Assembly: GCA_009782955.1 (NCBI GenBank)
Contig: WRIB01000020.1
Span: 1-42,781, forward strand
Length of the DNA stretch: 42,781 nt
Direction: 5' to 3'
Source: Treponema sp.
Lineage (GTDB): Bacteria > Spirochaetota > Spirochaetia > Treponematales > Breznakiellaceae
In this document: positions 1 through 42,781 of the stretch, piece after piece
Position numbering within the stretch: position 1 is the stretch's first letter
Layout of the letters: the number at the start of each line of letters is the position of its first letter
Made by a program: the position numbers and the translations under genes
Notes under the pieces: generated by a model
Databases searched by the model: none
Seen by the model: only the letters and a program-made list of their open reading frames with translations
What the model was told of the DNA's origin: nothing

Positions 1-20
1 ACAAATAATAACAAAGTGTA

Positions 21-49
21 TTGACTAAATCCTTGTAATATAATAACAT
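21..49 (+). promoter_or_regulatory. Candidate sigma-70 promoter in front of the inverted-repeat region
   Basis: A -35 TTGACT (21-26) and a -10 TAACAT (44-49) are separated by 17 nt. Transcription would start near 56 and run into the large inverted repeat at 103-404. No ORF of note follows on this strand before the convergent cysK, so the promoter, if real, would serve a non-coding RNA. It is a prediction from hexamer match and spacing only. Confidence 0.45.
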
Positions 50-102
50 AGTAACAGTTAGACACAAGAGATAACAGACAATCACAAGCAGTTCCATAAC
101 CC

Positions 103-404
103 CAATTTACCGCTGAGCCTGATATTTGATTAACTGAACAATTACCTGGAAAGGGGTGAGGCTGCGCTGCCAAAAAGTTCCTGGGGTTCCCTGCGAAACA
201 GATCACGGGGAAAAAGAAGTATTAAGCATAAAAGAGCCTGACTACTTAATGATTAACCTCATAAGGTTTTACAAAATACGGAATTATTTTTAAGTAGTCA
301 GGAAGCTGATTGAGCAGGATCGCCCAGAGTTTTTGGCAGTGCAGACTTATCCCTTTGCTGAATTTATTCGGAATAATTAAATTGTAAGGCTCAGCGATAA
401 ATTG
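103..404 (+). ncRNA. Putative structured RNA: long imperfect inverted repeat of about 300 nt
   Basis: The two halves of this gene-free stretch fold onto each other. 103-120 pairs with 387-404 (17 of 18 positions). 150-176 pairs with 330-356 (23 Watson-Crick pairs, 3 G-U, 1 mismatch, counted on the plus strand). 237-249 pairs perfectly with 290-302. The segments between (121-149 with 357-386, 177-205 with 303-329) are weakly complementary, and the left arm carries about 33 extra nt. Three wobble pairs in the longest stem exist only in the plus-strand transcript, which favours a plus-strand RNA. It lacks the signatures I know for tmRNA, RNase P RNA, SRP RNA or group II introns, and is longer than usual 6S RNA. 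An ancient inverted duplication is the alternative; a short open frame at 300-380 could be a coding remnant. Confidence 0.5.
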
Positions 405-419
405 TGATTTTAGGCTCTA

Positions 420-1346
420 TCAAAAAAGCGGTGTACTGAAATATCGTTCTGCCGTATCGGGCAATAGAGTTATAACCCGCTTTCCTTTACCGAGTTTTTT
501 TGCCATGCGCAAGGCGGTACACACATTGGAGCCGCCTGAAATACCGCACATCAGACCTTCCAGACGGGCTAGATCTTTTGCGGTTTGCAGTGCATCCCTG
601 TCACTTACAATATCAACTTTACTGTATATTTCAGTATTAAGATTTGGGGGAACAAGTCCGTCACCGATGCCCATTTGAACATGAGTTCCGATTTTCCCTC
701 CCAACAGGATTGCAGCGTTTTCAGGCTCCAGCGCCCAGATTTCAATGTCCGGATATTTTTCACGCAATACCGCACCAATACCGCTGATTGTTCCGCCGGT
801 TCCGATACCGGAACAAAAACCATGCAATGGTAAACCATTAAGTTGTTCGATTATTTCACGGCCTGTATGTTCACGGTGAACTGCAGGGTTGGCGGGATTC
901 TCAAATTGCTGAGGTACAAAGATTTTCGGGTTTTCCTTTGCCATTCTCAGGGCTGTTTGCAGACAATCTTCAATTACCTTGCCTATGTCTCCATCATCGT
1001 GTCTTAGTATAACTTCCGCACCGTATTGTTCAATTAACTTGCGGCGCTCACCGCTCACGGAATCGGGCATAATAACAACGGCTTTATAACCCCGCACTGC
1101 CGCAATAAGCGCAAGGCCAATGCCCTGATTACCGCTGGTTGGTTCGCAAATAATCGAATCAGGTTTTAACAACCCCAGTTTTTCTGCTTCAAGAATCATA
1201 TTGTAAGCAGTACGTGTTTTAACGGAACCGCCAACGTTTAAACCTTCAAATTTTACAAGAACTTCCGCATCGCCGGACCCCGCCATACGATTCAGGCGAA
1301 TAACAGGTGTATTACCAATGCTATCCAGAATATTCGAACAAATCAT
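420..1346 (-). CDS. cysK: Cysteine synthase (O-acetylserine sulfhydrylase), PLP-dependent
   Basis: Makes cysteine from O-acetylserine and sulfide in the cytoplasm. The 308-residue protein has the fold-type II PLP enzyme layout: the N-terminal IGNTP motif (about residues 10-14), the PLP lysine in the GGSVKTR segment (K43), a PTSGN loop that binds the substrate carboxylate, and the glycine-rich GTGGT phosphate-binding loop. The SGN loop reads SGNQG where SGNTG is usual. The start at 1346 is chosen because AAGGAG lies 7 nt upstream; the frame is open 22 codons further but those do not resemble the family. It lies 14 bp downstream of the GH57 gene and is probably cotranscribed. The sulfur-mobilising genes at 28887-33654 would use its product. 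Confidence 0.9.
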   Translation of the reverse strand: MICSNILDSIGNTPVIRLNRMAGSGDAEVLVKFEGLNVGGSVKTRTAYNMILEAEKLGLLKPDSIICEPTSGNQGIGLALIAAVRGYKAVVIMPDSVSGERRKLIEQYGAEVILRHDDGDIGKVIEDCLQTALRMAKENPKIFVPQQFENPANPAVHREHTGREIIEQLNGLPLHGFCSGIGTGGTISGIGAVLREKYPDIEIWALEPENAAILLGGKIGTHVQMGIGDGLVPPNLNTEIYSKVDIVSDRDALQTAKDLARLEGLMCGISGGSNVCTALRMAKKLGKGKRVITLLPDTAERYFSTPLF

Positions 1347-1360
1347 AATTATCTCCTTAA

Positions 1361-3316
1361 TTAATTTTTTCGTACTTTGGCAGAAACAGAAACAGTGATC
1401 CGGTTTTCCCACATATCACCGGGATTAAGAAAAAGCTGAAACACCGGAAGAAAACAGCGCGTTTGGCATGATTCTTCCAAATCTGCAAAATACAAATCGC
1501 AGGGGGTTTGGAAACCAACGTTAATAACAGCTCCATGTTTGGAACTCTGCTCTTCAAAAGAAAGGACCCGCTTTTTTATACCATTTTTATCGGAAGAACT
1601 TTCTTCTTCTCCCTGGCTCCTGCGAAAAAGAAGCTCCCCCCCTGCTAAAGCCAAATCAAAACGGGGCACAAAACAAAGTACTGTTTTTTCTTCTCCCATA
1701 TTGCTCAATTTATAGCAAAGATTGAGCGTGTTTTTTTCCAGGCTGTAGGTTTTTTGAATTTCGATAAAACCAAAAGGAATTCCCTTACGCGGAGAAAGAA
1801 CAAAAGAAGCTTTAAGCTTTGCCCTGTCTGCAGATAAAAGTTTGAATTCTTCGTTTCCGCAAAACCTGCTGTTTTCGGGAAAAACAGTATCGCCGGGGAA
1901 AGTGTATACGCTCGAAGAAGATTCTGCCGGCGGAATAAAATCGCCGGGAAAAAGCATATCAATAAAAGCACAGCGCCTGTCCGGAGGGGAACCTTCGCTC
2001 ATCTTCGTTCGCTCGGCGGAGTATACCGGAGGGGAACCATGTGAACTGTCGTTCGTAACGTTCACTTTTTTTCGATTGGCGGAGTCAGCAGAATCACCGG
2101 TAAACGAATCCAGATAATTCCAGCCTTTGGGAAGGTAATCCAATTCAAAAATAGCCGCCCCTTTTGTTCTTACATAACAATTTAGATTTTTATCATGAAA
2201 AAGGAATTCTTCCATACGGTCAAGGTCAAAATCAAAACTAAGCAACGAAGATTTAAACTCCTTTTCCCGAATTATCCGTTCAGATGCAAGAATTGCTTTT
2301 TGGGCATAGCGCCGTACGTCTTTATTGCCGATAAACGACAAGGTTTCCGCACCCTGAGCCTTCCACAGTTCTTCCCGGGCGCTGCGTTTCCGGGATTTGT
2401 CTCCGCGCAGCTGGTTAATAAGGTTATGGATAAAATGAATCCTTGCATAAAGTTCGTTGGCTTCCGGGTATCTGGCAAGGAACGAACGTGGTTGAGAACA
2501 GGAAGAATCCCCGGAAGCCGGGAAGTACAGCCGCGGAAGAAAAGTACTGGAACGGTATATCCTGCCGGGAGTAGTAAGCCCAAGGTTTACATTGCCGGAT
2601 TTATCTGCCAATGCAGTAACAAGCCCTTCGAAGAAGGATAGAATGCTTTCTTCGGCGTCTTCCTGCGGGAAATCGGGAAATACTGTTATAACAGCTTCTT
2701 TTCCGTCATCAGGGGTGATTTTTACTTTTTGCAAAATATCCCTGATGCCATCCTTTCCTATGCCTGCAAGTGAAGAAAAAACCGGAAACACAACAAGAAG
2801 TTTTCCCTGATCTTCGGTACATACCGGACCATAAAGGTTTTTTCCTTTACAGCCGGCGGCGGCAAACTGTTCTTCGCTTAAAAAGGTATAATCCATGCCG
2901 CATGCTGCAAGCATTCCTGCCAGAGACTGTTCCCATAACGAATAGGCCAGCATACAACCCTGGGGCTTCCGGCCGAAATTCTGCCTGATATAGGTGGTTA
3001 ACATCTCTATCTGACCTATTCTGTCTGCCGGGGGAAGGAGAGGCATTATAGGTTCATAAAAACCGCCTCCCAAAAGCTCAAGTTGTTTTCGGGCTGCCAT
3101 ATGCTTAATCAATAAAAAAAGCTCCGGTTTTTTTTGTTCCAAACGGCTAAAGAGAAAGCCTGAATAATGGAGTACCGCGGGGATTTTGGGGTATTGATTT
3201 AATACAGTAATAAAAGGCCTTAACCTGGTTTGGTATAATACTTCAAATTCTTCATCTGTTGCCGAAGGGAAAACATGTGCATGTGAACCCAGAATCAGGT
3301 TTACTTTTCCGGCCAT
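1361..3316 (-). CDS. GH57 family protein (4-alpha-glucanotransferase / alpha-amylase type), probably catalytically inactive
   Basis: The 651-residue length matches the Thermococcus-type GH57 4-alpha-glucanotransferases (about 650-660). The family motifs appear in order but eroded: motif 1 SHAHV (11-15) for HNHQP, motif 2 GGGFYEP (83-89), motif 3 around 121-129, and motif 4 DDGKEAV (203-209) for DDGEKFG. In motif 3 the usual WLTERVWE reads MLAYSLWE, so the nucleophile glutamate position (about E123 in the Thermococcus litoralis enzyme) is Tyr125. GH57 amylase-like proteins without catalytic residues are known, so a binding or regulatory role is possible. Residues about 400-460 contain a Ser/Pro-rich stretch encoded by repeated DNA (a 13-bp repeat at 1981 and 2026). 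It is the sixth gene of the run starting with rnfC, separated from rnfA by a palindrome next to its start. Confidence 0.75.
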   Translation of the reverse strand: MAGKVNLILGSHAHVFPSATDEEFEVLYQTRLRPFITVLNQYPKIPAVLHYSGFLFSRLEQKKPELFLLIKHMAARKQLELLGGGFYEPIMPLLPPADRIGQIEMLTTYIRQNFGRKPQGCMLAYSLWEQSLAGMLAACGMDYTFLSEEQFAAAGCKGKNLYGPVCTEDQGKLLVVFPVFSSLAGIGKDGIRDILQKVKITPDDGKEAVITVFPDFPQEDAEESILSFFEGLVTALADKSGNVNLGLTTPGRIYRSSTFLPRLYFPASGDSSCSQPRSFLARYPEANELYARIHFIHNLINQLRGDKSRKRSAREELWKAQGAETLSFIGNKDVRRYAQKAILASERIIREKEFKSSLLSFDFDLDRMEEFLFHDKNLNCYVRTKGAAIFELDYLPKGWNYLDSFTGDSADSANRKKVNVTNDSSHGSPPVYSAERTKMSEGSPPDRRCAFIDMLFPGDFIPPAESSSSVYTFPGDTVFPENSRFCGNEEFKLLSADRAKLKASFVLSPRKGIPFGFIEIQKTYSLEKNTLNLCYKLSNMGEEKTVLCFVPRFDLALAGGELLFRRSQGEEESSSDKNGIKKRVLSFEEQSSKHGAVINVGFQTPCDLYFADLEESCQTRCFLPVFQLFLNPGDMWENRITVSVSAKVRKN

Positions 3317-3329
3317 TATTTCACTCGAT

Positions 3330-3360
3330 GCTGTTCCAAAATGTCAGATTTTGGAACAGC
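3330..3360. repeat. Perfect 13-bp palindrome with 5-nt loop
   Basis: GCTGTTCCAAAAT (3330-3342) and its reverse complement (3348-3360) flank the loop GTCAG. It sits between rnfA and the GH57 gene, 13 nt upstream of the GH57 start. Neither strand has a T-run after the stem, so it is not a classical intrinsic terminator. The core TGTTCCAAAA recurs as a hairpin at 24787-24817, suggesting a dispersed palindromic repeat. Confidence 0.75.
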
Positions 3361-3376
3361 TGCCTTGGATTTTACT

Positions 3377-3961
3377 CTATAAAAATATTTTTAAAAATAG
3401 CACCGATGCAGCAGAAAAAACAAGAGACAAAAACCCCATGGAGATAAACAGTATTGGAGTTCCCCGCAGCCCATGAGGTATAGCTTCCAGAAATGAACGT
3501 TTTTGAATTTCTTTAATTATCAGGAAAGCCAGAAGGGCTCCCGCCGAAAAGGTTAAGGAAAGAAGAAAAGCATCTGCAAAAGAGAGGGCAAAGTGGAGTG
3601 TTAAGAATAACGCCGCCGCAGCCAGACCGTTATAGGATGAACCGGCAGAAAACAAACCAGGATTCTCATGCTGTTTTGTCAAAGGTACAGCAAAACGAAA
3701 AAACAGGACTTCCAATCCCATGCTTCCAAGGACTGATAAGGGAAAGATCAAAAAATAATCAAGTATTCCGCCGGTAAAAAACAAGATCCGCGCAAAGAGT
3801 ATCCACAGGAACAATGTGGAAACAAAAAGGACAACCCAGGGGTAGTAGAGCAGTATCGCCGGAGTTCGTTCGCGGAGTATCAGTTCCCTGACTCCCAGTG
3901 CAAAATTTAAAAAGAGGTTTAAAGACAGGGCCGCAAAAAAAACAAGTGCAAAAGCTGCCAT
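3377..3961 (-). CDS. rnfA: RnfA-like membrane subunit lacking the [2Fe-2S] cysteines
   Basis: A 194-residue, six-helix membrane protein. The C-terminal part (IKEIQKRSFLEAIPHGLRGTPI, then a Ser/Leu-rich helix) matches the conserved end of RnfA/RsxA/NqrE. In characterised RnfA two intramembrane cysteines hold a [2Fe-2S] cluster with RnfE. Here the first (normally GICPF) reads GVREL with Arg25, and the second (normally TNCAVLG) reads YNGLAAA with Gly112; no other cysteine is present in the protein. The stop-start junction with rnfE overlaps by one base (TAATG), so translation is coupled. It can still form the membrane core of an Rnf-like complex but not the known electron path. The symbol records homology, not function. 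Confidence 0.75.
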   Translation of the reverse strand: MAAFALVFFAALSLNLFLNFALGVRELILRERTPAILLYYPWVVLFVSTLFLWILFARILFFTGGILDYFLIFPLSVLGSMGLEVLFFRFAVPLTKQHENPGLFSAGSSYNGLAAAALFLTLHFALSFADAFLLSLTFSAGALLAFLIIKEIQKRSFLEAIPHGLRGTPILFISMGFLSLVFSAASVLFLKIFL

Positions 3962-4572
3962 TAATCATCCTCCGAACGTGTAATTTCATTTCTGAAATGC
4001 CGGTATACTGCAATTACATAACCGAGAATAATCAAGGCGCCCGACGAAGCCTGAAGAAAACGCAATGGCTCATTCTTTGCAAAACGGATAATGTCGAAGC
4101 CCGGAAAAGAAATGGAACCAAAACCCAATGGTTCCCGTACCAGAGAAAGGCCGAGAACAAGAACTCCAAGGATCAGGGCTTCTGCCATAGCCTGAGAAAT
4201 AACTTCACCCATATCATATTCAAGGGTTCTGTTGTAAATACCCGAAGCAATAAAGACAACCGGAACAAGAAAAACAAAGAACGAACTTTCCATTGCCATT
4301 ACAGGATTTAAAATCCAAAGAAGTATCAAAAATATTCCGGCTGCCAGGGAAGAAATAAATAGAAACACTGCATTTCTTCCCCATCGGGGAAAGTATTCGC
4401 CGCCCAATTTTGCAGCAGTCAAAGTAAAACCATAAACCCACACCAGGGCCAGGCTGCAAATGATCGCAAAAACAATACGTCCGGAAGCAACAATAAGCAG
4501 TGCGGCGCCGGTAAGAGAACCAAGCGGCGAATTTTTTCCCCAAAACAGGTGTGATTCCATTTGAACGTTCAC
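3961..4572 (-). CDS. rnfE: RnfE-like membrane subunit lacking the [2Fe-2S] cysteines
   Basis: A 203-residue integral membrane protein with about six helices that aligns by eye with RsxE/RnfE over its length, including the LREPLGFGS-like region (the usual LREIIGNGT). The paired cysteines that bind [2Fe-2S] in the family are replaced: the GLCPLLAV segment reads TGAALLIV (about residues 21-28), and the TNCIVVGRAE segment reads IASGIYNRTL (about 108-117). One unrelated cysteine (C39) is present in the next helix. It overlaps rnfG by 4 nt and rnfA by 1 nt. RnfA and RnfE are homologous inverted subunits, so loss of both sites in both proteins is unlikely to be sequencing error. Confidence 0.72.
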   Translation of the reverse strand: MNVQMESHLFWGKNSPLGSLTGAALLIVASGRIVFAIICSLALVWVYGFTLTAAKLGGEYFPRWGRNAVFLFISSLAAGIFLILLWILNPVMAMESSFFVFLVPVVFIASGIYNRTLEYDMGEVISQAMAEALILGVLVLGLSLVREPLGFGSISFPGFDIIRFAKNEPLRFLQASSGALIILGYVIAVYRHFRNEITRSEDD

Positions 4573-5030
4573 CGTAACACCCCTTTCTTCAAAGTCATGT
4601 TCCGCGCATTCCGTTCTATACGGTCTACATAAAAGCGATATACCGGCAAACGTAATTCATCGATAATCTGCCGGGCATTTTCGCTGAGTGGAATAATCGA
4701 TCTGACTTTGTCTTCGTTATCAACAAGGGCAACACATGCTGCTGCAATGCCGTTTTGCATTATGGAAAATACAAAAGCCCTGTCTGAAGAATTATTCAGC
4801 GCAAACCAGGAACCGCCCATAACAGAAACAGGGTTTCCCAAAAAACCGTATGGTTTATCTACAAGCCCGCCGCCAGCCAGGCCTGTAACGCCGCTTTGTG
4901 CAAGAGCTTTATTTACCCTTTGTGTTAATAACTTTGTCCGGTAAGACAAGGTAAAAAACCAAAGCAGAAAACCAATAACAAGTGCCGAACCAATCCAGGC
5001 AAGGCAAAGAAGTATATTCCGCCTTGTCAT
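4569..5030 (-). CDS. rnfG: Short RnfG-like periplasm-facing subunit without a flavinylation motif
   Basis: 153 residues, shorter than typical RnfG (about 180-210). It has one N-terminal membrane helix (residues about 8-28) followed by a periplasmic domain. Characterised RnfG carries FMN on a threonine in [S/T]GA[T/S] near the C-terminus; no such motif occurs here and the protein ends about where it should lie. Identity rests on position (rnfC-D-G-E-A order), size and topology rather than strong motif conservation, so the assignment is less certain than for rnfC or rnfD. It overlaps rnfD and rnfE by 4 nt each. Confidence 0.55.
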   Translation of the reverse strand: MTRRNILLCLAWIGSALVIGFLLWFFTLSYRTKLLTQRVNKALAQSGVTGLAGGGLVDKPYGFLGNPVSVMGGSWFALNNSSDRAFVFSIMQNGIAAACVALVDNEDKVRSIIPLSENARQIIDELRLPVYRFYVDRIERNARNMTLKKGVLR

Positions 5031-6079
5031 AATTGTTTCCTTTTTTCATAATACCAGGCATTTTCCAGCCTTCGTATCAAAGGAACCAGTGCATTACCCA
5101 AAAGAACAGCGGTAACCGTCCCGTAAGGATCAAGTCCCGGATAACGAAACAAAAAAGTAAAGACAGCACAGAGACTTATAAAAATTGTATTACCCGGCAT
5201 GGATTTAGGACTTGTTGCAGGATCGGTAACAAGAATAAAGGCCGCCGCCAGAGTACCGCCGGAAAACAGGGCAAAGATAATATCTCCTTCCCAAAAGGAA
5301 CCGCCAAAAGGCAAAGCGCCGAAAATCCGGATTAATATTGAATAAACAAAAATAAACACCGCCGGCAGCCAAAACCGAAAACATTGTGAAGAAGCTATTA
5401 AAATTGTTCCCAATAAAAGGAAAAACAGCCCGCGATCCGCAATAATCCCCGATCTGTTAGAAGAAAACAAGGTAAGATACCCGCTTGGCAATGAACTTCC
5501 CATAAATCGAAAGATCGTTTGGTTAAAAAAAGCGCTTAACTTGCTGTCCAGGAGGGTATTTGACCAGCCGTTGATCATAAGAAGCGCCAGTGGTGAACCC
5601 ATACTGTCTCTGAGACCTCCTTCAAGAGACGCCGACAGCCTCATAAGATGGTTGTCTTCAATACTGCGGTTAAATGCAACAGGCCAGGCGGAACGGATAA
5701 AAAGCCATGCGCCTGCGGCCGGGTTAACCCAATTGGATCCCAATCCGCCAAAACTATGCTTGAGTACAGCCATTGCAAAGATCCCTCCCAGAAATGCATA
5801 AAGGGGATTGAGTGTATTGGGAAGGAACAATGTAAGGATCAATGCTGAAGCTATTGCGCTGGAATCTTTTATGGAAAACCTCCGTTCGCCAAAATTGAAA
5901 AGGAGTTCTGTTCCTACCATCCCCAGAACAGCAGCTAAAGCAATAATCAGCGAATGCCCGGAATCACTTAAGGAAGATTCAAAAATTACCAATAAAGCGC
6001 ATACCGAAACAAGCCGCATTCTGAGCGCAGTAGAACGGGAAAGATTAATTTGCGGTTTTTGAAAAAGGCTCAGATCCAT
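5027..6079 (-). CDS. rnfD: RnfD-like membrane subunit lacking the FMN-attachment motif
   Basis: A 350-residue polytopic protein of the NqrB/RnfD family. The diagnostic segment FGGLGSNWVNPA (residues 110-121) is present, preceded by the LPNTLNPLY loop and helix characteristic of the family. Canonical RnfD binds FMN covalently at the threonine of D-x-x-[S/T]GATPL; the matching place reads DSMGSPL (158-164), two residues shorter and without threonine. The N-terminal SPH-type motif is also missing. It starts one base after the rnfC stop and overlaps rnfG by 4 nt. It should form the channel core of an Rnf-like complex; coupling to electron flow is doubtful. Confidence 0.78.
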   Translation of the reverse strand: MDLSLFQKPQINLSRSTALRMRLVSVCALLVIFESSLSDSGHSLIIALAAVLGMVGTELLFNFGERRFSIKDSSAIASALILTLFLPNTLNPLYAFLGGIFAMAVLKHSFGGLGSNWVNPAAGAWLFIRSAWPVAFNRSIEDNHLMRLSASLEGGLRDSMGSPLALLMINGWSNTLLDSKLSAFFNQTIFRFMGSSLPSGYLTLFSSNRSGIIADRGLFFLLLGTILIASSQCFRFWLPAVFIFVYSILIRIFGALPFGGSFWEGDIIFALFSGGTLAAAFILVTDPATSPKSMPGNTIFISLCAVFTFLFRYPGLDPYGTVTAVLLGNALVPLIRRLENAWYYEKRKQL

Positions 6080-6080
6080 G

Positions 6081-7385
6081 CTAGTTTCCTTTTAGAGCAG
6101 AACGAATAATACTGGTAGAAAGAGGAAGTCCCGAAGGACAAACTACTTCGCAGCAGCCGCATCCATGGCATTCGGCTGCCCTGCCGGTTTTGGCATCTCT
6201 GCTTTCCAAACCTTTCATATATTTATAAAGCGCTTCGGGATCCAAACCTACAGGACAAACGATCCGGCATTCACCGCAGCCAATACATTTATTCCGATAG
6301 TTGCTGCCCAACTGGCCTCCCAGAAAAGCAAAAATTGCAAAGCTGGTTTTAATTACCGGCTCGTCCAAATCTACAACAGTCCTCCCCAATAAAGGAGAAC
6401 CTGAACCGATACGCTTGGGCTTGTCAACATAACCCCCGCATTCTGCAAATATTTCCCCAATCCTTGTTCCAATCTGAACTTTCATTACCTGGGGCTTTTT
6501 TATTGCCGAACCTCCCACCGCTACATAACGGGAAAGGATGGGTTTTTTTAATTTTACAGCATCATGAATTGCCGCCAGGGTGGCAGGCCCCAATGCAAGG
6601 ATTGTTCCCAGTTCAATTCCTTCCTTTTTGGCAAAACGATTAAGCACCAGTTCCAGTTCTCTGCGGTTTCTTTGGGGGTACCTTGCTCCGGTAAGAACAA
6701 GCGATACAGGGAATTCCGATTTACCCATGGACTCCATAAGCGCCAGCGCCCGTTCCTTTTCTCCTCGTGAAAAAACCAGGACTATCCTTCCCATACGGCC
6801 GGCACGGGCAGCAATACGGCTTCCTTCGGCTACTGCCGCTAATCGTTCTTTAAGAAGCACATAATCTGCCGCCAGCCAGGGATCGTCAAAAACACATCGT
6901 ACAATCAGGCTAACCGGATCCTTGGCGGATCTGAGGGAATAAAACATGTCCGACACAGGTCTGCCCGAACCTTCCATTTCTACAATACCGTATTCGGCAA
7001 TAATCCTTTGAATTTCAAAAGAAGAAAGGCTCTGCCATGGAAAAATCTCCTCGTACCTGCCCAGTTTTTCAAAACTACCGTCGAGTTTTATTACCAGGGC
7101 ATCGTTGGTAAATCCCTCTGCCGTTTTCCAGGAAACAATCCGTACTACTCTTCCCGGTACAGTGGCATGGATATTGGCCGATCCCAATCCCTGACCCCGT
7201 CCAATAAGCATTCCTTCACTAACCCGATCACCCACGCTTACCACCGGATTCGCCCGGCTGCCTGTATGCTGAACCAGAGGAATTACAGAAAGGCCGGGAA
7301 GAAAGGCGGTAACACTGGAATTACGCGGAGGTACTGAAGATTCGGTATAACGTATCCCCCCGCGGAGGAATGAAGGAGTAATCAT
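6081..7385 (-). CDS. rnfC: RnfC-like iron-sulfur subunit, first gene of the Rnf-like operon
   Basis: 434 residues. The N-terminus has the RnfC start (FLRGGIRYTE), the QHTG segment and a lipoyl-like hairpin (VGDRVSEGMLIG, then IHATVPGRV at 72-80). The C-terminus holds two intact CxxCxxCxxxCP motifs (C367, C370, C373, C377; C406, C409, C412, C416) for two [4Fe-4S] clusters. The FMN/NADH domain is altered: GIVGLGGAGFPT of the family reads GIVEMEGSGRPV (133-144), and the following AECEP motif reads VFDDP (165-169). NADH oxidation by this subunit is therefore doubtful, while electron transfer through the two clusters stays possible. No Shine-Dalgarno precedes the ATG at 7385; a -10-like element lies 13 nt upstream. 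Confidence 0.85.
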   Translation of the reverse strand: MITPSFLRGGIRYTESSVPPRNSSVTAFLPGLSVIPLVQHTGSRANPVVSVGDRVSEGMLIGRGQGLGSANIHATVPGRVVRIVSWKTAEGFTNDALVIKLDGSFEKLGRYEEIFPWQSLSSFEIQRIIAEYGIVEMEGSGRPVSDMFYSLRSAKDPVSLIVRCVFDDPWLAADYVLLKERLAAVAEGSRIAARAGRMGRIVLVFSRGEKERALALMESMGKSEFPVSLVLTGARYPQRNRRELELVLNRFAKKEGIELGTILALGPATLAAIHDAVKLKKPILSRYVAVGGSAIKKPQVMKVQIGTRIGEIFAECGGYVDKPKRIGSGSPLLGRTVVDLDEPVIKTSFAIFAFLGGQLGSNYRNKCIGCGECRIVCPVGLDPEALYKYMKGLESRDAKTGRAAECHGCGCCEVVCPSGLPLSTSIIRSALKGN

Positions 7386-7398
7386 GATGATATTTAAT

Positions 7399-7425
7399 TT
7401 TATACCAAAGGCAGCTTTTTTTCAA
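7399..7425 (-). promoter_or_regulatory. Candidate promoter of the rnf-like operon
   Basis: On the minus strand TTGAAA (7420-7425) and TATAAA (7399-7404) are separated by a short 15-nt spacer. The -10 ends 13 nt before the rnfC ATG, so any leader would be only about 6 nt. Weak spacer; prediction only. Confidence 0.35.
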
Positions 7426-7468
7426 TACATAATCCGCAGCTACGCTTTAATCCCATTCTTAAATATGG

Positions 7469-7474
7469 TATAAT
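7469..7474 (+). promoter_or_regulatory. -10 element (TATAAT) upstream of the HD-GYP gene
   Basis: A perfect TATAAT lies 23 nt before the TTG start of the HD-GYP gene. The best -35 at the right distance, TTTAAT (7446-7451), is poor, so an activator may be needed. A leader of about 16 nt with the GAGGT ribosome-binding site would result. Confidence 0.45.
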
Positions 7475-7497
7475 ACGATTATTCTACGAGGTAAAAA

Positions 7498-8811
7498 TTG
7501 CCCAGAGATACTTTTGCCAAGATAAAAAGAGTAATTCCGGATTTCACTTCTAAAATAATTGTTTCTGTTCCACCTGAGATAAATGAACAGTTTAACCAAT
7601 TACAATTGAAAAACAGCTTGCTAAGAATAAAAATATTATGTGTTGTATTAACCATTATTAAATTAATTTATACGTCCAACTATATTTACAACAGCAGATT
7701 GGCGGAAATTGTAAAAACACTTTACTATGAAATCTACTCTTTAGGCATCATCACAATTCTCTTTATCCTGTTAACCGGACATTTTTCCAAAAAGAATAAT
7801 CGTTTTGGCTTATGGTTTATGTGTTACTTTTTTGCAGCATATTATTTTATTTTTGCAGCTCTGAACATGGTATTTATCGGAGAAGATATTCCGATTCTAT
7901 ACCTCTTTTCGGTAACCATTTTTGTGAGTGTTTTTATACCGGATTTTAAACCAACAATATTTATTATTTCCGGAATACTTTTTTATTTAATTACCACAGC
8001 TATCCTTGTATATCATAAATCCGAATTTATCTTCGAAGGAACCCAGGAATTTATAACCTTTATTTTTATTTCTACCATGATAGTAAAATTGCTGCACTAT
8101 AACAATAAAGTAACTGTTTTTATTAATACTTTTGAAATTAATGAGATGAATAACAATCTTGAAGAAATAGTCCAGCGAAAAACAAAAACGGTTTTTGAAC
8201 TTCAAAATACTGTAATGGAAACAATGGCAGAACTTGTTGAACGCCGTGACGATTCAACAGGCGAACATATAGCAAGAACAAGCGGATGTTTAAGGGTATT
8301 TATAAATGCAATAATTGCAAGCGGACAATACCAAAAACATACTGCCTCCTGGAATATTGAACAGCTTATTCTGTCTGCACAACTTCATGATGTCGGTAAA
8401 ATTGCGATAGATGACAGTATATTGCGTAAACCCGGTAAACTTACAAATGATGAGTTTGAAAAAATGAAAAAACACACCTCCATTGGCGGTGAAATTATAA
8501 AAAAAATTCAAAACAAGACCGGCGAAAATGATTTCCTGCATTATGCCGGTGTATTTACCGTCTATCATCATGAAAGATGGGATGGATCGGGTTATCCTTA
8601 CGGTCTCAGCGGTAAAAACATTCCGTTACAGGCGCGTATAATGGCGATAATTGATGTATATGATGCATTAATTTCGGAAAGGCCGTATAAAAAACCGTTT
8701 TCGCATGAGGAAGCAATAAAAATAATAAAAAATGAAAGCGGTTCTCATTTTGATCCGGTTTTAACCAGGTTGTTTATATCTGTTTCAGATCAAATGAATA
8801 ACGCTTCATAG
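7498..8811 (+). CDS. Membrane-anchored HD-GYP domain protein, predicted cyclic-di-GMP phosphodiesterase
   Basis: 437 residues. The first about 205 hold a run of hydrophobic helices (roughly 42-62, 80-95, 105-126, 132-148, 153-172, 184-200), then a short linker and the HD-GYP domain. The HD dyad is in QLHDVGKI (H297, D298); YHHERWDGSGYP (356-367) holds the GYP signature, and IPLQARIMAIIDVYDAL follows. HD-GYP proteins hydrolyse c-di-GMP to pGpG or GMP. The N-terminus is not a sensor domain I recognise (possibly MASE-like). The start is TTG at 7498, chosen because GAGGT lies 7 nt upstream; no in-frame ATG precedes the first helix. Codon use is more AT-rich than that of the neighbours. Confidence 0.85.
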   Translation: MPRDTFAKIKRVIPDFTSKIIVSVPPEINEQFNQLQLKNSLLRIKILCVVLTIIKLIYTSNYIYNSRLAEIVKTLYYEIYSLGIITILFILLTGHFSKKNNRFGLWFMCYFFAAYYFIFAALNMVFIGEDIPILYLFSVTIFVSVFIPDFKPTIFIISGILFYLITTAILVYHKSEFIFEGTQEFITFIFISTMIVKLLHYNNKVTVFINTFEINEMNNNLEEIVQRKTKTVFELQNTVMETMAELVERRDDSTGEHIARTSGCLRVFINAIIASGQYQKHTASWNIEQLILSAQLHDVGKIAIDDSILRKPGKLTNDEFEKMKKHTSIGGEIIKKIQNKTGENDFLHYAGVFTVYHHERWDGSGYPYGLSGKNIPLQARIMAIIDVYDALISERPYKKPFSHEEAIKIIKNESGSHFDPVLTRLFISVSDQMNNAS

Positions 8812-8851
8812 GAAGACAAAATGTACACAGAAATTGATAATATCCGGGAGA

Positions 8852-9670
8852 TTATAGGCTTTTAGCGTACTTTTCATTGTTTAGCAGCATCTCAATCTTT
8901 CTGGCATTAATTGCTGCCTGAGCTTTGGCATGATTGTTAAAAAACAACTGGACAATTTTAGTATTTTGCAATAAATGCTTTATTGGTTCAACAAACATTT
9001 GCAATTCCGCATCACTGTACAAATAATCATAGCGGGTAACATTATCGCCCTTGTACCACATTTCTGCGTTCCTGCCGTGGAACCGTAAATAGGCAATATC
9101 GCCTGTAATTACATAGTCCAATTTCATGTGCCCGGTATAGCCAATGTCCTGCATCGTTAAAGGGCTGTCGGCAATACACCAGCCTACCTTCCTCTGACGC
9201 AGGGCATTGTACACCTGGTCGTTTTGCCATTTTGTATTTCTCATTTCAACCACTACCGGAATATCCGAAACCTCTTTTAAGAGGCTGTCCAGATAAATCC
9301 TTTCGTGTTTTTCATAACGGAAACTTTCCGGAAACTGGAACAAAACGCATAACAACAGATTTCTATAGAATAACGGCTCTATAGCTTTTTTAAATTCAAG
9401 TACAACCTGCCTGTATATTCGCTCGTCAATCGTATGCGTCAGCCCGGAAAATGCCTTCACGGTAAACTTAACCTTACCGCCCGACCTGTCAATCATATTG
9501 TGCATTTGCTGCGGACCAGGCATACGGTAATACGTTCCATTCAATTCAAGAGAGTTAAATTGAGAAGCATAGTATTCCAGGAATTTGGCCTTTGCCAGAT
9601 TTTCCGGATAAAAACCGCCTTTCCATTCATTGTAATCATAACCTGATGTACCAATCAGCAATTCACCCAT
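8852..9670 (-). CDS. DUF72 (YecE-like) family protein
   Basis: A 272-residue protein with the TIM-barrel-like DUF72 layout: GTSGYDYNEWKGGFYP at the N-terminus, FNSLELNGTYYRMP, VKAFSGLTHT, VEMRNTKW, YLRFHGRN and a C-terminal FFNNHAKAQAAINA. The molecular function of DUF72 is unknown. It starts 2 nt after the umuC stop and so is probably translated from the umuD-umuC mRNA, linking it by context to DNA-damage tolerance; that link is inference. Confidence 0.85.
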   Translation of the reverse strand: MGELLIGTSGYDYNEWKGGFYPENLAKAKFLEYYASQFNSLELNGTYYRMPGPQQMHNMIDRSGGKVKFTVKAFSGLTHTIDERIYRQVVLEFKKAIEPLFYRNLLLCVLFQFPESFRYEKHERIYLDSLLKEVSDIPVVVEMRNTKWQNDQVYNALRQRKVGWCIADSPLTMQDIGYTGHMKLDYVITGDIAYLRFHGRNAEMWYKGDNVTRYDYLYSDAELQMFVEPIKHLLQNTKIVQLFFNNHAKAQAAINARKIEMLLNNEKYAKSL

Positions 9671-9672
9671 TA

Positions 9673-10968
9673 CTAATACACCCTCGGGATTTCCCTTATA
9701 TTAGTCGTATACTTCGGCGACAAACATCCCCGTTTCATTCTCCATGCTTCATTATTGTTTGCTCTTTGTTCTTTATTCATTTTACTTAATGCGCAGCCAA
9801 GTTTAATTGTACCACTGCCGTACCTGTCATTTATAGCATCAAAGGCCTGCATTAACGGTTCTTTTATTATTTTCCGGTTCAGACCAATATTAAATAAATC
9901 AAGCTGCGAATTCTTGTCAAACTCCAATCCGGTTAATCCAACCATAACCTTTCTGTATTTATAGTTCGGACGGAAAATCCGTTTTAAAAGTTCATTGGCG
10001 GCTGCCTGTATTTCCGGAAGATAGGCACTCAAATAGGGGAGTTCTGCGCTGCATTGGTTAAAGTACTGTTCCCCTTGCGCATAGGCATTGGTCATTAAAT
10101 AAACGCTTACAAACCGGCATGATAAATTCTCCGCCCTTATGCGTTTAACAGCCTCTTGCGTGTACTCCGCCAATGCCGCAATTATATTGTTTAATTCATA
10201 TACAGGTTTGTGAAAACTCTTTGATACCATTACCACTTGCCGGGGCGCTTCCTCTATCCGGTCTATTGCTTTTATTCCGTTCAATTCCTGGACTATCCTC
10301 ATCCCGGTAATCGTCATGTGCTTTTTTGCCTTTTCAAGCGGATAATGCTTAAGGGCAAGGGCGGTTGTAACCCCCTGTTTTTTAAGAAATGCTGCTTTTG
10401 ACCATCCTATGCCCCAAATATCATCGACCGGGTATTTTCCCAGTTCTTCGTCCTGATCGACCCTTGCCCAGTCGTAAACGCCCTCACCGGCGGCGCTTCC
10501 GCCCTGCCTTTTCGCCAGCTTGTTACACATCTTGGCCAGAACTTTGTTGGGAGCAATCCCAATCGACACCGGTATTCCGGTTTCTCTTGTTACTGCCGTT
10601 TTTACCTCATGTCCCAATTCCGAATAATCGGTATTATTCCAGTCCGGAAAGAAAAGGAAGCTTTCGTCAATGGAATAAACTTCCACATCGGGAGCAAACC
10701 TGTTATAAATCAAATTCATCCGTGCCGACATATCTGCATAGAGGGTATAGTTAGAAGAAAAAACAGAAACGCCGCTTTTTTCCAGCTTTTCTTTTACCTC
10801 GAAAAACACATCGCCCCGCTTAAAGCCCAGGGCTTTACATTCGGCATTCAGGGCAATAATAATACCGTCATTATTCGTTAGTACCGCAATCGGGCTATGT
10901 ACCAAATCAGGCCGGAAAACCCGTTCACACGCCGCATAAAATGAGTTACCGTCAATGTGAAATATCAT
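9673..10968 (-). CDS. umuC: Y-family DNA polymerase, UmuC-like (translesion synthesis)
   Basis: 431 residues, the usual UmuC size. The palm starts with HIDGNSFYAACE (metal-binding Asp6) and continues with the YSIDESFL motif holding the second acidic pair. SIGIAPNKVLAKMCNKLAK follows, then the helix-hairpin-helix thumb (DDIWGIGWSKAAFLKKQG), little finger, and the UmuC-type tail RGCLSPKYTTNIREIP. It would copy across DNA lesions with its UmuD-like partner. The ATG lies inside the umuD end (17-nt overlap), giving translational coupling. Confidence 0.9.
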   Translation of the reverse strand: MIFHIDGNSFYAACERVFRPDLVHSPIAVLTNNDGIIIALNAECKALGFKRGDVFFEVKEKLEKSGVSVFSSNYTLYADMSARMNLIYNRFAPDVEVYSIDESFLFFPDWNNTDYSELGHEVKTAVTRETGIPVSIGIAPNKVLAKMCNKLAKRQGGSAAGEGVYDWARVDQDEELGKYPVDDIWGIGWSKAAFLKKQGVTTALALKHYPLEKAKKHMTITGMRIVQELNGIKAIDRIEEAPRQVVMVSKSFHKPVYELNNIIAALAEYTQEAVKRIRAENLSCRFVSVYLMTNAYAQGEQYFNQCSAELPYLSAYLPEIQAAANELLKRIFRPNYKYRKVMVGLTGLEFDKNSQLDLFNIGLNRKIIKEPLMQAFDAINDRYGSGTIKLGCALSKMNKEQRANNNEAWRMKRGCLSPKYTTNIREIPRVY

Positions 10969-11335
10969 AATTGTACATTTTGATAGAGGCCGTTACCGTC
11001 CCGACAATCGCCGTTTCATCAACTATCGGTTTAATAGTGTTAATCCCATTGGTAAATACCGCCGTCCCTCTGATTTTTTTCATAAGGCGGCATAAAAACC
11101 GTCCTTCATGCCTAATCACGGCAAATTGATTAAAACCAGGAGTCCTTGAGCGGTCAACAACCAGCAATGTCCCCCTCGGCAAGCCCATATCACTCATATC
11201 TCCGCTTTCCAGCCGAAAAAAGTACGTTGCCGGAGGGTTTTTTACCAGCAGTTCATTAAGGTCAATATTCGGGTCCTCATATCCCAGCGCCGGACTTGCA
11301 AACCCGGAAGCTTTTCTCCCTGCCATATTAGTCAT
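10952..11335 (-). CDS. umuD: UmuD-like protein with a degenerate Ser-Lys dyad and short N-terminal arm
   Basis: From Met at 11335 the protein is 127 residues and aligns well with E. coli UmuD from the GFPSPAADY segment (here GFASPALGY, 11-19) to the end. UmuD normally cleaves itself just before that glycine, using a serine in SGDSM and a lysine in the TVKKL segment. Here SGDSM reads SGDMS with one residue deleted (44-48), and the lysine position reads arginine (FLCRL, 80-84). Only about 10 residues precede the cleavage-equivalent site, so the product resembles ready-made UmuD'. The start is uncertain (11335 or 11326); there is no Shine-Dalgarno, and the longer open frame to 11410 would cross the promoter. 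Confidence 0.8.
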   Translation of the reverse strand: MTNMAGRKASGFASPALGYEDPNIDLNELLVKNPPATYFFRLESGDMSDMGLPRGTLLVVDRSRTPGFNQFAVIRHEGRFLCRLMKKIRGTAVFTNGINTIKPIVDETAIVGTVTASIKMYNYDISH

Positions 11336-11342
11336 TATATCA

Positions 11343-11370
11343 ATAATACTATACAAATATATAGTGTCAA
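11343..11370 (-). promoter_or_regulatory. umuD promoter with an 18-bp dyad operator in the spacer
   Basis: On the minus strand TTGACA (11365-11370) and TATTAT (11343-11348) are 16 nt apart. A perfect inverted repeat, ACTATA-N6-TATAGT, covers 11348-11365, exactly the spacer plus the promoter edges. A repressor bound there would block RNA polymerase; a LexA-type SOS repressor is the natural guess, though the sequence is not an E. coli or Bacillus SOS box. The -10 ends 7 nt before ATG 11335, implying a leaderless or near-leaderless mRNA. Confidence 0.65.
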
Positions 11371-11438
11371 GAGAAATTTCGGCACATTTTTTGGCAAAAT
11401 CCTTACGCATTCCTCATATAAAAAAATTAAAAAAACTC

Positions 11439-11479
11439 TTGACATTTTTACTTAACGATGTTAAGATAACAGTGTTAAG
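11439..11479 (+). promoter_or_regulatory. tetR promoter with overlapping operator half-sites
   Basis: TTGACA (11439-11444) and TAAGAT (11462-11467) are 17 nt apart. CTTAAC (11451-11456) and GTTAAG (11460-11465) form a dyad with a 3-nt centre across the spacer and -10; a further GTTAAG is at 11474-11479. The arrangement fits autoregulation by the TetR protein encoded 17 nt downstream. Confidence 0.65.
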
Positions 11480-11495
11480 TAAACCGGAGGTTACT

Positions 11496-12158
11496 ATGGG
11501 TAAGCCTGAAACAGATTTAGCTCCCCGAATAAGGGAAAAAACCCTTGAATTGCTGCTGGAAAAAGAGCCGGAAGAAATATCCACAAGGGATATAGCCAAA
11601 GCCTGCGGGGTAACAGCTACCAGTCTTTACTATTATTACAAAGACAAGGAAACCTTGTTTACGGAAGTAAAGTTATGCTGTGTAGAAAAAATGGACAAAT
11701 TCATCTCCGGACAGGTAACGAAAAAAACTCTTAAATCCCATAAATCAGGTAAAAGACTAAACCCTTTTGATGAAGTCAGAATAGGGCTAACAGCGTTCAG
11801 GGATTGGGCTTTTACCAATCCACGGATAGCCCTTTTGGTAATGGGACGGCTTAAGGCGGACATTCGCGAAGACCCCGAAAAAATGAATAAATACTACCAG
11901 AGTTACTTTCTTGCAAAAGTTTTACTGGACAAAGCAGTAAAAGCGGGACTTTCGGACAGCAAAGACACATTACTTGATGTAAGCCTTTGCATAGCGGCTC
12001 TCTGGGGGGCGATTGAATCTGTGCTTCTTAACCGGACTATTCCGCAATACTGGCCGAAACGCGGCGGTTTGAATTTTACCAATAAAATGATCGATTTACT
12101 TTTAACATCGTTGATGAGCGAAAACCGGAACAAGCGCAAAAAATATAATAAGGAGTAA
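11496..12158 (+). CDS. TetR/AcrR family transcriptional regulator
   Basis: 220 residues. The N-terminal helix-turn-helix is clear: a first helix ending in LLLEKEPEEISTRDIAKACGVTATSLYYYYKDKETLF, the classic TetR signature at about residues 18-55. The remaining helical ligand-binding domain is not recognisable. The start at 11496 follows GGAGG by 5 nt; the open frame upstream runs through the promoter and is not used. It sits 2 nt before the lipoprotein gene and has operator-like half-sites in its promoter, so it probably controls both genes and itself in response to an unknown ligand. Confidence 0.88.
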   Translation: MGKPETDLAPRIREKTLELLLEKEPEEISTRDIAKACGVTATSLYYYYKDKETLFTEVKLCCVEKMDKFISGQVTKKTLKSHKSGKRLNPFDEVRIGLTAFRDWAFTNPRIALLVMGRLKADIREDPEKMNKYYQSYFLAKVLLDKAVKAGLSDSKDTLLDVSLCIAALWGAIESVLLNRTIPQYWPKRGGLNFTNKMIDLLLTSLMSENRNKRKKYNKE

Positions 12159-12160
12159 TT

Positions 12161-12862
12161 ATGAAAAATTTTATTTTTATTCGTACCGGCAAGGTTGCGG
12201 CGCTGATGTTTTTTGCGGGGTTTTTTCTGTACCTCAATTTTAGCTGTCAGGCACCGAAAGAAAAACCCGCCGCGGGTCTTAACGATGCAATGGAACTTAT
12301 TGTTATACCCGGTGAACATTGGCTTGGTAAAATGAAAGTCTTTATTTTTTCCGTTAAAAAAACACCGCAAATTGCCGCATGGATCGAAGACGAAGAAGGG
12401 CTGTATATTGCAACCATAACGGTTACAAGCCGGAGCGCCAAAAAAAACTGGAGAAGTTCTCCAAAAGAAGGACGGCCCGAAGCATTGCCGGTATGGAATC
12501 ACAAACAGCAGAATAATTCATCAGACGACATTGACACAGTTACCACGGCAACACCAAAAGGTTCTATAGAAGCAAAGATTGACAAAGGGTTATTGATAAG
12601 CGAGAAAACGTACAATGTATATCTGGAAATTAACCATAGCTTTGATTACAACGACAATTGGACCAAAGACAATTCAGGCGAAAATGGCCAGCCTTCCTTG
12701 GTTTACCATGCGAATTTTATCGCAGGCGTTCCATGCCGCATACCCCTTGTTCCGATAGGCTACGGCTCGGTTGATGGTTCCAATGGAAATATCACAAGCG
12801 GACTGGAAAACTTTACCAGTGCGTTCGATATTGTAAAAAATGTGTATATCATCGGGAAATGA
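12161..12862 (+). CDS. Putative lipoprotein, DUF2271-like
   Basis: 233 residues with a signal sequence (about residues 8-27) ending in LNFSC (Cys29), an acceptable spirochete-type lipobox. The mature part contains AAWIEDEEGLYIATITVTSRSAKKNW, which resembles the DUF2271 family of predicted periplasmic proteins, and a VYLEINHSFDYND segment. No catalytic residues are evident. An AAGGAG ribosome-binding site overlaps the end of tetR, so the two are cotranscribed. The role is unknown; regulation by the adjacent TetR is inferred from context. Confidence 0.65.
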   Translation: MKNFIFIRTGKVAALMFFAGFFLYLNFSCQAPKEKPAAGLNDAMELIVIPGEHWLGKMKVFIFSVKKTPQIAAWIEDEEGLYIATITVTSRSAKKNWRSSPKEGRPEALPVWNHKQQNNSSDDIDTVTTATPKGSIEAKIDKGLLISEKTYNVYLEINHSFDYNDNWTKDNSGENGQPSLVYHANFIAGVPCRIPLVPIGYGSVDGSNGNITSGLENFTSAFDIVKNVYIIGK

Positions 12863-12886
12863 TATGACAAAAACAGTCAGAAAAGA

Positions 12887-12908
12887 GGCCGTAATTGACA
12901 TTACGGCC
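12887..12908. terminator. Intrinsic terminator between convergent genes
   Basis: GGCCGTAAT (12887-12895) and its complement (12900-12908) form a 9-bp stem with a TGAC loop. On the minus strand it is followed by a T-rich stretch (CTCTTTTC), which would end the DUF3597 transcript; on the plus strand the tail is weaker. It lies 24 nt after the lipoprotein stop and 11 nt after the DUF3597 stop. Confidence 0.7.
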
Positions 12909-12919
12909 TTGTACTGTAA

Positions 12920-13309
12920 CTAACTTAGCAGTTCCTTGGGTACCTTACCGCCGTTTTCGGCAAGTACCTTCATCAGCTCTTTGTGCAGCCAGACATTCTT
13001 TTCAGGTGAACCATCGGCAGCACTGCCCGTGTAATTAAGGTCGGCGGCGAGTTCTTTACGTGCCGCCAGGCTACTGTCGAGATTGAGCGCCTTCATCATA
13101 TCGACGATAGAATTACGCCAATCGAGTTTCTGACCGGTAGCCTCTACAGCAGCTTCGAGAATGGCCTCCACATCAACAGGTGCCGAAGCCTTCTGTACCA
13201 TGCCCGGCGTATAATTCGACGTAACAGCGGGAGTAGCAGCAGCGGTTTTAACCGGTTCCTCGGCAGGCTTGCCGAAGATCTTTTCCTTAATCGAATTCAA
13301 TATCCCCAT
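12920..13309 (-). CDS. DUF3597 domain protein
   Basis: 129 residues. It begins MGILNSIKEKIFG, followed by an Ala/Pro/Thr-rich linker (about 18-42) and the conserved C-terminal domain with LDWRNSIVDMMKALNLDSSLAARKELAADLNYTG and EKNVWLHKELMKVLAENGG, as in DUF3597 proteins. The function is unknown; the family resembles LysM-like or small phage-associated proteins only loosely. AAGGAG lies 8 nt before the ATG. It appears monocistronic, ending at the hairpin at 12887-12908. Confidence 0.8.
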   Translation of the reverse strand: MGILNSIKEKIFGKPAEEPVKTAAATPAVTSNYTPGMVQKASAPVDVEAILEAAVEATGQKLDWRNSIVDMMKALNLDSSLAARKELAADLNYTGSAADGSPEKNVWLHKELMKVLAENGGKVPKELLS

Positions 13310-13411
13310 ATATCTTCTCCTTGGTTCAATATTCGGATATGGCTTTATCCGTAATGGCTATTCTATTACTTTCAAACCTTTCAATGCAAGACAGCGAACA
13401 GACTCTAGCAA

Positions 13412-13440
13412 TTGCTTTTTGGAATAACATGTGGTATACT
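13412..13440 (+). promoter_or_regulatory. Promoter of the zinc-ribbon gene
   Basis: TTGCTT (13412-13417) and TATACT (13435-13440) are 17 nt apart, with the AAGGAG ribosome-binding site and ATG (13460) following at a normal distance. The 150-nt stretch before the gene holds nothing else I can identify. Confidence 0.55.
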
Positions 13441-13459
13441 ATCAAATAAGGAGATAATA

Positions 13460-13765
13460 ATGCCGGCAAAAGCAAAGGAAAGACGCATAACTTATAATCA
13501 AAGAAAGGAACAGGGTCTTTGCCCCCGATGCGGAGTAAAGATCAAAAAGAAGGGAAAATTTATCTTTTGTGACGATTGTCGTGCATTTTTCCGCAATTAT
13601 AATTATGAATGCTCAGAAAACATAAATGAATTAAGGAAAAATCGGTATGAAGAACGCAAGCAGCTGCACCAATGCCCCCGTTGCGGAAAAAAACTTGGCA
13701 AAAAATATAAAAAAATAATGTGCCAAACCTGTCTGGATAAAAACCATAAATATAATCAAAAATAA
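13460..13765 (+). CDS. Small double zinc-ribbon protein, unknown function
   Basis: 101 residues, strongly basic. Two similar zinc-ribbon modules are seen: CPRCG followed by CDDC (about residues 21-43) and CPRCG followed by CQTC (about 73-94), joined by a Tyr/Asn/Arg-rich linker. The basic charge and paired CPxCG knuckles suggest nucleic-acid or ribosome contact, but no family is recognised. The start at 13460 has AAGGAG 6 nt upstream and a good promoter; the longer frame from 13412 overlaps that promoter and is rejected. Confidence 0.75.
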   Translation: MPAKAKERRITYNQRKEQGLCPRCGVKIKKKGKFIFCDDCRAFFRNYNYECSENINELRKNRYEERKQLHQCPRCGKKLGKKYKKIMCQTCLDKNHKYNQK

Positions 13766-13779
13766 TTTTGCCAGGGTAT

Positions 13780-14244
13780 TTACAGAAAACAGAACGCAGC
13801 GGCAATTATGATTCCCAGAACAGCGCCAACGGCTACCTCCAAAGGAGAATGGCCATGCACTTCCTTTATCGGGTGGAAACCTATTTTTAGTTTTTCCGCG
13901 GTTTGGCGGCCAAGCCAGTTAAGCACTCTGGCCTGAATTCCGGAAGAGCGCCGCACCCCCAATGCGTCCCTGACAACGATAAGAGCAAACATAAGAGTAA
14001 CAACAAAAAGGTTAGAATCAATCCCTTCGACAAATGCAACCGAAGCTGCCATTGCGGACACCATTGCGGAATGGCTGGAAGGCATACCGCCGGTACGCCA
14101 TATCAGGATTTCCAATGTATCGCGAGGGCTTCTTGACCTTCTTCTTCTTAACAAATGAATGATCGTTTTAAGCAACTGGGCAAAGAACAGACTTGAAATA
14201 ACTGATAAAAAAACAGGGTTTTCTATAAATCGTTTCAAAGCCAT
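13780..14244 (-). CDS. DUF212 (YuiD-like) membrane protein, divergent PAP2/haloperoxidase-related
   Basis: 154 residues starting MALKRFIENPVFLSVISSLFFAQLLK. The family signature GGMPSSHSAMVSAMAASV (about 52-69), the RDALGVRRSSGIQA segment and the HGHSPLEVAVGAVLG C-terminal motif are present, with three to four membrane helices. The SSHS and GHSP motifs recall PAP2 phosphatases; the substrate of DUF212 proteins is unknown. The start at 14244 fits the family; the open frame upstream overlaps rluA on the other strand. The two divergent starts are 9 bp apart with no Shine-Dalgarno on either. Confidence 0.85.
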   Translation of the reverse strand: MALKRFIENPVFLSVISSLFFAQLLKTIIHLLRRRRSRSPRDTLEILIWRTGGMPSSHSAMVSAMAASVAFVEGIDSNLFVVTLMFALIVVRDALGVRRSSGIQARVLNWLGRQTAEKLKIGFHPIKEVHGHSPLEVAVGAVLGIIIAAAFCFL

Positions 14245-14253
14245 AATAAAACA

Positions 14254-15441
14254 ATGAAAGCTAACAAGGGCTTTGTCAAGAAGTTGATCCTTACTGCCGG
14301 GAACGACGATGCAGACCGGCGGCTGGACAGAATACTTCGAAAAGCCCTGCCGGACATTCCCCTTTCTGCACTCCACCGGCTCCTGCGCAAAGGCCGCATA
14401 CTGGTAAATGGCAAACCGGCAAAAGGCGAAGACAGGATTCCGGACGGCGCTCTTATTGAACTCCCGCTCAAGGAAACCGAAGTACCGCATGTACAAATTA
14501 AACCAGTATTGGAAAATCAACCGCAATTAAAAAAAACAGCAGCCATTGACATACTGTGGGAAGGCGAAGGATTACTTATTGTTAATAAACCTGCTGGACT
14601 AACAATACACGGCGGAAACGGTTCCCCGGATAATCTTGAAAGCCGGGTGCAGGCTTACCTGGAAGGAAAACTGCCCGCTTCTCTTTCATTCAAACCCGGC
14701 CCGCTTCACCGTCTGGATAAACCTGCCAGCGGAGTTGTTGTCTTTGCATATAACCTGGAAGCCGCCAGGTGGTTCAGTGCATTGCTCCGCGAAAGAAAAA
14801 TACGTAAAAGTTATTTAGCTATTCTGGAAGGAGAACTAAAGAAAAGTGAAACATGGGAAGATACCCTTACAAGAGATACAAATGTACAAAAAACATTTGT
14901 TTCATGCAGCAGTACAATTTGCACACCCGGAATTGACCGGAACGCCAATCAACAACCCCGCCCTGAAGGGACGGGGTATGTTGGTTCTGATAGGAATGGA
15001 TTGTATGCGGGTTTAACACCATTAAAGCATAACCTTGAATTTTCACAAACCGCCCCAAGGGGCGGGGTTTTAAACCCGCTTGCGAATAAAAACAAATATG
15101 CTCATACCGGAATAACGCCGCTTGCACGGGCAAAGAAGAACGGAGCTGCATATACTCTTGCCCGTCTCGAAATCACCACAGGAAGAACCCACCAAATCCG
15201 CGCACAGGCAGCCCACCACGGTTACCCTCTGGCAGGGGATAGCAAATACGGTGTACCAGACAAAGATTTTTCCCCCGGCAAAAGAGTTTGGCCAAACAAA
15301 GGGTTTTTCCTGCACGCATCAGAACTGGAACTCCCCAATGAACCTCAAATAAACCCAAAAGTTCCCCGTATAATAAGGGCGCCCTTACCGGAACAATTTG
15401 CAATGACCATAATAGAACTATTTGGTACAATAGATGTATGA
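14254..15441 (+). CDS. RluA-family 23S rRNA pseudouridine synthase with a large in-frame insert
   Basis: 395 residues. An S4 RNA-binding domain (about 17-75) precedes the catalytic domain with HRLDKPASG (152-160, catalytic Asp155) and the C-terminal TGRTHQIRAQAAHHGYPLAGD motif. Family members are about 300-330 residues. The excess is residues about 217-284, between QKTFVS and ITPLARAKKNG, encoded by DNA with a palindrome near each end (see 14955-15065). The insert falls where family loops vary, so the enzyme may remain active. No Shine-Dalgarno; CATAAT ends 6 nt before the ATG. The stop overlaps the tagI start by 4 nt. Whether it acts as RluC, RluD or another paralogue cannot be told. Confidence 0.85.
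   Translation: MKANKGFVKKLILTAGNDDADRRLDRILRKALPDIPLSALHRLLRKGRILVNGKPAKGEDRIPDGALIELPLKETEVPHVQIKPVLENQPQLKKTAAIDILWEGEGLLIVNKPAGLTIHGGNGSPDNLESRVQAYLEGKLPASLSFKPGPLHRLDKPASGVVVFAYNLEAARWFSALLRERKIRKSYLAILEGELKKSETWEDTLTRDTNVQKTFVSCSSTICTPGIDRNANQQPRPEGTGYVGSDRNGLYAGLTPLKHNLEFSQTAPRGGVLNPLANKNKYAHTGITPLARAKKNGAAYTLARLEITTGRTHQIRAQAAHHGYPLAGDSKYGVPDKDFSPGKRVWPNKGFFLHASELELPNEPQINPKVPRIIRAPLPEQFAMTIIELFGTIDV
14955..15065. mobile_element. Palindrome-bounded insert inside rluA (PATE/REP-like)
   Basis: A GC-rich palindrome at 14955-14977 (CCCCGCCC, loop TGAA, GGGACGGGG) and a second at 15050-15065 (CCGCCCC-AA-GGGGCGG) bracket about 70 nt. A smaller 8-bp hairpin lies just upstream at 14878-14900. 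Ends marked by subterminal palindromes rather than terminal inverted repeats are typical of IS200/IS605-derived elements. The whole segment (about 14902-15105) is translated in frame in rluA. The exact borders are not defined. Confidence 0.55.
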
Positions 15442-16019
15442 AACGCTGTGAATGGTGTACCGGGCTGCCCCTGTATATGGAATACCACGACACGGAATGG
15501 GGAGTTCCGGTTTACGATGACCGGAAGCACTTTGAATTTCTTGTACTGGAATCTGCACAGGCGGGTTTAAGCTGGCTGACTATCCTGAAAAAACGGGAAA
15601 ACTACCGGAAAGCCTACGACGGGTTTAATCCCGAAAAAGTAGCCAAATACGGTCAGGCAAAAAAACAAAAACTCCTCTCCGATGCCGGTATAGTACGGAA
15701 CCGCCTTAAAATAGAAGCGTCTATTAACAATGCCCGTTTGTTTCTGGAAGTACAAAAAGAATTCGGAAGCTTTTCTGCATACCTCTGGAGCTTTGTCGGA
15801 AAAAAGCCCGTTTGCGGTAACTGGAAAACCCTGGCGGAGATCCCGGCTACTACAGAGCTATCCGACCGTGTTGCCAAAGATATGAAAAAACGTGGATTCC
15901 GCTTTTTGGGAAGTACAATAATGTATGCACATCTTCAGGCAACAGGACTGGTAAATGATCATCTGACATCATGTTTCCGTTTCAGAGAAGTAAAAAAGCT
16001 GATCACACAACAGGAATAA
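15438..16019 (+). CDS. tagI: DNA-3-methyladenine glycosylase I
   Basis: 193 residues, the usual Tag length. N-terminal RCEWC with later cysteine/histidine ligands for the structural zinc, the YHDTEWGVPVYDDRKHFEFLVLESAQAGLSWLTIL block containing the catalytic glutamate region, and the C-terminal RFLGSTIMYAHLQATGLVNDH segment are all classic. It excises 3-methyladenine from alkylated DNA. It overlaps rluA by 4 nt and has a TACAAT ending 6 nt before the ATG, so an internal leaderless promoter may add to readthrough. Confidence 0.93.
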   Translation: MKRCEWCTGLPLYMEYHDTEWGVPVYDDRKHFEFLVLESAQAGLSWLTILKKRENYRKAYDGFNPEKVAKYGQAKKQKLLSDAGIVRNRLKIEASINNARLFLEVQKEFGSFSAYLWSFVGKKPVCGNWKTLAEIPATTELSDRVAKDMKKRGFRFLGSTIMYAHLQATGLVNDHLTSCFRFREVKKLITQQE

Positions 16020-16036
16020 TATAGTATACTCTCTGT

Positions 16037-16918
16037 ATGTTCCGTGAACTGTTCTTTTTTCTGAAAAGAATTAAAACCTATGCACTCATTGGCGAAAGCG
16101 GTACCGGTAAAAGTTTCCGGGCAATGCTTGTTGCCCAAAAATACAGAATAGAATTTATTATTGATGACGGCCTTTTAATACGGGAAAACCGTATTCTGGC
16201 CGGTCATTCGGCAAAAAAAGAAAAAAACTTCCTGGCGGCAATCAAGGTAGCCCTTTTTGACAACAAGGAACGCCGTAAAGAAATAATCAAACGCCTGTCG
16301 GCAGAAAAGGTTAAGAAAATACTGATTCTGGGGACTTCGGAAAAAATGGTTAACAAAATTGCCAGCAGACTGGAACTGCCTGCTCCCGCTCGGATTATTC
16401 ATATCGAAGATATTGCCAGCCAGGAGGACATAGAAAAAGCTATCAGAACCCGTAAGATCGAGGGCAAGCATGTGATCCCCGTACCGGCAATCGAAATAAA
16501 ACACAGTTATCCCCAGATTTTTTATAACGCTATCAGGATTTTTAAACCCAGGCGCTTGCAGGAAACTCTGGGGAATGTTCCTCAACTGCATGAAAAGTCG
16601 GTGGTACGGCCCGAATATTCCAAACGTGGCAAGGTGATAATCTCGGAATCGGCCCTTTCGCAGATGGTAATTCATTGTATTGATGAATTTAATGAACAGA
16701 TATATGTTAAAAAAATCTCTGTTAAAGACGAAAAGTCCGGGTACCGGCTGGTAATTACCATAGATGTGCCTTTTGGGTTACAATTGGGAGGTGATATGCA
16801 GGAGTTGCAGCAGTACATTATTGACAACATAGAGCGTTACACGGGAATACTTATAGAAGAAGTTAATATTATTATAGATAAATTTCGGGAGGAAAAAACA
16901 CAATGGAAAGGACCTTAA
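16037..16918 (+). CDS. P-loop protein with C-terminal Asp23/Gls24-like region
   Basis: 293 residues. A Walker A motif GESGTGKS (19-26) opens an NTP-binding domain; ILILGTSE (about 101-108) could be the Walker B strand. The C-terminal about 90 residues (GKVIISESALSQMVIHCIDEF through YTGILIEEVNIIIDKF) resemble the Asp23/Gls24 (DUF322) fold found in cell-envelope stress proteins. The combination in one chain is unusual. The function is unknown. A TATACT ends 6 nt before the ATG and there is no Shine-Dalgarno; the end overlaps the next gene by 16 nt, so the pair is coupled. Confidence 0.65.
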   Translation: MFRELFFFLKRIKTYALIGESGTGKSFRAMLVAQKYRIEFIIDDGLLIRENRILAGHSAKKEKNFLAAIKVALFDNKERRKEIIKRLSAEKVKKILILGTSEKMVNKIASRLELPAPARIIHIEDIASQEDIEKAIRTRKIEGKHVIPVPAIEIKHSYPQIFYNAIRIFKPRRLQETLGNVPQLHEKSVVRPEYSKRGKVIISESALSQMVIHCIDEFNEQIYVKKISVKDEKSGYRLVITIDVPFGLQLGGDMQELQQYIIDNIERYTGILIEEVNIIIDKFREEKTQWKGP

Positions 16919-18033
16919 AACAATTATTTTTCTTCACTGTTCTATTAAGCCTGGGAATAACTTCAGGCGCACAGATCAGGACAGCCCACTATGAGATCAT
17001 TGTTCCGGAAGGAACCAGTGATGTATATTCATCCGAAATGGAACAGCGGTTTACCGAGTTTAATAAGGTTTTTCGCTTTGATCCGGCGCAGCTTGGTTCT
17101 CTGCTTAAAGTAAGGGTCTTTACCGATAAAAATGAATACGACAGCTATGTTGTCGGCTTACTGGGAAGCCCAAGACCCGGCGCTATTTATATTCACTACC
17201 GTAACCCCGCCAACAGGGAACTGGTAATACACAGGGGAAGCAGCGAAGAAGACTCCATTGTTCCCTACCAGGCATTTATTCAGTTCCTGCGTGCTTTTAT
17301 CCACGAGCCGCCGCCGTGGCTTCGGGAAGGTTTTGCCGTCTATTTTAATACTCTTAAGTATGACAGGGCCAGGGGAACACTGGTTTACGAAGAAAACCTC
17401 AGTTGGCTTGATACGGCAAAACGATCAGCCATAAACCCTGAAGCAATTCTACAGTCCGCCGCTTCTTTTCCAAACATACAGGCTTTTTCCTGGGCTATGG
17501 TTTCATTTTTTATGTCTGATAAAAGCAGTGATTATTTTCGATCCCTGACAGACTCTTTAATGATGCTTTCTCCTGATGCATCAACTGAAGAAAATGTCCA
17601 GTTGATGTACAAAAGACTGATAATGTTTAATCCCATTGCCGCACTGACAAGAGATTACAGTAATTATATTGCAGGCAAAAAAACCTTTACAGAACTGGTT
17701 GAAGACGGGCAAAGAGCATACGGAGCAAAAAATTATATTGCTGCAGAAGAATCCTTCCGCAAGGCGGCAACACTTAGAAACAATCACTATGCTCCCTGGT
17801 ACTACCTGGGTCTGGTGGCATACGAAAACAAAAAATACAACGAAGCGGAAGACTTTTATAAAAAAGCTTTGGATTTGGGCGGCGAAAGAGCCTTGATCCA
17901 GTATGCCAGAGGGGTAAATGCCGCTGCCGCAGGAAAAAAAGCCGAAGCAATAGCTTTTCTGGAAGAAGCCGCCGCCGCAGACAGTGCCAGGTACAAAACC
18001 CGTTCCGACGAGCTAATCAGAAAGCTGCAATAG
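16903..18033 (+). CDS. Exported TPR protein with a degenerate peptidase-MA-like domain
   Basis: 376 residues with a signal peptide (about 1-23, cleavage near SGAQ). Residues about 26-230 resemble the gluzincin-type peptidase MA-like domain: PPWLREGFAVYF (137-148) is its second metal-site segment (usually P-x-WLxEGLAEY). The HEXXH that should lie about 10-15 residues earlier is missing (the region reads AFIQFLRAF), so zinc hydrolysis is unlikely. The C-terminal part contains at least two TPR repeats (about 265-340). GGAGG lies 8 nt before the ATG. It probably acts as a periplasmic scaffold; partners unknown. Confidence 0.65.
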   Translation: MERTLKQLFFFTVLLSLGITSGAQIRTAHYEIIVPEGTSDVYSSEMEQRFTEFNKVFRFDPAQLGSLLKVRVFTDKNEYDSYVVGLLGSPRPGAIYIHYRNPANRELVIHRGSSEEDSIVPYQAFIQFLRAFIHEPPPWLREGFAVYFNTLKYDRARGTLVYEENLSWLDTAKRSAINPEAILQSAASFPNIQAFSWAMVSFFMSDKSSDYFRSLTDSLMMLSPDASTEENVQLMYKRLIMFNPIAALTRDYSNYIAGKKTFTELVEDGQRAYGAKNYIAAEESFRKAATLRNNHYAPWYYLGLVAYENKKYNEAEDFYKKALDLGGERALIQYARGVNAAAAGKKAEAIAFLEEAAAADSARYKTRSDELIRKLQ

Positions 18034-18098
18034 GGAGTTTGTTTACACGGGGGTACAGAGGTTTACGATTGGCTCAATAGCACGTAAATCTCCGTGCC

Positions 18099-18255
18099 CT
18101 AGGAGCCTGTCGGACTTGTAGAATTTTGCGGTAAGTAACCGCAAAATTCTGCGATTTATGGGCTCCTTTGCGAGTTTGCAAGGTAGAAAATACTCAAAAA
18201 CTCGGTTTTTGAGTATTTTGTTTATAGAAAAGGGCAAAGCCCGACAAACTCCTAG
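18099..18255. mobile_element. MITE-like structured repeat with CTAG target duplication
   Basis: The 149-bp core (18103-18251) begins GAGCCTGTCGG and ends CCGACAAACTC (9 of 11 inverted matches) and is flanked by CTAG on both sides (18099-18102, 18252-18255), as expected for a 4-bp target duplication. Inside are two strong hairpins: AGAATTTTGCGGT with its complement (13 bp, 5-nt loop, about 18121-18151) and AAAATACTCAAAAA with its complement (14 bp, 5-nt loop, about 18187-18219). It has no ORF. IS5-type transposases target similar palindromic tetranucleotides, but the parent IS is not in the window. Confidence 0.65.
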
Positions 18256-18280
18256 GTTCACTTTACCATTTTGATATTGG

Positions 18281-18631
18281 TCATTTCCGCTTGTTCTGCA
18301 TTTCCAGCAACAGATCCAGATGGCGTAACATGTATTCCTGGAATTCCGGGCAAAGCTTATCGAAAAGAAGTTCGATTTTTTTTCGGATTTCACCCCCGGA
18401 ATTATCAAACATAGTCCCTATTCCGGTTTTTAACCAATCTTCGCTTACTCCGAAAGTCATGGAAACAAGCTTAACCATGCGATCATTAAGTACCCGCCGT
18501 TCTTTTTCCAATTCGTAAATATAGCTTCTTGAAAGGTGTAGATCCCCGGCAAAGTTTGTGGGCGTTTTTTTAAGCGCTTTTCGTACTCGAATCAGCCGCT
18601 CATTTGCTGTTTCCGTTGGCTTTCCGTTCAT
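18281..18631 (-). CDS. XRE-family helix-turn-helix regulator
   Basis: 116 residues. Residues about 12-67 form a Cro/C1-type HTH (ERLIRVRKALKKTPTNFAGDLHLSRSYIYELEKERRVLNDRMVKLVSMTFGVSEDWL). The rest is a short charged helical tail that may mediate dimerisation. AAGG precedes the ATG. It is a single gene between a MITE-like element and pcnB; targets unknown. Genes of this type often derive from phages or mobile elements. Confidence 0.85.
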   Translation of the reverse strand: MNGKPTETANERLIRVRKALKKTPTNFAGDLHLSRSYIYELEKERRVLNDRMVKLVSMTFGVSEDWLKTGIGTMFDNSGGEIRKKIELLFDKLCPEFQEYMLRHLDLLLEMQNKRK

Positions 18632-18700
18632 AACAACCTTATGCGATTAAGAATATACCATGACAAATATCACACAGAATGATTCTAAAAACAACAATAT

Positions 18701-19963
18701 TTACTTCGCAGCGGTTTCTGTCGCAACAATAGATTTCTTTCTTCGTCTCCGTCTTGGTTTAGCCGTTTCGTCTGGTTTAACTTGAACATGCTGAACCCTG
18801 CTGTGTCTGATGTGTGCGGCCTGTTTTTCGCGTTCAAAGGTACGAATTTTCTTTAAATCAATGCCATGTTCGGCAAAGATAAGCCGTACTGCCTGTTCCA
18901 GTTCAACCTTGGGCGGATTCATGGGAAGTATAAAACGGCGCACATCAAAAAAAACTGTTTTATACTTTTCCCAACTGCTTTTCGTTAATTCCTGCCAGGG
19001 TGTTTTTTGTTCCAGATAATTGCGGATTAATGCTGCAAGCGGCGACGGCTTCGCAGATAACAGCTGCTTTCCTGACGGCGACTGCTTCGCTGGCGGCACC
19101 TGCTTCGCTGGCGGGTGTCCATTAACAGATGAATAATGTCCGGAAACAAGATCAACAAAACCCTTAAGGTATGCATTACGGAAAGCCGAGTCAATTTTCA
19201 TCATGGCAGAAGCTTCTTTTTGCAAAAAACCGTAAAGTCCTGCATCTTCCAGACTTTCTATAATTTGAGGAGCGGCAGGGGAACGGATAATTTTGGAAAG
19301 TTCTTCGGTAAGACGGGAATTGGAAATTTGATTCAGAAAAAACGCCTCTTTTTTAATGCGTCTCCGCAGGAGCCATGGAATGGAAAAACCTCCTGCTGCA
19401 GCATATTTAACAGCCCGTATCATCCGTACAGGATCATCCCGAAAGATCAATTCCGGAGGTATAATAGGCCGCAGGATTTTTTTCCTGATATCGTTCATGC
19501 CGTTTACATAATCCACAACCAGTTGTTTGCCCGGATCGTAAAACAAGGCATTGCAGGAAAAATCTCTGCGTAATACATCTTCTTCGATGGTACCGTAGGT
19601 ATTACTGGTGTGCCCATCCTTAAGGGAACGAAATGTGGATACTTCAAAGATTCTTTCGCCGAAAAAAACATGAACCAGGCGGAAACGTTTTCCGATAATT
19701 CGGGAATTACGGAAAACCCTCTTAACTCTGGCAGGGGTGGCGTCGGTTACAATGTCAAAATCCTTGGGCTTTTTCCCCAGAATCAGATCCCGTACCGCAC
19801 CTCCGACGATATAACTTTCAAAACCGTTTGCACGCAGCCGGCCGGTAATAAATACCGCATCGCTGTCTACATCGGCAATGTTAATTTTGTGTTCATCACG
19901 GGTGTAGACTTCGGCCTTTTTTTTAAGGCTGCCGTCCTGTTCTTTTCCATATCGGATCAGCAC
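18701..19963 (-). CDS. pcnB: Poly(A) polymerase / tRNA nucleotidyltransferase family protein (PcnB-like)
   Basis: 420 residues from a GTG start at 19963 (AGGA upstream). The nucleotidyltransferase core has YIVGGAVRDLILGKKPKDFDIVTDATP (about 50-77, metal-binding DxD), the RRDFSCNALFYDP segment and FRDDPVRMIRAVKYAA. The RRDFTxNAL-type motif with the long basic C-terminus (PRRRRRKK near the end) favours poly(A) polymerase I over a CCA-adding enzyme, though function cannot be fixed by eye. A Pro/Ala/Lys-rich stretch near residues 283-308 is encoded by an 18-bp tandem repeat. Confidence 0.85.
   Translation of the reverse strand: MLIRYGKEQDGSLKKKAEVYTRDEHKINIADVDSDAVFITGRLRANGFESYIVGGAVRDLILGKKPKDFDIVTDATPARVKRVFRNSRIIGKRFRLVHVFFGERIFEVSTFRSLKDGHTSNTYGTIEEDVLRRDFSCNALFYDPGKQLVVDYVNGMNDIRKKILRPIIPPELIFRDDPVRMIRAVKYAAAGGFSIPWLLRRRIKKEAFFLNQISNSRLTEELSKIIRSPAAPQIIESLEDAGLYGFLQKEASAMMKIDSAFRNAYLKGFVDLVSGHYSSVNGHPPAKQVPPAKQSPSGKQLLSAKPSPLAALIRNYLEQKTPWQELTKSSWEKYKTVFFDVRRFILPMNPPKVELEQAVRLIFAEHGIDLKKIRTFEREKQAAHIRHSRVQHVQVKPDETAKPRRRRRKKSIVATETAAK
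19041..19116. repeat. 18-bp tandem repeat inside pcnB
   Basis: Four imperfect 18-bp units (19041, 19059, 19077, 19095) plus a partial one; the last two differ at three positions. The unit is a multiple of three and encodes six-residue repeats of the PPAKQx type, adding a flexible linker to PcnB without disturbing its frame. Confidence 0.75.
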
Positions 19964-20046
19964 ATATATTCCTAATCAACCCAGGATAGCTGCTGCAAAA
20001 CCTGTAACGGAGGTTTTTCCGCCTGTGCAACAGCTCCGATCGTAAT

Positions 20047-21021
20047 TTAATCCAGATGCCGCAGAAGCCAGTTAAGAAGAGCTTCTGTCACTTCTTCCCT
20101 GTTGGTTTCATTGATCGTTTCATGCCGTGCTTCCGGGTATACCACAAATTCCAAATTATTAATTCCCTGACTTCTGTACGAGTTTACAAGGGCAGTCGGG
20201 CTTGTTCCCATGTCTCCTACAGGATCCGCACTGCCGCAAAAAATAAATACCGGCAAGTCCTTGTCGATCCGGGCAATAGCATTATTTTTATGTATTGCCG
20301 ACAAGCCTCTAATCATGTCACGATTAAAACCCGAAGAACAGTCATATCCGCAAAGAGGATCCGCTTCGTAAGCATCTACTTCTTTTTCATCACGGGAAAG
20401 CCAATCAGAAGCTGTTCGGTTCGGCCTGAAAGGCATGCTATAGGGACCCTTGGTCATGGCAATGGCAATTTTGGAAACGCGTCTTTTACCTTTTAACAAG
20501 GCAAGCAATGCAAGAACCGGCGCCCCCAGGGCGATCTTTGCCCCTCCCGGACCTCTGGTTCCGGAAAGTATACATCCTTTTAGCTTGATATTCGGGTCCG
20601 GATTTTCTATTAATGCCTGAACCAAAAAGGAACCCCAGGAATGACCCATTATAAAGAAAGGCGCCTCTCCGTATTCATTCCTGGTTTTTTCTATAATATG
20701 CCTTGCTACAATTCGCAAATCTTCCACTACCCGGAAAAAACCGTCATGGTCTGCGGTATGACCCAACAGACCGCCCTTTCCCGCATCATTAACCGAAAGG
20801 TCTGCGGTCTTTCCATGACCCCGCATATCTGCAGCCCAGACTTCAAAACCCCTGGAACACAGCTCCTTTGCAAGACGCCCGTACCGGAGGCAATGTTCCG
20901 CCATTCCGTGAGCGATATGTATAATGCCCGCAGGCTTTTCTGCCTTGGCTTCCTGCTGCCAGCGCCGCACAAAGATTTTTGCCCCATCATCGCAAGTAAC
21001 CCAGCAGTTGGATTCAATCAT
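20047..21021 (-). CDS. Alpha/beta hydrolase, lysophospholipase / monoacylglycerol lipase-like
   Basis: 324 residues. Family marks: HIAHGMAEHCLRYGRLA, the ADMRGHGKT segment, the nucleophile elbow GHSWGS, an acid in FIFCGSADPVGD and the catalytic histidine in PEARHETINE. This is the Hydrolase_4 (PldB-like) layout that cleaves acyl chains from monoacyl lipids. No signal peptide is seen, so it is probably cytoplasmic. The 83 nt between its stop and pcnB contain an imperfect hairpin (about 19989-20036) that may act as terminator. TTGTAT-17-CATAAT ends 5 nt before the ATG; no Shine-Dalgarno. Confidence 0.85.
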   Translation of the reverse strand: MIESNCWVTCDDGAKIFVRRWQQEAKAEKPAGIIHIAHGMAEHCLRYGRLAKELCSRGFEVWAADMRGHGKTADLSVNDAGKGGLLGHTADHDGFFRVVEDLRIVARHIIEKTRNEYGEAPFFIMGHSWGSFLVQALIENPDPNIKLKGCILSGTRGPGGAKIALGAPVLALLALLKGKRRVSKIAIAMTKGPYSMPFRPNRTASDWLSRDEKEVDAYEADPLCGYDCSSGFNRDMIRGLSAIHKNNAIARIDKDLPVFIFCGSADPVGDMGTSPTALVNSYRSQGINNLEFVVYPEARHETINETNREEVTEALLNWLLRHLD

Positions 21022-21026
21022 GCTTT

Positions 21027-21055
21027 ATTATGGTACAGTCACCTTATATATACAA
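21027..21055 (-). promoter_or_regulatory. Promoter of the hydrolase gene, leaderless type
   Basis: On the minus strand TTGTAT (21050-21055) and CATAAT (21027-21032) are separated by 17 nt. The -10 ends 5 nt before the ATG at 21021, placing the transcription start at or next to the start codon. Confidence 0.55.
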
Positions 21056-21139
21056 GAGGACCGTAAGCCAATGGCGCCACAGGCTCCTGGGCCGGCTGCC
21101 ATATTGAAACAATGAGCATATTCATCCGAAAATGATTGT

Positions 21140-22831
21140 ATGGGAAAAAAAGCAGCCTTAATCCTGCTGGCGTTGTGTTGTTTCCGAATCGGCGCTGAAA
21201 CAGCGGTAGGGACTTTTCCCAAAGAGAATGCTGACGCTACCACCCCTGTCTGGCGGCATGCTCCCGGAGGAGCATTGCTGGGAGTACCGGCAATTCAGGC
21301 TGGAACAGTGGTGGCTGTACTGGAAGGCGGCCATCTAAAGGCTTATACCCTGGAAGGAAAGCCGCTTTGGGATTATTGGGCCAAATCACCACGGTTAATT
21401 CCCTACGTAACACGCAGCCGTGAAGGAACTTCCTATATATGCCGTACCGACGGCACGTTTATTGCAATAAACCGGGCAGGAAGGGAGTTATGGCAGCTTA
21501 AAACCGGACCTATTACAGCCCCGGTGGTTTGCGGATGGGACGGAAGAATATTTGTTACAACCGAAAAAAAAATCGCCTGTTATACAGCCTCGGGTTACCT
21601 TTTATGGAACGTCGAGCTGGAACAAAAAATTGTTTCCGGCCCTTTTCTTGCCGGAACAGGCGGAATTGTAACTGCCCTTGAGGGAGGAGAACTATTGGAG
21701 TTTAACCCTTTTGGCAAAGTTACAAGCCGTCAAATCGGAGAAACCCCAACGGCAATAATCCCGGTTAATGGCGGAACTGTAACGCTTTTAAAAAACGGCT
21801 ATCTTAAGTTATACCGGGAAAACTCTCTTTCTCCTGCCCGTAATGTGGGAAGCGTCCGCGGCACTCCTTTGGGCGGAATTAGCCGAGGTAATAGCGTGGC
21901 TCTGCTGCTTTCAAACGGTTCTGTAGTGCAGGTGTCGCTTTCAAACGGGAAACAACAGTGGAGTGAATCAAGCCACATAAAAAACAGAGAAATTGATACC
22001 GCTAACGACTTTGCCATGTTATGGGATGAACGCGGAATCTATGTATTCAGCCAGTTGGGAGCAACAGGAATCAGTAATGCCGGAAAACGGTTATGGCTCC
22101 TCAGGTTAAATGGCGCTTCATCTATCCCTGTTTTGAGTGATGACGGTACCCTCTTTTCCGGCGGAAAGGATTGGATACTTTATGCATATAAGGTTGAAAA
22201 TCGTATTGTACAGCGGAAAGAATCTTTATACGGCCCTGCTCCGGATGGAAACTACGGCCTGGCAAACCCTGACCCTTCTCCATGGGCGGAAGATTACGAC
22301 AGATTTTACGAAACACGAATGAACGAAGAATTAAGATATCTAAGTTCTCTGATTAAAGAAGGCAAGGTGGGAGAAAATGAGCTGAATTATGCCGCATACC
22401 TTCGGGAGATTTCCGGGTCATCTATTAACCCAAAAATATCGCAAAGCAGGCCGCCGGTTCATGTCCGGCACCGTTCGGAAGCGGCCAGGCTCCTGGGCTA
22501 TTTTGGCTCACGCGAAACGATCCCTTTCCTGACGGAACTCTACCTGAAAGATCCCGACCCGGCTGTACGGACTGCCGCAGCCGAAGCCATCGGCCGTATA
22601 GGCACTGATCCCGATGGCATAGCTATGAGAGCTTTTACTCAAATAATTACGGCAGCCAACCGGGATGAACAGATTCTTATCGTTACAGCATCCGCCATTG
22701 GTGCACTGTGCCGCTTTTCAGGCCCTCCTTTGAGCGAAAGCGGCATACAATTACTGGGTATTATTGAACGTGATTTTATGCCGGCACGGGCCAGAGCCCA
22801 GGCCAGGCAGGAAATAGCCAATATGAGGTAA
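21140..22831 (+). CDS. Exported beta-propeller (PQQ/BamB-like) protein with C-terminal HEAT repeats
   Basis: 563 residues with a signal peptide (about 1-20). Residues about 30-370 hold repeats of the PQQ-type propeller: LKAYTLEGKPLWDYWAK, FIAINRAGRELWQLKTG and IACYTASGYLLWNVEL each contain the Ala/Thr-x-G-x-x-x-W blade signature. The C-terminal about 110 residues contain HEAT/PBS-like repeats (EAARLLGYFGSRETIPFLTELYLKDPDPAVRTAAAEAIGRIG). A periplasmic scaffold role similar to BamB is possible but unproven; the propeller plus HEAT combination is not standard BamB. No clear Shine-Dalgarno. Confidence 0.75.
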   Translation: MGKKAALILLALCCFRIGAETAVGTFPKENADATTPVWRHAPGGALLGVPAIQAGTVVAVLEGGHLKAYTLEGKPLWDYWAKSPRLIPYVTRSREGTSYICRTDGTFIAINRAGRELWQLKTGPITAPVVCGWDGRIFVTTEKKIACYTASGYLLWNVELEQKIVSGPFLAGTGGIVTALEGGELLEFNPFGKVTSRQIGETPTAIIPVNGGTVTLLKNGYLKLYRENSLSPARNVGSVRGTPLGGISRGNSVALLLSNGSVVQVSLSNGKQQWSESSHIKNREIDTANDFAMLWDERGIYVFSQLGATGISNAGKRLWLLRLNGASSIPVLSDDGTLFSGGKDWILYAYKVENRIVQRKESLYGPAPDGNYGLANPDPSPWAEDYDRFYETRMNEELRYLSSLIKEGKVGENELNYAAYLREISGSSINPKISQSRPPVHVRHRSEAARLLGYFGSRETIPFLTELYLKDPDPAVRTAAAEAIGRIGTDPDGIAMRAFTQIITAANRDEQILIVTASAIGALCRFSGPPLSESGIQLLGIIERDFMPARARAQARQEIANMR

Positions 22832-22911
22832 TTTCGTTAGTTGACCTTGAACTTCATTACTTCCTTGGTAAGGGTATCAATGCTGCTTTTATTCCCTACC
22901 GTAGATTCATC

Positions 22912-22940
22912 TTGCGGATTTTGCCCGTATGGTGTATTTT
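22912..22940 (+). promoter_or_regulatory. Candidate promoter of the P83/100-like gene
   Basis: TTGCGG (22912-22917) and TATTTT (22935-22940), 17 nt apart, give a leader of about 65 nt before ATG 23013. The 180-nt gap after the beta-propeller gene otherwise holds only a decayed sequence resembling the TTCCAAAA palindrome (about 22964-22983). Confidence 0.35.
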
Positions 22941-23012
22941 ATTAGGGTAACCATTTTCAAAAAACTGAAGGTTTTAAAAAGCCTCAGAGCATATCCAAAA
23001 AGGAGCATTATT

Positions 23013-24776
23013 ATGAAAAATCCTTTTCGCATGGTATTAATGGCCGTTTTGTTTCTGGCGGTTGTTTTTACGGTTAATGCCCAAAATGTTAACCGGGAAG
23101 AACTGGAAACCAACCAGGCAACGGTAAACTTTATCAATTATGAAGGGCCCCATTCACGGATTGATACGGTAGAACAAATCCGGAATATCGGGTATGAACT
23201 GGGACGCGCTGTCAGAAACGGCGCCGCCAGGGCAGGAGCGGCAAACCGTTATTTTGTAATCCACTGTGTGGGCGATACCGACGGAGATAAGTTCGATGCT
23301 GATGTATTTGGACTGGGACCGGATGTCGGCGTAGACCACATCAGAAACCTCAGGCTGATTATTCAGGGGTATCTTCAGGGCGCTTACGATTACAGCGCCG
23401 CGGATGCCTCGGTTCTGGCCCGTTATGTTACGATTTACAATGCCGTTTTCCGGGGAGACTGGGATTTCTATACAACACGGTATAAAAACGTTGTTGTCGA
23501 TAACCTTGTTCGGGAAAGAGCAGGCCTTTCGATCCGTTATGATGAATGGCCCGGCCAAACCTTAATGACCATACCTCTGGGAACAGGAGCGCCGGGTTCT
23601 CTCAGCGCAATTGACACTTCCGGCCTTACCGACCCTGCGGTAATTGATTCTTTGCGAAGCGAAGAAGGCAGAGGTATCGAAGATCGTCAGGACATGGTTG
23701 ATCTGAAAGAACGGGAAGCTGAAGAAGCTAACCAAAGCGCAACGCTTCAACGAGAAGCAATAGCTGAAGAAGAAAAGAACATACAGCGTAACCGGGAAGA
23801 AAGCAGCAGTACCCAGCAGCGGATTGAACAGCAGCAACAGCAGGCACAGCAGCAGCAGCAGCAGGCACAGCAGCAGCAACAGCAGGCACAGCAGCAGCAA
23901 CAGCAGGCACAGCAGCAGCAGCAGCAGGCACAGCAGGACGAAGCCGCCGGCAAAATAACGGCGGAAGAATCCCAACGGCAGCAGGAACAAGCACGGCAAC
24001 AGCAGGAACAAGCACGGCAGCAACAGGAACTGGCTCAGCAGCAACAGGAACAAGCTCAGCAGAGGGAGCAGGAACTGGCCCAAGAACAAATGGCCAATGA
24101 ACAACGTCAACAGGAAATAGCTGAGCGTGAACAGGAACAGGAACAACGCCGCCAGGATGCAGATGCAGCCCAGCAGCTGGCCGATCAAAAAACCGAGGAA
24201 GCCCAGCAGGAACGGCAGCAGATTGCCCAGGATCAGCAGGAAATGATTGATTCGGGCAGCACGACAGGTGCAGCAATAGCCAGTGCAACCCCCGGAACAC
24301 CCAGCGTCAATGGCCTCCTGGCAGCAGGAATATTACAGAGCAACACCTCATTGGGCCGCCTCCTGCGAGTTGATCCCAATAATGGAAATGTTGTTCAGAC
24401 ATCCCCCATGACATCGGTAAATACCAGAACGGTTACCATTTCAGGCAACCGGATCTTTGCTATTGCCGGAATCAACCGCGGAAATGCGGCAATCAGGCTC
24501 GTTGAAATGAACAATGATTCTCTGGAAATGCTCAAGCAGGGAGACGATGATATTAATCAGAACAGTTTGCTTTGGACAAATGGTAATAATCTCTACGCAA
24601 TTGTTATAGTAGATGGTAAAGATTACCTGGCCCGGTTTGACACTAACCTGGTAAAACAAGCCCAGACCGCTGTGGAGGTACACCCCTACGCTTCCTGTAT
24701 ATTCCAGGGAGACCGGATTCTTACCCAAAAGCTCGACGGTACGCCGCTGCTTCTTAACGGACAGACACTAAGATGA
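23013..24776 (+). CDS. P83/100-like spirochete antigen with a Gln-rich coiled-coil
   Basis: 587 residues from ATG 23013 (AAGGAG 7 nt upstream). A signal peptide (about 1-22, ending VNAQ) is followed by an N-terminal domain (about 25-215) and a long Glu/Gln-rich helix (about 215-415) that includes five QQQQQAQ heptads. The C-terminal domain (about 430-587) reads as short beta-repeat strands (SLGRLLRVDPNNGNVVQTSPM, ISGNRIFAIAGI). This order matches the P83/100 family of Borrelia and Treponema, exported proteins of unknown function. The coiled coil should form a rod in the periplasm. The gene is followed by two hairpins before the PHP gene. Confidence 0.75.
   Translation: MKNPFRMVLMAVLFLAVVFTVNAQNVNREELETNQATVNFINYEGPHSRIDTVEQIRNIGYELGRAVRNGAARAGAANRYFVIHCVGDTDGDKFDADVFGLGPDVGVDHIRNLRLIIQGYLQGAYDYSAADASVLARYVTIYNAVFRGDWDFYTTRYKNVVVDNLVRERAGLSIRYDEWPGQTLMTIPLGTGAPGSLSAIDTSGLTDPAVIDSLRSEEGRGIEDRQDMVDLKEREAEEANQSATLQREAIAEEEKNIQRNREESSSTQQRIEQQQQQAQQQQQQAQQQQQQAQQQQQQAQQQQQQAQQDEAAGKITAEESQRQQEQARQQQEQARQQQELAQQQQEQAQQREQELAQEQMANEQRQQEIAEREQEQEQRRQDADAAQQLADQKTEEAQQERQQIAQDQQEMIDSGSTTGAAIASATPGTPSVNGLLAAGILQSNTSLGRLLRVDPNNGNVVQTSPMTSVNTRTVTISGNRIFAIAGINRGNAAIRLVEMNNDSLEMLKQGDDDINQNSLLWTNGNNLYAIVIVDGKDYLARFDTNLVKQAQTAVEVHPYASCIFQGDRILTQKLDGTPLLLNGQTLR
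23829..23933 (+). repeat. Five 21-bp tandem repeats (QQQQQAQ coding)
   Basis: Five contiguous 21-bp units made of CAG/CAA triplets with one GCA each. Synonymous CAG/CAA changes occur between units. The unit encodes a seven-residue heptad, so copy-number change keeps both the reading frame and the coiled-coil phase. Such tracts are prone to slippage. Confidence 0.9.
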
Positions 24777-24786
24777 ATCTAAGGTA

Positions 24787-24817
24787 GGTGTTCCAAAAAC
24801 TGAAGTTTTGGAACACC
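24787..24817. repeat. 12-bp palindrome related to the one at 3330
   Basis: GGTGTTCCAAAA (24787-24798) pairs with 24806-24817 around a 7-nt loop. It shares TGTTCCAAAA and its complement with the 3330-3360 palindrome while the loops differ. It lies 10 nt after the P83/100-like stop; there is no T-run after it, so termination by it is doubtful. Confidence 0.7.
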
Positions 24818-24835
24818 CTCAGATAAACATTGGCG

Positions 24836-24869
24836 CCTCAATCAAGACTTAAAAGAGCCTTGATTGAGG
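24836..24869 (+). promoter_or_regulatory. Hairpin sequestering the ribosome-binding site of the PHP gene
   Basis: CCTCAATCAAG (24836-24846) pairs perfectly with CTTGATTGAGG (24859-24869) around a 12-nt loop. The 3' arm contains GAGG (24866-24869), the only Shine-Dalgarno-like sequence for ATG 24879. When folded, the site is closed, so translation may depend on temperature, a ligand or readthrough. Confidence 0.6.
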
Positions 24870-24878
24870 TATGGAATT

Positions 24879-25769
24879 ATGTCGAAAATAGATTTGCACA
24901 TTCATTCAAGATTCAGCAGTGACGGCGAAATTCCGGTCAACCGTATTCTGGAAATGTGTTCCCTAACAGGAATGAAACTCGTATCAATAACAGATCATAA
25001 CTCTGTAGAAGGTGTAAGCGAAGCCATGGAAACAACGGATGTCGAAGTTGTTCCCGGTGTTGAACTGGACTGTATTTACAGGGGATTAAATCTTCACCTG
25101 CTCGGATATGGCTTTGATCACACAAATAAAGCGTTTTTAAAAATTGAGGAAGATATTCTTAATCAGGAAAAAGATGCAGGTGAGAAAAGAATCCGTCTGT
25201 TCCAAAAGGCAACCGGTATTCCGCTTGATATTGCGGAAATTCTTAATTCAGAGCACGCAGATATTATCAGCGGAGAATTAATCGCAGAACATGCTCTGGC
25301 AATAAAAAACATCGGGGATTATGATGTATTAAAACCATACCTGCCGGGCGGAGAAAAGGCCGATATGCCCTATGTACGGATTTACTGGGATTTTTTTGCT
25401 CCGGATAAACCGGCATACGTACCAATTCGGTATATTTCTTTACCGGATGCAATAAAACTTATCCACAATGCAAACGGGATGACAGTATTGGCACATCCCG
25501 GACAGAACCTGTCCGGTAATTTCAGCCTGTTACCTGATATTATTTCGGAAGGTCTTGACGGAATCGAAGTATACTCTTCTTACCATTCCGCAGAAGATGC
25601 CGCCTATTTTCTTGATATCGCCAAACAAAACCGGCTGCTGGTCAGCTGCGGAAGTGATTTTCACGGAAAGAACAAACCAGCCATTCAGCTTGGAGGCCAC
25701 GGCGCCTTGCTTGACGATGAAGAAATTATAACCTCATTCCACCATAAACTTATTGGAGAAAAAAAATGA
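24879..25769 (+). CDS. PHP-domain metal-dependent phosphoesterase
   Basis: 296 residues. N-terminal DLHIHSRFSSDGE (His/Asp metal ligands), SITDHNSVEGV, then VVPGVELDC, LAHPGQN and the C-terminal CGSDFHGKNKP are the PHP-domain metal-binding motifs in order. The layout with a helical insert (about 90-185) matches the YciV/TrpH-like group, some of which hydrolyse 3',5'-nucleoside bisphosphates or short RNA 5' ends. The specific substrate is not determinable. The ATG at 24879 is preferred over an upstream in-frame ATG because it starts the conserved motif. It overlaps the nitroreductase gene by 4 nt. Confidence 0.87.
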   Translation: MSKIDLHIHSRFSSDGEIPVNRILEMCSLTGMKLVSITDHNSVEGVSEAMETTDVEVVPGVELDCIYRGLNLHLLGYGFDHTNKAFLKIEEDILNQEKDAGEKRIRLFQKATGIPLDIAEILNSEHADIISGELIAEHALAIKNIGDYDVLKPYLPGGEKADMPYVRIYWDFFAPDKPAYVPIRYISLPDAIKLIHNANGMTVLAHPGQNLSGNFSLLPDIISEGLDGIEVYSSYHSAEDAAYFLDIAKQNRLLVSCGSDFHGKNKPAIQLGGHGALLDDEEIITSFHHKLIGEKK

Positions 25770-26269
25770 ATTCATCTATTAAAAACCGGCGAAGTATCAG
25801 AAAGTACAAATCGGACAAACCTGTTACAAAAGACCAGCTTAACCAGCTTCTGGAAGCTGCCATGATGGCGCCTTCCGCCTGCAATTCGCGTCCATGGGAA
25901 TTTATCGCCGTTACAAAACGGGAAATTCTTGATGAAATTGCAAGGATTCACCCTTTTGCAAAAATGTGTAAAACCGCAACGGCCGCCATTATTGTAGTGG
26001 CAATTCCTCAGGAAGGCATGCCTTCGGGTTATTTCTCGCAAGACTGTGCTGCAGCCACGCAGAATATACTTTTGGAGGCCGTCGCAATAGGACTCGGCGC
26101 CTGCTGGTGCGGCGTCTATCCCAGGGGAGAGCGGATAGATTCTTTACGCAAACTCTTTAATATCAACGAGCCGAAAATTCTTTTTAATGTTATCGCCGTC
26201 GGAACTCCCGACGAAGCGCCTGAGCAAAAAGGCTTTTTCGAAGAAGCGAGAGTTACATATATAGAATAA
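25766..26269 (+). CDS. Nitroreductase-family FMN oxidoreductase
   Basis: 167 residues. The family N-terminus RRSIRKYKSDKPVTKDQLNQLLEAAMMAPSACNSRPWEF binds FMN; AAATQNILLEAVAIGLGACWCGVYP and NVIAVGTPDEAP follow. FMN-dependent NAD(P)H oxidation of nitro compounds or quinones is the known activity; the physiological substrate is unknown. Translation is coupled to the PHP gene through ATGA. Confidence 0.9.
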   Translation: MNSSIKNRRSIRKYKSDKPVTKDQLNQLLEAAMMAPSACNSRPWEFIAVTKREILDEIARIHPFAKMCKTATAAIIVVAIPQEGMPSGYFSQDCAAATQNILLEAVAIGLGACWCGVYPRGERIDSLRKLFNINEPKILFNVIAVGTPDEAPEQKGFFEEARVTYIE

Positions 26270-26288
26270 TTGCAGTTATTTTCTCAGA

Positions 26289-28832
26289 TTAAACCAAAGT
26301 TCTTGCAATGCGGACTATGTCCGCAAAGACCCCGCCTGCTGTAACCTGAGCCCCTGCGCCGGGGCCCTTAATTACCATAGGAAGTTTTGAATAGCGGTCG
26401 CTTGTAATAACTACCATATTGTCGGAATCTTTTAGGCCAAGAAAAGGACTGTCCGCTTTTTCGCTTCGTAATGACAGCGTTGCTTTACCTGCTTCGATAA
26501 CGGCGACATAACGCAGGCCTCTTCCTTCCGCCGCAGCTTTTGCTCTGCGAGTTTCAAAATCCGCATCGCATTTTTCCAGCTCTTTAAAGAAGCTTTCAAT
26601 GTCAGGAGCTTTAAAACAAGCTGCGGGAAGCAAGCTTTCTATTTTCAGGTTGTTGTATTCCATTTTCATGCCGCATTCGCGGGCAAGGATCAAGGCTTTT
26701 CTTGCTGCGTCCATGGCATTAAGATCATCTCTTGGATCGGGTTCCGAATAACCAAGAGCTTTTGCTTCGCTAACCAGGGCGGAAAAAGTTTTACTGCCGT
26801 CAAAATTATTAAAAATATACGAAAGCGTTCCCGAAAGAACCGCTTCGATACGACGAACACGATCGCCGGATAGAAATAAATCACGCAATGTCGAGATAAC
26901 CGGCAGTCCTGCACAAACCGTTGTTTCATAGAGATACGGTATTCCCCTTTCACGGGAATAGCCAACAAGCATGCGGTAGTATTCATAAGTCCCTGCATTG
27001 GCTCTTTTATTCGGCGTAATAACCGGAATTGCGCCGGTAATAATATCACCGTAAGAAGCGGCAACATCATCGCTGGCAGTACAATCACAAAAAGCCGTAT
27101 TGGGAAGATTATATGACTTCATTGTATCAATAAACTTATTTAAATCAAACATAACAGGAGATGTATCGTTTGTTTTTTTGTTGAGTATTTTTTTTACCTT
27201 ACCGGGTTCCAGACCTTGAGTATTAAAGATCATTCCATGTGAATTTCCCGCCCCAACCAGGGAAATCTTGATTTGATAGGTATCAGCCAGAATTTCCTGC
27301 TGCAAAGAAAGTTGATCCAGCAGAGTCCCGCCGATAAGGCCAGTACCCAAAAGAAAAAGGTTAACCGACCGGATCCCCGCAAGAAAGAACGCTTCGTGTA
27401 TTGCATTCAGGGCTTTTGATTCATCCGAGCGGGATATTACCAAAGAGATATTCAGTTCCGAAGAACCCTGGGCAATGGCAACTATATTTACCCCGTTTCG
27501 GCCCAAAGCATGGAAGACTTTGCCGGAAATACCTGATACTTGTTTCATCCTGCCGCCCACGACAGCAATAATGGCAAGGTCTTCTTCCGCCACAGGTTCG
27601 TCGACCAGTCCCCCCAAAATTTCCTGGCCGAATTCCTCCCGCAAGGCAAACAATGCTTCATCTCCAAATGCAGAATCCACCGCTGCACAGATCGAGTATT
27701 CGCTGGCTGCCTGACTAATAAGAATCACACTAATTTTCTGCCTGGCCAATGCACCGAAGAAACGTGATGAAAAACCTGCTACCCCCATCATTCCCGGGCC
27801 TTGCAGACGTATCAGTGTTACTTTAGGCAGAGAACTAATCCCCCTGATTGGATATTCGCTCGGTTCGGCTTTAACGGTAATTTTTGTTCCGGGACTTTCG
27901 GGATTAAATGAATTCCGTATAACAATCGGAATTTTTTTGTCAAGAGCCGGTTTAATCGTGGGAGGATAAAGAACTTTTGCCCCAAAATGGGAAAGTTCCA
28001 TTGCCTCTTCGTAAGAAAGTGAGTTTATTCTGAAAGCGTTTTTAACGAGCTTTGGATCGGCAGTCAGTATCCCGTCCACATCTGTCCATATCTCCACTAT
28101 GTCAGCACGCAGAGCAGCTCCGTAAACAGCGGCAGTTAAATCAGAACCGCCTCTGCCCAGCGTTGCAGTGGAACCATCTTCGGTACGGCCGATAAAACCT
28201 GACGCAACAAAAAGTGTTTGGTCTTCGGAAGGTGAATTCTTTTTTCCGTAAACCTGTCCAACCGTGTCCTTTATGCGCATGTAGCTTTCGCCGCGAATAA
28301 TACGAGCGGCGCCGAAGTTTCTGTCGGTAACAATTACTTCACGGGAATCAAGGTACTTTGCAGGAATACCGGAAACACGGAGTATACGGGCAATGAGGGG
28401 AGCGGAAAGACGCTCACCATAGCTCATAATGCTGTCCATAACCCGCGGAGAAATCTCCCGCAGTATAGCAATACCATCCAGCATACGGGAAAGCTCGGCA
28501 AAGGATTGTTCTATTTCCGCAGCAGCTTCTTTTCTTTCTTCGTTTTTAAGGAAAGCAGCACTTAGTTCCAAATGGCGCTTCTTCATAGCTGCAATTGATT
28601 TCGCAACATTTTGCATGGAACTTGAATGCAACCCATCATTAACACAGTCAGTACCTGAAGCATCCTTTGCATCAGCAGCAGCTTTAATAAGACCATCGGT
28701 AATACCCGACAGTGCGGACACTACCATAACCTTTACTTTATTCTCGTGTTCGGAATTTTTAAGAATGGAAATAAGATTGGCAAGAGATTCTTTTGTTCCT
28801 ACGGATGTACCGCCAAATTTGCATACCAGCAT
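26289..28832 (-). CDS. thrA: Bifunctional aspartokinase / homoserine dehydrogenase
   Basis: 847 residues. Aspartokinase domain: KFGGTSVGT at the N-terminus and GRGGSDLTAAVYGAAL at about 235, followed by two ACT domains (about 340-490) that usually give feedback inhibition by threonine. Homoserine dehydrogenase domain: LFLLGTGLIGGTLLDQL (about 500) for NAD(P), TPNKRANAG, the SGTLSYIFNN segment and SEPDPRDDLNAMDAARKALILARE. It catalyses the first and third steps from aspartate to homoserine. TTGAAA-18-TACAAT ends 7 nt before the ATG with no Shine-Dalgarno. It is divergent from the cysteine desulfurase gene, with the two promoters interleaved. Confidence 0.94.
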   Translation of the reverse strand: MLVCKFGGTSVGTKESLANLISILKNSEHENKVKVMVVSALSGITDGLIKAAADAKDASGTDCVNDGLHSSSMQNVAKSIAAMKKRHLELSAAFLKNEERKEAAAEIEQSFAELSRMLDGIAILREISPRVMDSIMSYGERLSAPLIARILRVSGIPAKYLDSREVIVTDRNFGAARIIRGESYMRIKDTVGQVYGKKNSPSEDQTLFVASGFIGRTEDGSTATLGRGGSDLTAAVYGAALRADIVEIWTDVDGILTADPKLVKNAFRINSLSYEEAMELSHFGAKVLYPPTIKPALDKKIPIVIRNSFNPESPGTKITVKAEPSEYPIRGISSLPKVTLIRLQGPGMMGVAGFSSRFFGALARQKISVILISQAASEYSICAAVDSAFGDEALFALREEFGQEILGGLVDEPVAEEDLAIIAVVGGRMKQVSGISGKVFHALGRNGVNIVAIAQGSSELNISLVISRSDESKALNAIHEAFFLAGIRSVNLFLLGTGLIGGTLLDQLSLQQEILADTYQIKISLVGAGNSHGMIFNTQGLEPGKVKKILNKKTNDTSPVMFDLNKFIDTMKSYNLPNTAFCDCTASDDVAASYGDIITGAIPVITPNKRANAGTYEYYRMLVGYSRERGIPYLYETTVCAGLPVISTLRDLFLSGDRVRRIEAVLSGTLSYIFNNFDGSKTFSALVSEAKALGYSEPDPRDDLNAMDAARKALILARECGMKMEYNNLKIESLLPAACFKAPDIESFFKELEKCDADFETRRAKAAAEGRGLRYVAVIEAGKATLSLRSEKADSPFLGLKDSDNMVVITSDRYSKLPMVIKGPGAGAQVTAGGVFADIVRIARTLV

Positions 28833-28839
28833 AAAAATT

Positions 28840-28869
28840 ATTGTACTACGCTTGCCCGGTCAGTTTCAA
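28840..28869 (-). promoter_or_regulatory. thrA promoter, leaderless type
   Basis: Minus strand: TTGAAA (28864-28869), 18-nt spacer, TACAAT (28840-28845), then 7 nt to ATG 28832. It overlaps the opposite-facing promoter at 28852-28880, so the two polymerases should compete. Confidence 0.55.
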
Positions 28870-28880
28870 TCAGTTATTAT
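28852..28880 (+). promoter_or_regulatory. Promoter of the cysteine desulfurase operon, leaderless type
   Basis: TTGCCC (28852-28857), 17-nt spacer, TATTAT (28875-28880), then 6 nt to ATG 28887. No Shine-Dalgarno is visible upstream of the ATG. Confidence 0.55.
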
Positions 28881-28886
28881 CTTTTT

Positions 28887-30086
28887 ATGAAGCGTTATTA
28901 TTTTGATTGGGCAGCTACAGCTATTCCCGCAAAAAATATTGCAAACTGCGCAGATAATACGGCGTTTGTTCCTGTTGGCAACCCTTCTTCGATTCATACA
29001 GAAGGAAATGCCGCCCGGCAAGCGTTGGAAAATGCACGGAGAATATGCGCTAAATCATTGGAAGTAAAACCGGAAGAAATTTATTTTACTTCTGGCGGAA
29101 CCGAGTCAAATACTATAGTACTTTTTTCACTACTTACCAAGCCTCGCCGTTTTGTTGACAGCTCTCCGCAGGAAAAAACAAATAAATCTGCCGTCTTCTT
29201 GTATTCGGCAGCAGAACATCCTTCAATCCGGGAAAATATTACATCATTGGAACACCTTGGCATTCCCTGTGCTTCAATAGGGGTAGAGAAAGACGGAAGA
29301 GTAAGCGAAGCAACGCTGGAAAAAACGCTGAAAAAAAATTCCAATACCCGTATGGCGGCTTTAATGACAGTAAATAACGAAACAGGGGCGATTAACGACA
29401 TAAAGGCATTGTCAGCTTTAATCCGTAAAAAGCAGAACAGCGCTATTCACATTCACTGTGATGCGGTTCAGGCATTGGGAAAAATCAAACTGGACCTTTA
29501 TAACTGGGGAATTGATTCGGCTTCGTTCAGCGCACATAAAATCGGAGGCTGCCGGGGTATCGGCTTACTCTGGTTAAAATCTCCCATTACTCCGCTTGTC
29601 CGCGGAGGAGATCAGGAAAAGAAAATCCGTCCCGGAACGGAAAATACTCAAGGTGCAATAAACCTGGCGGAATCGCTGGAAAAACAAATAAAGGCGGAAA
29701 CATCAGAATACAAAGAAGCGTCAGAAAAAATGAAAACACTTATTTCTAAACTACATAAAACCGGTTCCTTTATACCCATACCTTCCGGCAGGGAAGCCGG
29801 GGACAACCGCTTTTCCCCGTGGATTCTTCAGTGTGCGTTTAAGAACAAAAACGGAACGATCATACCCGGAGAAGTGATGGTACGCACACTGGACGAAAAA
29901 GGCTTTGCTGTTTCCACCGGTTCGGCCTGTTCTTCGGCGGACAAAAGACGACCCGTTCTGGAAGCAATGGACATTGACAGAGAAGTCAGCCTTGGCGGCA
30001 TACGTATTTCCCAGGGTTACAGCACAACGATGGAAGAAATAAATTTGCTTGCCGATACAATCACTGCATTGCTTATTACCCTGTAG
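28887..30086 (+). CDS. Cysteine desulfurase-like PLP enzyme (class V), thiI-linked
   Basis: 399 residues. YFDWAATAIP (N-terminus), FTSGGTESNTIV-type PLP loop, AAEHPSI, MTVNNETGAIND, HCDAVQALGK, the PLP lysine in FSAHKIGG, and the sulfur-carrying cysteine in STGSACSS are all present. It removes sulfur from cysteine as an enzyme-bound persulfide. Position upstream of thiI, as with NifZ in Bacillus, suggests it feeds tRNA 4-thiouridine synthesis, while the nifS at 32464 serves iron-sulfur clusters. The start at 28887 fits the family; an upstream ORF extension overlaps thrA and is not used. Confidence 0.87.
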   Translation: MKRYYFDWAATAIPAKNIANCADNTAFVPVGNPSSIHTEGNAARQALENARRICAKSLEVKPEEIYFTSGGTESNTIVLFSLLTKPRRFVDSSPQEKTNKSAVFLYSAAEHPSIRENITSLEHLGIPCASIGVEKDGRVSEATLEKTLKKNSNTRMAALMTVNNETGAINDIKALSALIRKKQNSAIHIHCDAVQALGKIKLDLYNWGIDSASFSAHKIGGCRGIGLLWLKSPITPLVRGGDQEKKIRPGTENTQGAINLAESLEKQIKAETSEYKEASEKMKTLISKLHKTGSFIPIPSGREAGDNRFSPWILQCAFKNKNGTIIPGEVMVRTLDEKGFAVSTGSACSSADKRRPVLEAMDIDREVSLGGIRISQGYSTTMEEINLLADTITALLITL

Positions 30087-30113
30087 TGTAGTATCTTAAT
30101 ACGGAGGTTTATC

Positions 30114-30527
30114 ATGGGAATGGTATTCGAAACTATTACATTAAAAAATGCCGGAGATGTGGCAAATGCTGAACGCGGCTATATTTCTGAGCAAGAAGTC
30201 CGGGAAACTACTGTTAGTGCTGTAGTTGATACCGGTGCTTTTACTTTGGTTATTTCTGAAGAAGTCCGGGAAATACTTGGCTTACGGATACGGGGAACTA
30301 AAAAAGTAACACTTGCTAACGACAAAAGAGAGGTTTGCACGGTAACCGAACCGGTGGAGATTCACTGGAAAAACCGTGACACCACACTGCCGGCTATTGT
30401 CTCGTCGGGCTGGGGCAAAATACTCCTGGGCGCTTTACCGCTTGAAGACATGGATTTGATGGTCGATCCGGTAAACCAAAAACTCGTCGGCGTTCACGGC
30501 GACAAAATAGAGAGTTATATACTATAG
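30114..30527 (+). CDS. Clan AA (retropepsin-like) single-domain aspartic protease
   Basis: 137 residues. The catalytic motif is VDTGAFTLVI (about 38-47), and the C-terminal ILLGALPLEDMDLMVDP segment is the psi-loop and hydrophobic-G motif of retroviral-type aspartic proteases. Such small proteins should dimerise to form one active site. It has GGAGG 5 nt before the ATG and its TAG overlaps the thiI start, placing it inside a sulfur-transfer operon. The role is unknown. A paralogue lies at 38273-38686. Confidence 0.8.
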   Translation: MGMVFETITLKNAGDVANAERGYISEQEVRETTVSAVVDTGAFTLVISEEVREILGLRIRGTKKVTLANDKREVCTVTEPVEIHWKNRDTTLPAIVSSGWGKILLGALPLEDMDLMVDPVNQKLVGVHGDKIESYIL

Positions 30528-31705
30528 CTACAATAACAATTCTGGTAAAACTTGGAGAACTCACCTTAAAAGGCGGAAACCGCGAAAGCTTTGAATTGAT
30601 CCTGCGTCGTAACCTAAAAACGATGCTTCGTGCCCGTGCCCCGCATTCCACACTTGAAAGCAGATCGGGACGAATTTACATTCACTGCACCAGCGAAGAA
30701 GCGGCGGATGCTGTGGAAGAAGTTCTTTGCCGCCTTACGGGGATAGCCGGCTGGGCAAGGGCACAAAAAACCGAAAAGACCGTTGATAAAGTTCTGGACG
30801 CATGCGTTAAGGAAGGAAAAAGAATTGCGGAAAACAAAATAAAAACATTTAAAGTCGAAGCGCGCAGAACTGATAAAAGTTTCCCGTTAAACTCCTACGA
30901 AATTTGCTGTGCAGCAGGAGATGCAATAATAGCGGCTGTTCCTGATCTGCACGTTGATGTAAAAAACCCGCAGAGTATTATCTCTGTGGAAATACGGGAA
31001 AAAGCGTATATTTACGGAACGGGAAAAAAGGGCCTCCGGGGACTGCCTGCGGGAAGCGCAGGGAGAGGACTTTTGCTTTTATCCGGGGGAATTGATTCAC
31101 CTGTTGCCGGCTGCCTGATGGCAGGCAGAGGTATGGGACTTGATGCGGTATATTTTCACACCCCGCCCTATACTTCCCAGGAAGCGCTGGAAAAAACAAT
31201 CCGGCTTGCGGAGATTACCGGCTCGTTTTGTATGGGTATACACCTTTACATTGTAAACTTTACAGAAGTACAAAAAACTATTGCGGATAAAAGCCGTCCG
31301 GAATGGAACACAATTCTTCTGCGCATGGCAATGATGGAAACTGCTTCTTTTATTGCACATAAAGCAAAAACAAAATGTCTTGTAACCGGAGAAAGCCTTT
31401 CCCAGGTGGCAAGCCAGACAATCGAAAACATAAGCTGCACGGAAAGCCGCACCGCATTACCGGTATTAAGACCATTAATCGGAATGGACAAAGAAGCGAT
31501 CATAACTCTGGCAAAAGAATTTGGCACCTATGAAACATCAATCCTCCCTTATGCGGATTGCTGTGTGTTGTTCAGTCCTACTCATCCTGTACTGCGGGGA
31601 AAAGTACAGGAAGCTGCTGCCCTGTACGATACACTAGAATTACACGATCTTCTGTTCAGCGCAGCCAGGACAGCGGAAATAAAACGATGCGGCTATTATC
31701 AATAA
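30524..31705 (+). CDS. thiI: tRNA 4-thiouridine synthetase ThiI, apparently with a non-standard start codon
   Basis: The conserved N-terminus LVKLGELTLKGGNRESFE is encoded from 30542, but no ATG, GTG or TTG lies in frame between the upstream stop (30443) and TTG 30596. I take ATA 30524, which overlaps the protease TAG and follows AGAGAG by 9 nt; ATT 30539 or a base error (ATG) are alternatives. The 393-residue protein has ferredoxin-like and THUMP domains, the PP-loop SGGIDSPVAG, and a terminal DCC cysteine motif near ILPYADCC; it lacks a rhodanese domain. It thiolates U8 of tRNA using persulfide sulfur. A start at 30596 would remove the conserved N-terminus. Confidence 0.85.
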   Translation: MATITILVKLGELTLKGGNRESFELILRRNLKTMLRARAPHSTLESRSGRIYIHCTSEEAADAVEEVLCRLTGIAGWARAQKTEKTVDKVLDACVKEGKRIAENKIKTFKVEARRTDKSFPLNSYEICCAAGDAIIAAVPDLHVDVKNPQSIISVEIREKAYIYGTGKKGLRGLPAGSAGRGLLLLSGGIDSPVAGCLMAGRGMGLDAVYFHTPPYTSQEALEKTIRLAEITGSFCMGIHLYIVNFTEVQKTIADKSRPEWNTILLRMAMMETASFIAHKAKTKCLVTGESLSQVASQTIENISCTESRTALPVLRPLIGMDKEAIITLAKEFGTYETSILPYADCCVLFSPTHPVLRGKVQEAAALYDTLELHDLLFSAARTAEIKRCGYYQ

Positions 31706-31857
31706 AAGCTTCAATTTATCGAATTAAACGCATCCACTGCAGTCGTAGCTCGCCATGACCCCCACCTATGTGGCAACATTGAGCTCGATGCGTTCAGTTC
31801 GTTACGTTAAGGTCGTTAAGACGGATGAAAATCTCAATCTACAGTAAAGTGGGATTT
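31706..31857. other. Structured intergenic region between convergent thiI and nifU
   Basis: The 152-nt gap contains inverted matches (AACGCATC near 31726 with GATGCGTT near 31788) enclosing a smaller CCAC-loop-GTGG hairpin. This may be a bidirectional terminator or a decayed repeat. No ORF is supported. Confidence 0.35.
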
Positions 31858-32448
31858 TTAACCGTATAGATGTTCAAATTCATGAATCAGTTCCAGCGCC
31901 TTTGTTTTACAGTTTCCGCAGACTGTACCGATTTTGGTGGCCTGTTGGAGCTGTTCCCATGTATGGGCGCCGTTTTTCCAGGCTGTTTCCAGATCTTTGC
32001 CGGTGATCCCAAGGCAATTACAAATAGTAACATCCTCTTCTTTTAATTCGCCGGCCCGGCCTGTTTTTGTAAGGTAGTCGTCAATGGCTGCCTTCAGAGC
32101 TTTGTCGCCCAGTACAGAACAGTGAATCTTGTTCTGCGGCAGTCCTTCAAGTTTTTTTACAAGATCTTCAGGTTTGATTTTATATGCTTCTTCGATCTTC
32201 ATTCCCATGATCGTTTCGGATAACATGCTGGTAGAAGCAATGGCGCTTGCGCAGCCGTATGTTTTCCAGCGCACAGCTGTGATAGTATCGTCTTTGATCT
32301 GAAGAAGCATTAACATTTGATCCCCGCACCTGATGTTCCCGATTTCTCCGCGGCCATCGGCGGGAAAATCTTCATTATCCGAAAGTACATTCCGGGGATT
32401 TACAAAATGTTCTTTTACCGTATCTGAATAAAGCCAATTGGTATTCAT
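31858..32448 (-). CDS. nifU: NifU-like scaffold: IscU domain plus [2Fe-2S] domain
   Basis: 196 residues. The scaffold domain (about 1-125) has the three cluster-ligand cysteines in NIRCGDQM, KTYGCASAIA and HCSVLG. A Bfd-like [2Fe-2S] domain follows (CNCLG, then CGNC, about 140-185). The C-terminal Nfu domain of full NifU is absent. It receives sulfur from NifS and builds iron-sulfur clusters. GGAG lies 6 nt before the ATG, and it follows nifS by 15 nt. Confidence 0.9.
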   Translation of the reverse strand: MNTNWLYSDTVKEHFVNPRNVLSDNEDFPADGRGEIGNIRCGDQMLMLLQIKDDTITAVRWKTYGCASAIASTSMLSETIMGMKIEEAYKIKPEDLVKKLEGLPQNKIHCSVLGDKALKAAIDDYLTKTGRAGELKEEDVTICNCLGITGKDLETAWKNGAHTWEQLQQATKIGTVCGNCKTKALELIHEFEHLYG

Positions 32449-32463
32449 GTATACTCCAAATCC

Positions 32464-33654
32464 TTATTTGCGATCCAGCGCGCTCATGGAACGAAGCCGG
32501 ACTATGATGGGCGGCAGTTTATCAAGAACATTATCAATATCGGTTTCGTCTGTTCCCATTCCAAGGGAAAAGCGGATCGAACCGTGAGCCAGTTCCGGCC
32601 CCGCCCCTATTGCCAATAATACATGAGACGGTTCAAGGCTTCCTGATGCACAGGCTGAACCGGTAGAAACTTCGATGCCGGCCAAATCCAAAGACAATAA
32701 AATGGCTTCCCCTTCCGCTCCGGGAAAAGATACATTAAGGGTATTGGGAAGCACATATGTCTCATGGCCGTTTATTTTGATGTCGGGAACTTTTTCCAAA
32801 AGTCCATCCCGTAGTTTCTTTCTTAACAGGCCGGTTTTTTCTCCATATTCATTAAGACTCTGTTTTGCCAGTTCCGCAGCCTTGCCGAAACCAAGTATCC
32901 CAAAATTATTGTAGGTTCCCGCCCTCATACCGTCTTCCTGGTGGCCGCCATGAATCAAGGGAACAAGAGGAGCTTTTTCTTTGATATACAGTGCGCCTAT
33001 TCCCTTGGGGCCGTAGATTTTGTGAGCTGATGTGGTAAGGTAATCCACACCCAATTCCGCTGCATTCACCGGTATTTTTCCCACCGCCTGAACAGCATCT
33101 GTATGAACAAAAGCTCCGGCAGCTCTGGCCAGGGAAGCAATTTCTCTAATGTCCTGAACTGTACCGATTTCATTGTTGGCCATCATTACCGATACAAGCA
33201 GGGTTTCTTCGTTCAAAGCTTTTTTGTATTGTTCCATGTCAAGCCTGCCCGTTTCATCCACCGGCAGAAAAATCACCTTATAACCCAGCGATTCCAAATA
33301 TCTGGCTGAATTAAATATACAGGGATGTTCAATTGAACTGGTAATAAAAACCCGCCGGCCTGAATTAAGCGGAGCGCCATGCTTGTCCGAAGCCAGAGCG
33401 CGCATAGTACCAAAAACGGTATTGTTTGATTCCGAACCGCCTGAACTGAAAATTATGGTTTTTGCCGGAACTCCCAGCAGTTCCCCCACCCTTTGGCGGG
33501 TTTCTTCAATCCTTGCTCTGGCTTCTCTTCCCGATCCATGCATACTTGATGCATTACCGAAAACCGCAAGATCGTCCACCATGGCTTCCCGGACTTCCTT
33601 GCGGAGAGGAGTAGTAGCGTTGTAATCAAGATAAATTCTTTTCGTATTATTCAA
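32464..33654 (-). CDS. nifS: Cysteine desulfurase NifS/IscS
   Basis: 396 residues. YLDYNATTP, SGGSESNN, SIEHPC, MMANNEIGTVQ, HTDAVQA, the PLP lysine in SAHKIYGPKG and the active cysteine in STGSACASG are intact. It is the sulfur donor for NifU directly downstream. The start is TTG at 33654 with AGGA about 9 nt upstream and a TATACT -10-like element about 20 nt before that. It is more canonical than the thiI-linked paralogue. Confidence 0.92.
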   Translation of the reverse strand: MNNTKRIYLDYNATTPLRKEVREAMVDDLAVFGNASSMHGSGREARARIEETRQRVGELLGVPAKTIIFSSGGSESNNTVFGTMRALASDKHGAPLNSGRRVFITSSIEHPCIFNSARYLESLGYKVIFLPVDETGRLDMEQYKKALNEETLLVSVMMANNEIGTVQDIREIASLARAAGAFVHTDAVQAVGKIPVNAAELGVDYLTTSAHKIYGPKGIGALYIKEKAPLVPLIHGGHQEDGMRAGTYNNFGILGFGKAAELAKQSLNEYGEKTGLLRKKLRDGLLEKVPDIKINGHETYVLPNTLNVSFPGAEGEAILLSLDLAGIEVSTGSACASGSLEPSHVLLAIGAGPELAHGSIRFSLGMGTDETDIDNVLDKLPPIIVRLRSMSALDRK

Positions 33655-33707
33655 GCCTGCATTTCCTATATAAGCAGTATACTACAAAAACTATTTACTT
33701 TTCAGCC

Positions 33708-35564
33708 CTAAACTTCAAACTCATCGGCAATTGTGGAAATTTTCTGAATGGAAGACCTGGCGCTTACAGCAAGGTCTGAAACTTCCCTCGCACTGACATT
33801 GATGTTCCTGATACCTCCGGACATTTCTTCCATACTGGTTTTTATTTCACCGGCACTGCCCTGAAGTGTACCTATCTCCTGAAGCATGGATTCGCTGCCT
33901 ATGTTCATTTTCTGTGAACCATCACTGACATTTCCGGTATGTTCGTTCATTACCCGAAGGGACTCCATAACCTGTCCCGCACCGGTTTTTTGTTCTCTAA
34001 TAGCATTATCTACCTGAACAACCAGTTTTTCTGTTTCATTAATCCGGCGAGAAACCTCGGCAAAGGCCCTTCCCGACGCCTCTGCGTCCTTAACAATAAA
34101 ATTGATGGTTCCGACAATCTGCTTCAATTCTGCACTGATTTTCTGGGATTCATTGGATGAATTCTCCGCCAGTTTACGGATCTCATCGGAAACAACAGAG
34201 AACCCGCGGCCTGTTTCTCCGGCATGGGCAGCCTCAATGGCAGCGTTCATGGCCAGAAGGTTTGTCTGAGCGGCTATGGTAGCGATAATCCGGTTAGCCT
34301 CCTGCAATGCCTGGGACTGTTCTACAATAGCATGGATACGCTCCGCACTTTCTCTCTGGATACGGCTTCCCTCTTCCGCCGCTTCCTCGACTGTTTGAAA
34401 CTGAGAGGCCATCTTTTCTGTTACCGAACCAATAGAGGAGATGTTCTCTACCATTTCTTCCACTGCTGCGGAAGCCTGGCTCATGCTGGAAGTCTGGACG
34501 GCGATAGATTCATCCAGAGCTTTGATATGATCGGAAATCTGATGAACTGCCTGGGAAGACATATTCACACTCTCCATCTGGCTCTGGGTTTTAGTCAGTA
34601 CCTGTTCCGAAGCTCCCGAAACACGGGTAATCGAGTCTGCCATGCCGGAAGCGTTTTCTTCCAGCCGGTGTCCCACATCGGAAAGTACTTTCTGTCCGCT
34701 TTTAATGTCCCTAATCCCCTCGCCCAGGTGCTCGCAGAAAGCATTTACCATTCCTGAGATGGTACCCAGTTCGTCTACAGAACAAACAGAAATGCGCCGC
34801 GTCAGATCCTTCCGTTCAGAGGAAAGGTTTTCCATTTGTTCTACTATTGAAGAGTAAAATCTGGAAAGATTTTTTTTAAGGGCAAGGGCCATGGCGATAA
34901 CACAGATAAAGTAAACAGTCATCGGAATCTGTACGGCAGACCAACCGGCTTCGCTTATGGCATCCAGCATTCCCCCGGCATGGCTTAAGCCAAGAAATGC
35001 TATGGCGCATCCAAAGAGCAGGGACATCAGAGAAACTACTATCGGGACGATAAAAAATTTCAGTTCCTGCCGTTTTTCACGAAGCTCACGGGGATAACTG
35101 GTCAGGTTATGGGCAAGTAAAGCCCGAAAGACCAGACCGTCGCTCATTACATATACAAAGGTTCCAGCCAAAATTCCGAAGGAAAACATTGCCAGAAACA
35201 GGAATGTACTGATGGCTGGATCAATTCCCAGAAACCCTTTCCTGAAAAAAATGCCCCCCAAAAAAAGGGCATGGAGAACCACATTCAGACCTATAAGTTT
35301 AATCGGAACGCCGCCAATTTTTTTAAGCCTGACTACATATTCATTCTCCATGCAATTCCTGAAGAAATCCGGCGAAAAACATTTGGCATTCAGTCCCAGA
35401 ACGATGCTGTACACGACGACAAAGACAACAGCCAGCGGACAAAACCTGGTTATCAGAACAGAAAAAGAATGCCCAAAAAAGAACAGGACAAAAAAATCAG
35501 CTCCTACCAGAGCGGACCCGGTAAGAAAAACAAGAGCAAGAAAAGAAATTTTTTTATTAGCCAT
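33708..35564 (-). CDS. Methyl-accepting chemotaxis protein
   Basis: 618 residues from ATG 35564 (AGGAG 5 nt upstream). The longer frame to 35645 lacks a ribosome-binding site. The N-terminal half has six or more hydrophobic helices and no large periplasmic sensor loop, so it may sense a membrane or cytoplasmic signal. A HAMP-like region (about 245-295) precedes the coiled-coil signalling domain with the hairpin tip [26 protein letters not shown], the CheA/CheW contact. Confidence 0.9.
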
Positions 35565-35655
35565 GGAAACTCCTGATCCAATTAATATACTACAGAATAC
35601 CTGAATAAAAAAAGTAGGATAAAACAGCCCGATTTTTATTTGCAATGTCCCCTTA

Positions 35656-35685
35656 TTGGCGTTGAACAGGTGAATGCGTTATGCT
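35656..35685 (+). promoter_or_regulatory. Promoter of the phosphohexomutase gene, leaderless type
   Basis: TTGGCG (35656-35661), 18-nt spacer, TATGCT (35680-35685), then 6 nt to ATG 35692. No Shine-Dalgarno is seen in the 35 nt before the ATG. Confidence 0.5.
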
Positions 35686-35691
35686 TAGCTC

Positions 35692-37596
35692 ATGAACACC
35701 ATTGCAGAAGCTGAATTAAAAAAAGCCATCGACAAAATGATTTTTTCTCCTTCCGGCTGGCGCGGGATTTTTAACTCCGGCGGAGACGAAGAAAACCCCG
35801 GTGTAGAAATAGCCACTGTCTATAAAATCATCACCGCAGCTGCGGCAGTAGTTTTTTCGGAATATCTTATTGCCGGAACAGAACAGCACCCGGCAACCGG
35901 CGAATTACCAAAACCGCCGGTAATAATACTCGGAACGGATACCAGACCTACCGGAAAAACAATAGCGGATATTATGATCCGGTCTTTCCTTGTTTCGGGT
36001 TGCAGTGTTCAATTTGCGGGAATTACCGCCGCTCCGGAAATTATGGCATACGCACGTTCCGGACAGGATAATGCTGCCGGCGGCTTTTGTTATATTTCCG
36101 CAAGCCATAATCCGATAGGACACAACGGTTTTAAATTCGGCCTTTTCGACGGCGGAGTGCTGGAAGGGCTTGAAGCAAATAAATTAATCGAATCCTTCAA
36201 AAACTTTATGGCAAGTGATGATTCGGCAAGCAGGATCAGCGCACTGCTGGATAATGTTAATGAAGATAAAGTCCGGCAGGTGTATGCAGAATCACAACAG
36301 ATAAAAGAAAAAGCTCTTGCCGCCTATCGTTCTTTCAGCGAAAAAGTTATTTACGGCGAAAGCCCGCAAACAGGCGCCCTTAAACAAGCGATGATCGACG
36401 GTTTAAAAACTTTTCCTTTAAAAATCGCCGCAGATTTTAACGGTTCCGCACGAACAGTCAGTATAGATGAAGAACTCTTTGGATCATTGGGACTTGGCTT
36501 TCACAAGATAAATGCCAGTCCGGGGGAAATTGCCCATGCAATTATCCCTGAAGGTGATTCTCTGGAAAGCTGCCGCCGTTTTCTGGAAGAACTTAACGCA
36601 AAAGACCCTTCAGTGCTTTTGGGTTATATGCCGGACTGTGATGGCGATCGCGGTAACCTTGTAATCTGGGACAAGAGCGAAGAAAAAGGGCGGAGCCTGG
36701 AAGCACAGGAAGTATTTGCCCTGGCATGTATGGCTGAATTGGCCCATCTGGTCTGGACCGGAGAACTGGAATACGATAATAACGAAAAATGCATTACAAA
36801 AGCAGCGGTTGCGGTAAACGGCCCTACTTCCATGCGCATAGACCGCATAGCAAAAGCCTTTGGTGTAGAAGTGTTCCGCGCGGAAGTGGGAGAAGCCAAT
36901 GTAGTAAACCTTGCCAGAAACCTCCGTAACAAGGGATATCTGGTGCGTATTTTGGGTGAAGGTTCAAACGGCGGCAATATTACCCATCCTTCTTCTGTGC
37001 GGGATCCGCTTGCCACGGTCTTTGCATTGGTAAAACTTCTTACGATTCGCCGGGGCGGAGTACGCAATGCAGGCCTTTTTGAAATATGGAAAAACATGAG
37101 AAAAACTGATCTGATCTCCTCAGGGACAGTCCAAACTGATAACGGAGCATCAGATAATTTTTCCCTGGACGATATTATTGCTTCGCTCCCTCCTTTTCAG
37201 ACCACAAGCGTTTCCGCACCCGAAGCAAAACTCCAGGTTACGACAAGAGATCATGCGCTGTTAAAAAGCCAATATCAGAAAATTTTTGAAAAAGAATGGA
37301 ATGAAAAAAAAGACAAACTTATGTTACAATATAACATTACCGGATGGGAGGCGCGTTCCTGTATTGGAACAGAAGAAAAACAGAACCTTTCGGATTTTAG
37401 CGATGCTGAAAGCGGAGGACTTAAAATTGTTTTTAAAAACAAGGAAAACGATATCGCTTTTATCTGGATGCGCGGTTCAAAAACCGAACCGGTATTCCGC
37501 ATAATGGCAGACGCCGAAAACCCGGAACTGGAACGAGAACTTATTGCATGGCAGCGGGCTATGACAACGGCAGCAGATAATGGTAAGATATTATAA
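35692..37596 (+). CDS. Phosphoglucomutase / phosphomannomutase family protein
   Basis: 634 residues, longer than the usual 450-580. The phosphoserine loop is ISASHNPIGHNGFK (Ser138), the metal loop DCDGDRGNL (about 320), a sugar-binding GEGSNGG and the C-terminal RGSKTEPVFRI phosphate-binding loop are present, so the four active-site loops are intact. It interconverts hexose 1- and 6-phosphates. Extra residues sit near the N-terminus and at about 460-500. AAGGA before the next gene indicates cotranscription with the PUR protein. Confidence 0.87.
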   Translation: MNTIAEAELKKAIDKMIFSPSGWRGIFNSGGDEENPGVEIATVYKIITAAAAVVFSEYLIAGTEQHPATGELPKPPVIILGTDTRPTGKTIADIMIRSFLVSGCSVQFAGITAAPEIMAYARSGQDNAAGGFCYISASHNPIGHNGFKFGLFDGGVLEGLEANKLIESFKNFMASDDSASRISALLDNVNEDKVRQVYAESQQIKEKALAAYRSFSEKVIYGESPQTGALKQAMIDGLKTFPLKIAADFNGSARTVSIDEELFGSLGLGFHKINASPGEIAHAIIPEGDSLESCRRFLEELNAKDPSVLLGYMPDCDGDRGNLVIWDKSEEKGRSLEAQEVFALACMAELAHLVWTGELEYDNNEKCITKAAVAVNGPTSMRIDRIAKAFGVEVFRAEVGEANVVNLARNLRNKGYLVRILGEGSNGGNITHPSSVRDPLATVFALVKLLTIRRGGVRNAGLFEIWKNMRKTDLISSGTVQTDNGASDNFSLDDIIASLPPFQTTSVSAPEAKLQVTTRDHALLKSQYQKIFEKEWNEKKDKLMLQYNITGWEARSCIGTEEKQNLSDFSDAESGGLKIVFKNKENDIAFIWMRGSKTEPVFRIMADAENPELERELIAWQRAMTTAADNGKIL

Positions 37597-37605
37597 GGAA
37601 TAAAT

Positions 37606-38193
37606 ATGGGTGTACGCGGCGAAATTTTTTCTACAAGACTGATTCTTCCCAACAGAACCTATTTTCTTAATATAAAAGAAAATCGCATGGGAAATCTGTA
37701 TCTAAACATTGTGGAAAGTAAAAATAAAGAAACCGGCGGTTTTGAACGGCAGTCGGTTATTGTCTTTGCAGAGGATCTTCCCGCTTTTCTTGGTGAATTT
37801 GACAAAACACTTAAGAACCTGGAAAAGATAATTCGGGAACAAAAACAAGGCGGAAGGAAACGATCGGAAAATCGTGAGGAAAACCCCCGCGAAAAAAACA
37901 GGCAAACCGGCAAACCACGCACAGGTTACAGGCCGGAATCATCCGCCGACAACCGGCGAGGGCGCGGTTCTTCTACGCCATACTCTGCCGAATCCGGCCG
38001 CTCACGGGCAGGCGGAAAAAGTTCCCCTACGCCATACTCCTCCAAGTCCGACCACTCGCGCTCAGGCGGGAGAAGTTCCCCTTCGCCATACTCCTCAAAG
38101 TCTGACCACTCGCGGGCAGGCGGGAGAAGTTCCTCTCCGGAACGTTCAAGAGACAGAAAACGGGTAATTGTAAAGAAAAAACCGGAAAAGTGA
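37606..38193 (+). CDS. PUR-alpha-type nucleic-acid-binding protein (BpuR-like) with Ser/Arg-rich repeat tail
   Basis: 195 residues. Residues 1-78 form the single PUR (DUF3276) domain: RGEIFSTRLILPNRTYFLNIKENRMGNLYLNIVES, then a helix with EDLPAFLGEFDKTL. Borrelia BpuR, of this family, binds RNA and DNA and regulates expression. Residues 80-120 are basic, and 124-177 are three 18-residue repeats of the PYSSKSDHSRxGGRSSP type, ending in RSRDRKR. The repeats recall eukaryotic SR/RGG tails that add low-specificity RNA binding. AAGGA precedes the ATG, 9 nt after the phosphohexomutase stop. Confidence 0.8.
   Translation: MGVRGEIFSTRLILPNRTYFLNIKENRMGNLYLNIVESKNKETGGFERQSVIVFAEDLPAFLGEFDKTLKNLEKIIREQKQGGRKRSENREENPREKNRQTGKPRTGYRPESSADNRRGRGSSTPYSAESGRSRAGGKSSPTPYSSKSDHSRSGGRSSPSPYSSKSDHSRAGGRSSSPERSRDRKRVIVKKKPEK
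37975..38136 (+). repeat. Three 54-bp tandem repeats in the PUR gene
   Basis: Three contiguous 54-bp units at 37975, 38029 and 38083. Units 2 and 3 are more alike than unit 1. Each encodes 18 residues rich in Ser, Arg and Gly. Copy number can change without loss of frame. Confidence 0.85.
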
Positions 38194-38249
38194 AATCCAA
38201 TACAAGCGCTCTGTCTAACAAACCACTGTAGTACATTGTCAAACCCTGC

Positions 38250-38255
38250 TATAAT
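38250..38255 (+). promoter_or_regulatory. -10 element (TATAAT) upstream of the second aspartic protease
   Basis: A perfect TATAAT lies 17 nt before the ATG (38273) of the protease, with the AAGGAG ribosome-binding site between them. No convincing -35 is seen at 16-18 nt. Confidence 0.45.
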
Positions 38256-38272
38256 ATAAAGGAGAATACGCT

Positions 38273-38686
38273 ATGGGAACAGTATATTCAGAAATTACCT
38301 TACTTAATTCAATGGATCTGGGCAAAGTAACCGAAGGGCTACTAAAGAAAGAAAACGTCCGCTCGGTTACCATAAGGGCGATTGCTGACACAGGGGCAAT
38401 GTATATGGTTATCAACGAAGAAATACGCCAAAAACTGGGACTCGGTATATGGGGCGAAAAAAGCGTTTTGATTGCAAACGGCCAGCGGATTACTGCAAAA
38501 GAAACAGAACCGGTTGTAGTACGCTGGAAAAACCGCCAGACAGCTTGTTCGGCCTTGGTTATTTCAGACGCCAAAGTGATCCTTTTTGGAGCTATCCCCA
38601 TGGAAGGCATGGATCTGATGGTTAACCCTGTTACCCAGGAAGTGGTAGGGGCTCATGGTGATAGAGAGGAATGTCTTATTCTATAA
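38273..38686 (+). CDS. Clan AA (retropepsin-like) aspartic protease, paralogue of the one at 30114
   Basis: 137 residues, same length as and clearly related to the protein at 30114-30527. The catalytic motif is ADTGAMYMVI; ILFGAIPMEGMDLMVNP is the psi-loop region, and both proteins share VRWKNR/IHWKNR and the HGDxxExxIL end. It has AAGGAG 8 nt before the ATG and its own -10 element. It follows the PUR gene and faces the GH5 gene. No signal peptide; the substrate is unknown. Confidence 0.8.
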   Translation: MGTVYSEITLLNSMDLGKVTEGLLKKENVRSVTIRAIADTGAMYMVINEEIRQKLGLGIWGEKSVLIANGQRITAKETEPVVVRWKNRQTACSALVISDAKVILFGAIPMEGMDLMVNPVTQEVVGAHGDREECLIL

Positions 38687-38692
38687 TAACCG

Positions 38693-40600
38693 TCACTGTA
38701 TTCTTACTTCTATCTCACCTTCAAAACCATTATGATGCACGAAGAGGAAGTGTACTTCCGGATTATATTCAGCTTGTATTTTCCTAGAATCCTCCGTACC
38801 GGTTTGCACTGCCGGCGCTGCGCATATTTTCGGGCTGTCCCAAATGCCGTCAGGAACAAAAATCATTGTAGGAACTTCCAGTCCGGGATCAGGGCGATAC
38901 CGGAAGTACAGCGTTTTCTTTTTTGCATTCCACTTAAACGACAGCGGCTCTCCGGCGGTGGCAAGGGGATATGGCCGCAGCCATCCTGCCGTTGCTCTTG
39001 GACGCGGCGGGCCTTTTCCGTCGCCTGTTGTTACAATGGAAAAATCTTCGTTGTTCCAAAAATCCCCGCAACTGTTTGTATTATCCGCGGAATAATCCCA
39101 GATACAAGCACCCAAAAGCAATTGATCCATTGCATCGTAGTACATGGTCAGCGCTTCTTCATGCGCGGAATAATTTCCGTTTGTAAAAGCCTTGCCTTTA
39201 TAAATATCGAAAGGAAGTCCGAATTCACCGACAAGGTTTGGCATATCCGGCACAATATTACCGGCAATTTGTTCAACGAAGAGAGCGGCAACGGCCTTTT
39301 TTCCCAGAACGATTTTTCCGTTTTTGGTATTTACGTTAAACCAGGACCGGAATTGTTTTAAAAACATCGTCGGGCCGTCGTACCAATGAAACCCATGAAC
39401 GTTTCGAGGGGATGTAGTGTTATGCTGTTTGATACTTTCTTTCGCGGCAGCATCCTCTTTTATGCCAATGCCTTTTGGTACACCTTCAATAAAGAAAAGT
39501 GATTTTTCATCGGTTTCGGCAAGTCGCTGTCTGAATTTGTCCATAAAGGGAACAAGAAAATCATCTGAAAAGCGCGGCGGTTTTCCCATGTATCCGGAAA
39601 AATGATACGGATTAAGAAGTGTTGGGCCATGCTCCCCGTCACCCCAAACACCGGAGAGCTTCCACGGACAGGTGTTTCCGTTTTTAAAAACGGAAACACC
39701 GTTCGGATTAAGCAGGTAGCGGCCTTTTTTTCTTACTCCAAAAACCCCCGTTGAATATACGGGGATTTCCATTTTATGTCCCGAAGCTGCAGCCATTGCA
39801 GCAAATGGACTGGGCATGGGGCCCACAGCAACCATGTTATTTTCAAGATTGTTCAGGTTTGAATAACCGATAAATCCAGGATGTGGTTCATTCATCGTTC
39901 CCCAACCTGCAATTGAAGCGCAGTTTTTTAGCCGCCGTTTTGCATGGGCATAAGCCTCGATAAACCGGGTTTGCAGCCAGTTTTGAATTGGCGTATTGGC
40001 ATCGCTGCCGGCAATGACAGTAGCCGGTTTTACAGACGGAGCAAACGCATTGCCTGCAAAAAACAGGGTAAACATTGTTGCTGCGGCATAGCGATTGTTT
40101 CCGGCAGGCCAGGTCATCAGGGGACGGCGATCGGGTGTAGTAATACCGGTAATCTCTTTAGACAATACTGCTCCGGCAGCCTCCAGCAGGCCTGTGTCTA
40201 TTCCCAGCGCTTCCAAAGTCCAGGCCGGAGCGCCGTCGCCCCCGGCTGTCCGGCTCCATACATCCTGATGCGGATCAATCCACATATAAATGCCGTGCTT
40301 TTCTGCCGACAGAAGCAATTTACGAAGATACGCAAGATACGCTTCGTCGTATTTTCCGGGCCCTTCGTGTTCAAGCGCCTCCCAGGGGACAATAAGACGA
40401 TTAAAATAGAAACCCCAACGCTTTAGTTCCGCAAAACGTTCGTCCGCATCTTCCAGCAAAAAAGGTTTTCCAACAAAAGATACCGTACCGGCAGAAATAT
40501 CTTCAACAACAGGAACTTTGGTACTTCCGCCAAGATTACATCCCCGGAGAATCAGGGAACGGCCTTCTTCATCACAAATCCATGCGCCTTTTATATACAT
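38693..40600 (-). CDS. GH5-family glycoside hydrolase (endoglycoceramidase/cellulase-like)
   Basis: 635 residues from Met at 40600, where the conserved GAWICDEEGRSLILRGCNLGG begins; an in-frame GTG at 40651 would add 17 residues. The TIM barrel shows FNRLIVPWEALEHEGPGKYDEAYL, DPHQDVWS, the acid/base glutamate in WGTMNEP (about E238), HWYDGPT and the nucleophile glutamate in NLVGEFGLPFD (about E459). The C-terminal about 110 residues may form a beta-sandwich, as in endoglycoceramidase-type enzymes. No signal peptide is seen, so it may act on oligosaccharides taken up by the cell. Confidence 0.83.
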   Translation of the reverse strand: MYIKGAWICDEEGRSLILRGCNLGGSTKVPVVEDISAGTVSFVGKPFLLEDADERFAELKRWGFYFNRLIVPWEALEHEGPGKYDEAYLAYLRKLLLSAEKHGIYMWIDPHQDVWSRTAGGDGAPAWTLEALGIDTGLLEAAGAVLSKEITGITTPDRRPLMTWPAGNNRYAAATMFTLFFAGNAFAPSVKPATVIAGSDANTPIQNWLQTRFIEAYAHAKRRLKNCASIAGWGTMNEPHPGFIGYSNLNNLENNMVAVGPMPSPFAAMAAASGHKMEIPVYSTGVFGVRKKGRYLLNPNGVSVFKNGNTCPWKLSGVWGDGEHGPTLLNPYHFSGYMGKPPRFSDDFLVPFMDKFRQRLAETDEKSLFFIEGVPKGIGIKEDAAAKESIKQHNTTSPRNVHGFHWYDGPTMFLKQFRSWFNVNTKNGKIVLGKKAVAALFVEQIAGNIVPDMPNLVGEFGLPFDIYKGKAFTNGNYSAHEEALTMYYDAMDQLLLGACIWDYSADNTNSCGDFWNNEDFSIVTTGDGKGPPRPRATAGWLRPYPLATAGEPLSFKWNAKKKTLYFRYRPDPGLEVPTMIFVPDGIWDSPKICAAPAVQTGTEDSRKIQAEYNPEVHFLFVHHNGFEGEIEVRIQ

Positions 40601-40695
40601 ACGGTAATTTTTAATCTTAATCGAAAAAAAAGCAATGTTAAAAAAACGCACAATATATCTCTGAAAAAACTTTTTCTTCCCGATACAAGCACCAA

Positions 40696-40956
40696 ATGCT
40701 TCTTTACCTTATTGTAGGCAGAGTTAAATCAAAACCTACTACTGAAGATGTGCAGGATCATATTGAACGTCTGAAAAAAATGCGTACATACGCCGATTTG
40801 CGCGGCGACAAGCGTACATTTTTAGCTGCTGTTGCCGGTGCGGTAATTGCGGACAATGTAAAAGACTATGCCTTAAAACAGGGCTTTTTTGTAATTGAAC
40901 CCTCTGGAGAAACATTTACTATTATTTCCCCTATCGGTGATCCTAAAGAATGGTAA
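40696..40956 (+). CDS. Short DUF3782-like protein, probably the C-terminal fragment of a PD-(D/E)XK-type protein
   Basis: 86 residues. TTEDVQDHIERLKKMRTYADLRGDKRTFLAAVAGAVIADNVKDYALKQGFFVIEPSGETFTII resembles the conserved C-terminal half of DUF3782-type nuclease-fold proteins, where a V-E-V-K motif precedes it; here the place reads VGRVK, without the acidic residue. It is either a truncated remnant or a small free-standing derivative. A TACAAG ends 6 nt before the ATG and no Shine-Dalgarno is visible. It is divergent from the GH5 gene and 53 nt upstream of the spiro-SPASM gene. Confidence 0.55.
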   Translation: MLLYLIVGRVKSKPTTEDVQDHIERLKKMRTYADLRGDKRTFLAAVAGAVIADNVKDYALKQGFFVIEPSGETFTIISPIGDPKEW

Positions 40957-41009
40957 CATTGGGCAAGTGCCCTAAATCAGTACCTGGACGGCGCCGATAA
41001 TCGAAATAT

Positions 41010-42608
41010 ATGCATGCCCTTACAGTCTTATACGGCGGATCCCTTGTATCACAGGCATTTGAACCGGTTTTTAAGGGAAAGTCCGCTTTTTCCATGGCAA
41101 TTAAACAGTCCGCAGCCTTTCCCGGCAGTGAAAAGATAGTTCTGCTGGCAAAAGATCAGGACTTTCCGGATGTTCCGCTTTCTTTTTTGGAAGAAAATAA
41201 TGTCAAAGTTATTAAAAACCCAACATGGACGGTATCTGAACTGCTTAAAAACATATCCGAAGCAAGTGCAGGCTTTGATTTTGCCTATTATGCCTGGGCA
41301 GATTCGCCGTTTCTCGATCCTTCATTGGCAGGAAAAATCGCAGAGCGCCATATCCGTTATGCTGCGGAATATTCCTATGCAGACGGCTGGCCGGGGGGGT
41401 TAGGCCCGGAGCTTATCAACAGTCAGGCTGCGGGAATACTGTATAAAATTGCCGGTGATGACGGGCTGGGCCCTGTTAAACGGGACAGCCTCTTTTCGGT
41501 ATTACAGAAAGATATCAATTCATTTGACATAGAAACTGAAATTTCAACGGAAGATTTGCGATACCATAGGCTTTCTTTTACCGCCGACTCCAAACGGAAT
41601 CTTCTGTTGCTGAAACGATTTGCCGGAATTATTCCTGCGGACGGCGAGGCTGCGGTAACTGAACCGGGGTATGCGGACAACGTTGTCCGCATAATTCAGG
41701 AACATCCTGAATATCTGCGTACCTTGCCGGCATTTTTTCCCATTCAGGTATCCGGTGCTTGTCCAAAAACCATCACCGGTGCATGCAGCATTTGCCCCTA
41801 TCACAAACAGAACCTCTCGCAGCAAACTGATTTTTTTGAACTGCCAGATTTTCTTGCGTTACTGGAAAAAATCGAAAGCTTTACCGGAGACGGTGTTATC
41901 GATCTTTCTTTATGGGGAGAAACCGCTCTCCACCCCAAACGGGAAGAAATTATCCAGGCGGTACTGGAAAGACCGGCGCTTTCGTTAATTATCGAAACAT
42001 CAGGCTATGGCTGGGCTGGTATTGATTTGGGCAAAATTGCCGAAATAGCAGCTGATCGGCAAAACGGTATTCCTGCTTTGTCCTGGATAGTTTCACTTAA
42101 CCCTTCTGATGTGCCGCAAAGCGTGCCGGACGGCGAAAACGAAGCAATTGCTTTTGTCAGAAAATTGGTTTCCTGCTTTCCCCGCGAAAAAGGAAAAGAT
42201 GACCGGGTTTATGCCGAAGCCGTACGTACTACCGGAGAAGAAGACACTATCGAACAATTCTACCGCAACTGGAAAGCTTTCAGCGCCGACAATAACGGCC
42301 CTGCGGTTATCATTCAAAAGTACGATAGTTTTTGCGGTTTTCTTCCGCAAAAACAAGCCGTGGATCTTTCTCCGGTAGAAAGACGGCCCTGCTGGCACAT
42401 CTTGCGGGATTTTCCCGTTCTGATTGACGGGACAGTACCGCTGTGCCGCGAAGACCTGGGAAGCACACCTGCAATACTGGGTAATGTTTTTAAGGATGAG
42501 TTGGAAAATATCTGGGAAAAAGGGAAAGGGGCGTATCTTTCTCATTGCAGGAAAGAATACGAAGGGCCTTGCAAGGTATGCGATGAGTATTACACCTTCA
42601 ACTTTTAA
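41010..42608 (+). CDS. Spiro-SPASM protein (spirochete-specific nucleotidyltransferase-like / radical-SAM-like / SPASM fusion)
   Basis: 532 residues. The N-terminal about 230 resemble a nucleotidyltransferase (LTVLYGGSLVSQAFEPVFKGKSAFSMAI, then YYAWADSPFLDP). A middle region (about 245-440) resembles radical SAM, but the cysteines are spaced CX7CX2C (ACPKTITGACSIC) rather than CX3CX2C. The C-terminal SPASM domain is clear (RPCWHILRDFPVLIDGTVPLCRED, then GNVFKDELENIWEKG, CKVCDEYY). This architecture is known from spirochetes; function unknown. The ATG at 41010 has no strong ribosome-binding site. Confidence 0.8.
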   Translation: MHALTVLYGGSLVSQAFEPVFKGKSAFSMAIKQSAAFPGSEKIVLLAKDQDFPDVPLSFLEENNVKVIKNPTWTVSELLKNISEASAGFDFAYYAWADSPFLDPSLAGKIAERHIRYAAEYSYADGWPGGLGPELINSQAAGILYKIAGDDGLGPVKRDSLFSVLQKDINSFDIETEISTEDLRYHRLSFTADSKRNLLLLKRFAGIIPADGEAAVTEPGYADNVVRIIQEHPEYLRTLPAFFPIQVSGACPKTITGACSICPYHKQNLSQQTDFFELPDFLALLEKIESFTGDGVIDLSLWGETALHPKREEIIQAVLERPALSLIIETSGYGWAGIDLGKIAEIAADRQNGIPALSWIVSLNPSDVPQSVPDGENEAIAFVRKLVSCFPREKGKDDRVYAEAVRTTGEEDTIEQFYRNWKAFSADNNGPAVIIQKYDSFCGFLPQKQAVDLSPVERRPCWHILRDFPVLIDGTVPLCREDLGSTPAILGNVFKDELENIWEKGKGAYLSHCRKEYEGPCKVCDEYYTFNF

Positions 42609-42781
42609 CAGCACAAGTCCTTACACAGCCAATTCCAAAGGACATCACAGCAGCAATAAACGTTTTCCTTCGGGCTGGAAAGGAATGCTTCCTTCCTACA
42701 CCGCAGTAGGAGGCAGCGAACGGGCGGCATCAACCGGCCTTTCGGCAGTACTCCTTAATCGCGAAGGCCGCTTTCCGCGGC
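42583..42781 (+). CDS. Start of an unidentified gene running off the window
   Basis: An open frame begins at ATG 42583 (AAGG 6 nt upstream), overlaps the spiro-SPASM end by 26 nt and stays open to the last base (66 codons). The early residues are Ser/Asn/Thr-rich, then GWKGMLPSYTAVGGSERAA appears. I do not recognise the family. The codon pattern and overlap support a real coupled gene. Confidence 0.5.
   Translation, partial: MSITPSTFNSTSPYTANSKGHHSSNKRFPSGWKGMLPSYTAVGGSERAASTGLSAVLLNREGRFPR

What the first reader, a model, noticed from the sequence alone, without database searches (positions are those of the whole stretch)
21..404. Promoter plus 300-nt long-hairpin RNA candidate
Three separate paired segments in nested order (103-120/387-404, 150-176/330-356, 237-249/290-302) build one long rod. 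In the 27-nt stem 26 positions can pair, with three G-U pairs only in the plus-strand RNA. A sigma-70-like promoter sits just upstream. It does not match RNAs I know.
Basis: partly seen in the sequence, partly recalled or inferred. Interest (0 to 1): 0.62.

Follow-up and report, generated by a model that had tools for sequence, protein, structure and literature searches.

The report
Dispersed long-hairpin element of termite-gut spirochetes
The hairpin is real, but it is one copy of a repeated, self-folding DNA element scattered through the genomes of treponemes related to termite-gut species, and its folded shape has been kept by evolution while its sequence changed, so something probably recognises the folded strand.

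Summary
Window 98-411 (+) folds into one rod (RNA -126 kcal/mol, z -8.4). It is not a single-copy RNA gene. It belongs to a dispersed repeat family: 14 full-length copies in this genome, 16 in G004 and 3 in G001, with hits in 38 of 200 genomes of the same family but none outside it in an order-wide sample. Copies share an apex: three short helices with conserved internal loops and a bulged A, a ~35-nt one-sided bubble and a variable hairpin, about 175 nt in all. Covariation is overwhelming in two independent alignments (18 of 31 pairs doubly changed; 24 of 30), and plus-strand rods keep G-U over A-C mismatches 241:154. The outer rod differs between genera, yet each copy's arms pair. Copies sit between unrelated genes with no recurrent partner. 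At one shared site two sister species hold different copies. No Rfam, reverse transcriptase, RAYT, integron, phage or plasmid link was found. The promoter lies outside the element. Best reading: a non-autonomous, MITE-like foldback element whose folded plus strand is under selection, probably as the form a trans-acting factor recognises. Mobiliser unknown.

The parts
98..411 (+). whole foldback element (one copy of the family); ends where similarity to other copies with unrelated flanks stops
   Evidence: G000:C73 and G004:C67, C111, C9 copies all match from 98 to 410-411
98..127 (+). outer terminal arm, left (AACCCCAATTTACCGCTGAGCC...), family terminal inverted repeat
   Evidence: 34 places in G000 with at most 2 mismatches to AATTTACCGCTGAGCC, 0 for the reversed control
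380..409 (+). outer terminal arm, right (inverse of the left)
150..176 (+). inner rod arm, left
330..356 (+). inner rod arm, right; three G-U pairs on the plus strand
166..341 (+). conserved core used for covariance models R1/R2 (about 175 nt in full-length copies)
181..201 (+). apex motif, 5' strand: CTGGG-gttc-CCTGC-ga-AACAG, helices 1-3
306..327 (+). apex motif, 3' strand: CTG(a)TT-ga-GCAGG-atcg-CCCAG
202..236 (+). one-sided 35-nt A-rich bubble starting at the conserved bulged A
   Evidence: alignments A1, A4
237..302 (+). terminal hairpin; sequence freely variable, pairing kept (16 of 16 pairs with double changes)
   Evidence: helix 5
21..49 (+). sigma-70-like promoter match; outside the element, not part of the family
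   Evidence: flanks differ between copies
420..1412 (-). neighbouring gene, cysteine-synthase-like by sequence, pointing at the element; its stop codon lies about 9 nt from the element's end
   Evidence: identity from reading the sequence

Best explanation
The feature is one copy of a dispersed, non-autonomous foldback (MITE-like) repeat family of one treponeme family (termite-gut relatives). SHOWN: the element is repeated, mostly intergenic, palindromic over about 314 nt, and has an apex whose secondary structure and length are conserved by compensatory change across genera while the outer rods diverged beyond recognition; the same outer arms also occur with another apex or with none; element content at a site can differ between sister species. 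INFERRED: selection acts on the folded single plus strand (RNA transcript or single-stranded DNA), most likely because a trans-acting factor encoded elsewhere recognises the apex and spreads or exchanges copies, so only copies that fold correctly leave descendants. NOT SHOWN: transcription, the factor, and the transposition chemistry.
For: Repetition with unrelated flanks: 14, 16 and 3 full-length copies in G000, G004 and G001, the closest 93-96% identical at different sites. Covariation: MAFFT alignment not fitted to the model, 18 of 31 pairs with double changes, 0 of 500 shuffles as high, slid controls 4-8; 48 model-aligned copies, 374 doubly changed cells against 129.5 shuffled and 46-61 slid; de novo fold of 16 copies from other genomes of the family recovers the same architecture, 24 of 30 pairs doubly changed. 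Core length 173-177 nt in ten divergent copies. Strand asymmetry: G-U over A-C 241:154 in the rods (p 1.4e-5; 37 copies against 13). Lineage-specific homogeneous subfamilies with their own rods in G200, G010, G185 and G023 point to repeated amplification. No recurrent neighbour gene: at most 2 of 98 flanking proteins share a Pfam family, so any factor acts in trans. At a site with 89% identical coding flank, the G000 copy is 75% identical to the G004 copy but 96% to G000 copies elsewhere.
Against: No autonomous relative or transposase with these ends was found. No consistent target-site duplication (TA at one or both ends of some copies only). The G-U excess is counted on related copies, so its p value is optimistic, and it does not separate RNA from single-stranded DNA. 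The site-exchange case rests on a contig that begins inside the element, so an assembly switch is possible. Some copies are old: an orthologous pair is 98% identical between G000 and G004, and at the cysK site G004 keeps only the last ~17 bp of the arm.
Confidence: 0.55

Rival explanations
1. Ordinary DNA-transposase MITE: an IS transposase recognises only the terminal repeats; the long palindrome and its pairing are kept by palindrome conversion (template switching, gene conversion between arms), not by a function of the folded strand.
For: Terminal repeats shared by elements with different interiors; size, intergenic location and occasional TA ends fit the description of bacterial MITEs in PMC10969869 and PMC2229807; apex-less copies with only the ends exist (L149, L150, L152).
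Against: The apex keeps conserved unpaired nucleotides (internal loops, bulged A, 35-nt one-sided bubble) at fixed spacing across genera, which arm-to-arm conversion cannot explain; the plus strand is favoured; terminal repeats are not shared between genera although the apex is.
Confidence: 0.22
2. Domesticated RNA element: each copy is a transcribed regulatory or 3'-end element for its neighbours (RNA stability, RNase III substrate, termination).
For: The 3' end of the element abuts the stop codon of an oppositely oriented gene: 17 of 27 such cases lie 50-83 nt from the core, i.e. about at the element's end. The single-strand structure is conserved. Bacterial MITE transcripts such as NEMIS are known RNase III substrates (PMC10969869, PMC2229807).
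Against: Neighbours are unrelated, mostly housekeeping genes; all four orientation classes occur (12 convergent, 12 divergent, 15 tandem); elements are lost or exchanged at a site between sister species; no terminator was found.
Confidence: 0.18
3. Stand-alone non-coding RNA gene with its own promoter, 6S-like.
For: Promoter-like 21-49; rod with a central bubble.
Against: No 6S or other relevant Rfam match even at E up to 10; tens of copies per genome; the promoter is outside the repeat and not shared.
Confidence: 0.02
4. Integron attC-type recombination sites or cassette array (folded single-strand sites between toxin-antitoxin cassettes, as in L127).
For: L127 has several copies about 1 kb apart with toxin-antitoxin-like pairs between them.
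Against: Integron integrase (TIGR02249 over cut-off) only in G026 and G032, neither a carrier, and in none of the carriers tested; most copies are isolated next to housekeeping genes; about 300 nt with a conserved apex instead of R/L boxes.
Confidence: 0.01
5. Retroelement or REP-type system: spread by a reverse transcriptase or a RAYT (Y1 transposase).
For: A few carriers hold DGR-type RTs, two with a copy nearby; about half of the carriers tested hold a Y1_Tnp gene.
Against: RVT_1 in only 7 of 27 genomes; no copy within 1.5 kb of any of 12 RAYT loci; G010 (95% complete, at least 11 copies) has neither.
Confidence: 0.02

Closest known systems
Bacterial MITEs / foldback repeats (Correia-NEMIS, ERIC, RUP, CIR; PMC10969869, PMC2229807)
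   Same: Non-coding, 50-500 bp, palindromic, dispersed in intergenic DNA, shared ends with variable interiors, stable stem-loop when transcribed, shrunken copies common; CIR repeats also have phylogenetically conserved RNA folding
   Different: Apex secondary structure with unpaired conserved nucleotides is held by covariation across genera while the terminal repeats are not; no TSD demonstrated; no matching IS; modular apexes on one chassis
REP/BIME with RAYT
   Same: Dispersed intergenic palindromes, often in composite pairs, single-strand recognition plausible
   Different: Several times longer, copies not next to RAYT genes, some carriers have no RAYT
HEARO and other structured RNAs linked to mobile elements (own knowledge)
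   Same: About 300-nt structured RNA found in many copies, many of them without a protein gene
   Different: No Rfam match; long symmetric terminal arms; no recurrent nuclease gene among neighbours
6S RNA (RF00013)
   Same: Rod with a one-sided bubble
   Different: No match at E up to 10; multicopy

Membership tests
MITE (bacterial) | 50-500 bp, no protein gene | tested here: met
   314 nt; the longest ORF of 40 aa or more inside is 45 aa and spans the hairpin
MITE (bacterial) | terminal inverted repeats shared by copies | tested here: met
   within one genus; other genera have their own
MITE (bacterial) | target-site duplication / TA termini | tested here: inconclusive
   TA at both ends in L042 and L064, at one end in several, absent in others; no longer duplication seen
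MITE (bacterial) | autonomous IS with the same ends | tested here: inconclusive
   None at 20 terminal-repeat loci of G000, but contigs break at these repeats
MITE (bacterial) | multicopy, intergenic | tested here: met
REP/RAYT | RAYT gene flanked by the repeats | tested here: not met
Integron attC | IntI present in carriers | tested here: not met
Retron / DGR / group II | reverse transcriptase in carriers, adjacent | tested here: not met
6S RNA | covariance model match | tested here: not met
Any Rfam family | match at the gathering score | tested here: not met
   (only 6A RNA and a tRNA, outside the elements)
Expressed ncRNA | transcript from the plus strand | not testable with these tools
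   no transcriptome available

The most novel reading that the evidence does not exclude
A new class of mobile element that spreads through a folded single strand (RNA or single-stranded DNA) recognised at a conserved apex by an as yet unknown trans-acting enzyme, with genomic slots whose contents are exchanged between copies and with interchangeable apex modules on a common palindromic chassis.
Probability: 0.2. Interest if true: 0.82.

Novelty: new variant of a known kind. Interest (0 to 1): 0.58.

Why it matters
Bacterial foldback repeats are usually read as decayed DNA transposons. A family whose ends diverge freely while an internal single-strand structure is kept by compensatory change in several genera implies selection on the folded strand, and makes the old question of how such repeats move testable. 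It also adds an undescribed covarying structured family, up to a dozen or more copies per genome, absent from Rfam, that breaks assemblies of these genomes and will confuse ncRNA annotation.

Tried and rejected
Rfam at the gathering score and at E up to 10: nothing relevant. RVT_1: few carriers; the RTs are DGR type; two nearby copies judged chance. RAYT: no adjacency. Integron integrase: over cut-off only in non-carriers. Pattern scans: of 19 genome contigs records the 6 Treponema ones are the G004 MAG; the 13 non-Treponema records and 14 viral contigs score nothing with R2; a further viral hit (L274) was not tested. BLAST against phages and plasmids: none. Terminal-repeat scan of viral contigs: none. 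Empty-site comparison of the window site: G004 lacks the element but keeps the last ~17 bp of its arm, so this is an old insertion, not a clean empty site. Other flanks: one site shows a shrunken remnant, one a chimeric element at a contig end. Gene context: no recurrent partner. The phylum-wide search failed on the server.

Full report
OBSERVATION. The three nested pairings are present as described and the plus strand folds far better than shuffled sequence (z -8.4; minus strand -7.3). The promoter match at 21-49 is real but weak: 9 of 12 matches, 7 sites found in 1.5 kb against 3.1 expected.

IT IS A REPEAT. The window is contig C20 of genome G000. The element matches many places in G000 and in the sister genome G004. 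Copies with unrelated flanks begin and end at window 98 and 410-411. The promoter is therefore outside the repeated unit. A covariance model of ten cores (R1) finds 14 full-length copies in G000, 16 in G004 and 3 in G001 at E of 1e-9 or better. G002 and G003 of the same genus have none with R1, though a wider model finds one in G003. In the family, 38 of 200 genomes have hits, mainly in one other genus, g71. With R2 over the order, 20 of 197 genomes have hits, all in this family. That the family is the termite-gut treponemes is inferred.

ANATOMY. From outside in: a terminal arm of about 22 nt that is constant within the genus; a rod; then an apex made of helix 1 (CTGGG/CCCAG), an internal loop with TTC on the 5' side, helix 2 (CCTGC/GCAGG), a small internal loop (GA/GA here), helix 3 (AACAG/CTGaTT) with a bulged A, a one-sided bubble of about 35 A-rich nucleotides, and a terminal hairpin of free sequence. 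In ten divergent cores the length stays 173-177 nt. Some copies in other genera lack bubble and hairpin but keep helices 1-3 (L110, L129, L130).

SELECTION ON THE FOLD. In a plain MAFFT alignment of ten g1 copies, 18 of 31 pairs show double changes, with no shuffle of 500 as high and slid controls far lower. In 48 model-aligned copies it is 30 of 33 pairs, with 374 doubly changed cells against 129.5 shuffled and 46-61 slid; that alignment leans towards the model. A separate MAFFT alignment of 16 copies from other genomes, folded de novo, gives the same architecture with 24 of 30 pairs doubly changed. In the rods outside the core, G-U outnumbers A-C on the plus strand 241:154. Without strand-specific selection these should be equal. 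Copies are related, so the p value (1.4e-5) is optimistic; for g1 alone it is 114:63 and for the rest 127:91. G-T wobble in single-stranded DNA would behave in the same way, so RNA and ssDNA are not separated.

MODULARITY. In G000 the same outer arms enclose at least three kinds of interior: the R1 apex, a second conserved palindromic core (type II: L151, L158, L161, and as ~225-bp elements in G001: L060, L061, L067-L069), or almost nothing (L149, L150, L152). Several R1 copies follow a type II element at a short linker, so composites occur. The window copy shows no type II element in its 97 nt of upstream sequence.

TURNOVER. In G004 the place next to cysK has lost the element but keeps about the last 17 bp of its arm. 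A second site in G004 shows a shrunken remnant. Next to a fructose-bisphosphate aldolase gene (flank 89% identical), G000 has a copy 96% identical to the window copy, while the G004 copy at that site is only 75% identical to the G000 one. Another orthologous pair is 98% identical. So copies can be replaced at a site, with the caution that the G000 contig begins inside the element.

CONTEXT. The 98 flanking proteins match 80 Pfam families, none of them matched by more than two proteins. Orientation classes are mixed. Where an oppositely oriented gene points at the 3' end of the element, its stop codon usually lies right at the element's end (17 of 27 cases).

PARTNER. No reverse transcriptase, RAYT, integron integrase, phage or plasmid goes with the element. 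The 20 terminal-repeat loci of G000 that were read showed no transposase between matching ends, but contigs break at these repeats, so an autonomous relative could be missed.

CONCLUSION. Shown: a dispersed foldback repeat family with a covarying apex. Inferred: selection on the folded plus strand, most simply because a trans-acting factor recognises it when copies are spread or exchanged. It works like a MITE. Membership in the MITE kind is met for size, ends and dispersal, and inconclusive for target duplication and autonomous parent. It differs from described bacterial MITEs in that the internal single-strand structure, not the ends, is what is conserved between genera; phylogenetically conserved RNA folding has been described for CIR repeats (PMC2229807), so the kind is not wholly new.

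Noticed in passing
L151, L158, L161 (G000); L060, L061, L067, L068, L069 (G001): Second palindromic core (GGCCGGACTGAACAC...GACGGACGCTTTGGCGTCGC...) on the same terminal arms, also strongly folding and without an Rfam match
   Followed up: partly
G026:C88:2892-3845 and G032:C1:1926820-1927779 (L275, L276): Full-length integron integrases over the curated cut-off in two genomes of this family, although PMC3607928 found no integrons in the termite treponemes then sequenced
   Followed up: no
L127 (G179:C2:4000-14500): Five copies of the element in 3 kb interleaved with toxin-antitoxin-like gene pairs
   Followed up: partly
L140, L141, L142, L144: Diversity-generating retroelement-type reverse transcriptases, some with Avd-like and FGE/lectin-type genes; the one in G000 is cut at a contig end
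   Followed up: no
L129:1227-1277 (-): 6A RNA (RF02925) match in a g71 genome
   Followed up: no
G010 copies L243-L253: In this genome the bubble/hairpin part is replaced by a strongly conserved C-rich stretch (CCCGCAATCTTCCATCATTCCCGTCAACAAAGGCCTGAAACG) of unknown meaning
   Followed up: no
L131 (G198:C104): A pair of element copies in opposite orientation occurs twice, about 1.5 kb apart, with a restriction-nuclease-like gene between the pairs
   Followed up: no
window 3377-7385 (-): Genes resembling an Rnf complex operon (RnfA, E, G, D, C by sequence reading)
   Followed up: no
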